Assembly: GCF_009765975.1 (NCBI RefSeq)
Contig: NZ_LMUJ01000042.1
Location: 242,243-285,429, forward strand
From: Acidisphaera sp. S103
GTDB taxonomy: Bacteria > Pseudomonadota > Alphaproteobacteria > Acetobacterales > Acetobacteraceae
DNA length: 43,187 bases
Direction: 5' to 3'
The notes below the pieces were generated by a model. That model was not told the origin of the DNA, did no database searches, and saw nothing but the letters and a program-made list of their open reading frames with translations. The position numbers were made by a program, and so were the translations under genes. Below, in pieces: positions 1 to 43,187 of this stretch (within the stretch, counting starts at the first letter, position 1; each line of letters begins with the position of its first letter).

Positions 1-399
1 CGTCGTCGCCATCTGCTGCAGCAACTCCCGCAGATGCGTGCACCCCACGGTGCCGCCGACCGCATGGGTCGCCTCCCGCAGGAACCCAGCCTTGATCTGC
101 ATGCCCTTCAGCCGGACAAAGTTGGGCGCCGCGGCCGGACACGCCGCATACGGGGTCTTATCGCTGACCGCCTCCACCCCCTGGATGATCATTTTTTCAT
201 CCACCGTCAGGCGCAGCCACATGTCGTGGACCGGGTCGCCAATATCGATATAGCCACGGTCGAAATTGGTCTGCCCAAAGCTCTTCACATCGGTCAAATG
301 CGCCTCGATGTCGAAGCATCCGTCGGCTCGGCGATACCCGTTGATCTCGATGGCACGCGTATGCAGACGCTCGCGTTCGACGGGCTGGCTCAACGGCAT
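1..399 (-). CDS. DUF2889 domain protein (3' end cut by window edge)
   Basis: The minus-strand frame opens with MPLSQPVERERLHTRAIEI at 399 and stays open to the window edge, giving 133 residues without a stop. A good ribosome site (TTAGGAG) lies just upstream of the ATG. The pattern of an N-terminal R-x-x-H-T-R-x-I segment, then GYRRADGCFDIEAHLTDVK, then a C-terminal CPAAAPNF...GTVGCTHLREL stretch matches the DUF2889 family, whose biochemical role is unknown. Cysteines in the CP and GC-TH positions are kept. The gene points away from hemA, so the two are divergent. The C-terminus lies outside the window. Confidence 0.8.
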   Translation of the reverse strand, partial: MPLSQPVERERLHTRAIEINGYRRADGCFDIEAHLTDVKSFGQTNFDRGYIDIGDPVHDMWLRLTVDEKMIIQGVEAVSDKTPYAACPAAAPNFVRLKGMQIKAGFLREATHAVGGTVGCTHLRELLQQMATT

Positions 400-799
400 G
401 CCTGACTCCTAAACGGTCGTAAATGGGACGGTCGTGGACAGATATTGCGATGCAACATGCCTCTATGACATCCCAGCCACGGCATTGCAAAGCCCGTTGA
501 CGGCATGACAGCCACGCGCCCAAATCCACCGCCCAGCATTTGATTTTTCAAGAAATGGATCGTTTCCGACAAGCGACCCGCCGTTCAGCACAGATTTCTT
601 AATTCGTGTTCATTTACGATCCCAAATTCCTGCTGGCGGCGGCCAATAGCCAGTTGACGCGAAATGCAATCGGCGCATGTTCCCGCCCGCACGCTGGAAG
701 AACGTGTGTTGATCCGGATCAATGGTTCCCGGTATGCGTCTACGTCAGACGCGCCGATCGGCTTTTCCCCGGGTTTGGCGAACTGAGGGCTCACGTAGG
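400..799. other. Intergenic region upstream of hemA
   Basis: About 400 bases separate the divergent DUF2889 and hemA genes. Short open frames here lack ribosome sites and recognisable products and were not called. The only distinct signal I see is the FNR/FixK-type palindrome at 709-722; the rest presumably holds both promoters. Confidence 0.5.
709..722. promoter_or_regulatory. FNR/FixK-type operator upstream of hemA
   Basis: TTGATCCGGATCAA is a perfect 14-base palindrome that matches the FNR/FixK consensus TTGAT-N4-ATCAA at every fixed position. It lies 78 bases before the hemA ATG. Control of hemA by FnrL/FixK proteins is known in other alphaproteobacteria, so oxygen-responsive control of heme synthesis is the likely role. 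If the site acts in the class II position, transcription would start about 40 bases downstream. Confidence 0.75.
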
Positions 800-2017
800 A
801 TGAATGCGTTCAAGGACCACTGCCGCCGCTCCCTCGATTCGATCCGCGATCAGGGCCGCTACCGCATTTTCACCCCGCTGCAGAAGCGCGCCGACGGCTT
901 CCCCTACTACCTGAGACCCGACGGCTCCCGAGTCCTCGTGTGGTCGTCCAACGACTACCTCGCCATGGGCGGCCACCCCGTCCCGGTCAACGCGGCGTGC
1001 GAGGCCGCCCAGACCATGGGCGCCGGCGCCGGCGGCACCCGCAACATCAGCGGCACCAGCCCGGTGCACGACGCGCTAGAGGCCGAACTCGCCAACCTGC
1101 ACGGCAAGCAAGCCGGCCTGCTGTTCACCTCCGGTTTCGTGTCCAACCAGGCGGCGCTGTCGACCATCCTGAACAGCTTCCCCAACGGCCCCACCCATCC
1201 CTGGCAGGTCTACTCCGACGCCAAGAACCACGCCTCCATGATCGCCGGCATCAAAGGCTCCCGCGGCGTCGTCAACATCTTCCGCCACAACGACATGGCG
1301 CACCTTGAAGCCCTGCTGCGTGCCGCCCCGGACGGGTCACCCAAGCTGATCGCTTTCGAGTCAGTCTATTCGATGGACGCCGACATCTCTCCCATCAACG
1401 CGATCTGCGACCTGGCCGACACATACGGCGCCATGACCTACCTCGATGAGGTCCACGCCGTCGGCATGTACGGCCCCAATGGCGGCGGCGTGTCCGAACG
1501 CGACGGCGCCGCCCACCGGGTCGACATCATCGAGGGCACACTGGCCAAAGCCTTCGGCTGCCACGGCGGCTACATCACCGGCGACGCGGACGTCATCGAC
1601 TTCATCCGCTCCACCGCCCCCGGCTTCATCTTCACCACCTCACTGCCGCCGATGACCGCCGCCGCCGCCCTGGCCAGCGTGCGCCACGTGCGCACCGACC
1701 ACGCCCGCCGCACCAAACTGTTCGAACGCGCCGACGCCCTGAAGGCCCGCTTCGACGCCGCCGGCCTGCCGCGCATCGACTCCGTCAGCCACATCGTGCC
1801 GCTGCATATCGGGGAGGCCTCGCTTTGCATGGATGTCAGCCAGCGCCTGCTGAAGGAATTCAGCATGTACGCCACCCCCATCAATTACCCCACGGTACCA
1901 CGCGGCGAAGAACGCCTGCGCTTCACCCCCGGCCCCCTGCACACCGACGCCATGATGGACGAACTGGTCACCGCCCTGACCAAAATCATCCCCCTGGAAC
2001 GGCGCCGAGCGGCGTGA
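800..2017 (+). CDS. hemA: 5-aminolevulinate synthase
   Basis: Condenses glycine with succinyl-CoA to 5-aminolevulinate, the first step of the C4 (Shemin) heme pathway, in the cytosol with PLP. The 405-residue product has the usual bacterial ALAS length. Visible signatures: [11 protein letters not shown] near residue 50, [13 protein letters not shown] (74-86), FESVYSMD near 187, DEVHAVG (216-222), EGTLAKAFG with the PLP lysine K250, and INYPTVPRG near the C-terminus. The ATG at 800 was chosen because homologues begin at this M-N-x-F; GAGGG at 786-790 serves as ribosome site. An in-frame ATG at 722 would add an uncharacteristic leader and overlap the FNR box. The ccm genes follow on the same strand, linking heme supply with cytochrome c assembly. 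Other alpha-oxoamine synthases are less likely given the ALAS-specific C-terminus. Confidence 0.95.
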
Positions 2018-2035
2018 TCGGTTGTCGTAGGAAGG

Positions 2036-2216
2036 CCAGGGCTCTGCCCTGGACCCGCAAAGGGGCCGACGGCCCCTTTGATCCCATTAATTGGGTGTGT
2101 GGTCAGGAGGGGGCGACTGAGACGTTGCAACCCGCACCTAGCCCCCTCCTGACCACCCACCCAGTACGGAGTTCCAAGGGCGGTCCGCCCTTGGCGGGGT
2201 CGAGGGGCGGAGCCCC
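2036..2216. repeat. Multi-palindrome intergenic element
   Basis: Five stem-loops are packed between hemA and ccmF. CCAGGGC/GCCCTGG lies at 2036-2052, AAAGGGGCC/GGCCCCTTT at 2059-2079, CCAAGGGCG/CGCCCTTGG at 2174-2194 and GGGGC/GCCCC at 2204-2216, each with a 3-base loop. In the middle is a long inverted repeat: arms 2092-2114 and 2141-2163 pair with one mismatch, including 16 perfect pairs (2099-2114 with 2141-2156), around a 26-base loop. It could terminate hemA transcription, attenuate read-through into ccmF, or be a REP-like mobile palindrome. Confidence 0.8.
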
Positions 2217-2225
2217 CGCCTTCCT

Positions 2226-4214
2226 ATGATCACCGAACTCGGCCACTTCGCGCTGATCCTGGCGCTGTTTGTCGCGGTCATTCAGTCGACGGTGCCGTTG
2301 ATTGGCGCCGCGCGTCGCCATCTGGGGTGGATGGCGGTTGGCCGGTCGTGTGCCCTGATCGGGTTCGCGCTGACGGCGCTGTCGATGCTGGCGTTGATGC
2401 ACGCCTATGTCACGTCGGACTTCACGGTGATCAACGTCGTGGAGAACAGCCACACCGACAAGCCGCTGCTGTATCAGATCACCGGAGTCTGGGGGAACCA
2501 CGAGGGTTCCATGCTGCTGTGGGTGTTCATGCTGTCGCTGTGCGCGGCCGCAGTGGCGCTGTTCAGCAACAATTTGCCTCCGGCCTTGCGTGCCCGCGTG
2601 CTGGCGGTCCAGGGCATGATCGCGGTTGGATTTCTGCTGTTCATCCTGCTGACATCCAACCCGTTCCTGCGCACGTTTCCGCCGCCGCCGAACGGTCAGG
2701 GCCTCAATCCGGTGCTGCAGGACCCTGGCCTGGCGTTCCACCCGCCGTTTCTCTACCTGGGTTATGTTGGGTTTTCGGTGGCGTTTTCCTTCGCCGTCGC
2801 CGCGCTGATCGAGGGCCGGGTCGATGCCGCCTGGGCCCGCTGGGTGCGGCCGTGGACGCTGGCGTCGTGGTGTGCGCTGACAGTCGGCATCGCGATGGGG
2901 TCCTGGTGGGCGTATTACACGCTGGGCTGGGGCGGCTGGTGGTTTTGGGACCCGGTCGAGAACGCATCCTTCATGCCGTGGCTCGTCGGCACCGCGCTGA
3001 TCCATTCGTCCATCGTGGTGGAAAAGCGCGACACGCTGAAATCCTGGACCATCCTGCTGGCGATCATCACCTTCTCGCTGTCGCTGGTCGGCACGTTCCT
3101 GGTGCGATCGGGCGTGCTGACCTCGGTGCACGCCTTCGCCACCGATCCGCAGCGGGGCATGTTCATCTTGCTGCTGCTGGTCGTCGCCATCGGCGGATCG
3201 CTGACGCTGTATGCCATACGAGCACCGGCGCTGAAGGGCGGCGGCCTGTTCGCGCCGATCTCGCGTGAGGGTGCCCTTGTCCTGAACAACGTGCTGCTGT
3301 CCTGCGGTTGCGCGACGGTATTCCTAGGCACGCTGTATCCGCTGTTCCTGGACGCCGTGGGCGGCCCGAAACTGTCGGTCGGGTTCCCATTCTTCAACCG
3401 CACCTTCGCCCCGATGATGGTGCCGATGGTGATCGCGGTCGGGATCGGCCCGATGCTGGCCTGGAAGCGCGGCGACATCCTGGGCGCGCTGCAACGCCTC
3501 TGGGTCGCCTACATCGCCACCGCCCTGGTAGTGCTGGTTGCGTTCTACGTCACCTATGGCGGGCCGGTGCTGGCGGTCCTCGGCCTGGGTCTGTCCGCTT
3601 GGCTGGCCACCGCCGTGCTGACCGAGTTCGCCGAACGCATCCGCCTGTTCCGAACCCCGTTTGGCGATAGCCTGCGCCGCGCCATCCATCTGCCCCGCGC
3701 CACATACGGCATGTCGATCGCGCATTTCGGCCTGGCAGTGTCGGTCGCCGGCTTCGCCGCGTCGGCCTGGGCGCAGGAGGCGATCCAGATCCTCCAACCC
3801 GGCGGCAGCATCGACCTCGCCGGCTACCACCTGACTTTGGAGCACGTCGACCACGTCCCCGGCCCGAATTTCTCGGCAGACGAGGCCTTCATTCGGGTCA
3901 CCAAGGCCGGAGAATTCATCGCCGAGATGCACCCGGAACGGCGCTTCTTCCCGCTGCAGCAGCAGACCACGGGTGAAACCGCGATCCGCACCAACCTGCT
4001 CGCCGACCTCTACGTCGCGCTCGGAGACTCCGACACCGCCGGCGACTGGACCGTGCGAGTGTACTGGAAGCCACTGGTGCCGTGGATCTGGATGGGCGCC
4101 ATCATCATGGCGTTCGGCGGCGTGGTCAGCCTCAGCGACCGGCGCTGGCGCGTGGGCGCGGCAGCCCGAGCCACCAGACGCGGCCCGCAACCGGTTCCCG
4201 CCGCAGGCGAGTAG
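2226..4214 (+). CDS. ccmF: Cytochrome c heme lyase subunit CcmF
   Basis: Inner-membrane protein that, with CcmH and CcmI, ligates heme delivered by holo-CcmE to apocytochrome c in the periplasm. The 662-residue length is normal. Many membrane segments are visible from the N-terminus on. The tryptophan-rich WWD signature GWGGWWFWDPVENASF sits near residue 235, with conserved VWGNHEGSMLLWV near 88 and FHPPFLYLGYVG near 172, typical heme-handling and histidine-containing regions of CcmF. The C-terminal third holds the soluble periplasmic domain followed by a last membrane helix (WIWMGAIIMAFGGVV). The next gene starts 3 bases after the stop, so the genes form one operon. ccmE and ccmABCD are not in the window. 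Confidence 0.95.
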   Translation: MITELGHFALILALFVAVIQSTVPLIGAARRHLGWMAVGRSCALIGFALTALSMLALMHAYVTSDFTVINVVENSHTDKPLLYQITGVWGNHEGSMLLWVFMLSLCAAAVALFSNNLPPALRARVLAVQGMIAVGFLLFILLTSNPFLRTFPPPPNGQGLNPVLQDPGLAFHPPFLYLGYVGFSVAFSFAVAALIEGRVDAAWARWVRPWTLASWCALTVGIAMGSWWAYYTLGWGGWWFWDPVENASFMPWLVGTALIHSSIVVEKRDTLKSWTILLAIITFSLSLVGTFLVRSGVLTSVHAFATDPQRGMFILLLLVVAIGGSLTLYAIRAPALKGGGLFAPISREGALVLNNVLLSCGCATVFLGTLYPLFLDAVGGPKLSVGFPFFNRTFAPMMVPMVIAVGIGPMLAWKRGDILGALQRLWVAYIATALVVLVAFYVTYGGPVLAVLGLGLSAWLATAVLTEFAERIRLFRTPFGDSLRRAIHLPRATYGMSIAHFGLAVSVAGFAASAWAQEAIQILQPGGSIDLAGYHLTLEHVDHVPGPNFSADEAFIRVTKAGEFIAEMHPERRFFPLQQQTTGETAIRTNLLADLYVALGDSDTAGDWTVRVYWKPLVPWIWMGAIIMAFGGVVSLSDRRWRVGAAARATRRGPQPVPAAGE

Positions 4215-4217
4215 AGC

Positions 4218-4766
4218 ATGAAACGCCTGATCTATCTGCTGCCGCTGGTGGTGTTCCTGGTGCTGGCCGCCTATCTCGGCCGGATGCTGCAACTGACGCT
4301 GCGGCCGAACTACGATATCCACGAAATACCCTCGGCCATGATCGCGAAACCGGCCCCTGCCTTCGACCTCGCCGGCCTGGCGGATGGCAAGCCCCTGGCG
4401 CTGGACGCGCTCAAGGGCCACCCGTTCGTGGTGAATTTCTTCGCCTCCTGGTGCGTGCCGTGCCGCATCGAACACCCCCTGCTGATGCGCCTGGCGACCG
4501 AGAATCACCTGCCGATCTACGGCATCGACTACAAAGACAAACCGGCAGACGGCGCCCACCTGCTGGCCACCTTCGGCGACCCGTACCGCCTGGTCGGCAT
4601 GGACCGAGACGGCAGCGTCGGCCTGAACTTCGGCGTTTACGGCGTCCCCGAGACCTACGTCATCGACAGCACCGGCATCATCCGCAAACGCTTCGTCGGC
4701 CCCCTGACCGCCGAGCAGGTGGACAAGGAACTGCTACCCCTGCTGAAGCAGTTGGGTCAGACATGA
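4218..4766 (+). CDS. ccmG: Thiol:disulfide interchange protein CcmG/DsbE
   Basis: Membrane-anchored periplasmic thioredoxin that reduces the CXXCH cysteines of apocytochrome c before heme attachment. The protein has 182 residues. Residues 4-21 form an uncleaved N-terminal anchor. The thioredoxin fold carries the active site FFASWCVPC (Cys79, Cys82) and the CcmG-typical GVYGVPETYVID with the cis-proline loop. DYKDKPADG before it matches the acidic loop of the family. The gene follows ccmF by 3 bases and its stop overlaps the ccmH ATG (ATGA at 4763-4766), which indicates translational coupling. Confidence 0.95.
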   Translation: MKRLIYLLPLVVFLVLAAYLGRMLQLTLRPNYDIHEIPSAMIAKPAPAFDLAGLADGKPLALDALKGHPFVVNFFASWCVPCRIEHPLLMRLATENHLPIYGIDYKDKPADGAHLLATFGDPYRLVGMDRDGSVGLNFGVYGVPETYVIDSTGIIRKRFVGPLTAEQVDKELLPLLKQLGQT

Positions 4767-5530
4767 GGATCCTGTCCGCCCGACACGCTCTCTCCGCCAT
4801 GGCCCGACACTCCCTCCTCGTCATGGCCGAGCACCCTCTCGCCGTCATGATCCGGCACCGTCCCCTCCCCGTCATGGCCGGGCGTGTCCCGGCCATCCGC
4901 GCTTCATCGGCTGGTACCGCCGCAGTCCGGCACGCTCTCACCGTCATGGCCGGGCGCGTCCCGGCCATCCGCGCTTCATCGGCCGGTGCGAAGATGGCCG
5001 GGACACGCCCGATCATGACGGGCAAACCGCGGCAAGCCCACCCCCACGGCCACCGGCGCATCCCACTCCTCCCCATCGCCCTCGCCACCACCCTCCTCCT
5101 AGCCGCCACCCCCACCCACGCAGTCGAACCCAGCGAACGCCTGGCCAACCCCGTCCTGGAAGCCCGCGCCCGCACCATCAGCGAGGGCCTCCGCTGCCTC
5201 GTCTGCCAGAACGAGTCGATCGACGAATCCGGCGCCGACCTCGCCCACGACATCCGCATCTTCCTGCGCCAACGCCTGACCGCCGGCGACACCGACGCCC
5301 AGGCCATCCAGGCCGTCGTCAACCGCTACGGCCAGTTCGTCCTGCTGAAGCCCCCCGTCGAACCCGCCACCTACATCCTCTGGTACGGCCCCCCAGCCCT
5401 GGTCGTCATCGGCCTGGCCGGCAGCCTGCTGTGGCTCCGCCGCCGCCAGCCCATTCCAGCCGACACCGCCCCCCTAAGCCCCGAGGAAACCACCCGCCTC
5501 GACGGACTGATGCAGGAGCACGACGGTTGA
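4763..5530 (+). CDS. ccmH: Cytochrome c biogenesis protein CcmH, repeat-extended N-terminus
   Basis: Periplasm-facing thioredoxin-like subunit of the heme lyase; it works with CcmG to keep the apocytochrome heme-binding cysteines reduced. The conserved part starts with a signal peptide (LLPIALATTLLLAATPTHA), then the family motif GLRCLVCQNESI with both redox cysteines, a three-helix domain, and a C-terminal helix (YILWYGPPALVVIGLAG). The ATG at 4763 overlaps the ccmG stop as ATGA and is probably the ancestral start, but it is followed by about 84 codons of low-complexity palindromic repeat. An ATG at 5015 directly before the signal peptide gives a normal-sized 171-residue protein and may be the start in use, although it lacks a clear ribosome site. 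Function is secure; the start is uncertain. Confidence 0.88.
   Translation: MRILSARHALSAMARHSLLVMAEHPLAVMIRHRPLPVMAGRVPAIRASSAGTAAVRHALTVMAGRVPAIRASSAGAKMAGTRPIMTGKPRQAHPHGHRRIPLLPIALATTLLLAATPTHAVEPSERLANPVLEARARTISEGLRCLVCQNESIDESGADLAHDIRIFLRQRLTAGDTDAQAIQAVVNRYGQFVLLKPPVEPATYILWYGPPALVVIGLAGSLLWLRRRQPIPADTAPLSPEETTRLDGLMQEHDG
4775..5024. repeat. Palindromic repeat cluster inside the 5' end of ccmH
   Basis: Two near-identical 43-base copies starting CCGTCATGGCCGGGCG lie at 4869-4911 and 4941-4983; each contains a GGCCGGG/CCCGGCC stem. A third, diverged copy lies inverted at about 4989-5024. Upstream, 4775-4877 is built from degenerate 24-27-base direct units ending in GTCATGGCC, which translate to repeated peptides such as MARHSLLV and MAEHPLAV. 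All of it stays open in the ccmH frame. The motif resembles the palindromes scattered through many alphaproteobacterial genomes. Confidence 0.8.
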
Positions 5531-6945
5531 TCCTACCGTTCCTGCTGGCGCTGCTCGCGTTCCTGGCGCTGCTGCCCATCCTCGCCCCGCTCCTCCGAGG
5601 CAGCCGGCCCACAGCCGCGCGCGCCACCTTCGACCAGGCGGTCTACCGCGACCAGTTGCGCGAACTCGACCGCGACATCGCCCGAGGCGTCCTCACCCTC
5701 ACCGAAGCCGACGCCGCTCGGCTTGAGGTCCAACGCCGCCTGCTCGCCGCAGACAGGCAACCGACCGCCCCGCAGCGCCTGACCCGCAGCCCGATCCTCG
5801 CCATCATCGTCTTCATGTTCGTCGCCGCCGGATCCCTCGCCAGCTACCTATGGCTCGGTGCCCCCGGCATCCCGGACGAGCCATTTTCAGCGCGCCAAGT
5901 CGAACTGGCAAAGGCCAACACGCCATCGCCACTGGAACGCGCCACCGAAACCCTGGCGGAGAAGCTGAAACAGAACCCATCGGACGCAAACGGCTGGCTG
6001 CTGTACGGCCACAGCCTGGCGATGCTGCGCGAATGGGACCAGGCCGAGGCCGCCTACAGCAAAGCCATCGCCCTGGGCCAAAACAGCCCCGACGTCCTCG
6101 GCGACCACGCCGAAATCATGGTGATGCAAGCCGGCGGCACCGTCACTCCGGCGGCGGAAGCCGCCTTCCAGCAGGTCCTGAAAACCGATCCCAGCAGCGG
6201 CAGCGCCCACTACTACCTCGCGGTCGCCGCCATGCAGGCCGGCGAGCCACGCAAGGCCATCGAGGGCTTCCAGACGCTGCTGGCCCAACTACCCGAAGAT
6301 TCATCGCTGCGCCCGCAACTCGGCCAGAAAGTGGCCCAGGCCGCGCAGGCCGCCGGCATCCCCGTGCCCGAACTGGCGAAAGGAACCCCGCCACCGGCAC
6401 CCGGCCCCGACGCCAAGACGATGGCCGACGCGGCGAACATGCCCGACGCACAGCGGCGAGCGATGATCGACAGCATGGTCGCCGGCCTGGCCGCGAAACA
6501 GGCCGCCGATCCGGCCAATCTGGATGGCTGGCTGCGCCTCGGCCGAGCCTATGCCGTGCTGCATCAGGCCGACAAAGCCGCCGACGCCTACGACAAGGCG
6601 GCGGCATTGAAACCGGGCGATACCTCGATCCGCCTGCAGGAAGTGCGAGCGCTGCTGCAAGACCACGCGCCCACGGACAAACTGCCGCCTCGGGTGATCG
6701 ACCTGCTCAATCATGTCCAGACGACCGATCCGGACCAACCGCTGGTGCTGTGGTATCTGGGCATCGCGGCCGCCCAGGACGCTCACCTCGATGACGCTCG
6801 GCGCTACTGGACCAAACTGCTGACCCTGGTGCCGCCCGGCAGTGACGACGCGCGCATGCTGCGTTCCGCCCTGGACGCACTGTCCGCGCATCGATCCGAC
6901 CCCCAGACGCCACCCGGGGCTTCGCCCCAACCCGCGGCACACTAG
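5527..6945 (+). CDS. ccmI: Cytochrome c biogenesis protein CcmI
   Basis: Apocytochrome c chaperone of the heme lyase complex. The 472-residue protein begins with a membrane helix (ILPFLLALLAFLALLPILA), a short leucine-zipper-like loop (DQAVYRDQLRELDRDIARG) typical of CcmI, and a second helix (ILAIIVFMFVAAGSLASYL). A periplasmic part rich in TPR-like repeats follows, for example NGWLLYGHSLAMLREWDQAE and DGWLRLGRAYAVLHQADKAA. The TTG at 5527 overlaps the ccmH stop (TTGA) and has AGGAG at 5514-5518; it is the only start that keeps the first helix intact. The gene ends the ccm operon and is convergent with gspD. Confidence 0.93.
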   Translation: MILPFLLALLAFLALLPILAPLLRGSRPTAARATFDQAVYRDQLRELDRDIARGVLTLTEADAARLEVQRRLLAADRQPTAPQRLTRSPILAIIVFMFVAAGSLASYLWLGAPGIPDEPFSARQVELAKANTPSPLERATETLAEKLKQNPSDANGWLLYGHSLAMLREWDQAEAAYSKAIALGQNSPDVLGDHAEIMVMQAGGTVTPAAEAAFQQVLKTDPSSGSAHYYLAVAAMQAGEPRKAIEGFQTLLAQLPEDSSLRPQLGQKVAQAAQAAGIPVPELAKGTPPPAPGPDAKTMADAANMPDAQRRAMIDSMVAGLAAKQAADPANLDGWLRLGRAYAVLHQADKAADAYDKAAALKPGDTSIRLQEVRALLQDHAPTDKLPPRVIDLLNHVQTTDPDQPLVLWYLGIAAAQDAHLDDARRYWTKLLTLVPPGSDDARMLRSALDALSAHRSDPQTPPGASPQPAAH

Positions 6946-6965
6946 GCGGCACGGGTCACCAAGCC

Positions 6966-9248
6966 TCATTCAAGGTGCAGCTTCCGGCGCAGAGCCTGAC
7001 CCGGATCGGCGGACCCCGACGCGGGCAGATGCTGCATTTCCTGGGGCACACTGGCCGCGTTGCTCATCTGGTCGCGCAGGTCCTGTGTCAGCGCCCTTGC
7101 ATCCTGCTGGTCGTGGATGACATGCGGCGTGATCAACACCAGCAGCTCGGTCCGGGTACGCTGGTTGGACTGCTGGCCGGCCAGGAAACCCAGCACCGGG
7201 ATGTCCTTCAGCCACGGAATGCCCTGGTTGCTGCGGCTGACGTTATCGGTGATCAGCCCGGCCAACCCCACTGTCTGCCCATCCTGCACAACCACGCGGG
7301 AAACGACCTGCCGTTCGTTGAACGTCGGTGAGTTGATCCCCGACGTGCCCGACACGGCGGTGGTCGATGTCGCGACACTGCTGACCTGCTGCTGCACATC
7401 CAGCGTGACCAGGCCACCGCTGTTCACGCGCGGCGTCACCTGCATGATGACCCCGGTCGGCTGATAGTTGATCGAGTTGGTGACGGCCGAGTCCGCGGTC
7501 AGCGTACTGGTCGTGGTGCCGGTCAGATAAGGCACCAGGCTGCCGACCATCAACGATGCCTGCTGGTTATCCAGCACCATGATTTCGGGCGACGACAGCA
7601 CATGCACGGTGGTCACCGCCTGTAGCGCGGACAGCACGAACGGCGCCCCGCCCGACCCGGTGCCGCCCACGACGAAACCCGGAAAATTCGTGTTGAGCTG
7701 GGAGGCAACCAGCCCCGCCGGCCCCAGCGACTGCGACGCCCCGCTCAGCACGCCGTTCACCCCGCCGGAGCGGAAAAACCATTGCGTGCCGTATTGCAGC
7801 GCGTCGTTCAACGTCACCTCGGCGATGGTGGCGTCGATGCGGACCTCCAGCGGCAGGATATCGACCTTGTGCAGCATCGTTACGACCGCCTCCTGCTCCC
7901 GCGGCGTCGCATAGATCATCACGGCATTGTTCTGCTCGTCTGGAATAATCCGTATCCCATCCGAAACGTCAGCATTGTTGCCGCCGTTCAATCCACCCAA
8001 CAGCGGGCTTGCATCCGCCGCTGCCTGCTGTGTGCCGCCCGAGCCCGCGGCCGGCGCGTTGTTCTGCGTCCCCACCCCCTGCGCACCACCGACACCCGAG
8101 CCGGTGCCTGGCGCCGCGCCGCCGCCGATCCCGCCGGACAGGCCGCTCAACGATGACGACGCACCGCCGCCGCCGCCCGTCTGGCCGGACATCAGGCTGT
8201 TCATCGCTGCCGCCTTATGGCTGCTGGGCCGCGCCGTGACATTGTTCGGCGTGTAGGCCTGCTGCAGCAGGTACGCGACATCGTCGCTATGACTGTTCTG
8301 CAGATAGTAAACGTGCCAGTTGCGCACCGTTTCCTGCCAGGTCCGCGCGACCATCGCGTAGATCCGGCGCGAGTCGTCGATGTAGCGCTGCTGGCTCGAC
8401 ACCAGCAGCACACTGTTCATCCGCTCCATCGGCATGGCGCGCACGACCCCCGCCAACGGCTCGCCACGCTGGCTGCCGAACGCGTCCATCAGGGCGGAGG
8501 CGAAATCCTTCGCGCTGCCCGCGGGGACCGGCAGCAACGCATAGGACTGTCCCGCCAGGGCATCGACGTCGAACGCCTGCACCAGGCTGACAAGCGCCTC
8601 CCGGGCACCGGGCTCGCCACCGACGATCAGGGTGTTGCTGCCGCCGCCGGCAATGATCTTGGCGTTGTTTCCGGCGTACGGTTGCAGCAGCTTGGCGAGA
8701 TCCTCGGCCGACGCGTAGCGCAATCGCACGACAACGCTTCCCGCGGCCGCGCTGCTACCGGCCAGCGCGGGTGCGGCCGCGGCCCCGGCCGGCACGACGC
8801 GATACAGCGAACCCGATTGCAGCAACGCCGCCCCGCTCTGCGCCAGCATCGTCTGCAACGCAGCAAGCAGCTCCGTCTGGTCGAGCGGCCGGACCGTGCG
8901 GAACGTCGCGGTGCCATGCACGGTTGGATCGATCGCGTAATTGACCTTCAGCATGGTGCCAAGGATCTGCGCCACCACCTCCCGTATGTCAGTGTCGGCG
9001 AAATTGAGCACGACGTTCCCCGTCCCGCCCCCGTTCGGCACACTCACGGCCGTTCCCGGTTTCGTTCCATATGAAACCTGTGCCGGCAGCATCGCGTCCG
9101 GGACGCCGACGCTGCCGTCGATCCGCGGGGACGCCGCGCCGGCCGAACTCGAAACCGGCGGCAGTGGCTCCAACGCAGGGTTCACCGCCGGGGCGCAGCC
9201 CGCGAGTGCCGTCAAAGCCGCCAGCGTCGCCGGGAAACATCGGTTCAC
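6966..9248 (-). CDS. gspD: Type II secretion secretin GspD (lipoprotein)
   Basis: Outer-membrane channel of the type II secretion system. The 760-residue protein has a lipoprotein signal with lipobox L15-A-G-C18, so it is probably lipidated. An N-terminal N0-like domain (NVVLNFADTDIREVVAQIL) and N-domain repeats (SVVVRLRYASAEDLAKLLQ; NSVLLVSSQQRYIDD) follow. A long Gly/Ser/Ala-rich insert occupies about residues 350-430. The secretin core includes ALQAVTTVHVLSSPEIMVLD, VTPRVNSGG and VGLAGLITDN, and ends with IPVLGFLAG and TELLVLITPHVI. Lipidated secretins such as HxcQ reach the outer membrane without a separate pilotin, which may explain why no pilotin gene is seen. It is transcribed apart from the pseudopilin operon. 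Confidence 0.95.
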   Translation of the reverse strand: MNRCFPATLAALTALAGCAPAVNPALEPLPPVSSSAGAASPRIDGSVGVPDAMLPAQVSYGTKPGTAVSVPNGGGTGNVVLNFADTDIREVVAQILGTMLKVNYAIDPTVHGTATFRTVRPLDQTELLAALQTMLAQSGAALLQSGSLYRVVPAGAAAAPALAGSSAAAGSVVVRLRYASAEDLAKLLQPYAGNNAKIIAGGGSNTLIVGGEPGAREALVSLVQAFDVDALAGQSYALLPVPAGSAKDFASALMDAFGSQRGEPLAGVVRAMPMERMNSVLLVSSQQRYIDDSRRIYAMVARTWQETVRNWHVYYLQNSHSDDVAYLLQQAYTPNNVTARPSSHKAAAMNSLMSGQTGGGGGASSSLSGLSGGIGGGAAPGTGSGVGGAQGVGTQNNAPAAGSGGTQQAAADASPLLGGLNGGNNADVSDGIRIIPDEQNNAVMIYATPREQEAVVTMLHKVDILPLEVRIDATIAEVTLNDALQYGTQWFFRSGGVNGVLSGASQSLGPAGLVASQLNTNFPGFVVGGTGSGGAPFVLSALQAVTTVHVLSSPEIMVLDNQQASLMVGSLVPYLTGTTTSTLTADSAVTNSINYQPTGVIMQVTPRVNSGGLVTLDVQQQVSSVATSTTAVSGTSGINSPTFNERQVVSRVVVQDGQTVGLAGLITDNVSRSNQGIPWLKDIPVLGFLAGQQSNQRTRTELLVLITPHVIHDQQDARALTQDLRDQMSNAASVPQEMQHLPASGSADPGQALRRKLHLE

Positions 9249-9432
9249 GTTGCATTATCCTACGCGATCGGCCCGATATCGGTCCTCGGGACGGGTAAGC
9301 CGGATGCTCCGGCGGGGTAGAAATCCATGAAAACGGCCAGAATCGGCTGCCGGACGCCGCCACCAAGCTCAAACCCGTGCGGACCCCTCTAACCCAGGTC
9401 GAACGGACAGTCGGCGCTCAGGTCAGGCCACG

Positions 9433-9885
9433 TCATGGCGGGCGATGTCCGGAATGGACGAACATCATGGTTGCCGAACGAATAACCTGGGCCTGATATG
9501 CCTGGTTGAGGACGGGTGTGTGGGAATGGTAGTCGCCGATCGCACGCAGCAGATCGCCCCGCGTCTCCACCAGATAGGAATGGAGAATAAGGCCGGCGGC
9601 CGCGATGTTGAAACACGGCTGGTCAAGCAGGCGGCCGCGTACATCCGCCTCGCTCAGGTGGGTCAGATGGGACAGCGGCGATATCCAAAGCGTGTTGACC
9701 TGCATCACGCCGAGATCCTCGGACCCATCGGTATTCCGATGCACGACCCCGACGCCGCCCCCTTCCACGGCCTGGATCGAGGGCAGCACGCGTGGCGGAA
9801 GATGATACGCTGAGGCGACGAGAACCATGCAGGTCACAAACGGGATCACAATGGCTCTACGTCCTCTGTCCGGCGCGAAGATCAT
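9433..9885 (-). CDS. Small lytic transglycosylase (SLT/IagB-VirB1 type)
   Basis: Predicted periplasmic muramidase that opens peptidoglycan for envelope-spanning machines. From the ATG at 9885 the product has 150 residues: a hydrophobic leader (AIVIPFVTCMVLVASAY), then SIQAVEGG with the likely catalytic Glu41, and EDLGVMQVNTLWI, the transglycosylase GxMQ-N signature. A later AIGDYHSHTP matches the YN-G region of such enzymes in a modified form. A TTG at 9993 would add 36 unlikely residues. Its position between gspD and gspG suggests it inserts this secretion system through the cell wall. Placement within the T2SS is inference; the enzyme family is clear. Confidence 0.85.
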   Translation of the reverse strand: MIFAPDRGRRAIVIPFVTCMVLVASAYHLPPRVLPSIQAVEGGGVGVVHRNTDGSEDLGVMQVNTLWISPLSHLTHLSEADVRGRLLDQPCFNIAAAGLILHSYLVETRGDLLRAIGDYHSHTPVLNQAYQAQVIRSATMMFVHSGHRPP

Positions 9886-10075
9886 CCACGAAGACCCATC
9901 GTCTCGCGGGGCGGCGGTGCCAGGTGCATTCCATTCAGGCCGTATATCGCAGCCGATGTCCGGGGAAAACCGCTCGTTCTGTAGTGAAGACAACTTGTCA
10001 CCAGACTGACACTTGCCGCGCTGCGCTTGCCACGCCTACAGGGACGCCGCCAATAGGGGGTCATTCCGGTTTACT

Positions 10076-10519
10076 ATGCGTGACAGTCCGGTGTTATTTC
10101 GAAAAGCAACCGAATCCCGCGACCAGGGATTTACCCTTCTGGAACTTCTTGTCGTCATCGTGATTCTCGGGTTGCTGATCGGCCTGGTCGCGCCGGCGGC
10201 ATTGCGCCAGCTTGGCGGCGCCCGCGTGTCGGTCGCCCACCAGTCGATCGAACGCCTTTCATCGGTGCTTGATCTCTACAAGCTGGACGTCGGACTCTAT
10301 CCGACGACCGAACAGGGCCTAGAGGCGCTGGTCGAGCGTCCGGCGGATGTCGAGGCGTGGAATGGCCCCTATCTGAAGGGCGGCAAGGCCCCGGCCGACC
10401 CCTGGAATCACCCGTATGTTTACAGCAGCCCGTCAACCCGAAGCGGCCACGATTACGACCTGTGCTCGCACGGACCGTCAGGCGGTGACGCGGGGCAGGA
10501 CATGATCTGCAACCCGTAA
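10076..10519 (+). CDS. gspG: Type II secretion major pseudopilin GspG
   Basis: Main subunit of the periplasmic pseudopilus. The 147-residue protein has a prepilin cleavage site at DQG/FTLLELLVVIVILGLL, cut and N-methylated by the prepilin peptidase. The C-terminal domain carries GspG hallmarks: LDLYKLDVGLYPTTEQGLEAL, GPYLKGGKAPADPWNHPYVY and a C-terminal calcium-loop-like segment with DLCSHGPSGGDAG. The ATG at 10076 gives a leader of usual length; the upstream in-frame extension is not conserved-looking. Unlike every other pseudopilin here, gspG stands alone on the plus strand and converges on gspK. Confidence 0.95.
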   Translation: MRDSPVLFRKATESRDQGFTLLELLVVIVILGLLIGLVAPAALRQLGGARVSVAHQSIERLSSVLDLYKLDVGLYPTTEQGLEALVERPADVEAWNGPYLKGGKAPADPWNHPYVYSSPSTRSGHDYDLCSHGPSGGDAGQDMICNP

Positions 10520-10588
10520 TGCCAACCGCCGTTGCGTCCGGATTCTTGCCTCCCAGCCTCTCTTACAAACCCCGTCCACCCGCAACTC

Positions 10589-11398
10589 TCATCGTGACCA
10601 CGTCAGTATCCGATAGCTCGGCCCACCATCCGTCACGCCGATCCGAACATCCGCATGGCGAGTGAACCGGGCTCCATTGGGCCCACCGGCCGTCGCCGTG
10701 ATCGCGATCGTGCCGGAGGACGATGCGGGCGTGCCCACGATCTGGCTTCCGGCGACATCAGCCAGCGCCGCCGCGACGGCCGGGTCGGCCGCACCCGGCT
10801 CCGGAGCACCCATGTTGTAGATCGACAGATGCGGCGCCAGCCGAACCAGCATGTCCGGCGTCATTCCCAACACATCCCCCAGTTCGGCGATGCTTTGGAA
10901 CGGCTGCCCCGGCGGTCCGTAAGGCTTCCCGGCCGCGCTGTATTGCGAGGCCTTGGCGCCCCCGGGTAAGGCGGTCGCGTTGTCGCTCCGCCAGTCCACG
11001 ATGGCCGCCGCGAGTGTCTCGGACGTCCCCTCGGCGACGCCCACGTGCCGCAGCAGCGCCTGCAACAGGGATGGCGGCGCGGTATTCGGGTTGACCTTCC
11101 CCGCCTCATTCTCCACCCGGATCCGCACCCGGCCACGGACCATGTCACCGAATGCCAACGGCTGGCCGGACGTGGCCAGCGCATGAAAAACGACGTCGTA
11201 GATCGCACCGTCCGCTTCCGCCTGAAGCCGGGCGTTTTCCCGCAGATTGCCGGCCAGTTGCGCCTCGGTACGTCCGGTTCCGGCGATGCCGAAGACCAGC
11301 AAGGCCAGCAGGACCATCGTCCAGAGCACGATCAGCAGGGCAAACCCCCGTTCTCGGTGCCTCAGCCGTCCCCCTCGGTCCAACAGTGCCGGACTCAC
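10589..11398 (-). CDS. gspK: Type II secretion minor pseudopilin GspK
   Basis: Large minor pseudopilin that caps the pseudopilus tip with GspI and GspJ. The 269-residue protein has a prepilin-like N-terminus (RERGFALLIVLWTMVLLALL) and lacks the usual glutamate at +5, as is normal for GspK. It continues with EAGKVNPNTAPPSLLQALL, a SAM-like helical domain and IVDWRSDN, all typical of the family. Its ATG overlaps the end of gspL by four bases (ATGA type), and it is the last gene of the gspE-F-H-I-J-L-K operon. Confidence 0.93.
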   Translation of the reverse strand: MSPALLDRGGRLRHRERGFALLIVLWTMVLLALLVFGIAGTGRTEAQLAGNLRENARLQAEADGAIYDVVFHALATSGQPLAFGDMVRGRVRIRVENEAGKVNPNTAPPSLLQALLRHVGVAEGTSETLAAAIVDWRSDNATALPGGAKASQYSAAGKPYGPPGQPFQSIAELGDVLGMTPDMLVRLAPHLSIYNMGAPEPGAADPAVAAALADVAGSQIVGTPASSSGTIAITATAGGPNGARFTRHADVRIGVTDGGPSYRILTWSR

Positions 11399-12441
11399 CG
11401 CGCGATGCCGGCGCGGATCGAAAACGCATCTGACCCGTTTTCGGCGCGGGTCACCGATGCGACGAAGGCGGGATCCTTGATGACCGGGCTGGCGGCCAGT
11501 ACGCCGATCAACCTCGCCGCCGCCCTCGACTCGCCGGTGATCTCCAGCCTGCCCGCGCGTATGGTTAGACCTGTCAGGAACGTGTCGTCGGGCAGCGCGG
11601 CGGTGACGGCGGACAACACGGCCAGCGGATCGCCGACACGGCCGTGCTCCGCGGCAACCAGGGTGGCGGCCGAGGACGCACGTGCGATCCGCGCCCGCAG
11701 CGTCTCCGCCAATCGCACATTCGGCTCCAGCGCACTGATCCGGCTTTCAACGTCCGCTCGGGCGATGGATTGCAGGGCACAGGGCAGCACAATGGCAGCA
11801 GCGGCCAGGACCGCGATTCCGCCAAGCCCGATCCGCAGATTGCGCTGCCGTCGTTGCCTGGATGCCGCCATGTGTCCGAACGGGATGATGCGCGCCGCAC
11901 CCGATGGTGTCGCAGCCTCCAGCCAGGACGCGGCGATGCCGAACGCCTCAATCGCCGCGGTCAAGGACGGCACGGCGGCTTTCGGCACGAAGGAAAGACG
12001 GACATGCAGGCGCCGTCGGTCCCGATCGCGCCGTATGACCGACGCGACCCAGAACAGTTCCTCGGCAGCGAACGGCGTGATGCTGTCCATCTCGTAGCGC
12101 AGCACGCTCGCCAGGTCGGCTTCCGCCGCGAGCGGCAATGCGAAGGTCCGTTCGAGCAGCACATCGCCGGGAACCTGCACGGCGATCGGATACCGCCGGT
12201 CGAGTTTCCGCAGGATGGATCGCGCCTGGTCCGTCCCTGCCGCATCCAGCGCGAAATGGCCGAGCACCGACTCCGTCCCCGCGCGCCGTGTGCTCAGGCG
12301 GATCGTCGGTGGCGCCGCTTGCGGATGCCCATCCATCGAAACGACGCAGGCATCCGGCGCACCGTCGGTTCGATTGCGCATGGCCGGTGGGATCAGGTCC
12401 AGCATCTGCCTGATCCACCAGCTCGGAAGGTCGTTCAGCAT
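11395..12441 (-). CDS. gspL: Type II secretion GspL/PilN-like assembly protein
   Basis: Inner-membrane platform protein expected to link the GspE ATPase to the pseudopilus. The 348-residue product shows a cytoplasmic actin-like part (RYEMDSITPFAAEELFWVA, DVLLERTFALPLAAEADLA), one membrane helix (GGIAVLAAAAIVLPCALQSI), a helical stretch, and a periplasmic ferredoxin-like domain resembling PilN (FLTGLTIRAGRLEITGESR). The ATG at 12441 lies 11 bases after the gspJ stop; longer upstream reading runs through gspJ in another frame and is spurious. No gspM follows; gspK comes next. The PilN-like C-terminus may do the work of GspM, but that is inference. Confidence 0.85.
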   Translation of the reverse strand: MLNDLPSWWIRQMLDLIPPAMRNRTDGAPDACVVSMDGHPQAAPPTIRLSTRRAGTESVLGHFALDAAGTDQARSILRKLDRRYPIAVQVPGDVLLERTFALPLAAEADLASVLRYEMDSITPFAAEELFWVASVIRRDRDRRRLHVRLSFVPKAAVPSLTAAIEAFGIAASWLEAATPSGAARIIPFGHMAASRQRRQRNLRIGLGGIAVLAAAAIVLPCALQSIARADVESRISALEPNVRLAETLRARIARASSAATLVAAEHGRVGDPLAVLSAVTAALPDDTFLTGLTIRAGRLEITGESRAAARLIGVLAASPVIKDPAFVASVTRAENGSDAFSIRAGIAR

Positions 12442-12454
12442 GAAGGCGGCATTG

Positions 12455-13057
12455 TCATGTTCCGTATGGCTGACGCATCGGGGCCACGATGATCTCCGGC
12501 CAGTGGCGCGGGTCGCCCTTGGCAAACGCGATTCGTATGCGCACCAGCGCCGGCAGCGATGAATTGCTCCAGTGCGCCACCCACTGGCCGCCGCCATTTG
12601 ATGACGGTTCCCAATAGGCGAATTCGATAGGGTCGACACCGCCGAGAATCGCGCTGTCGGTCGCCCGGGGCGGTGGTCCAAACCGCACCGCATGCAGCCT
12701 GGGCGTCCATCGCAGCACCAGCCGATGCGCGCCGTCCACCAGCAGGACGGCATCGATCGGCTGCGCATCCAGCCCGGTCGCGCCGTTCGGCAGGATCGTC
12801 GCGAAACCCAGGCTGTGTTCGGCGCCCGCCACCATCGTCGGCTGATCGCTGCTGCCGGGGTCCATCTGTTCGATCAGATTGCGCAGGACACGGTCGGTGG
12901 TTTCCAGCCCGTCGCGTGCATCGATCGTGCGGGTCTGCATGGCTCGGGCGTGCAGGCCGAACCGCACGCCCTGGCTCAGGCCGATCATCACGAACCCGAA
13001 CACCACCAGGGCGACCAGGATTTCCAGCAGCGTGAACCCGCGCTCAGCTCGCGTCAT
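12455..13057 (-). CDS. gspJ: Type II secretion minor pseudopilin GspJ
   Basis: Minor pseudopilin of the tip complex. It has 200 residues with a prepilin site RAERG/FTLLEILVALVVFGF including the conserved Glu at +5. The body has the GspJ arrangement of a helix (DARDGLETTDRVLRNLIEQ) followed by beta strands (DAVLLVDGAHRLVLRW, DPIEFAYWEP) and ends with ALVRIRIAFAKGDPRHWPE. Its ATG overlaps the gspI stop by four bases, so translation is coupled. Confidence 0.9.
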   Translation of the reverse strand: MTRAERGFTLLEILVALVVFGFVMIGLSQGVRFGLHARAMQTRTIDARDGLETTDRVLRNLIEQMDPGSSDQPTMVAGAEHSLGFATILPNGATGLDAQPIDAVLLVDGAHRLVLRWTPRLHAVRFGPPPRATDSAILGGVDPIEFAYWEPSSNGGGQWVAHWSNSSLPALVRIRIAFAKGDPRHWPEIIVAPMRQPYGT

Positions 13058-13431
13058 GGACCCGGCCGCGTCGCGGCGCCGAGGCGCTCGCTATCGAGTT
13101 CCACAGACCGCCGGCTGCCGTCCACCCACGACACGGCGACGCTGACGGCATACAGCGCGGTCAATGCGGTCGTCCCGAGCGGGGTGATTCGCTCCCGCCA
13201 ATGGAAGCCCTGCCCATCATCACCCTGGCGGTCGCCTGCCGTCAGGCTGCCCGCCGTCAGCGCTGCCAGGCGCGACTGTGCTCTGGTCACTGCTTCCTCG
13301 TACCGGCCGGCGATCTGCGCCGAACGCAGTCCCTCCAGCGTGCCATGGAACAACACACCCAGCGCGAGCGCGGCGATCACGAACGCAACCAGCACTTCCA
13401 GCAAGGTGAACCCGCGCTCAGCCCGCGCCAT
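13054..13431 (-). CDS. gspI: Type II secretion minor pseudopilin GspI
   Basis: Minor pseudopilin that starts the tip complex with GspJ and GspK. The 125-residue length is typical. The prepilin site is RAERG/FTLLEVLVAFVIAALAL, and the helix continues with GTLEGLRSAQIAGRYEEAVT, followed by a short beta domain (FHWRERITPL, YAVSVAVSWVDG). It overlaps gspH by 14 bases and gspJ by 4. Confidence 0.9.
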   Translation of the reverse strand: MARAERGFTLLEVLVAFVIAALALGVLFHGTLEGLRSAQIAGRYEEAVTRAQSRLAALTAGSLTAGDRQGDDGQGFHWRERITPLGTTALTALYAVSVAVSWVDGSRRSVELDSERLGAATRPGP

Positions 13432-13897
13432 CGAGGCTCACCCGCCCGGTCAGCCAGTCGACCAGGACCAGCCGCACAAATCCCCCCTGCCCCAGCGCGA
13501 TTCGCCCACCGTTGGAACTGCCGTCCGGCGCGAACCGGATGGCGACGATGCGGCCGGTGGCAGGCTGGCCGGTGAACGATGCCGCGGCGACGCCGACGCC
13601 GCGCGGCAAGGTCTCGACGGGTGAACCGTCGATCCGCAGGGCATGCGCGGCGATGTCGAGCGAGACGGAAACCGGCTGATCCAGCGCAATGGCCCGCGAC
13701 CGTGCCAGGCGCATCGCCTGTGCCACCTGCCGCGCCGCCACCCGCGCATCCAGCGCCGCGCTGTGCATCGGACCGCGCGCCATCACCAGGCCAAGCGTCA
13801 GGCCCAGCACGACCAGCACCACGATCATCTCGATCAGCGTGAAGCCCGCCGTGGGGTGGCCTTTCACGGCAACGCCGAGGTCAGTTCGCGAGGTCAT
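13418..13897 (-). CDS. gspH: Type II secretion minor pseudopilin GspH
   Basis: Minor pseudopilin that joins the GspG fibre to the tip complex. The 159-residue protein has prepilin site TAG/FTLIEMIVVLVVLGLTLGL with Glu at +5. The GspH-typical helix ARVAARQVAQAMRLARSRAI and beta-rich C-terminus (PVSVSLDIAAHALRIDG, IVAIRFAPDGSSNGGRI) follow. It overlaps the end of gspF by 17 bases. Confidence 0.9.
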   Translation of the reverse strand: MTSRTDLGVAVKGHPTAGFTLIEMIVVLVVLGLTLGLVMARGPMHSAALDARVAARQVAQAMRLARSRAIALDQPVSVSLDIAAHALRIDGSPVETLPRGVGVAAASFTGQPATGRIVAIRFAPDGSSNGGRIALGQGGFVRLVLVDWLTGRVSLDGAG

Positions 13898-15107
13898 TGA
13901 GGCTCAACATCGCCAGCAGCAGCGATGAGACGATGGCCGCAACAGCGGCGCCCATCACGATGGTGATCGCCGGCACCAGCAGCGAAACCAGCCGCTGCAC
14001 GCCGATCCGGGTCTTTTCCTCGTGGATTTCCGCGGCACGCAGGGCCATTTTTCCGAGTTGAGCGGTCTCCTCGCCCAGCCGCAGCAGGTAGATCGTGCGG
14101 CGTGGAAACACGCCGGACTCGCCCAGCGGGCCGGCGAGTCCGGCTCCCCCCTTGGCGGACGCCGTGGCGCGATCGATCGCCTGCACCCCCGCGCTGTTGC
14201 CGACAGTGTCGCGGACGATGGCCAGGGCGCCGATCAGTGGAACGCCGTTCAACACCAGCGTTCCCAGGGTCCGGCTGAACCGGGCGGCGACGATGTCGCG
14301 GGACAGCGTGCCGATGACCGGCAGCCGCAGCAGCCACCGGTCCACCAGCAGCCTTGGCGCCGGCATGCGCAGCGCCTGCCGCGCGGCCACACACAGCGCG
14401 GCCAGCAGCAACAGGATGTAGATCCCGTCCTGTGAAACAAAAGCGCCGACGGCGATCAGGATCTGCGTCGGACGGGGCAATGCCACGCCGTTCTGCTCGA
14501 ACAGCGGTACGAACTGGGGCAACACCTCGGTCAGCAGCAGGGTGATCGACCCGATCGCCGCGACCATCAGCAACGTCGGGTAGATCATCGCGGACTGCAC
14601 CGTGGCGGTCAGGGCGCGCTCACGCTCCAGCAGCGTGGCGAGCCGTTCGAGAATCGCCGCCAGCGTGCCGCCGGCCTCCCCGGCTCGGACGAGGCCGACA
14701 TAAAGCCGGGAAAAACTGCCGGTATGCCGGGTCAGCGCGGCGGCAAGGGAACTGCCGTCGCGCACTGCCTGCCTGATCTCGTCCAATACCCGTGCAACGC
14801 GCGGATTAGGAGCAGTTTCCACCAGGAAACGCAGCGCCCGGTCCATGTCCTGGCCAGCGTCCAGCATGATCGCCAACTCGCGGGTGATATTCGTGACCTC
14901 CTGGCGGCTGAGGCCTCGACGGCGGCCGAATTCCATGGTCAGCAGGTCGCGGATCGAGAACCCCGGGGCGGCCGGCTCCACCCGGGCCGGAACCTGGCCT
15001 TGCCGCCGCAGTTGCAGGATGACGGCGGCTTCGTCCGCAGCGTCAGTGGTGCCTCGGACCAGTTCCCCGGTTGCGGTTATGGCGCTGTAGCGGAACGCTG
15101 GCATCAC
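13881..15107 (-). CDS. gspF: Type II secretion inner-membrane platform protein GspF
   Basis: Polytopic platform protein around which the pseudopilus assembles. The 408-residue length is normal. Two repeated GspF domains are visible: LTMEFGRRRGLSRQEVTNIT to LYVGLVRAGEAGGTLAAIL, and the second near RFSRTLGTLVLNGVPLIGAL to YLLRLGEETAQLGKMAL. Three membrane helices are visible, including YPTLLMVAAIGSITLLLTEV and the last one AITIVMGAAVAAIVSSLLLA. The N-terminal FRYSAITATGELVRGTTDA is a standard opening. It overlaps gspE by four bases. Confidence 0.95.
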   Translation of the reverse strand: MMPAFRYSAITATGELVRGTTDAADEAAVILQLRRQGQVPARVEPAAPGFSIRDLLTMEFGRRRGLSRQEVTNITRELAIMLDAGQDMDRALRFLVETAPNPRVARVLDEIRQAVRDGSSLAAALTRHTGSFSRLYVGLVRAGEAGGTLAAILERLATLLERERALTATVQSAMIYPTLLMVAAIGSITLLLTEVLPQFVPLFEQNGVALPRPTQILIAVGAFVSQDGIYILLLLAALCVAARQALRMPAPRLLVDRWLLRLPVIGTLSRDIVAARFSRTLGTLVLNGVPLIGALAIVRDTVGNSAGVQAIDRATASAKGGAGLAGPLGESGVFPRRTIYLLRLGEETAQLGKMALRAAEIHEEKTRIGVQRLVSLLVPAITIVMGAAVAAIVSSLLLAMLSLNDLAN

Positions 15108-16831
15108 GCCTCCGAACGGATGCTGCGGGTCAGTTCTTCCAGCGTCGTTGTGCCGGCCAGCACCGCATCCAGACCGGCATCGAACAGCGTGACCATGCCG
15201 GCCTCGACCGCGATCCGCTCGACGTCCGCGTGGCCGGCGCCGGCGAAGATCGCCCGTTCCAATGCGACGTCAGGGCGCAGGAATTCCGCGATCGCCAGGC
15301 GGCCCCGATAGCCTGTCCCACGGCATTGCGGACACCCCGTGGCGTGCCACAGCCGCACCGGACCGCCGTCGCAGCGCCGTTCCAGCCCGAAGCGGCGGAT
15401 CAGTTCGGGGGACGCGTCTTGCTGCCGCCGGCAGTGCGTGCACAGCCGGCGCACCAGGCGCTGGGCCAGGACGCCACGCAGCACCGCCGTCAGCAGATAG
15501 TCCTCCACGCCCATGTCGCGCAGCCGGGTGATGGTGGCGGCGGCGGAGTTGGTGTGCAGGGTCGAAAGCACCAGATGTCCGGTCAACGCGGCCTGCACGG
15601 CGATCTGCGCGGTTTCCAGGTCGCGGATTTCGCCGACCATGATCACATCGGGGTCCTGCCGCAGGATGGAGCGCAGCAGGCTGGCGAAGGTCAGGCCGAT
15701 CTGCGGCTTCACCTGGATCTGGTTGACGCCGCGCAACTGGTATTCGATCGGGTCCTCCACGGTGACGATCTTGCGCGCCGCGGAATTCAGTGACAGCAAG
15801 CCGGTGTACAACGTGGTGGTCTTGCCGCTGCCGGTCGGGCCGGTGACCAGCACGATGCCGTTCGGCAGATCCAGGGCTTCGTTCAGCCGCCCCACCACGT
15901 TTTGCGGCAAACCGAGCCTGGCATAGTCGAAGGTGACGGTGCTGCGGTCCAGGATACGCAGGACCACGGTTTCCCCGTACAGCGAGGGGATGGTGGACAC
16001 GCGGAAATCGATCTCGTGGCCGCGCACCGCCAGCTTGATGCGGCCATCCTGCGGCAGGCGGCGTTCCGCGATATCCAGCCTGGCCATGATCTTGATCCGC
16101 GATGTGATCGCGGCGGTCAGGCGGCCGGGGGGCGACTCCGCCTCCGACAGGACGCCGTCATAACGATACCGCACACGCAGGCGGTCCTCGAACGGCTCGA
16201 TATGAATATCGGATGCCTGGGTTTCCACCGCTCGGGCGATGATCTGGTTGACCAGCCTGATCACCGGGGCCTCACTGGCGAGGTCCTTGAGCCGCTCCGC
16301 ATCCTCTTCCATCGGTTCGGCGTCGACGCTTTCGGGTTCGTCCCCGGTGGCGGAATCGCCTTCGGGATACAGACGCTCGAACGCGGCCTCCAGCTCGATC
16401 GGGGTCGCGATCCGGATGGCGACCGGCAAGCCGGCGGCGGCGGCAACGGATGCCGGAACGAAACTATCGAGCGGATCGGCCACCGCCAGGGCCAGTGTGC
16501 CGTTGTCGATTCTCAACGGCAGGGCGCGGACGTTGCGCAGGAACCTGGCGCCGAGGCGTTCGGGAAACAACGGTTCGCCGGCGGGGTACTGATCCGCGGC
16601 GACCAACGGAACGCCCAGCGAGATCGCATAGGCTTCCGCCAATGCGCGTTCCGCCACGATACCCAGGCGGATCACCACGATGTCCAGCCGCTGCCCGGTT
16701 TCGGCCGCCACGCGGCCCGCGCGCTCGATCGCCTTCTGGTCGCAATGGCCACCGGCGATCAGATGGTCGATAACGCGATTGATGGCGTCGTCGCCTGCGT
16801 CCACAATCGTATCTACGCTGATACCCGTCAC
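15104..16831 (-). CDS. gspE: Type II secretion ATPase GspE
   Basis: Cytoplasmic hexameric ATPase that drives pseudopilus growth. The GTG at 16831, preceded by GAAGG, gives 575 residues; a longer open frame runs into the divergent gspO and was rejected. An N-terminal GspE/PilB domain (DNGTLALAVADPLDS) leads to SDIHIEPFEDRLRVRYRYDG, Walker A GPTGSGKTTTLY, the Asp/His boxes and Walker B RQDPDVIMVGEIRD. A zinc module near the C-terminus has CTHC and CPQC about 40 residues apart, as in canonical GspE. It is the first gene of the seven-gene operon and shares a short divergent promoter region with gspO. Confidence 0.95.
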   Translation of the reverse strand: MTGISVDTIVDAGDDAINRVIDHLIAGGHCDQKAIERAGRVAAETGQRLDIVVIRLGIVAERALAEAYAISLGVPLVAADQYPAGEPLFPERLGARFLRNVRALPLRIDNGTLALAVADPLDSFVPASVAAAAGLPVAIRIATPIELEAAFERLYPEGDSATGDEPESVDAEPMEEDAERLKDLASEAPVIRLVNQIIARAVETQASDIHIEPFEDRLRVRYRYDGVLSEAESPPGRLTAAITSRIKIMARLDIAERRLPQDGRIKLAVRGHEIDFRVSTIPSLYGETVVLRILDRSTVTFDYARLGLPQNVVGRLNEALDLPNGIVLVTGPTGSGKTTTLYTGLLSLNSAARKIVTVEDPIEYQLRGVNQIQVKPQIGLTFASLLRSILRQDPDVIMVGEIRDLETAQIAVQAALTGHLVLSTLHTNSAAATITRLRDMGVEDYLLTAVLRGVLAQRLVRRLCTHCRRQQDASPELIRRFGLERRCDGGPVRLWHATGCPQCRGTGYRGRLAIAEFLRPDVALERAIFAGAGHADVERIAVEAGMVTLFDAGLDAVLAGTTTLEELTRSIRSEA

Positions 16832-16955
16832 ATTTGCGTAACCTTCGCCAGCCCGTTGACCAGCGGGCGAATTGTCCGAAAGCGGGTGCCATGGCAAGTG
16901 ACAGGCATGTTGCAGTCGCGTGTCCCTGCCAGCGATCGCGAAAGGAAGTGCTTGC

Positions 16956-17720
16956 TTGACCTCCTTGTTCCTGCCGGTCCTTGCAGCGCCGTTTGTCGGC
17001 AGCTTTCTCGGCGTGCTGATCGCTCGCCTGCCGGCTGGGCTGCCCATCGCCATGGCACGATCGCACTGTGAGACATGCCGACGGACGCTGGCGCCGTTCG
17101 ATCTGGTGCCGCTTCTCAGCTACGCCGCATTGCGAGGCCGCTGCCGGACCTGCCGCGCGCCGATCGACGGACAGCACCTCGCGATCGAGCTTGCGGCCCT
17201 TGGCGTGGCGCTGTGGGCGTTGACGGTGGATGCGGAACCGATCCGACTGTGGATCGATTGCGGATTGGGCTGGGTGCTGCTGGCGTTGGCATGGATCGAT
17301 TGGCGGCACTTCCGGCTGCCGGACGTGCTGACGCTGCCATTGTTGTTGGCCGGCCTGGCAGTCACCTGGCTGGAAGCGCCAGAGGACGTGACGGACCACG
17401 CCATCGGGGCAATCGCCGGCTATCTGGGTTTCCGCACAATTGCCTTGATATACCGCGCGGTTCGCGGGCGGGACGGATTGGGCCAGGGCGACGCAAAGCT
17501 GCTCGCGGCGGGCGGCGCCTGGTTGGGATGGATGGTGTTGCCGCAGGTCATCCTGATTGCCGCGATCAGCGGCATCGCCGCCGCCCTGGCCTCCACCATC
17601 GTCCGGCACGGCCGGCTGAGTGGCGCCGCGATGATCCCATTCGGCCCGAGCCTGAGCCTGTCGATCTGGATTCTGTGGCTTTACGATCCGAATGGCGGAT
17701 GGATGTCCTTCTACATGTGA
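16956..17720 (+). CDS. gspO: Prepilin peptidase (GspO/PilD, A24 family)
   Basis: Inner-membrane aspartic protease that cleaves and N-methylates the pseudopilins. From the TTG at 16956 (ribosome site AAGGAAG) the protein has 254 residues; a GTG at 16920 would add 12 but has a weaker ribosome site and delays the first membrane helix. The N-terminal methylase-type domain has two CxxC pairs (Cys38/41 and Cys63/66) for zinc. The two catalytic aspartates are Asp115 in LAWIDWRHFRLPD and Asp179 in GLGQGDAKLLAAGG. Several membrane helices are visible. It is divergent from gspE and serves the five prepilin-like proteins encoded nearby. Confidence 0.9.
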   Translation: MTSLFLPVLAAPFVGSFLGVLIARLPAGLPIAMARSHCETCRRTLAPFDLVPLLSYAALRGRCRTCRAPIDGQHLAIELAALGVALWALTVDAEPIRLWIDCGLGWVLLALAWIDWRHFRLPDVLTLPLLLAGLAVTWLEAPEDVTDHAIGAIAGYLGFRTIALIYRAVRGRDGLGQGDAKLLAAGGAWLGWMVLPQVILIAAISGIAAALASTIVRHGRLSGAAMIPFGPSLSLSIWILWLYDPNGGWMSFYM

Positions 17721-17786
17721 TGGTTTCCAACGAAACCGCCATCGCCCTGGCGTCGCGGCATATCACGACACGGTCCGGCATCAGTT

Positions 17787-17845
17787 GATTCGTCATGGCT
17801 CGGCATCTGTCGATTCGTCATGGCCCGGCGGTCAGTCCGGGCCAT
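17787..17845. repeat. Direct repeat plus palindrome downstream of gspO
   Basis: An 18-base unit (GATTCGTCATGGCTCGGC) recurs at 17787-17804 and 17812-17829 with one mismatch. The second copy runs into a palindrome ATGGCCCGG/CCGGGCCAT (17820-17845, 8-base loop). It is related to the ccmH-associated repeat. The rest of the 375-base gap 17721-18095 shows no gene I can support. Confidence 0.65.
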
Positions 17846-18095
17846 CCGCCCCAGTAAGATGCCGGACCAGATGACCCGCACTTCACTGACCCAAAACAAG
17901 GCCGATGGGTCAACGTCAACGGCCGCCAACATAAAATCGGACCACCGGGGACCGCCCGTGGAGCGAGACCTGCCACGACTTTGTGATGACACGCTTCGCC
18001 TCCCGTTCCCTCCCGCCTCGGCCCATGACTAAATTCGCTATTGCGACGCATTCTCATTACTATCACACTTCCCTCCGCAACCTGGAGGTCCGCCC

Positions 18096-18611
18096 GTGGG
18101 CCAGATCGTCGCCTTCCCCATTCCGCCAACGCCCTACCCCGATCTCGCCGCCGATCTGGACCCGGCCGAGTGCGTCCTGCTGATCGCCATCCGGTCCTGG
18201 GTCGAATGTCACCGGCAGGACGAGGACCCTATCCCCCGCCTGTGCCTGGGTCTTGAAAGCACAGGTGCACCAGATGCCGCCTTCTCGGTCGACGGGCTGA
18301 TGACGGTGGTGGCGCGCACCGTTGCCCGTCAGGTCGAAATCCATTGTCCGCACTGTCCGCAGCTATCGCTCGACGAAAAGAACCTCCTGCTGGCGGCCAG
18401 CCTGGCGCAGGCAGGCAACCGCCACCTGGCGGAAAAGGTGCTGCGGACGACGCTGCTGTCAGGTCAGGGGGCCGACTCCGCCATCGGCCCGCTGGAAGAC
18501 CTCGGCGCGCTGTTCGCGGACGCCAAACTGTTCCTGCCCCGCCGCCGACTGCCCACCACGGCCCCATGCGGCGAGCGGGAGGCATGGTCCCCGCCGCGTA
18601 TGCTGCATTGA
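18096..18611 (+). CDS. Unknown protein with CPHC motif
   Basis: The GTG start at 18096 has a strong ribosome site (TGGAGG at 18083-18088), and the 171-residue product is soluble and mostly helical. I do not recognise the family. A central segment has HCPHCPQ, a single CxxC pair, after RTVARQVEI; further on LLLAASLAQAGNRHLAEKVL looks like a helical pair. One CxxC alone does not prove metal binding. The gene below follows after 20 bases, so the two may be cotranscribed. Confidence 0.65.
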   Translation: MGQIVAFPIPPTPYPDLAADLDPAECVLLIAIRSWVECHRQDEDPIPRLCLGLESTGAPDAAFSVDGLMTVVARTVARQVEIHCPHCPQLSLDEKNLLLAASLAQAGNRHLAEKVLRTTLLSGQGADSAIGPLEDLGALFADAKLFLPRRRLPTTAPCGEREAWSPPRMLH

Positions 18612-18631
18612 ACCCGTTCGAGGAGGTGCCC

Positions 18632-18811
18632 ATGACGATCGTCCGCTCCCTTGGCGTCACCATCCTTGTCGCGCTGATGTCCGCCCATCGAGAGGCGGCG
18701 GACCGAGGCGGATATGACCAGGACACGATCGAGGCGATCGATGCCTATCTGTGCGGGAAGACGGAACGGCCGGCCGATCCGGCTATCGAACCGCCGCGAT
18801 CATATAATTGA
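18632..18811 (+). CDS. Small unknown protein
   Basis: A 59-residue frame beginning MTIVRSLGVTILVALMSA with a very good ribosome site (AGGAGG at 18621-18626). The first 18 residues could be a short membrane segment or signal; the rest (YDQDTIEAIDAYLCGKTERP) is hydrophilic. No family is recognised. It follows the CPHC gene closely and its 3' end overlaps the end of convergent ubiG by 29 bases. Confidence 0.5.
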   Translation: MTIVRSLGVTILVALMSAHREAADRGGYDQDTIEAIDAYLCGKTERPADPAIEPPRSYN

Positions 18812-19475
18812 CTGCCATGTCGCGTCCGGTCCGCCACTGACCGGTCAGCGGGTCGGCCAGCAGACCGGTGCTCAGGCCGACCCGCAACCCAGCCGAACGC
18901 AGCATCCCGGCCAGTTCCGCCGGCGTGATGAACGCTTTCCAGTCATGCGTCCCCACCGGCAGCATCCGCAGCACGTACTCCGCCCCAAGTTTACCGACGA
19001 CCCATGACCGCCTGGTCCGGTTCAGGGTGGACAGCACCAGCACGCCACCGGGTTCCAGCAACGCGGCCAGAACGCGGACAAAGGCCGCGGGGTCGGGGAC
19101 ATGCTCGATCACCTCCAACGCGGTGATGACGGGGAAACTCCGGCCCTCGGACAGAAGGTCTTCCGCCAGGCAGGCGCGATAGGTCAGGTCCATCCCCTGC
19201 CCCTCGGCATGCGCCCGGGCGGCCTGGATCGCCTCGCCGGCGGCATCGATTCCCAGGACGGCGTGACCTTTCCTGGCCAGGGCCTCGGCCGCCAGGCCCG
19301 CGCCGCAGCCGACATCCAGGATCCGGGTCGGCCCGTGCAGCAGGGCCTCGATCCAGCCGATTCGGGCCGGGTTCATCCGGTGCAGCGGCTTCATCGGGCC
19401 GTTCGGATCCCACCAGCGCGACGCCAGGCGGTCGAATTTCCCGACTTCCTCGGCCGAGACGGTACCGCTGGTCAT
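18783..19475 (-). CDS. ubiG: Ubiquinone biosynthesis O-methyltransferase UbiG
   Basis: SAM-dependent methyltransferase performing both O-methylations in ubiquinone synthesis. The 230-residue length is normal. The N-terminus EEVGKFDRLASRWWDPNGPM and PLHRMNPARIGWI is characteristic of UbiG, followed by motif I RILDVGCGAGLAAEAL, then GIDAAGEAI, and VITALEVIEHVPD. The C-terminal HDWKAFITPAEL and DMAVNYMIAAVR complete the family pattern. It is divergent from lysC with about 60 bases between starts. Confidence 0.95.
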   Translation of the reverse strand: MTSGTVSAEEVGKFDRLASRWWDPNGPMKPLHRMNPARIGWIEALLHGPTRILDVGCGAGLAAEALARKGHAVLGIDAAGEAIQAARAHAEGQGMDLTYRACLAEDLLSEGRSFPVITALEVIEHVPDPAAFVRVLAALLEPGGVLVLSTLNRTRRSWVVGKLGAEYVLRMLPVGTHDWKAFITPAELAGMLRSAGLRVGLSTGLLADPLTGQWRTGRDMAVNYMIAAVR

Positions 19476-19536
19476 GGTTGCTCCTCTTGCCTGTCATCAG
19501 TATGTGTGCGCCCGCACATCAACTTGGCAACTGTTC

Positions 19537-20766
19537 ATGGCCCGTATCGTGATGAAATTCGGCGGCACGTCCGTCGCCGACCTCGACCGTATCCGCAACG
19601 TCGCCCAGCGCGTGAAACGCGAAGTGGAGCATGGCAACGAGGTTGCCGTGGTCGTCTCCGCCATGTCCGGCGTTACCAACCAACTGGTCAAATGGTGCAC
19701 CGAGCTGTCGCCGCTGCACGATGCTCGGGAGTATGACGCGGTGGTGGCGACGGGCGAGCAGGTGACGTCGGGGCTGCTGGCAATTTGTTTGCAGTCGATG
19801 GGCATCGACGCGCGTTCCTGGCAGGGGTGGCAGATCCCGTTGCGGACCGACTCGGCGCATGGGACGGCGCGGATTCAGTCCATTGAAGGGGCCGAATTGG
19901 TGCGGAGGATGGGCACCGGGCAGGTGGCGGTGGTCGCGGGGTTCCAGGGTGTTGCGCCGGATAATCGAATCGCGACGCTGGGGCGCGGCGGGTCGGATAC
20001 CTCCGCGGTGGCGCTGGCGGCGGCTTTGAAGGCGGATCGCTGCGACATCTATACCGACGTGGATGGGGTTTATACGACCGACCCTCGGATCGTGCCGAAT
20101 GCGCGCAAGCTGGCGAAAATAGCGTATGAGGAGATGCTGGAGCTGGCATCGGTGGGCGCGAAGGTCTTGCAGACCCGCAGCGTCGAGTTGGCGATGAACG
20201 AACGGGTGCGGGTGCGGGTGCTGTCCAGCTTTTCGGACGCGCTGGCGAATGACACCGAAGGCACCCTGGTGGTGGATGAGGACGAGATCGTGGAAAAAGA
20301 GAATGTGGCCGGGATCGCGTATTCTCGGGATGAGGCGAAAATCACGGTGACGCGGGTGCCGGACCGGCCGGGCATTGCCGCCGCCATTTTCGGGCAGTTG
20401 GCGGAGCAGAACGTCAACGTCGACATGATCGTGCAGAATGTTTCCGCCGATGGGACCACGGATATGACGTTCACGGTGGGCAAGGCCGATCTGCCTCGGG
20501 CGCGGGCGGCGCTGGGCGAGATCAAGGGGCAGATCAACTACACCGAGCTGCTGGAAGACCCGAATGTCGCGAAGATCAGCGTCGTGGGGGTGGGCATGCG
20601 AAGCCACTCGGGGGTTGCCAATACGATGTTCAGTGCGCTGGCGGACAAGGCGATCAATATCCAGGTGATCTCCACCAGTGAGATCAAAGTCAGCGTGCTG
20701 ATCGCCGCGGAATATACCGAGCTGGCGGTGCGGGCGCTGCATACGGCGTATGGCCTCGATGCCTGA
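19537..20766 (+). CDS. lysC: Aspartate kinase
   Basis: Phosphorylates aspartate, the first step toward lysine, threonine, methionine and diaminopimelate. The ATG at 19537 gives 409 residues, typical of the single-function bacterial enzyme, and starts with RIVMKFGGTSVADLDRI. Further signatures: VVVSAMSGVTNQL, TLGRGGSDTSAVALAAAL and DVDGVYTTDPRIV. Two ACT domains follow (ITVTRVPDRPGIAAAIFGQL; ISVVGVGMRSHSGVANTMF), where lysine and threonine feedback usually acts. A longer frame from 19474 adds residues from the ubiG upstream side and was rejected. The end overlaps the next gene by 17 bases. Confidence 0.95.
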   Translation: MARIVMKFGGTSVADLDRIRNVAQRVKREVEHGNEVAVVVSAMSGVTNQLVKWCTELSPLHDAREYDAVVATGEQVTSGLLAICLQSMGIDARSWQGWQIPLRTDSAHGTARIQSIEGAELVRRMGTGQVAVVAGFQGVAPDNRIATLGRGGSDTSAVALAAALKADRCDIYTDVDGVYTTDPRIVPNARKLAKIAYEEMLELASVGAKVLQTRSVELAMNERVRVRVLSSFSDALANDTEGTLVVDEDEIVEKENVAGIAYSRDEAKITVTRVPDRPGIAAAIFGQLAEQNVNVDMIVQNVSADGTTDMTFTVGKADLPRARAALGEIKGQINYTELLEDPNVAKISVVGVGMRSHSGVANTMFSALADKAINIQVISTSEIKVSVLIAAEYTELAVRALHTAYGLDA

Positions 20767-21778
20767 TTTAGAAGCGGCGCGGGAGCGGCTGGACCGGCTT
20801 TGGGCTCGGGGGGCGGCGTTCTTGGGCTGCCCGTATGCGATTATGGGCGGGGCGATGAGTTGGGTCAGCGAGAAGACCCTTGTCAGCGCCATTTCCAACG
20901 CCGGCGGGTTCGGGGTGATTGCATGCGGGGCGATGTCGCCGGCGCAGTTGGCGGAACAGATCGTGGGGACTCAGGCGCTGACGGATCGGCCGTTCGGGGT
21001 GAACCTGATCACCATGCATCCGGAGCTGAATGACCTGATCCGGGTGACGCTGGAGGCTGGCGTCGGGCACATCGTGCTGGCGGGCGGGGTGCCTCCGGGG
21101 CCGGCGGTGCGGGCGGTGAAGGATGGGGGGGCGAAGCTGATCGCGTTCTCCCCTGCCCTGTCGTTGGCCAAGCGGCTGGTCCGGTCGGGGGCGGATGCGA
21201 TCGTGATCGAGGGGTCGGAAGCCGGGGGGCATATCGGGCCGGTGTCGCTGACCGTGCTGGCGCAGGAGATTCTGCCGCATTTGAAGGATGTGCCGGTGTT
21301 CGTGGCCGGTGGACTGGGACGGGGTGAGGCGATCCTGGGGTATTTGGAGATGGGAGCTTCGGGGGCTCAGTTGGGGACGCGGTTCGCGGCTTCGGAGGAG
21401 TCGATCGCGCATCCGAAATTCAAGAAGTTCTTTGTGCATGCGAACGCCAGGGATGCGATGCCTTCGGTGGAGTTGGACCCTCGGTTGCCGGTGATCCCGG
21501 TGCGGGGGTTGGTGAATGATGGGACCCGGAAGTTCCTGGAGCACCAGGCGGAGACTCGGGACAAGCTGGTGGCTGGGGCGGTGACGAAGGAAGAGGCTCA
21601 GTTGCTGGTGGAACGTTTCTGGGCCGGGGCGCTGCGGCGGGCAGTGATCGAGGGGGATATCGAGACTGGATCTGTCATGGCGGGGCAGTCTGTGGGGATG
21701 GTTACTTCGGTGCAGCCGGTGGCGGAGATCATTCAGGAGCTGATTGGTCAGGCGGTTGGGGCTTTGGCGGGGCGGTAG
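20750..21778 (+). CDS. NAD(P)H-dependent flavin oxidoreductase (nitronate monooxygenase family)
   Basis: FMN TIM-barrel enzyme of the nitronate monooxygenase/FabK-like family; the true substrate is unknown. It has 342 residues. Visible are SNAGGFGVIACGAMSP, DRPFGVNLI, VIEGSEAGGHIG (conserved EAGGH), PVFVAGGLGRGEAIL and GASGAQLGTRFAASEES, the usual phosphate-binding and barrel-end motifs. The ATG at 20750 lies inside the lysC end; an in-frame ATG at 20759 is equally possible. Coupling to lysC suggests cotranscription, not necessarily shared function. A decayed partial copy lies at 24309-24520. Confidence 0.88.
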   Translation: MASMPDLEAARERLDRLWARGAAFLGCPYAIMGGAMSWVSEKTLVSAISNAGGFGVIACGAMSPAQLAEQIVGTQALTDRPFGVNLITMHPELNDLIRVTLEAGVGHIVLAGGVPPGPAVRAVKDGGAKLIAFSPALSLAKRLVRSGADAIVIEGSEAGGHIGPVSLTVLAQEILPHLKDVPVFVAGGLGRGEAILGYLEMGASGAQLGTRFAASEESIAHPKFKKFFVHANARDAMPSVELDPRLPVIPVRGLVNDGTRKFLEHQAETRDKLVAGAVTKEEAQLLVERFWAGALRRAVIEGDIETGSVMAGQSVGMVTSVQPVAEIIQELIGQAVGALAGR

Positions 21779-21871
21779 GCAGATTTGTTTCTTATCGGAA
21801 GGATTCATGGTTCGTTAATATCCGCGGCGTAAGACCTTTCGGCGTCGGCACGAACGCCTAGGCAAGTCTTA

Positions 21872-22332
21872 TAAGGCGGATTAGCGGGATGAAGGTGGAT
21901 GAAGGGGATTTGCGGTTTTTGGCGCCGGTGACCGAACGGGTTATTGGGTGTGCTTTTCGGGTTGCCAATTTGCTCGGGCATGGGTTTGTTGAGAAGGTTT
22001 ATGAGAATGCCCTGGCGCATGAGATGCGAAAGTGTGGGCTTGGGGTCGTGCAGCAGCGGGGGATCGTGGTCTTTTATGACGGCGTGATTGTTGGCGAATA
22101 TACCGCCGATCTGCTGGTCGAGGATCAGGTTATCGTTGAACTCAAGGTTGTGGGCGCGCTGAGTGATGTGCATGTCCCGCAATGCCGGAATTACTTGCGG
22201 GCGACCGGTAAGTCGTTGTGTCTGCTGATCAATTTTGGCCAGCCCAAAGTCGAAATTCGCCGCATCACCGCTGCGGCCTGATCGCGAGCGCCATCCCTTT
22301 CATCCCCCTCTTATCCCGCCTAATCCGCCTTA
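21872..22332. mobile_element. GxxExxY cassette 1 bounded by imperfect inverted repeats
   Basis: The left edge (21872-21909) begins TAAGGCGGATTAGCGGGAT; the right edge (22291-22332), read on the other strand, begins TAAGGCGGATTAGGCGGGAT. The arms stay similar for about 38-40 bases with small gaps (GGATGAAGGGGAT against GGATGAAAGGGAT). They enclose one GxxExxY gene, and the left arm includes its first codons. No transposase is present. I infer a mobile or formerly mobile unit. Confidence 0.55.
21889..22281 (+). CDS. GxxExxY protein (PD-(D/E)XK nuclease-like), copy 1
   Basis: A 130-residue protein of the GxxExxY family, named for the motif seen here as GHGFVEKVYENALAHEM. It includes RVIGCAFRVANLLG and, toward the middle, GEYTADLLVEDQVIVELKVV, where D...E-x-K resembles the PD-(D/E)XK nuclease core (PDDEXK_3). 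The function of the family is not established; nuclease activity is inferred from fold. The first residues (KVDEGDLRF) derive from the flanking inverted repeat. It is a homologue of the gene at 23308-23700. Confidence 0.9.
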   Translation: MKVDEGDLRFLAPVTERVIGCAFRVANLLGHGFVEKVYENALAHEMRKCGLGVVQQRGIVVFYDGVIVGEYTADLLVEDQVIVELKVVGALSDVHVPQCRNYLRATGKSLCLLINFGQPKVEIRRITAAA

Positions 22333-22401
22333 AAAGAGGGGTGCTATGGCCGGGCACACGGCTTCGGGCGTCCCGGTCTTGACGGTATCCGAAGGGCGGT
22401 G

Positions 22402-23127
22402 TCACGGCGCTTGGTGGTAGCCCGGTCTGGCGGGGCTTGCGCGGCTGTTCGTGGGCAATTCGTGGTTGGCTAAACTGGATCTGGCTATGGCTTCGTGGAT
22501 GGCTTGGCGCAGGCCGGTTTCATCGGAGTGCTGCTTCCAGGGTTGGGTGCTCAACCATGTCTCAAAAGCCGCGTCCTGAGAATTTAGGTCGTCTTCTGAG
22601 ACTTGGTGTTCGATCCTGGGGGCTGAGTTCGCTGTTGGTGCCGGCTCGGGCCAGGCGGCTTGGTGGGGGGTGGCCTCCGGATCGACTGCGCCCAGCATTG
22701 AGCGTTCGGCGATGTGCAGGGTCCAGGCGTCTTGGTTGGCTGCGCCCTGCGTTGCCTCTCGCTTCTGGCGTAGGGCTTGCACCCGCATCAGGCGGGCGTG
22801 GGCGGACAGCGAGGTGCGCACCATCGATACGTATTGGGCGTTCAGGCGCATCATCAGTTGGATGTCGTCGGCGTTCTGACGGGTCAGGCGCAACATCTCC
22901 TCGGCCTGGGCCCGAGCGGCGATACACTGGGCGGCGAGATCGGCTTCGTTCGCGTTGACCGGGAGCAGCGCGGCCACCTTGGCGATGGCGGCATGGTCTC
23001 GGGTTCGCAACGCCTCCGGCGTGTCGTCAAGCGGCGGCGGCGACAGGGCGGTGAGGGTGTGGACGAGCTGGTAATATAGGTGCGTGGCGAGATCGGTGGT
23101 TTGGGGTGGTTGGGCGGAGGTTTCCAT
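22402..23127 (-). CDS. Unknown helical protein
   Basis: A 241-residue product I cannot place in a named family. Residues 1-130 are strongly helical and alanine-rich (TRDHAAIAKVAALLPVNA, EADLAAQCIAARAQAEEML, ADDIQLMMRLNAQYVSMVRT). The C-terminal half is proline-rich and looks disordered, ending in RPGYHQAP. The ATG at 23127 has a short AAGGA very close by, so the ribosome site is weak. It lies between two inverted-repeat-bounded GxxExxY cassettes and may be accessory. No signal peptide or membrane segment is visible. Confidence 0.65.
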   Translation of the reverse strand: METSAQPPQTTDLATHLYYQLVHTLTALSPPPLDDTPEALRTRDHAAIAKVAALLPVNANEADLAAQCIAARAQAEEMLRLTRQNADDIQLMMRLNAQYVSMVRTSLSAHARLMRVQALRQKREATQGAANQDAWTLHIAERSMLGAVDPEATPHQAAWPEPAPTANSAPRIEHQVSEDDLNSQDAAFETWLSTQPWKQHSDETGLRQAIHEAIARSSLANHELPTNSRASPARPGYHQAP

Positions 23128-23253
23128 TCCTTAGTGGTAGGCTAATATAGGAAATAAGTCAAGGTTTGTTGCTGCTTCTGGTTCGGTTCATCGGGCGAAC
23201 GTGGGCCGGTCGAGCCTGGCAGTGCCGCTGGATGTGCCGGCAAGGAAGAAAGC

Positions 23254-23725
23254 AAGAACCTAACGCAGATTTGGGCAAATGCACGCCGAACACGCAAATG
23301 GAGAGGATTATAGGCCGTTGGCCACGCGTTTGATCTCCATGCGTGGTTTGCCGAAGTTGAGCAGCAGGCCAAGCCGCATCCCGGATGCTTTGAGGTAATT
23401 GAGGCATTGGGCGTGATGCGCCTCGTCCAATGCTTTCGTGGCCTTCAATTCGACCAGAAGCGCCTGCTCGATCATCAGGTCGATGACGTACTCACCAACC
23501 ACCATGCCATCATACAGAACCGAGACGCCGTGCTGCTGCACGACAGCCAGGCCGGCTTTCCGCAATTCATGCGCCAAGGCGTTTTCATACACCTTTTCCA
23601 GAAAACCGGCGCCGAGGGCATTGAGGACAATAAGGGCACAACCAATGACTCGTCTCGATAGGTCATTCAGCCTATTTTCATCTGCGTGTTCCGCGTGCAT
23701 CGGCTTCCATCTGCGTTAGGTTCTT
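23254..23725. mobile_element. GxxExxY cassette 2 bounded by 47-base inverted repeats
   Basis: The left edge 23254-23300 and the right edge 23679-23725 (read on the minus strand) both start AAGAACCTAACGCAGAT (17 of 17 identical) and match at 39 of 47 positions overall, including ATGCACGC and AACACGCA. They enclose a single gene on the minus strand; the right arm supplies its first codons (MHAEHAD). The terminal sequence differs from cassette 1, but the plan is the same. Confidence 0.65.
23308..23700 (-). CDS. GxxExxY protein (PD-(D/E)XK nuclease-like), copy 2
   Basis: A 130-residue paralogue of the gene at 21889-22281, opposite in orientation. It has RRVIGCALIVLNALGAG, the naming motif GAGFLEKVYENALAHELRK, and VIDLMIEQALLVELKATKAL with the D...E-x-K triad of the nuclease-like core. 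LGLLLNFGKPRMEIKRV is the usual family end. The N-terminal MHAEHADENRLN is encoded by the flanking repeat, as often seen for this family. Activity is unknown. Confidence 0.9.
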   Translation of the reverse strand: MHAEHADENRLNDLSRRVIGCALIVLNALGAGFLEKVYENALAHELRKAGLAVVQQHGVSVLYDGMVVGEYVIDLMIEQALLVELKATKALDEAHHAQCLNYLKASGMRLGLLLNFGKPRMEIKRVANGL

Positions 23726-23787
23726 TCTACGCGATGCTGCCAGCAAAGACTTGCCAAAGGATTAACGCGCCGTCGCCCCGAAGCCGC

Positions 23788-24195
23788 TTATTGGCCGATG
23801 ATGCGGGCCGCCTGCACATAGGTGAAACCGCCCTCGCCCGGCCAGGCTCGGCCGTCGGGATAGCGCAGTTCTGTTCCGGCGAGGTCCTTGTCATCCGCCA
23901 GGCGGGCGTTGACGCCCATATGGGTGTTTCCGAACCTCGACACGGCGCTGTCGGTCAGGATGAAGTGCGTCGTCGAGCCGCAATTGGCGCAGAACCGGAT
24001 TTCCGCGGCCGGGTCTGCTTTGTCTGTCCGGCGATATCCGTTCGTTGGTCCGTCGATGCTGACGTCCGAGGGATGGAAATAGGCCCAGCGCGCGCCCGAT
24101 TTGCTGCAGAGGGTGCAATTGCACTCATTGATGAAGTCCGGTCGCCTTGGGATTTCTAAGCGGACCTGGCCGCAGAGGCACGAGAGCTTCACCAT
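23788..24195 (-). CDS. GFA-family zinc protein
   Basis: A 135-residue protein of the GFA family (glutathione-dependent formaldehyde-activating enzyme-like; the name does not predict substrate). All seven expected zinc cysteines are visible: CLCG (Cys6, Cys8), CNCTLC (Cys25, 27, 30) and FCANCG (Cys69, Cys72), followed by GSTTHFI. The ATG at 24195 immediately precedes GTG-AAG. It is a single gene downstream of cassette 2. Most family members have unproven function. Confidence 0.88.
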   Translation of the reverse strand: MVKLSCLCGQVRLEIPRRPDFINECNCTLCSKSGARWAYFHPSDVSIDGPTNGYRRTDKADPAAEIRFCANCGSTTHFILTDSAVSRFGNTHMGVNARLADDKDLAGTELRYPDGRAWPGEGGFTYVQAARIIGQ

Positions 24196-24308
24196 CCCCG
24201 TATCATATCAGGAGAGCTGTCGTGCCGGTAGCCGCGGGTTGGTTTCCCACCACCTTTGCCGTCGTAGCTCGGCCGCGCCCGGTACCAGGTGTCAGATTTT
24301 GACCACCA

Positions 24309-24520
24309 GGTTCGCGGCGTCGGAGGAGTCGATCGCGCATCCAAAATTCGAGAGATTCTTTGTCATGCGAATGCGCGGGATGCGGTGCCCTCGGTGAAGT
24401 TATACCCCAGGCTGCCGGTGATCCCGACGCGGGTTTTCGGGAGGGTGACAAAAAAGAGGCGCAGTCACTGATGGGACGTTTCTGGGCCGGGGCGCTGTGG
24501 CTGGCGGTAGGGATGACGCA
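24309..24520 (+). pseudogene. Decayed partial copy of the nitronate monooxygenase-like gene
   Basis: The stretch begins GGTTCGCGGCGTCGGAGG and parallels 21384 onward of the intact gene: TRFAASEESIAHPKFERFF, then after a frame change HANARDAVPSVKLYPRLPVI, then with an internal deletion GRFWAGALWLAVG. The frame shifts at least once and both ends of the gene are missing. It is a relic of a segmental duplication, about 3 kb from the source. Confidence 0.8.
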
Positions 24521-24829
24521 GCCACGCAGGAAATGAGATTATTCTCGTTTCGAGTATTCAGCCCCAACTACCGAGGTTCGGCCCAGAAACGGAATGGCGG
24601 CTCCGGAGTGAACTGAACCGAAGCCCGCCATTCGCTCTGCCTTGACGCCGTTCAGCCGGCTTCGATCCAAAGCGAACGAATATACATGTTGGGTCCTACC
24701 GCGCTCGAATCATTCGCTCATATCGCGTCAACGTGGGCGGTGGATCAAGCCGAACATATGGAAGCGCAGGATTGACGCCCCTAGGGTCTGGTGACAGGTT
24801 CTACAAACACAGTGGTCGGAGATCTTTCC
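24521..24829. other. Gap with one inverted repeat
   Basis: I see no gene here. GAATGGCGG at 24592-24600 and CCGCCATTC at 24625-24633 could form a 9-pair stem with a 24-base loop. The base composition shifts from GC-rich to more AT-rich across this gap. Confidence 0.4.
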
Positions 24830-25564
24830 ATGAAGGTTCGCGAGGCCATCCGGCAATCTTTGTCTGCTTCTTGTCGCGCAGACGGTGTTAAATGCTTCCC
24901 TACGATCTCGATTGAGCCGTCGGGCATCTCAATACGGAGAGGCAAAGAGCCAGCTGCTGACGTGGCGCTTCGCTATTATTTGGCTCATGGCTTTGCAGGC
25001 GATCGCAGTCGTATGAATGTGCATGGTTATGCCAAAATACTTCGGGATCTTCAAACACCTCCACCGTGGGTAACTGTTGAAATGGAGGATAGTATAGGAA
25101 CACTTTCGCCGGCGAGAGCCTTACAACTTAGCCCGTTATCACAACAAATAACAGACGTCGATGACGGAGCAATATTAGCGAGGTTTGACGAACATCAGAA
25201 GCAAAAATGGGCTACGACGGCGGAAATACTGAAGAATGTCGACTCAAGTTTCATTACGAGTGCGATGGAACGCGATCGTCAGGAGTTCTATAATCTTATT
25301 GCTTTGGGTAAAATTCTCGGACCGGATAGGTCCTCCACATTGTACGAGGCTGTGTTCGACGAAGTCGAGGAAATTTATGAAGACATAATTGTAGCTGCAG
25401 GATCACCCGATCTGCTGGTGTGGTCACCGGATCCAGAGCGAGGGTTTTGGTTCTTTTCGGAGGTTAAGGCGCAAGGTGACTCGCTAAGTGCAAGCCAAAA
25501 AGCCTGGTTGGATCAGAATTGGGAGACAGTCCAGGGCCATTATCTGATCACGACGTTCGGGTGA
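24830..25564 (+). CDS. VRR-NUC-like nuclease-domain protein
   Basis: A 244-residue protein whose C-terminus fits a VRR-NUC type PD-(D/E)XK domain: GSPDLLVWSPDP, then FFSEVKAQGDSLSASQKAWL, giving the D, E-x-K and Q positions. The N-terminal 180 residues are not recognised (ALRYYLAHGFAGDRSRMNVH; KNVDSSFITSAMERDRQEFY). The ATG at 24830 has CGGAGA upstream; a GTG at 24791 is less likely. Codon use is more AT-rich than in neighbours, which suggests transfer. It stands alone, with no helicase or modification partner. VRR-NUC domains act in DNA repair, restriction and phage genes; the role here is unknown. Confidence 0.72.
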   Translation: MKVREAIRQSLSASCRADGVKCFPTISIEPSGISIRRGKEPAADVALRYYLAHGFAGDRSRMNVHGYAKILRDLQTPPPWVTVEMEDSIGTLSPARALQLSPLSQQITDVDDGAILARFDEHQKQKWATTAEILKNVDSSFITSAMERDRQEFYNLIALGKILGPDRSSTLYEAVFDEVEEIYEDIIVAAGSPDLLVWSPDPERGFWFFSEVKAQGDSLSASQKAWLDQNWETVQGHYLITTFG

Positions 25565-25608
25565 AAGACATTTTCACGAGAGAAAGGTAACTTCTCAACC
25601 GGGCTGAA

Positions 25609-25864
25609 TTACGACCCCCCGTCTAGGACGTCCAGAATTGCCTGATATGCATCTGTGCCCCGGTCGTGCGGCAGTGCCGACGACCACTCGTACGATGGCG
25701 ACCAGATCGGCGCCCCGCTGGGGGCGGAGGCTGCCCGTGAGCTTGCGGTAGGTAGCTGTCGAGCGCAATGCCCGTTCGCTGCTGTCGTTGTCAGGCAGTG
25801 CGTCGGGATGTTCGAAGAAGGAAAACAAGTGGCTGCGTACTTTAGCGCCCTTTCGCCGCAACAA
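25609..25864 (-). pseudogene. IS66 transposase C-terminal remnant
   Basis: The minus-strand frame reads HPDALPDNDSSERALRSTAT and RKLTGSLRPQRGADLVAIVR, the pattern of the IS66-family transposase DDE end (LP-NN-x-ER-LR). The frame is then lost; the natural ending AYQAILDVLDGGS with a TAA at 25609-25611 is readable in another frame. The upstream three quarters of the gene are absent. Confidence 0.75.
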
Positions 25865-26873
25865 GCCGGCTAATCTCAGGATCCGTCTCGCCGGCAGAGC
25901 GGATGAAGACGCTCAATTCACAGTAGCGGCCAATCTCCGATCGGCTAAGCGAGAACGCCTTCTTTAAATGTACCTTTGCTTCAGCGAATTGCCGCTGCGA
26001 CAAATATAACGTCGCCCGGTCATACTCGACCACTGCCCGCTCCCCGGCTAAACCAGCCCACCATTCAGCGGCTTCAAAGCGCTTCAATGCTGCCTCTACG
26101 TTGCCCTGAAGTCCGAGCGTGAGTCCATAGTTAGCGAGAGTTACTGCGTCAGCACCACGGGTGGCTATCGCCGTTTCGAGAAGCTTTCCAGCGTCCTCGA
26201 TCAGACCCTGCTGGAGATAGAGGAAAGCAGTGTTGTTTAGATTCGGCCTTGTAGGCAAGCGCCTGCCGACAAACGTTGTCAGTATCGGCAGTATGAACCT
26301 CATACCGAAAAGTGGAAAAAAAGCGACGATTGCCATTATCCCAGTCAAGATGACCCGCGACGTTTTTGAAAATTTGTTGTCGTCATCCGGATGCAGAGAC
26401 GACAAAGCAACCAATTCACCTAGCGAATCATTGCTCTGGACTCCGATTGTTGGTAATAAGTCGCTATATCGATGTTCGCCGGATTCTTTAACGAGCATCG
26501 AAATCGTCGCGGACTCGGTCGCGGAGAAGTCATCTATGGTGACATCTAGATGTCCGCCAGACGAAGCGTCCTTAAATGTTGCTGCTGGCCCCGACGAAAG
26601 GATAATTCTTTTATCTTGCACTGAAGCTATCTGCCCAAAATCAGCCGCGACTCTCAGGTTATGAGCGGATTTAGTCCCGATATTTTTAACGACTAGCGTT
26701 ACAAATCTGAGGTCGCCTTGGCTTGACGCAAATGTAGCCGAGTTCTCTACATAATATATAATTTTCTCAGCCTCGACTCTTTTATCGCGTGTGAAATAGA
26801 ATACGAATATTCCAGCAATAATCGCGACCAATAAGCTGATCAAAGCCGTTAAAAGGGTTTCTTTCCATTTCAT
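25842..26873 (-). CDS. Membrane protein with TPR-like repeats
   Basis: A 343-residue protein of unknown family. It starts with a membrane helix (TLLTALISLLVAIIAGIFVF), has a beta-rich extracytoplasmic domain (residues about 45-160, e.g. RFVTLVVKNIGTKSAHNLRV), a second helix (VILTGIMAIVAFFPLFGM), and a cytoplasmic C-terminal part with TPR-like helices (NNTAFLYLQQGLIEDAGKLL, TLANYGLTLGLQGNVEAAL). Its last codons (AAKGR) lie in the IS66 remnant, so the original C-terminus may be lost. The start codon overlaps the stop of the recombinase fragment (ATGA). Base composition is AT-rich relative to the surroundings. No function is proposed. Confidence 0.7.
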   Translation of the reverse strand: MKWKETLLTALISLLVAIIAGIFVFYFTRDKRVEAEKIIYYVENSATFASSQGDLRFVTLVVKNIGTKSAHNLRVAADFGQIASVQDKRIILSSGPAATFKDASSGGHLDVTIDDFSATESATISMLVKESGEHRYSDLLPTIGVQSNDSLGELVALSSLHPDDDNKFSKTSRVILTGIMAIVAFFPLFGMRFILPILTTFVGRRLPTRPNLNNTAFLYLQQGLIEDAGKLLETAIATRGADAVTLANYGLTLGLQGNVEAALKRFEAAEWWAGLAGERAVVEYDRATLYLSQRQFAEAKVHLKKAFSLSRSEIGRYCELSVFIRSAGETDPEISRLVAAKGR

Positions 26874-27160
26874 TGGAATAACCTCGCCGACAGTAGCCGC
26901 AATCTGGCTCCGACGCGTTGCATATCGAGAGCGTTGACCAGATGGTCAATCGTGTCACACGACACGCTGTCAACTTCGGGGACCGCCACCACGTCGCCGG
27001 CGGCAAGCTTCGCCACCTGTGTCTTACGCCGGGGCTGATCGGCCATCGCGACGCTGATCTTTTGGCAAAAAGGAGCCTTACACCCTGCGGCCTGGAACTG
27101 AGCCACTTGGTTGAAGAGACCTTGAACGTCGGTCGAAACGCGGGCGTAGCCGTAAATCAT
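26870..27160 (-). pseudogene. Serine recombinase (resolvase) N-terminal fragment
   Basis: The first residues MIYGYARVSTDVQ match the resolvase/invertase catalytic N-terminus, with Ser9 kept, and AGDVVAVPEVDSV corresponds to the AGDVV-x-x-RLDRL region. The arginines expected there (RLDRLARS) are replaced, and the protein ends at 96 residues, without the rest of the catalytic domain or the DNA-binding helix-turn-helix. It is very probably inactive. Its stop overlaps the ATG of the membrane/TPR gene. Confidence 0.75.
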
Positions 27161-27335
27161 GCTAAATTGTGCCCTAGAAATTCGTATCGGAAAAGCACAA
27201 TCGAATTGTGCGGGTGGGTTTGATGCATATGTCCAGATTTCGATCGCTCTTTAGGATTGCAAAGGTCGGCTTTTCCTACATGCCAAGCTCACATTAGGGA
27301 CTGCAACGATTCCAGGATGGCTGCTGAGTGCCCCC

Positions 27336-28736
27336 TCACCTCACCTTCGCCTCAAACCGATACGGACTCGCCCCCGCCGTCAGCGGGTCCAGGGACAGCC
27401 GGTGCTCCAGCGGCGGAAACGCTCGGCTGCCGCAGTCGGGGCGGTCGCACAGGCGGCAGGACAGGCCGATGCCGACTCGGGCCGCGTCCAGGTCCAGGCC
27501 GTCGGCGTAGACGACCTCCGCCGCGTTGGTCAGCGCGCAGCCCATGGCGACGACGTGGATCGGCCTCGGCTGGCCCCAGCGCACCGCCGGCTGAACCAGC
27601 GCCGACGCAAAACACAGATAGGCGGCGCCGTCGGGCAGTTCGGCGACCTGTACCTGCACCGTTCCGGGTTGGGCGAACGCGGTGTGGACCACCCAGCGGG
27701 GGCATGATCCGCCGAAGCGGGCGAACGGGAAGCCGGCGGCGGAGAAACGTTTGGAGACGTTGCCGGCCGGATCGACTCGCAGGAAGAAGAACGGCACGCC
27801 GCGGGCGCCTTGGCGTTGCAGGGTGGACAGGCGGTGGCAGGCTTGCTCATAGGACACGCCGAAGCGGGCGGCGATCGCCTCCATATCGTGGCGCAGGCTG
27901 GATGCGGCGGCGTGGAAGGCGGCGTAGGGCATGACCAGGGCGCCGGCGACGTAGTTCAGCAGGCCGATGCGCAGAAGCATCGCGGCCTCCTGCGTCGAAG
28001 GCGCGGCGTCTTTCAGAACGGATTCGACGGCGTCGCGTGCCTCCAGCAGCGCGAGTTGGAAGGCCATGTGGAAGCCGCGGCTTTCGCGCGGCAGGGATTC
28101 CGACAGGGCCAGGCTGTGGGTAGCGGGATCGTAACGGCGCAGCGTCCTATCCAGCGGTTGGACCGTGACGCGGACGCCGTGGACGGTGCGGAGGCGTTCG
28201 GCGATGGCGTGGTTCATTTCGGCCGGCGCGGACGGGGCGAGTGCGGCGGCGAGGGCTTCGGCGGCGTCCTCCAATGTCGGAAAATGGTTGGCGTGGTCGT
28301 CGAAAAAGTCGCGGACTTCTTCGTTGGGCAGCAGGATGCGGCGGCCGGATGGCAGGGCGATGCCGTTGGCGTCCTCCCGAGCGACGCGCCAGGCGCGGTA
28401 GAGGGCGAGGACGGCTCGGGCGGCGTTGGGGCTGCCGGCGGCCAGCGCCTCGATTTCGGTGTCGGCGACGGTGTCGCTGCCCAGAAGCGGGTCGGCGAAG
28501 GCTTCGCGCAGGCCGACCTGGAGTTGGCGTTCCTGGGTGCCGGACAGTTCGCCGAGGTCGACGCGGAGGGTCTCGGCCAGCTTGATCAGCAGGGAGGCGG
28601 TGACGGCGCGCTGGTCGTGCTCGATCAGGTTGAGGTAGCTGGCGGAGATGCCCAGACGGGTGGCGAGGGACTGCTGGGACAGGCCGCGTTCGGCGCGCAG
28701 CCGGCGGACGGTGCGGCCGATCAGCGTGCGGGGCAT
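27336..28736 (-). CDS. RamB-type XRE regulator of acyl/acetate metabolism
   Basis: A 466-residue cytosolic regulator. An N-terminal Cro/CI-type helix-turn-helix (residues about 8-62, LRAERGLSQQSLATRLGIS, ASYLNLIEHDQR) is followed by a ScfR/RamB-type domain: ALPSGRRILLPNEEVRDFFD, an IrrE-like central region (NHAIAERLRTVHGVRV, SRGFHMAFQLALLE) and a C-terminal DUF2083-like region with CRLCDRPDCGSRAFPP. It is divergent from aceA, the arrangement known for RamB/PrpR-type proteins that control glyoxylate or propionate genes. Ribosome site AAAGGA lies 8 bases before the ATG. Control of aceA is inferred from position and family. Confidence 0.88.
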   Translation of the reverse strand: MPRTLIGRTVRRLRAERGLSQQSLATRLGISASYLNLIEHDQRAVTASLLIKLAETLRVDLGELSGTQERQLQVGLREAFADPLLGSDTVADTEIEALAAGSPNAARAVLALYRAWRVAREDANGIALPSGRRILLPNEEVRDFFDDHANHFPTLEDAAEALAAALAPSAPAEMNHAIAERLRTVHGVRVTVQPLDRTLRRYDPATHSLALSESLPRESRGFHMAFQLALLEARDAVESVLKDAAPSTQEAAMLLRIGLLNYVAGALVMPYAAFHAAASSLRHDMEAIAARFGVSYEQACHRLSTLQRQGARGVPFFFLRVDPAGNVSKRFSAAGFPFARFGGSCPRWVVHTAFAQPGTVQVQVAELPDGAAYLCFASALVQPAVRWGQPRPIHVVAMGCALTNAAEVVYADGLDLDAARVGIGLSCRLCDRPDCGSRAFPPLEHRLSLDPLTAGASPYRFEAKVR

Positions 28737-28737
28737 T

Positions 28738-28753
28738 CTTTACATCCTTTACA
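28738..28753. promoter_or_regulatory. CTTTACA direct repeat at the regulator start
   Basis: CTTTACA occurs at 28738-28744 and 28747-28753, 9 bases apart, immediately upstream of the regulator ATG on the minus strand. It also contains the regulator's ribosome site (AAAGGA on the minus strand), so it may be only that, or an autoregulatory operator. Confidence 0.3.
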
Positions 28754-28873
28754 AATTGGGCGTGGTGTTTGTGAAGGTGGTTACGGGATTGCTGGCGTTC
28801 TTGGCGTTTAGGGGTTCGCATTCGCGGGTGCAATGTCAATTATTCACTCATCGATTAGCGTGATGAAGGAGCG

Positions 28874-30250
28874 ATGACGATGCGTTCGATCAATTTGTAT
28901 GCGCCTGATGGGATGGCCGGCGGTGGGGGCGATCCGGAGCGGTTTGCCGGGATCAGGCGGGATTACACGCCGGCGGATGTGGAGCGGCTGGCAGGGTCGT
29001 TCCGGATTCGGCACACGCTGGCGGAGATGGGGGCGGCCCGGCTGTGGCATCTTCTGAAGACCGAGCCGTTCGTGAACACGCTGGGGGCGCTGACCGGGAA
29101 CCAGGCGGTGCAGCAGGTGAAGGCGGGGTTGAAGGCGATCTATCTGTCCGGGTGGCAGGTGGCGGGCGATGCGAACTCGGGTGGGGAGATGTATCCGGAT
29201 CAGTCGCTGTATCCGGTGGATTCGGTGCCGAAGGTGGTGCGGGCGATCAACAACGCGCTGCGGCGGTGCGACCAGATTGCTCGGTCCGAGGGCGGCGGGG
29301 ATGGGACGTATTGGATGGCGCCGATCATCGCCGATGCGGAGGCGGGGTTTGGCGGGCCGCTGAATGCGTATGAGCTGATGCGCAACATGATCTCGGCCGG
29401 GGCGGCGGGGGTGCATTTCGAGGATCAGTTGGCGTCGGAGAAGAAGTGCGGGCATTTGGGTGGGAAGGTTTTGGTGCCCATCAGCCAGCATATCCGGACG
29501 CTGAATGCGGCTCGGCTGGCGGCGGATGTCGAGGGGGTGAATACGGTGCTGCTGTGCCGGACGGATGCTCAGTCGGCGCAGTTGCTGACCAGCGATGTGG
29601 ATGAGCGGGATCGGCCGTTTATTGGGAATGACCGGACGGCGGAGGGGTTTTTCCGGATCAGGCCGGGGTGTGGGAATGACTACGCGATTGCTCGCGGGCT
29701 GGCGTATGCGCCGTATTCGGATCTGTTGTGGTGGGAGACTTCGGAGCCGGATCTGAAGGAGGCGGAGCGGTTCGCCAATGAGATCCATCGGCAGTTTCCA
29801 GGGAAGATGCTGGCGTATAACTGCTCGCCCAGCTTCAATTGGAAGAAGAAGCTGCCGGCAGACAAGATCGCGGCGTTCCAGCGGGAGATCGGGCGGATGG
29901 GATACCGGTTCCAGTTCGTGACGCTGGCGGGATTCCACAGTCTGAACCTGTCGATGTTCAACTTGGCTCGTGGGTATCGGGACCGCGGGATGGCGGCCTA
30001 CAGCGAGCTGCAGCAGGCGGAGTTCGCGGCGGAGACGGACGGGTATACGGCGACTCGGCATCAACGGGAGGTCGGGGTCGGTTACTTCGATGCGTTGGCG
30101 ATGGCGATCTCGGGTGGGCGGTCATCGACGACGGCTCTGGCGGGGTCGACCGAGGCGGATCAGTTCCATGACCATGACGTAGTGCGGGTGGAAGACCAGC
30201 ATGATGATGGGCTGATGCATGACCACGAAAGGGCTGCGGCCGCGGAGTAA
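28874..30250 (+). CDS. aceA: Isocitrate lyase
   Basis: Splits isocitrate into succinate and glyoxylate in the glyoxylate shunt, used for growth on acetate or fatty acids. The protein has 458 residues. Signatures: [20 protein letters not shown] near 92, [19 protein letters not shown] with catalytic Cys in KKCGH (190-194), [19 protein letters not shown] near 228, [12 protein letters not shown] near 316 and [13 protein letters not shown] near 343. AAGGAG precedes the ATG at 28874; a second in-frame ATG lies at 28880. The C-terminal extension ends in a His/Asp-rich run ([11 protein letters not shown]). No malate synthase is in the window. Confidence 0.95.
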
Positions 30251-30408
30251 GATCGTCGGCGTTTAGGGAGGGCGACGATCTGGGTAACCAGGCGGCGGGG
30301 CGCAGACTCCGCCGCCGTTCCTTCGGCCGGGACCGAAGCGTCTCGTGATGCGCGGGATGGTGGACGGCCGTAAATTCTCCCTCGGGTTTATACCGATGGG
30401 AGCGTGTT

Positions 30409-30711
30409 ATGGAACAACGGGACAGCCGGTTGGCTTTCACTGTGACGTGGCAGGTGCGCGAGGGCCAGATCGAAGCGGCGGCGGAAATCGTCGCACGTTT
30501 CGCGCCGCTTGCGCGGGCCGAACCGGGGTTGGAACACCTGAGCATTGGCCGATGCACAACCGATCCGTCCCGGTTTTTGTTTTTCGAGATCTTCAAGGAT
30601 GCGGCAGCGTTCGCGGTGCATCAAGAGACGCCGCATTTCAAGACCATGATCCTGGAGCAGGCGCTGCCGTTGCTGGATCAGCGGGATCGCGTGCAATACG
30701 CGCTGGTGTAG
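30409..30711 (+). CDS. Antibiotic biosynthesis monooxygenase (ABM) family protein
   Basis: A 100-residue dimeric alpha+beta barrel protein of the ABM/YgiN family. Visible: LAFTVTWQVREGQIEAAAEI (first strand and helix), LARAEPGLEHLSIGR, FLFFEIFKDAAAFAVHQETP with the conserved HQxTPHF end, and a C-terminal helix and strand. Members oxidise quinols or act in heme or antibiotic metabolism, so substrate is open. A GGGAG ribosome site precedes the ATG. It is convergent with the lyase gene. Confidence 0.85.
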   Translation: MEQRDSRLAFTVTWQVREGQIEAAAEIVARFAPLARAEPGLEHLSIGRCTTDPSRFLFFEIFKDAAAFAVHQETPHFKTMILEQALPLLDQRDRVQYALV

Positions 30712-30752
30712 CGGCGCCAGCCCCGGGGCGCTGTAGCCTCGGGCTGGCGCCG
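30712..30752. terminator. Bidirectional stem-loop between convergent genes
   Basis: CGGCGCCAGCCC (30712-30723) pairs perfectly with GGGCTGGCGCCG (30741-30752), a 12-pair GC-rich stem with a 17-base loop, exactly between the stops of two convergent genes. No T-run follows, so termination efficiency is uncertain. Confidence 0.7.
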
Positions 30753-30756
30753 GCCG

Positions 30757-31716
30757 TTACGCGGCCTTGCGGCGGAAGGCGTCCAGGCTGCCGGCGTGGA
30801 TCAGTTCGCTGGGCAGTTGGTGGCCGACGATTTCTTCCGCCAGGCGGCCGACCTCGATCAGGGCGTCGAGGTCGATGCCGGTGTCGATGCCCATTTCCTC
30901 GCACAGCATCACCAGTTCCTCGGTGCAGATGTTGCCCGCGGCCTTCGGCTGGCCGGCGAACGGGCAGCCGCCGAGGCCGCCGACCGTGGAGTCGAACTGG
31001 GTGACACCGAGTTTCAGCGCGGCGTGGGCGTTGGCGACGGCCAGGCCGCGGGTGTCGTGCAGGTGCAGGGCGATGGTCATGTCCGGCCAGCGGTTGCGGA
31101 CTTCGTTGATGACGCGCTCGATCCGCATCGGCGTGGCCCAGCCCATGGTGTCGGCCAGCGAGAACAGCTTGATCGTCGCGCCGGCTTCAGCGGCAATGGC
31201 GAGGCCGTCTTCCAGCGTGCTGATGACCTGGGCGGGGGCGATGTCGCCCTGGTAGTTGCAGCCGAACGCGGCCATGACGCCGATGCGGGTGACTGCCACG
31301 CCCTTCGATTCCTGCAGGGCGCTGTGCTTCTTCATCGCGTCGATGTTTTCCTGCGGCGCTCGGTTCAGGTTCTTGCGGGTGAACCCTTCCGACGCGGTCA
31401 GCGAGATCGACCCGTTGATGGTCAGCTTGTCCTTGAATGCCAGCGCTCGGTCGAGGCCGTTGCCGTTGAAAAACAGGCCGGTGTAGTGGACGCCGGGTTT
31501 CGCCTTGAACCCTTCAACCACGGCTTCGGCATCGGCCCAGCCGGGCACCAAGCGGGTGTTCACGAAGGAACAGGCCTGGATGTGGTGCAGGCCGGTGTCG
31601 GCCAGCGCCTCGATCAGGCGGATCTTGTTGGCGGTGGGGATCGGGCCGGGTTCGATCTGGAAGCCCTCGCGGGGGCCTTCTTCGTGGATTTCGACGTGGC
31701 TGGGCAGGTCGGTCAT
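30757..31716 (-). CDS. Hydroxymethylglutaryl-CoA lyase family enzyme
   Basis: TIM-barrel lyase of the HMGL-like family, probably cleaving HMG-CoA to acetyl-CoA and acetoacetate in leucine breakdown. It has 319 residues. Seen: HEEGPREGFQIEPG (substrate and metal loop with conserved R-E), ACSFVNTRLVPGWADAE, AAFGCNYQGDIAP, LFSLADTMGWATP, ALHLHDTRGLAVANAHAAL with metal His pair HLHDTRG, and the signature GLGGCPFAGQPKAAGN containing the catalytic cysteine. No leucine-pathway partners are adjacent, so a related acyl-CoA lyase activity is possible. Confidence 0.88.
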   Translation of the reverse strand: MTDLPSHVEIHEEGPREGFQIEPGPIPTANKIRLIEALADTGLHHIQACSFVNTRLVPGWADAEAVVEGFKAKPGVHYTGLFFNGNGLDRALAFKDKLTINGSISLTASEGFTRKNLNRAPQENIDAMKKHSALQESKGVAVTRIGVMAAFGCNYQGDIAPAQVISTLEDGLAIAAEAGATIKLFSLADTMGWATPMRIERVINEVRNRWPDMTIALHLHDTRGLAVANAHAALKLGVTQFDSTVGGLGGCPFAGQPKAAGNICTEELVMLCEEMGIDTGIDLDALIEVGRLAEEIVGHQLPSELIHAGSLDAFRRKAA

Positions 31717-31875
31717 GGTGGCGGTTCCTCGTACTGGATGAGGCAGACTGCACCTTGGGCGCTGATTTTGCCAGGGCCGGGATTTTGCCAGAGCCTGGGG
31801 CTCCCGCCGTGTCCAAACCGGCGGCGGCGCGCTATACGGACCATGGCGCGTTTCACATCATGGAGAGTTCCGCCC

Positions 31876-34050
31876 ATGCCATTCAAAGTCCAGGTCGGCC
31901 CGCCGCAGATCGCCATTCACCAGGCCATGACGGTCCTGGTGACCGAACCCGACGGGCAGATCGAATGGCCCAGCGACAAGGGGCTGTATTTCTTCGACAC
32001 GCGCCTGATCAGCGCCTGGGCGGTGTATGCCAACGGTGTGCCGTGGGACCTGCTGAACGGCGGCGCGGTGAACTTCGACGCCGCGCGCATCTTCCTGACC
32101 AACCGAGCCTTCGTGACCGAGGATGGGCCGATTTTGCCGCAAACCCTGGCGTTCGAAATGTCGCGCGTGCTGGACCAGGGGCTGCACGAGGACCTGGATA
32201 TCACCAATCACGGCCAGAAGCCGGTCCGGTTCAACCTGGAAATCGCGATCCGTTCGGATTTCGCCGACGTGTTCGATGTGAAGTCCAAACGCGATATTCG
32301 CCGCGGCCATATCGACTCCGAGTGGGCGGAAGCCCGGCAAACCTTGCGTACGACATACAAGAACGCTGACTTTTCCCGGTCGGTCGCGGTCGCGGTGGGC
32401 CTAAGCGACTCGCGGGCGGTATTCGCCAATGGACGGTTGAGCTTCGAGATCAGCCTGCCGCCGGCCGGGCGCTGGCATTGCTGCCTGCTGTATGAGTTCT
32501 CGGATGGCGTCAAGCGCTACCACGCGCCGAAAGGGTGTGCGGTCGACGCCGGGTCGTCGACGCAGGCCAAGGCGCACCGGGACTGGCGGCAGACGGTGCT
32601 GAAAATGCAGACCAGCAACGAGGAGTTCTACCGCTTCTATCACCAGGCCATCGACGACATGGCGGCGTTGCGGCTGCCGCTCGAGGGCACCGACCATATG
32701 GTGTTCCTGCCCGCCGCCGGGCTGCCGTGGTTCATGGCGCCGTTCGGCCGCGACAGCCTGATCGTTTCGTTACAGAATATCATGATCTATCCCGAATTCG
32801 CCCGTGGCGCGCTGGATATCCTCGGGCGTTGGCAGGCGAAGGAGCGGGATGATTTCCGCGACGCCGAACCCGGCAAGATCATGCACGAGTTGCGATATGG
32901 GGAACTGGCGCATTTCAAGCTGATTCCGCACACGCCGTATTACGGCACCGCCGATGCGACTCCGCTGTATCTGGTGACATTGCACGCCGCATGGCGGGCG
33001 ACCGGCGATCACACGTTACTGGAAAAGCATCTTCCCAACGCCGAGGCCGCGTTGAACTGGATCGACAATTACGGCGACCGGGACGGCGATTTGTTGCAGG
33101 AGTATCAGACCCGGTCGCCGGTCGGGTATGAGAACATGGCATGGAAAGATGCCGGCGATTCCATGAGCTACACCGATGGATCACCGGTGCGCGGTCCCAA
33201 GGCGCTGTGCGAACTGCAAGGCTATGTCTACGACGCCTGGGTCCGCATGGCCGAGGTGTTCGAGGCCCTAGGCAAGCCGGAGCGGGCAACGGAGCTGCGC
33301 GGCAAGGCGGCAGCTTTGTTCAAAAAGTTCAACGAAACGTTCTGGGACGAGGAAGGCGGTTACTACGCGTATATGCTGGATGGCGAGAAGCAGCAGGTCC
33401 TGACGGTTGCCTCCAATCCCGGGCACTTGTTGTGGTCGGGGATCGTGCCGCCGGATCGGGCAGCGCGGGTGGTGGCGCGTCTGATGGCGCCGGACATGAA
33501 CTCGGGCTGGGGGATCCGGACGCTGTCCAGCAAGCATCCGGCGTATAATCCGTATTCGTATCAGAACGGGTCGGTGTGGCCGCATGACAACAGCCTGATC
33601 GCACTTGGTTTCAAGCGTTACGGGTTCAGTGCCGAGGCCGGGCATATCGCGCGCGACATCAGCGAGGCCGCCAGCCACTTCCTGCTGAACCAGTTGCCGG
33701 AACTGTATGCCGGGGTCGCGCGCGGTGTGGGCAGTTTCCCGGTGCAGTATCTCGGGGCGAACGTGCCGCAGGCCTGGGCGGCCGGATCGTGTTTTGCACT
33801 GCTGCAGGCGATGCTGGGCATCCAGCCGGACGCACCGAACGACAAGTTGTACGTCGATCCGGACCTGCCGGCGTGGCTGCCGGACGTTACACTAACGGAT
33901 ATGCGTCTTGGCCGCCGGCATTTGGATATCCGCTTCCGGCGGGACGGTGACAAGACGGTGTGGGAGGTGCTGCGGGGCGACGCCCACGTGGTCAGCTACC
34001 GGAGTTGGGTGGCGGCGCGAGAGGCTTTGTGTAGCGGGGCGGGCGGCTGA
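31876..34050 (+). CDS. Glycogen-debranching-like glycoside hydrolase (amylo-alpha-1,6-glucosidase family)
   Basis: A 724-residue enzyme. The N-terminal beta domain (VLVTEPDGQIEWPSDKGLYF, FFDTRLISAWAVYANG) matches the glycogen debranching N-terminal domain; from about residue 245 an (alpha/alpha)6 barrel follows. Conserved catalytic-face segments include GLPWFMAPFGRDSLIVSLQN, HELRYGELAHFKLIPHTPYY, DRDGDLLQEYQTRSPVGYEN, MAWKDAGDSMSYTDG and NPYSYQNGSVWPHDNSLIA. No signal peptide is visible, suggesting a cytosolic enzyme. The ATG at 31876 has GGAGAG 8 bases upstream; the much longer open frame upstream is antisense to the lyase gene and spurious. No glycogen or trehalose genes are adjacent, so substrate is open. 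Confidence 0.9.
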   Translation: MPFKVQVGPPQIAIHQAMTVLVTEPDGQIEWPSDKGLYFFDTRLISAWAVYANGVPWDLLNGGAVNFDAARIFLTNRAFVTEDGPILPQTLAFEMSRVLDQGLHEDLDITNHGQKPVRFNLEIAIRSDFADVFDVKSKRDIRRGHIDSEWAEARQTLRTTYKNADFSRSVAVAVGLSDSRAVFANGRLSFEISLPPAGRWHCCLLYEFSDGVKRYHAPKGCAVDAGSSTQAKAHRDWRQTVLKMQTSNEEFYRFYHQAIDDMAALRLPLEGTDHMVFLPAAGLPWFMAPFGRDSLIVSLQNIMIYPEFARGALDILGRWQAKERDDFRDAEPGKIMHELRYGELAHFKLIPHTPYYGTADATPLYLVTLHAAWRATGDHTLLEKHLPNAEAALNWIDNYGDRDGDLLQEYQTRSPVGYENMAWKDAGDSMSYTDGSPVRGPKALCELQGYVYDAWVRMAEVFEALGKPERATELRGKAAALFKKFNETFWDEEGGYYAYMLDGEKQQVLTVASNPGHLLWSGIVPPDRAARVVARLMAPDMNSGWGIRTLSSKHPAYNPYSYQNGSVWPHDNSLIALGFKRYGFSAEAGHIARDISEAASHFLLNQLPELYAGVARGVGSFPVQYLGANVPQAWAAGSCFALLQAMLGIQPDAPNDKLYVDPDLPAWLPDVTLTDMRLGRRHLDIRFRRDGDKTVWEVLRGDAHVVSYRSWVAAREALCSGAGG

Positions 34051-34066
34051 CATTGTTGAAGTCGAG

Positions 34067-34109
34067 ACGCTGATCGTTTGATGCCAAACGCGGTTTCGGC
34101 GATCAGCGT
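34067..34109. terminator. Stem-loop between convergent genes
   Basis: ACGCTGATCG (34067-34076) pairs with CGATCAGCGT (34100-34109), a 10-pair stem with a 23-base loop that itself contains AAACGCGGTTT. It sits just after the glycoside hydrolase stop and before the end of the convergent DUF2182 gene. Confidence 0.55.
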
Positions 34110-34155
34110 GCAACCTGTTGACGCCCGTAACAGTCCGCCACGCGCTTCCCCCAGC

Positions 34156-34908
34156 CTATCCCGTCTGCGGGGCGATGGCGACGACGAGTCCCACAGCCAT
34201 CACCGCCAGACCGGCGGCGACCAAACCGGGCCGCAGGCGGATGGCCGGCGGACGGGCGTAGCGTTCGTGTAGCATGATGGGGAAGACCGCAGCCATCAGC
34301 CAGAGATGGGCCGATTGCCCAACGAGCGGCATGAGCATGATGGCCCAGCAGGCGGCGATGCACCATCCGGCCGAGGTGATCCCGTACCAGAGGCTCGCGA
34401 TTTCCGCTCGCATCCCAAACGCCGGCAGGACAGGCGCGCGATGACAAAGCCGCAGCACGGCCGGTTTCGCGGGTGAGCCCTGCCAGAGCAAGCAGAGCCC
34501 GAGGGCGGCGAGGAGTGCCGCTGTCTCTGTGCCGAGTACAGCGCGGAGCGCATCGGAGAGCGCCCACAGCCCTGATAGCGCGCCCATCCAGACACAGGCA
34601 TAGCCGGCGACAAACAAAGCGATCGCGCGCCAGCGTCGCGATGCGAAGGTCAACCCTCTGACCCAGGTCAAATTCTGGGCAAGCAGGGGCGCCATCATCC
34701 CGCCCAGCATCGCGGCTGAAAACAGTGCGGCCTGACCATCCAGCCGCCCTTCGAAGATGTCCCCCGCACGATGCAGGCCGCAGAATTGCGCAATCGGCTG
34801 GTCCGAGACCAGCGCGAGCATGAGAGCCCAGCAAACGCCGCTCGCCGCCAATAATGGCCAGAGCGGCCCGCCGGCCATGGAACGGATTGCCGCGAGCGAG
34901 CGGTCCAT
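34156..34908 (-). CDS. DUF2182 integral membrane protein
   Basis: A 250-residue protein of the DUF2182 family (predicted metal-binding membrane proteins). Hydrophobic segments are visible at PLWPLLAASGVCWALMLALV, AALFSAAMLGGMMAPLLAQN, AIALFVAGYACVWMGAL and several later ones. The conserved MMAPLL of the second helix is present, and the last segments are ISTP-free but include YGITSAGWCIAACWAIMLMP. It begins 20 bases after the stop of the beta-domain gene and is the last gene of the tyrosinase operon. A role in copper or other metal supply is inference from that context only. Confidence 0.8.
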   Translation of the reverse strand: MDRSLAAIRSMAGGPLWPLLAASGVCWALMLALVSDQPIAQFCGLHRAGDIFEGRLDGQAALFSAAMLGGMMAPLLAQNLTWVRGLTFASRRWRAIALFVAGYACVWMGALSGLWALSDALRAVLGTETAALLAALGLCLLWQGSPAKPAVLRLCHRAPVLPAFGMRAEIASLWYGITSAGWCIAACWAIMLMPLVGQSAHLWLMAAVFPIMLHERYARPPAIRLRPGLVAAGLAVMAVGLVVAIAPQTG

Positions 34909-34928
34909 TTAGCCCGCCATACCCGGCT

Positions 34929-35426
34929 TCACTGTCCCGATAGCCGGTAGAGGCTGATCTGATCGACAGTAATCTTGTCGCCGGGCCGGAGAATCCCGCG
35001 CGGTGTGATGGTGACGACAAGATCACGGGCTTTCGCCAGTTCCGGCAGATGCTGATCGGCGGCCTGGGTGATCTCGATCGTCTTGGTGAGCCCGCTGCCG
35101 CCATGCGCGCTACCTCTTTTCGAGGCGTGTTCGAGCCCAAACAAGGCGAGAGAGCCGACCGGAAATCCCTGCCCCGCACCACCCGGCACGCTGATCGAGA
35201 CATCGAACATGCAAGCCCCCTGATTACCTCGGATATTGTGCAGTTTGAGGAATATCCGATCCGGCTCGCCCGGCTTGTCCGGTGCCATCGCGTCCCGCGT
35301 ATAGCTCGCCGCGACCGCCTCAAGCGGCGCCTTGGCGAGCTTCACATGGCTTTCAACCGGCCCGGGTCCGAGCGTGACCGCTGCATCGTTCGAACCGAGC
35401 AATTCACTCTTTGGCGCTCTGGCCAT
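34929..35426 (-). CDS. Tyrosinase-associated beta-domain protein
   Basis: A 165-residue protein without signal peptide. LKLHNIRGNQGACMFDVSIS, VGSLALFGLEHASKRGSAHG and DLVVTITPRGILRPGDKITV suggest an all-beta domain similar to the C-terminal domain found fused to plant and some bacterial polyphenol oxidases (the KFDV-type region). Here it is a separate gene 14 bases after the tyrosinase stop. It may shield or activate the tyrosinase copper site, as C-terminal domains or the caddie protein MelC1 do elsewhere. Family similarity is moderate and the function inferred. Confidence 0.65.
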   Translation of the reverse strand: MARAPKSELLGSNDAAVTLGPGPVESHVKLAKAPLEAVAASYTRDAMAPDKPGEPDRIFLKLHNIRGNQGACMFDVSISVPGGAGQGFPVGSLALFGLEHASKRGSAHGGSGLTKTIEITQAADQHLPELAKARDLVVTITPRGILRPGDKITVDQISLYRLSGQ

Positions 35427-35440
35427 GGCTCATCTCCGTC

Positions 35441-36454
35441 CTATGCGAGGATGCGCGCCGCTTGCGGGGCGAGCCGGTCCAGGCGGTTTCCCCGCCGGGT
35501 CATGCCTTCCAGCGGGTCGGATAGATCATCGTAGGTATAGGTTGTCCCGATCAGGCCAATCACATCCTGGGGGTTTGACGGCCGGTCCGCACCGGTCGCG
35601 TCATAAAGCCTGAACGGTTGGTCCGTCGGCCCACTCAGCCAAGCCGGATCGGTCGGATTGGCGTCGGCCGTGTTGCGCCGCAACCAAACTTCCCACAGCC
35701 GGTCGATATTGCCGTGATGCACCCAAAAAATGGGGTCAGCCGCGGCCGATCTGGGATCGGTCATCAAGCCGCCATTGCCGTTCTGATCCTGCCCGCCGAC
35801 ATCGACATGGACCGGATTGTGGGGCTGATCTTCCAGCCAGCCGCCGTCCTCGCCGGCATGCGAGAACGGTGTTTGCGGGCCGCCGAAACCGGAGTTCGTT
35901 CCTTCCTGTTCCCCGATGAAGGTTTGGTGCGGCAGGGTATTGGAGAGATCCGCATCCTGCGCGGCAACCGCGGCCCCAAATCGCGCCGGGACGAGCAGCG
36001 GGTTGGGCGTTCCGTCCGGCAGGGTCTGCGCGGTAAAGGCATCGGGGATCGCCAACGGATTCGGGTTGGCTGCGCTTACGGGCGCGCTGTAATTCCAATA
36101 GGGTAGCGCCCAATCCTGCGGGGCACCCGGCTGCGCGGTGATCCAGGCGCGCAAGATATCCTCAAACGTCAGGAGATAGGCCCGATGCCAGGGTAGGAAG
36201 TACCAGCTTTGATGCTGGCACTGGTTCCAGTAGGCATCCTGTTCCGCCTGCTGCGGCAGCGCCGTTCCGCCGTTGATGAGGTTGAAACCTTGCCAGAGCG
36301 CGGTATCAAATCCGTGAATTGCCGCGAGATAGAGCCAGCCGGTCTTGTCGGTCAGCGCCCGCGTATTGAGTGCCTGAACCGCTTTCGCGTACCAAAGCGT
36401 GGTCGGGTTCCAAACGTCGCCGAGCGCGCGAATTTCGGTGCGTGTGCGAGCCAT
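35441..36454 (-). CDS. Tyrosinase family copper enzyme
   Basis: Type 3 dicopper oxidase of 337 residues that would hydroxylate or oxidise phenols with O2. Copper A ligands are likely His47 (AAIHGFDTALWQGF), His81 and His90 (CQHQSWYFLPWHRAY). Copper B ligands are His212 and His216 (QPHNPVHVDVGG) and His246 (DPIFWVHHGNIDRLW). Cys79 two residues before His81 is placed as the thioether cysteine in some tyrosinases. No Sec or Tat signal is seen, so it appears cytosolic or is exported by an unrecognised route. First gene of a three-gene operon with the beta-domain and DUF2182 genes. Substrate (tyrosine or other phenol) is unknown. Confidence 0.92.
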   Translation of the reverse strand: MARTRTEIRALGDVWNPTTLWYAKAVQALNTRALTDKTGWLYLAAIHGFDTALWQGFNLINGGTALPQQAEQDAYWNQCQHQSWYFLPWHRAYLLTFEDILRAWITAQPGAPQDWALPYWNYSAPVSAANPNPLAIPDAFTAQTLPDGTPNPLLVPARFGAAVAAQDADLSNTLPHQTFIGEQEGTNSGFGGPQTPFSHAGEDGGWLEDQPHNPVHVDVGGQDQNGNGGLMTDPRSAAADPIFWVHHGNIDRLWEVWLRRNTADANPTDPAWLSGPTDQPFRLYDATGADRPSNPQDVIGLIGTTYTYDDLSDPLEGMTRRGNRLDRLAPQAARILA

Positions 36455-36759
36455 CTTCCCCCCTTGCGCCGGTCACAGCCGACAGTTAGCCTGCAGAGGC
36501 AGCAGATTTTGAACGCTTTATTCGATCTTCGAAAACCGATGCCAGTAAATTAAACTAAATTCGGACCACTTGCAACGAATATCGAACAGAGTCAGTATTA
36601 GGAGCCTGGCGATCCATCTGTGGCCCAATATCCCAACGTCGAGTTCCCAGACGCGGGACGATTTGGTCCAGTCGTGAGCACGTTGTGTGCCGATGAAGCG
36701 GGCATCTACTTTTAAGTAATGGGAATCGATCACGTTCGCTCCACACGAAGTTCGGCAAA
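36455..36759. other. Intergenic region between tyrosinase and chrA
   Basis: About 300 bases of lower GC content between divergent genes. A 71-codon minus-strand frame (36518-36733) has no ribosome site or recognisable product and was not called. The region presumably holds the tyrosinase promoter. Confidence 0.4.
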
Positions 36760-36788
36760 TTGCACGTCCAGCCGTCTGCCTCTACAAT
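36760..36788 (+). promoter_or_regulatory. Candidate sigma-70 promoter of chrA
   Basis: TTGCAC (36760-36765) and TACAAT (36783-36788) are 17 bases apart, close to the sigma-70 consensus. Transcription would start near 36795, leaving a short leader with GGAGG before the chrA ATG at 36816. Confidence 0.5.
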
Positions 36789-36815
36789 TGCATCAACCCA
36801 GCCGTCGGAGGAACA

Positions 36816-38000
36816 ATGAATGAAGCCGCCCCGGGCGAGGTCTTCGCGGCGTTCCTTAAACTGGGCCTGACCTCGTTCGGCGGCCCGATCGCCCATCTGG
36901 GGTATTTCAGGGCGGAGTTTGTCGAACGGCGGCGATGGCTGACGGAGCGCGCTTTCAGCGATGTGGTGGCGTTGTCCCAGTTCCTGCCGGGACCGGCGTC
37001 GAGCCAGACGGGTTTCGCGATCGGGTTGATGCGGGGCGGGTACCTGGGCGGTCTGGCGGCCTGGGTCGGGTTCACCCTGCCGTCCGCGGTCCTGCTGCTG
37101 CTGTTCGCCTATGGTGCCGGCGGCATTGCCGACTCGCCGCTGGGCGCCGGGATGCTGCATGGGCTGAAACTGGTGGCCGTCGCCATCGTCGCCCAGGCCG
37201 TGCTGGGCATGGCGCGCAGTTTGTGCCCCGACAAACCGCGTGCCTCGATCGCCACCCTCGCCATCATCCTCATGCTGCTGGTTCCGGGTTCGCTCGGCCA
37301 GGTCGGCGCGATTGTCCTCGGCGGCATCGCCGGGCTGATGATCTGCCGCGACGAAGCCGAGGTTCGGGCCGACGCGCTCGCGATGCCCGTATCGCGTCCG
37401 GTGGGCATCGGGTGCCTCGTTCTGCTGTTCCTGCTGTTGGCTGCGTCCTTTGTCCCGGTGCGGGACAGCACCTTTGCGCTGTTCGGCGCGTTCTACCGTT
37501 CGGGCGCGCTGGTGTTCGGCGGCGGTCATGTGGTGCTGCCGCTGCTGCGCGATGCGGTCGTCGCACCCGGATGGGTGTCCGACAACACATTCCTGGCAGG
37601 CTATGGTGCCGCACAGGCCGTGCCCGGCCCGCTGTTCACCTTTGCCGCCTACCTTGGGGCCGAGGCGAATGCGGCGCCAGGCCGCATCGTGGGTGCCATG
37701 ATCGCACTTGTGGCGATCTTCCTGCCGGGACTCCTCGCACTGATGGGCACGCTGCCGTTTTGGCACGCATTGCGCGCCCGGCCAGGCGCCCAAGCCGCCA
37801 TGCGAGGCGTCAACGCCGCCGTGGTCGGCTTGCTCGGAACCGCGCTCTACAATCCCGTATGGACAAGTGCCGTACTGGACGCTGATGATTTCGCGATCGC
37901 CGTCGCCGGCTTTGTCCTGCTGGTCGTCTGGCGCGCGCCGCCCCTGCTTGTCGTGGCGCTGTCCGCCGCCGTGGGCGCAGGGCTGACGACGTTACGCTGA
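36816..38000 (+). CDS. chrA: Chromate efflux transporter ChrA
   Basis: Inner-membrane CHR-superfamily transporter exporting chromate. At 394 residues it is the long, two-domain form. The N-terminal domain carries LGLTSFGGPIAHLGYFRAEF and ALSQFLPGPASSQTGFAIG; the C-terminal repeat carries FYRSGALVFGGGHVVLPLL and AGYGAAQAVPGPLFTFAAYL, the paired F/L-GGP and PGP motifs of the family. About ten hydrophobic segments are visible. Strong ribosome site GGAGG before the ATG. No chrB regulator is adjacent. Some CHR proteins transport other anions, so the substrate is by family. Confidence 0.92.
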   Translation: MNEAAPGEVFAAFLKLGLTSFGGPIAHLGYFRAEFVERRRWLTERAFSDVVALSQFLPGPASSQTGFAIGLMRGGYLGGLAAWVGFTLPSAVLLLLFAYGAGGIADSPLGAGMLHGLKLVAVAIVAQAVLGMARSLCPDKPRASIATLAIILMLLVPGSLGQVGAIVLGGIAGLMICRDEAEVRADALAMPVSRPVGIGCLVLLFLLLAASFVPVRDSTFALFGAFYRSGALVFGGGHVVLPLLRDAVVAPGWVSDNTFLAGYGAAQAVPGPLFTFAAYLGAEANAAPGRIVGAMIALVAIFLPGLLALMGTLPFWHALRARPGAQAAMRGVNAAVVGLLGTALYNPVWTSAVLDADDFAIAVAGFVLLVVWRAPPLLVVALSAAVGAGLTTLR

Positions 38001-38031
38001 TGGACCGTTGGCCGGATTGCGTTGTGGCGCA

Positions 38032-38240
38032 AGATAACGGGGACATTCAATGTCGGCATCGAGGTGTTCCATCAGACGTCATCGGCCGACAACGTGAAGG
38101 AAAGCACCGGATTCAACGTCGGCACCACGTACGATTTTTCCACCAATTGGCATCTTCTGTCCTCGGCCGGCAGCGGCATCCAAAACGCCTTCGGAACCAA
38201 TCAGTTTTCGTATTTTCTGGCGCTTCAACTGACGTTCTGA
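38032..38240 (+). pseudogene. C-terminal relic of an outer-membrane beta-barrel protein
   Basis: The frame GTFNVGIEVFHQTSSADNVK then FNVGTTYDFSTNWHLLSSAG and QNAFGTNQFSYFLALQLTF shows alternating strands and a terminal Phe, as in the last strands of outer-membrane transporter proteins of the MetA-pathway phenol-degradation type. The rest of the gene is missing and only a TTG could start it. It directly follows chrA. Confidence 0.6.
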
Positions 38241-38267
38241 CCGCGGGACGAATCGCGCCGACCCTCG

Positions 38268-38669
38268 CTACGCGACCCGCCGCAGCTCATACCCCGTCAC
38301 CAGCACATCCGCCGGCAGGTCAAGCAACCGACTGAGCGCCCGGATCATCGGCAGCGTCAGCGCCCGGCGGCGGTTCAGTATCTCCGCCACCCGAGCCCGG
38401 CTGCCAATCGCCGGCTCCAGGTCTCGCCGGGTCAGTCCCTTCTGCTCCATCATGAATACGACGGCGGCGATCGGGTCGGGCGCGTCGATCGGTATGTGCT
38501 TCGCCTCCCAGGCTTCAACCAGGCTGACCAGCACGTCCAGCCGGTCGCCCTCCGGCGTGTCGGGCGCCGCCGCCATCAACGCCGCGATTTCCGCCAGTGC
38601 GGCGCGATGATCGCCGGCGGTTCGCAGCGGGCGCACCAGGACGCCGCCTCGCTTAGATTGTTTTTGCAT
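38268..38669 (-). CDS. higA: HigA-like antitoxin (XRE family)
   Basis: A 133-residue DNA-binding antitoxin. The N-terminal helical part (DHRAALAEIAALMAAAPDTP, LDVLVSLVEAWEAKHIPID) is typical of HigA proteins paired with HigB, followed by a helix-turn-helix (VFMMEQKGLTRRDLEPAIGS, ARVAEILNRRRALTLPMIRA). The ATG at 38669 overlaps the toxin end by 17 bases. It should bind HigB and repress its own operon. Confidence 0.88.
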   Translation of the reverse strand: MQKQSKRGGVLVRPLRTAGDHRAALAEIAALMAAAPDTPEGDRLDVLVSLVEAWEAKHIPIDAPDPIAAVVFMMEQKGLTRRDLEPAIGSRARVAEILNRRRALTLPMIRALSRLLDLPADVLVTGYELRRVA

Positions 38670-38955
38670 CGACCCGGTCGTAGTCGCGGTGGGTACCGAT
38701 GAAGCACACATACACCACTCCATAATGAAAATTGATCCAGGTGATCAGACGATATTTGTTGCCGCCAATATCGAACACGACGCGGCCGTCCCCAAGCATG
38801 TCGGCGCTGTTGAACATCGATTTGATCGCCGGCGGACCGGCCCAGGTCGCGGCGCGCACCACCCGAACCCAGGTTCGCAATGGCTGTTCCGCATCACGAT
38901 GTTCCGGAGTTTCCCAGAACGCCTTCAAAGGCTCAATGGATATGATTCGCATCAC
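38653..38955 (-). CDS. higB: HigB-family mRNA interferase toxin
   Basis: A 100-residue toxin of the HigB family, expected to cut mRNA at the ribosome. Seen: MRIISIEPLKAFWETPEH, PLRTWVRVVRAATWAGPP, VVFDIGGNKYRLITWINFHY and VYVCFIGTHRDYDRVDA, which contain the conserved WxxP, N-KYRL and F-GTH-DYD elements. Toxin-first order, as usual for higBA. Confidence 0.9.
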   Translation of the reverse strand: MMRIISIEPLKAFWETPEHRDAEQPLRTWVRVVRAATWAGPPAIKSMFNSADMLGDGRVVFDIGGNKYRLITWINFHYGVVYVCFIGTHRDYDRVDAKTI

Positions 38956-39053
38956 GCATGATCATAGTCCGCTCCCGTTGTGGGAGCAAGGTCAATTGCA
39001 TGTCCGGCGGTCTCCCCGTAGAGTTCGGTCAACCTGCCGTTGGGGAAAAGATC

Positions 39054-40148
39054 ATGAAAATCACCAGTTACGAAGCCACCGCGCTGCTGATCCCGGAAGA
39101 CGATCCGCTGGCGAACATGCCGGAGGAAGCCGGCCGCAAGCGCCCCGTCATCATCCTGCGCCTGCGCACCGACAACGGCATCGAGGGCATCGGCGTCACC
39201 TTCTATGGCGGCAAGATGACCGGCAGCCTGCGCGTCGCGGTCGAGGAACTCGCCGCCCTGACCGTGGGTGAGGACCCCCTGCGCATCGAGAAGATCGTCG
39301 CCAAACTGCGCGCCGGCACCGGCGATTCGTGTGGCCCCGGCGGCATCTTCACGCTGGCGCTGTCGGCGATCGACATCGCGCTGTGGGACATCAAGGGCAA
39401 GGCGCTGGAGCAGCCGCTGTGGAAGCTGCTGGGCGGGCATCGGGATCGAGTGGCGACTTATGCCTCCGGGTCGCTGCGGCGCGGGTTGACCGACAGTCAG
39501 GCACAGCGGGCGGCGCAAATCCTCGTCCAAAAAGGCTTCGTCGAGATGAAGACCCAGATGGCCCTGCCCGGCAACCCGACCCCAGCCGAGGAAGTCCGCC
39601 GCATCCGCGTGGTGCGGGAAGCGATCGGACCCGACATCAAGCTGATGTGCGACATCAACCAGCGCTGGCGTCCGGAGCAGGCGATCGATATCGGCAGCCG
39701 GATCGAGGATGCCGGACTGTTCTGGCTGGAAGACGTTACGACAGCCGATGATTATCAGGGGCTGGCCAGGGTGACCGCGGCGCTGAAGACGCCGATCGCG
39801 GGCGGGGAGTATCTTTACGGGATCGCTCCGTTCCGGCAGATGATCGAAGCCCGTTCCGTCGACATTCCGATGATCGATATCTGCCGAGCGGGCGGGGTGA
39901 CGCAGTGGATGAAGATCGCGGGGATGGCGGAGGCGTTCAACCTGCCGGTGGTCAGCCACGTGATGCCTGAAATCCTGTGCCATATGGTTGCCGCCTGCCC
40001 CAACGGCCTGACGGTGGAATACATGCCGTGGATGCTGGCGCTTTACGAGGAAACACCCGCGATCGAGAACGGCCAGCTCGTGCTTCCGACCAAGCCCGGG
40101 CTTGGGCTGAAGTTCGACGAGAAGGCGGTAGCCTCGTTCAAGGCGTAA
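39054..40148 (+). CDS. Mandelate racemase/muconate lactonizing enzyme family protein
   Basis: Enolase-superfamily enzyme of 364 residues, acting on an unknown carboxylate, probably a sugar acid. Metal ligands fit Asp200 (LMCDINQRW), Glu226 (FWLEDVT) and Glu252 (AGGEYLYG). The His302-Asp275 dyad (VVSHVMPE; VDIPMIDICRAGG) is present. On the opposite face the usual K-x-K is K166-T-Q168 (VEMKTQMAL), so the second lysine is replaced. The capping domain (SYEATALLIPEDDPLANMPE) covers the start. The ATG at 39054 follows GGGAAAAG; the longer frame upstream reaches into the higB promoter. Its end overlaps the convergent methyltransferase gene by 11 bases. Confidence 0.87.
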   Translation: MKITSYEATALLIPEDDPLANMPEEAGRKRPVIILRLRTDNGIEGIGVTFYGGKMTGSLRVAVEELAALTVGEDPLRIEKIVAKLRAGTGDSCGPGGIFTLALSAIDIALWDIKGKALEQPLWKLLGGHRDRVATYASGSLRRGLTDSQAQRAAQILVQKGFVEMKTQMALPGNPTPAEEVRRIRVVREAIGPDIKLMCDINQRWRPEQAIDIGSRIEDAGLFWLEDVTTADDYQGLARVTAALKTPIAGGEYLYGIAPFRQMIEARSVDIPMIDICRAGGVTQWMKIAGMAEAFNLPVVSHVMPEILCHMVAACPNGLTVEYMPWMLALYEETPAIENGQLVLPTKPGLGLKFDEKAVASFKA

Positions 40149-40860
40149 CGACCGGATCGGCACCGGCCAGGAGGGTCCGCATGCGGCGCTCCTGGTCGGT
40201 TGCGCTGAACAAATAGGTCGGTGTCGCTGCGTAACGTCCGCGCGGGCGGTAACCAAATCCCAGCAATACCTCGGCCACGGCCACAAAGGCCTGCGTGGTT
40301 CCGGCCTCGACCACGATGTCCGGCAGCCAGTGCCGGATCAATGCCGACGCACCCCGCAGAACGGCGACTTCGGCGCCCTCCACATCCACCTTCAGCAAGC
40401 CGATTCGCCCGCCTATGGACAGACCGTCGAGGGTTCTGACCGGTGTTTCGCCCGCGCCGAACGACACCCGCGTGGTACCCAGGTTGGTGGCCGGCCCGGG
40501 ATGCAGCGATCCGACTCCGTCGGTATCGCCGACGGCGCAACACGCGGCGATCACCCGACCCTCCAGCCCATTGGCGGCGATATTCATTTCCAGCAGATCA
40601 TGGTTCGGCCGGTGCGGCTCGAACGCATGGACGGGCGCGTCGAGAACGGCCCCGAAGAACACCGCGTGATTGCCGATATTGGCCCCTACGTCGATGATCG
40701 CGGTGCCGGGCAGATACACCTCCCGGCACTTCATGAGCACGTCCAGTTCGTAGAACGAACGATTGCCGCGGATCATCCGGCCCATGTGATCCGGATCGGG
40801 ATGCGCCCACAGCTCGATCCGCCGGCCCATGAACTCAAATATCTGCTTTTGCATCAGCAC
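40138..40860 (-). CDS. FkbM family methyltransferase
   Basis: SAM-dependent O-methyltransferase of the FkbM family, 240 residues. Motifs: GTAIIDVGANIGNHAVFFGA (SAM binding), PVHAFEPHRPNHDLLEMNI (acidic residue of motif II) and IGLLKVDVEGAEVAVLRGA, the family's KVDVEG signature. Targets of such enzymes are often sugars of surface polysaccharides or small molecules; nothing nearby identifies it. It could start at either of two close methionines (MLM). Confidence 0.9.
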   Translation of the reverse strand: MLMQKQIFEFMGRRIELWAHPDPDHMGRMIRGNRSFYELDVLMKCREVYLPGTAIIDVGANIGNHAVFFGAVLDAPVHAFEPHRPNHDLLEMNIAANGLEGRVIAACCAVGDTDGVGSLHPGPATNLGTTRVSFGAGETPVRTLDGLSIGGRIGLLKVDVEGAEVAVLRGASALIRHWLPDIVVEAGTTQAFVAVAEVLLGFGYRPRGRYAATPTYLFSATDQERRMRTLLAGADPVVTP

Positions 40861-40924
40861 ACAGTGCGCGCCGAAGGTTAACCGAGGTTTAACAACCTCC
40901 GCCCCGCATGCGCTGAACCCGCAC

Positions 40925-41314
40925 CTACTTCAGGACCGCCAAGGCCGCCAACCCGGCACCGTAGGCCGCGATCAACGCGCACAGGACGCCCCACATGTAA
41001 GTCTTGGTGGGCAATCCGGACAGCTTCAGGTTCGTCCCGGACAGCTTTTCGTTCATTTCGGACAGCTTCTGGTTCATCTCGACGCGCAAACCGGAGATCT
41101 CCTGACTAACCTCCGCCCGGGTCGCCAGATGCGGCAGCGTCGAGCTCAACGTCGCGTCAATCCGGATAATCATCGGTTCCAGCCGGGACAGCACCGACTT
41201 GACGTCCCGCATGTCCAATTCGAGTCTGGCAACACGCTCTTCCATCGCCGGAACGTATGGTTCGCTCAGCGATGTTTCAACATAATTATCAGCCACGAGC
41301 GCCGCTTTCCGCAC
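40925..41314 (-). CDS. Coiled-coil protein with C-terminal membrane anchor
   Basis: A 129-residue protein of unknown family. A long helical coiled coil (EERVARLELDMRDVKSVLSR; AEVSQEISGLRVEMNQKLSE) contains a near-perfect seven-residue repeat (MNQKLSE, MNEKLSG, TNLKLSG), then a membrane helix (YMWGVLCALIAAYGAGLAAL). The layout resembles small tail-anchored proteins of the XhlA/DUF1640 kind, but I cannot assign it. The start is uncertain: GTG at 41314, or ATG at 41245 inside the coil. The 175 bases upstream (41315-41489) hold nothing I recognise. Confidence 0.6.
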   Translation of the reverse strand: MRKAALVADNYVETSLSEPYVPAMEERVARLELDMRDVKSVLSRLEPMIIRIDATLSSTLPHLATRAEVSQEISGLRVEMNQKLSEMNEKLSGTNLKLSGLPTKTYMWGVLCALIAAYGAGLAALAVLK

Positions 41315-41489
41315 CTACAACACGCACGCCAGCAGACGCACATACTATCGCATTCCAGCACCCATTTTCTCGTCCGCCTACGCCCGAGGCGTCATCGTCC
41401 CACCGAAATACATCGCCCACGATCCGCGCCTCCACCGGACGCGCGGATCATACCCAGCGAAAGGTTAACGAAACCCTGCCACCCCCGCG

Positions 41490-41921
41490 TCAGCTTGGGT
41501 CGGCGGTCAATCCGGCGGCGGCCAAACCGGCCAGCGCGGCGGCCTCATCGTTGTCCGACGTGTCGCCGGTGACACCGACGGCGCCGATGATGCTGTTGTC
41601 GTCGCCCCTGATCAGCACTCCGCCGGCAACCGGGATCATCGAGCCGCCGATCGCGTTGTTGACGGCGGAGATGAAATGCGGCCGCTCCGCCGCCCGCTTG
41701 CCCAGGGTCCGCGAACCGACGCCCATCGACAGCGCACCATACGCCTTGCCGATGGCGATATCCGCGCGCCGCAGCGCGGTGCCTTCCTCGGCGGCAAAGG
41801 CTTTCAGCACACCGCGCGCATCCAGCACCGCGATGGCCATCGGCGCGAATGATTTCTCCCGCGCATGCGCCAATCCGACGGAGATGATGGTCTGCGCCTT
41901 CGCCAGTGTCAGTTGAGTCAT
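41490..41921 (-). CDS. GlcG/HbpS family protein
   Basis: A 143-residue heme-degrading/GlcG-like protein. Visible: LTLAKAQTIISVGLAHAREK, PMAIAVLDARGVLKAFAAEE, RADIAIGKAYGALSMGVGSR and GGVLIRGDDNSIIGAVGVTG, the conserved glycine-rich end. Members bind heme or accompany oxidoreductases of small-molecule catabolism. It follows the flavoenzyme gene by 24 bases, so the two are probably cotranscribed and may act in the same pathway. Confidence 0.85.
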   Translation of the reverse strand: MTQLTLAKAQTIISVGLAHAREKSFAPMAIAVLDARGVLKAFAAEEGTALRRADIAIGKAYGALSMGVGSRTLGKRAAERPHFISAVNNAIGGSMIPVAGGVLIRGDDNSIIGAVGVTGDTSDNDEAAALAGLAAAGLTADPS

Positions 41922-41945
41922 CCTGTTCCCCCAAAAATCGAACGA

Positions 41946-43127
41946 CTACAGGAATAGCCCGTCCGGATCGCCGTTGAACATGACCTTTCCCACGGCCTCG
42001 AAATGGGCTTCTCGGGATTGGATCTGCTGCGACAGGGTGTGGATGTCGCGGAAGCGGCGCTCGAACGGGGTGCCGGGGAAGATCGCCGAGGTGCCGGCGG
42101 CCTTGTAGACGTAATCGGCGACCTCGACCGCCGAGGTGATCGCATGGGCGCAGCCCAGGCGCACGCGCAGGCGGGCGTTGAGTTCGACCGGGGCGATGTC
42201 ATCGGCGGTCGACCAGACGTCCTTCAGGATCTCGACGAGCCAGGCTCGGGCGGCGCCGAGTTGCGCTTCCCGCCGAGCGACGTCGGATTGGATGACCGGG
42301 CTGTCGGCGAGGCGCAGCATGTTGCGTGGCGTCTTGTCCAGGGCCAGGGCGATGAAGGCGTCCAGCATGGCTCGGGCGATTCCGAGGGCGACGCCGGCGA
42401 CACCGACGGCGTAGAGGCCGGGGGTGGTGAAGGCGTAGAGCGGGCCTTGGTCGCGGCGCAGCGAGGGGTCTTCGCGGGTGCCGCTGTAGGCCTCGGGGAC
42501 GAACAGGTCTTTGACGCGATAGCCCTCGGAGGCGGTGCCGCGCATGCCGATGGTGTTCCAGTCGTGGATCGGCTGGGCGTGTTCCTTGCGGAACAGCAGG
42601 GTGCGGGTGGTGGGGCGGCCGAAGCGATTCAGGCGCAGGGAGCCGTCCGGTTCGACGACCTGGCAATGCGCGCCCATCCAGTTGGCCTGGCGGCTGCCGC
42701 TGGCGAAATGCCATTCGCCGGTGACGCGATAGCCGTTCGGAACAGCGGTCGCCTTGTGCTGGTTGGGTGGTCCCCAGGAGATGATCGACCGCGGGTCGGC
42801 GTAGATCTCGCGCGCGGTTTCCAGCGGGATGAAGGGGGCGATGATGGCGGAGCTGTTGGCGACGAACAGGTTCCATCCGAGCGAACCGTCGTGGCGGCTG
42901 AGTTCCTCAATCGCGTAGAGGTAGGTCCAGGGTTCGACCTGGTCGCCGCCGACGGATCGCGGCAGCAGCATGCGGGCCAACCGGGATTCGTGAAGTTGGG
43001 TCAGCAGCGGTTCGGGGATGCTTTGGCTGCGCTCGATCTCATCGGCGGCGGCGGCGATCGCCGGGCCGAGGTCGCGCGCGCGGGCGACGGGATCGATGTC
43101 GGTGGCGTTTAGGCTGACATGGTTCAT
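41946..43127 (-). CDS. Acyl-CoA dehydrogenase-fold flavin monooxygenase-like protein
   Basis: A 393-residue protein with the acyl-CoA dehydrogenase fold, closest in layout to the HsaA/HpaB-C2/DszC type of flavin-dependent oxygenases. N-terminal helices (LHESRLARMLLPRSVGG, YAIEELSRHDGSLGWNLF), a central beta domain (GYRVTGEWHFASGSRQANWM, TIGMRGTASEGYRVKDLFVP) and C-terminal helices (DVARREAQLGAARAWLVEIL, AGTSAIFPGTPFERRFRDIH) are seen. The WHFASG and GMRGTAS segments mark this subgroup. It would need a separate flavin reductase, which is not in the window. First gene of the pair with the GlcG-like gene; its promoter lies near the window end. Confidence 0.87.
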   Translation of the reverse strand: MNHVSLNATDIDPVARARDLGPAIAAAADEIERSQSIPEPLLTQLHESRLARMLLPRSVGGDQVEPWTYLYAIEELSRHDGSLGWNLFVANSSAIIAPFIPLETAREIYADPRSIISWGPPNQHKATAVPNGYRVTGEWHFASGSRQANWMGAHCQVVEPDGSLRLNRFGRPTTRTLLFRKEHAQPIHDWNTIGMRGTASEGYRVKDLFVPEAYSGTREDPSLRRDQGPLYAFTTPGLYAVGVAGVALGIARAMLDAFIALALDKTPRNMLRLADSPVIQSDVARREAQLGAARAWLVEILKDVWSTADDIAPVELNARLRVRLGCAHAITSAVEVADYVYKAAGTSAIFPGTPFERRFRDIHTLSQQIQSREAHFEAVGKVMFNGDPDGLFL

Positions 43128-43187
43128 GAGACGCCCTTTGCGTCGTGGTTGACCCGATTGCGGCGCGGCGGGGGGGGATTGTCAATG

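Follow-up and report, generated by a model that had tools for sequence, protein, structure and literature searches.

Two published accounts of RAYT (TnpA-REP) systems, or REPtrons (PMC3116915 and PMC8266576), describe inverted repeats on either side of the gene, dispersed doublets of the repeat in inverted orientation, co-evolution of repeat and enzyme, and a repeat abundance tied to a gene that is mostly single copy and shows housekeeping-like behavior. GxxExxY proteins have been mentioned in passing, and neither a role nor a description of a gene-repeat link was found in the open-access literature searched. Here, the GxxExxY gene was often found between inverted arrays of short repeats, related nucleases had related repeats, and gene-carrying genomes tended to have many additional repeats of this kind. 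Together, these findings point to a possible independent counterpart of REP/RAYT. The gene and the surrounding arrays would be a cognate pair, as RAYT and REPs are, with an unrelated enzyme.

The window, the whole 43,187-nucleotide stretch of Acidisphaera sp. S103 DNA that was analyzed, contains two GxxExxY genes whose proteins share 54% identity (Table 1). The genes have diverged in sequence, and each is enclosed by its own inverted repeat of a different type, AAGGCGGATTAGCGGGAT... in element 1 and AACCTAACGCAGAT...CACGCGGAACACGCAGATG in element 2. The arms of both elements are 43 to 50 nt long, with local-alignment scores of 56 and 57; in 1,000 dinucleotide shuffles of each, no score exceeded 33. 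In both genes, the listed ATG and about seven first codons lie within the upstream arm. The original prediction of a separate repeat for each gene, supplying its first codons, was thus borne out.

Table 1 Features of the two GxxExxY elements in the window
Feature	Position	Strand	Description
GxxExxY gene 1	21889-22281	+	130 aa; TIGR04256 E 3.2e-39; PF13366 E 4.6e-38
Element 1 upstream arm, type A array, covers first codons	21867-21909	+	score 56, shuffle best 33
Element 1 downstream arm	22293-22337	-	inverted-repeat alignment
Element 1, longest stretch common to scattered type A copies in the host genome	21795-22352	+	alignments
GxxExxY gene 2	23308-23700	-	130 aa; TIGR04256 E 3.7e-41; PF13366 E 1.8e-40; model pLDDT 95
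Element 2 upstream arm, type B array, covers first codons	23679-23728	-	score 57, shuffle best 33
Element 2 downstream arm	23251-23300	+	inverted-repeat alignment
Element 2, longest stretch common to other copies in the host genome and its genus	23247-23768	-	alignments

The stretch that element 1 shares with other copies overshoots the inverted repeats, chiefly on the 5' side. Among the matches listed for the host genome (G000, query window positions 19400-26900), its copies extend from query position 2396-2398 or 2436 to 2936-2953, apart from a longer match (C81), which represents a larger duplicate. The shared stretch of element 2 runs about 40 bp past the 5' arm and 4 bp past the 3' arm; among the matches listed, G000:C40, G005:C98, and G021:C48 cover query positions 3848-4369. 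Among the matches listed for a further 24 genomes of the genus, no simple empty site was seen for either element, because homology ends at or before the stop codon of the nitronate monooxygenase gene. This gene (20750-21778) has, by eye, a broken partial repeat at window positions 24310-24500. Also in the window, a 241-aa ORF (22402-23127, minus strand) had no Pfam or NCBIfam match; genus relatives (e.g., G005, G010, G012, and G013, among the matches listed) have many copies of DNA like positions ~22692-23162, an uncharacterized multicopy family. An ORF near both elements (24791-25564, plus strand) encodes a VRR-NUC nuclease domain (PF08774, E 2e-8).

Both window proteins scored far above the cut-offs of the TIGR04256 (133.9 and 140.1 bits, cut-off 35) and PF13366 PDDEXK_3 (130.6 and 138.4 bits, cut-off 22) profiles. 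Cas4, R.SwaI, and Hjc were among the best structural matches of the predicted structure of protein 2 (pLDDT 95), and residues D74, E84, and K86 were invariant in alignment A1 and invariant or nearly so in alignment A2. On these predictions, the GxxExxY proteins are PD-(D/E)XK nucleases in fold and catalytic residues. Pfam and NCBIfam searches of the window proteins returned the PD-(D/E)XK family alone and no HUH/Y1 tyrosine transposase, whereas RAYT is an HUH tyrosine transposase. Compared with Cas4/RecB-family nucleases, the protein has only 130 aa, no CRISPR gene was found among the seven window ORFs scanned with Pfam and NCBIfam, and the PDB sequence search gave no chain below E 0.06 (best E 0.061). 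PADLOC returned weak Cas4b matches for protein 2 only (best E 0.004) and none for protein 1. With protein 2 as the query, zero matches were found in phages and matches in 8 of 72,556 plasmid records, a rarity on plasmids shared with RAYT. A GxxExxY protein was present in 23 of 40 relatives, 20 of 81 Chloroflexota, and 8 of 52 Luteimonas genomes.

In the 8.37-Mb host genome, 32 TIGR04256 matches were found, corresponding to about 27 copies after fragment merging, and 9 of the 32 rows carried in-frame stops. The repeat analysis covered the 22 best-scoring rows; of the other 10, 3 came from copies already analyzed and 7 from another five copies, some of them also inspected. Inverted repeats with a score of at least 35 flanked 19 of the 22 rows, the exceptions being L007, L010, and L019. 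When the repeats were sorted by hand into four types, the nearest protein neighbor shared the type in 19 of 19 cases (permutation mean 7.0, P = 1e-4), a match that common descent of the copies alone could produce. The type A arm pattern occurred 40 times (reversed control, 0), and 32 of these matches were arranged as 16 pairs facing inward; 11 pairs were about 455 bp long and the others mostly shorter. Some short pairs (L072 and L075) retain the start and end of the gene and are internal deletions. Type A copies were also alike in alignments beyond the repeats; the copied unit therefore exceeds the repeat-to-repeat cassette, and this larger duplicated unit counts against the cognate-pair reading.

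As in REP/REPIN-RAYT systems, inverted repeats bordered most copies of the gene in three of the four samples analyzed. The cross-phylum sample consisted of the best 80 of at least 565 confirmed candidates (79 used, L119 being dropped for a short flank); it was picked with one peptide pattern and by likeness to the query, and so leans towards window protein 2. An inverted repeat beat all 100 shuffles at 62 of these 79 loci and scored at least 30 at 60 of the 62, while in the controls 2 of 284 shifted positions and 15 of 470 arm pairs from different loci reached 30. The remaining 17 of the 79 failed to beat the shuffles, which speaks against the cognate pair. Among the best family matches from the 81 Chloroflexota genomes (gene in 20), 25 of 30 loci had an inverted repeat; two of the loci, L269 and L288, are the same places as cross-phylum L172 and L138, and some loci of the sample are near-duplicates of one another. 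Only 8 of 27 loci had one in the genus and class relatives (28 loci, L083 dropped for a short flank), and the absence of a score-30 inverted repeat within 250 nt at the other 19, which were best HMM matches, likewise weighs against the cognate pair. This makes the gene-repeat link lineage-dependent. The systematic link foreseen in the original prediction stood in the host (19/22), cross-phylum (60/79), and Chloroflexota (25/30) samples and failed in the genus and class sample (8/27), the one sample in which most genes lacked flanking inverted repeats, the finding named beforehand as a refutation.

The arms were mostly tandem arrays of short units, e.g., ACCGCAGATGAACGCAGAT, ACCGCCAAGACGCCAAG, and CACGAATTAACACGAAT. 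Among cross-phylum arms (from the best 80 of at least 565 loci), a significant period of 8 to 10 nt was detected in 41 of 59; the 18 others are a further point against the cognate pair. The GTAG tag was absent by eye from the array units seen (ACGCAGAT, CACGGAT, CGCCAAG, and others), so that these tagless arrays, mostly of 8- to 10-nt units, differ from most REPs, which are GTAG-tagged palindromes of 20 to 50 nt. Of the 60 cross-phylum loci that had an inverted repeat (from the same best 80 of at least 565), 39 had an upstream arm no more than 40 nt from the conserved core; in 22 of these 39, an in-frame ATG, GTG, or TTG was located inside the arm, and in 14 there was no other start between arm and core. 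A start codon within the arm is a common, non-universal trait.

Enzyme and array co-varied, another likeness to REP/REPIN-RAYT. In Mantel tests with 5,000 permutations, protein distance correlated with arm distance across 52 loci with a score of at least 35 and an arm of at least 24 nt (r = 0.45, P = 0.0002). The correlation persisted for downstream arms outside the ORF only (r = 0.42, 56 loci, P = 0.0002), for pairs from different phyla only, with phylum labels assigned by hand (r = 0.38, 1,415 pairs, P = 0.0002), and for Chloroflexota alone (r = 0.47, 23 loci, P = 0.0002). The first three comparisons drew on the best 80 of at least 565 loci; the 56- and 23-locus comparisons used a score of at least 30 and 20 nt outside the ORF. 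Repeat sequence thus varies with protein subclade, as the original prediction had it, also between phyla. Counting against the cognate-pair reading, the Chloroflexota correlation dropped to 0.29 when close pairs were removed, and some close proteins had unlike arms (L171-L173, L175-L176, and, in a one-strand comparison, L127-L129). In several pairs from different phyla (L134-L154, L130-L170, and L107-L108), non-coding arms were alike at protein distances of 0.3 to 0.4, and arm likeness kept at such distances points to a functional match.

Arrays of the GxxExxY type were also dispersed away from the gene, in part as inverted doublets like those of REP/REPIN-RAYT. The CGCCAAG array pattern occurred 4 to 69 times in five genomes (controls, 0 to 3), and 44 of the 47 loci parsed around its matches had no GxxExxY gene; some of these contained short palindromes, and some were same-place repeats or apparent chance matches in coding DNA. 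All array counts are pattern matches, several to each palindrome. As with REP/REPIN-RAYT, array abundance correlated with the gene, named exceptions aside. In Luteimonas, where the 8 gene-positive genomes have one copy each, the median number of array matches was 135.5 with the gene (212, 209, 179, 166, 105, 61, 14, and 9) and 3.5 in the 44 genomes without it (P = 1e-5), a test not independent by species, since seven of the eight belong to one clade. The gene-negative genomes had 1 to 21 matches in 43 of 44 cases; the exceptions to the link were G178, with 58 matches and no gene found, and G171, with the gene and 14 matches only. The gene of G169 (9 matches) has a unit of another kind, and this unit's gene-less palindromes are found on either side of the gene.

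Among Chloroflexota, a count of at least 10 triple-array matches was reached by 16 of the 20 genomes with the gene and by 3 of the 61 without it (P = 1e-10; medians, 59.5 and 0), and by 16 of 20 and 1 of 38, respectively, when genomes of at least 2.7 Mb were compared. The maximum was 541 matches in one genome, and the reversed control gave 0 to 3 per genome except in G106 (138) and G109 (100). Exceptions were G047, G060, and G097, with 15 to 29 matches and no gene, and G068, G077, G086, and G091, with the gene and 0 to 4 matches; the gene-side units in G068, G086, and G091 (L277, L281, and L278) lie outside the search pattern. The genome sequences themselves show inverted arrays that match the protein lineage, are dispersed, and abound in genomes with the gene.

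Parsing of Luteimonas loci gave 34 array pairs, 6 of which enclose the gene; the other 28 are gene-less palindromes of 112 to 335 bp, each built of an array, a spacer, and the mirrored array, and nested at times. Identical arms were found within 15 of the 34 pairs and in 30 of 1,122 cross pairs. At one and the same site, palindromes were present, absent, or reduced to a remnant depending on the species. In 7 of the 8 gene-positive Luteimonas genomes, the gene occupied one common site between two conserved genes; Arenimonas (L137) had it at this place too, and in another gammaproteobacterium (L126) it adjoined the downstream gene of the site, with some 1.1 kb of other DNA to its left. The 41 Luteimonas sites read included seven with the gene and arrays, nine of 9 to 34 bp that were array-free by eye, one right-arm remnant, and one truncated copy; the other 23 were occupied by longer gene-less spacers, another type of inverted-repeat cassette, or an insert that looked VOC-like by eye. 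Gene distance tracked flank distance at the shared site (r = 0.76, 36 pairs, 9 taxa; flank tree of 29 of the 52 Luteimonas genomes and two other loci), which fits an old gene passed on vertically and frequently lost. At the sites read, in species this diverged, inspection by eye revealed no clear target-site duplication. The pattern resembles REP/RAYT more closely than an insertion sequence.

From these patterns, we infer that the nuclease may recognize, cleave, and disperse or maintain the arrays, and we hold the cognate-pair explanation as a whole to be fairly probable. The GxxExxY protein would be a minimal Cas4/RecB-like PD-(D/E)XK nuclease recognizing its own unit, typically of 8 to 10 nt, in a short tandem array, with the arrays in an inverted pair. 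Acting in trans, it could cause gene-less palindromes of its array to spread or be maintained in the chromosome, and the gene would be housed in one such palindrome, which often provides the start codon too. In some hosts, such as Luteimonas, the gene is single copy, as RAYT mostly is, and would be old; in others, such as the genome of the window, the gene-bearing units themselves have multiplied and many have decayed, a multicopy state that sets it apart from RAYT. The enzyme and repeats differ from those of REP/RAYT, so the protein is not a RAYT but would work like one.

In the original prediction, the inverted repeats were the ends of a mobile mini-element; the nuclease would then move the whole unit. 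The scattered, partly decayed host copies (32 matches, about 27 copies, 9 rows with stops), internally deleted copies retaining both ends (e.g., L075), and the match of the two arms within each locus favor such an element, and MITEs and other small elements with inverted-repeat ends are likewise short non-coding units, some internally deleted. The claim, however, was not supported in its classical form with the repeats as transposon ends: the unit duplicated in the host exceeds them, copies being alike beyond the repeats, and in Luteimonas a gene that is single copy in 8 of 52 genomes and at one site in 7 of 8 coexists with dispersed gene-less palindromes of its array and up to 212 array matches. 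The correlation of gene with flank distance is as under vertical inheritance, and the cassette, unlike MITEs, has no known transposase class, has arms matched within the palindrome, and, by eye in the diverged species read, shows no evident target-site duplication. A PD-(D/E)XK nuclease cuts, and no joining or strand-transfer activity is known for such an enzyme on its own. Movement of the unit by its nuclease is accordingly judged unlikely. An ordinary transposase might instead move a larger unit, a MITE, with the nuclease cassette riding inside. In G045, type B copies L247, L248, and L253 have, by eye, a common outer sequence ending CTAGTACCTCTGC... / ...GCAGAGGTACTAG, ends which may resemble those of IS630-type MITEs, and this outer unit is possibly a MITE carrying the cassette. 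Such a passenger role would leave unexplained both the match of array and protein lineage across phyla and the tracking of the gene by array number; no outer unit was seen by eye at the Luteimonas gene site, and we give this explanation hardly any credence.

Spread could also resemble homing, the nuclease cutting gene-less palindromes and break repair copying the gene in. Gene-less palindromes of the same unit beside a gene-bearing one (L443), nested palindromes (L429, L435, and L438), and the sporadic presence of the gene at one site across species agree with this, and homing endonuclease genes are likewise small nuclease genes found sporadically at a fixed site. The nine clean empty Luteimonas sites, however, were array-free by eye, one gene-bearing site being studied, the gene remains single copy amid many arrays, and the unit, unlike a homing endonuclease gene, includes inverted array pairs; homing is considered very unlikely. 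Much the same slight chance is given to a host function, in which the arrays would be regulatory or chromosome-maintenance sites and the nuclease a housekeeping processor and no driver of spread. Signs of long vertical persistence at a single site, the intergenic position of that site in Luteimonas, and near absence from phages and plasmids argue for it, but palindromes come and go between related species, copies in the window's genome have decayed, and only 8 of 52 Luteimonas genomes have the gene.

On the cognate-pair reading, the tie between gene and array provides a substrate on which the protein can be tested and a candidate for what drives the repeats. Should the nuclease spread or maintain the arrays, partnerships like REP/RAYT would have evolved on more than one occasion and with chemically different enzymes, and GxxExxY would offer a second, independent case for studying what keeps such enzymes in genomes. 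The chances appear evenly balanced that GxxExxY and its arrays are an independent, phylum-spanning replicator that arose apart from REP/RAYT, with other small nucleases, such as DUF559 in its own inverted repeat, as parallel cases.

The DUF559 gene (PF04480, E 1.7e-38) was found at the same Luteimonas site in L375 (176-664, minus strand) within its own inverted repeat CCCTCCCCTTCAAGGGGAGGGTTGGGTGGGGATGG, into which its ORF extends. DUF559-like inserts were seen by eye at L369, L370, L377, and L388, with a possible remnant at L351; the profile match came from L375 alone. Another repeat, TGTAGGAGCAGCTACAGCTGCGA, and its variants, which we take to be a REP family of these bacteria, occurred at Luteimonas loci L450, L453, L455, L460, L461, L464, and L465, sometimes within array palindromes.
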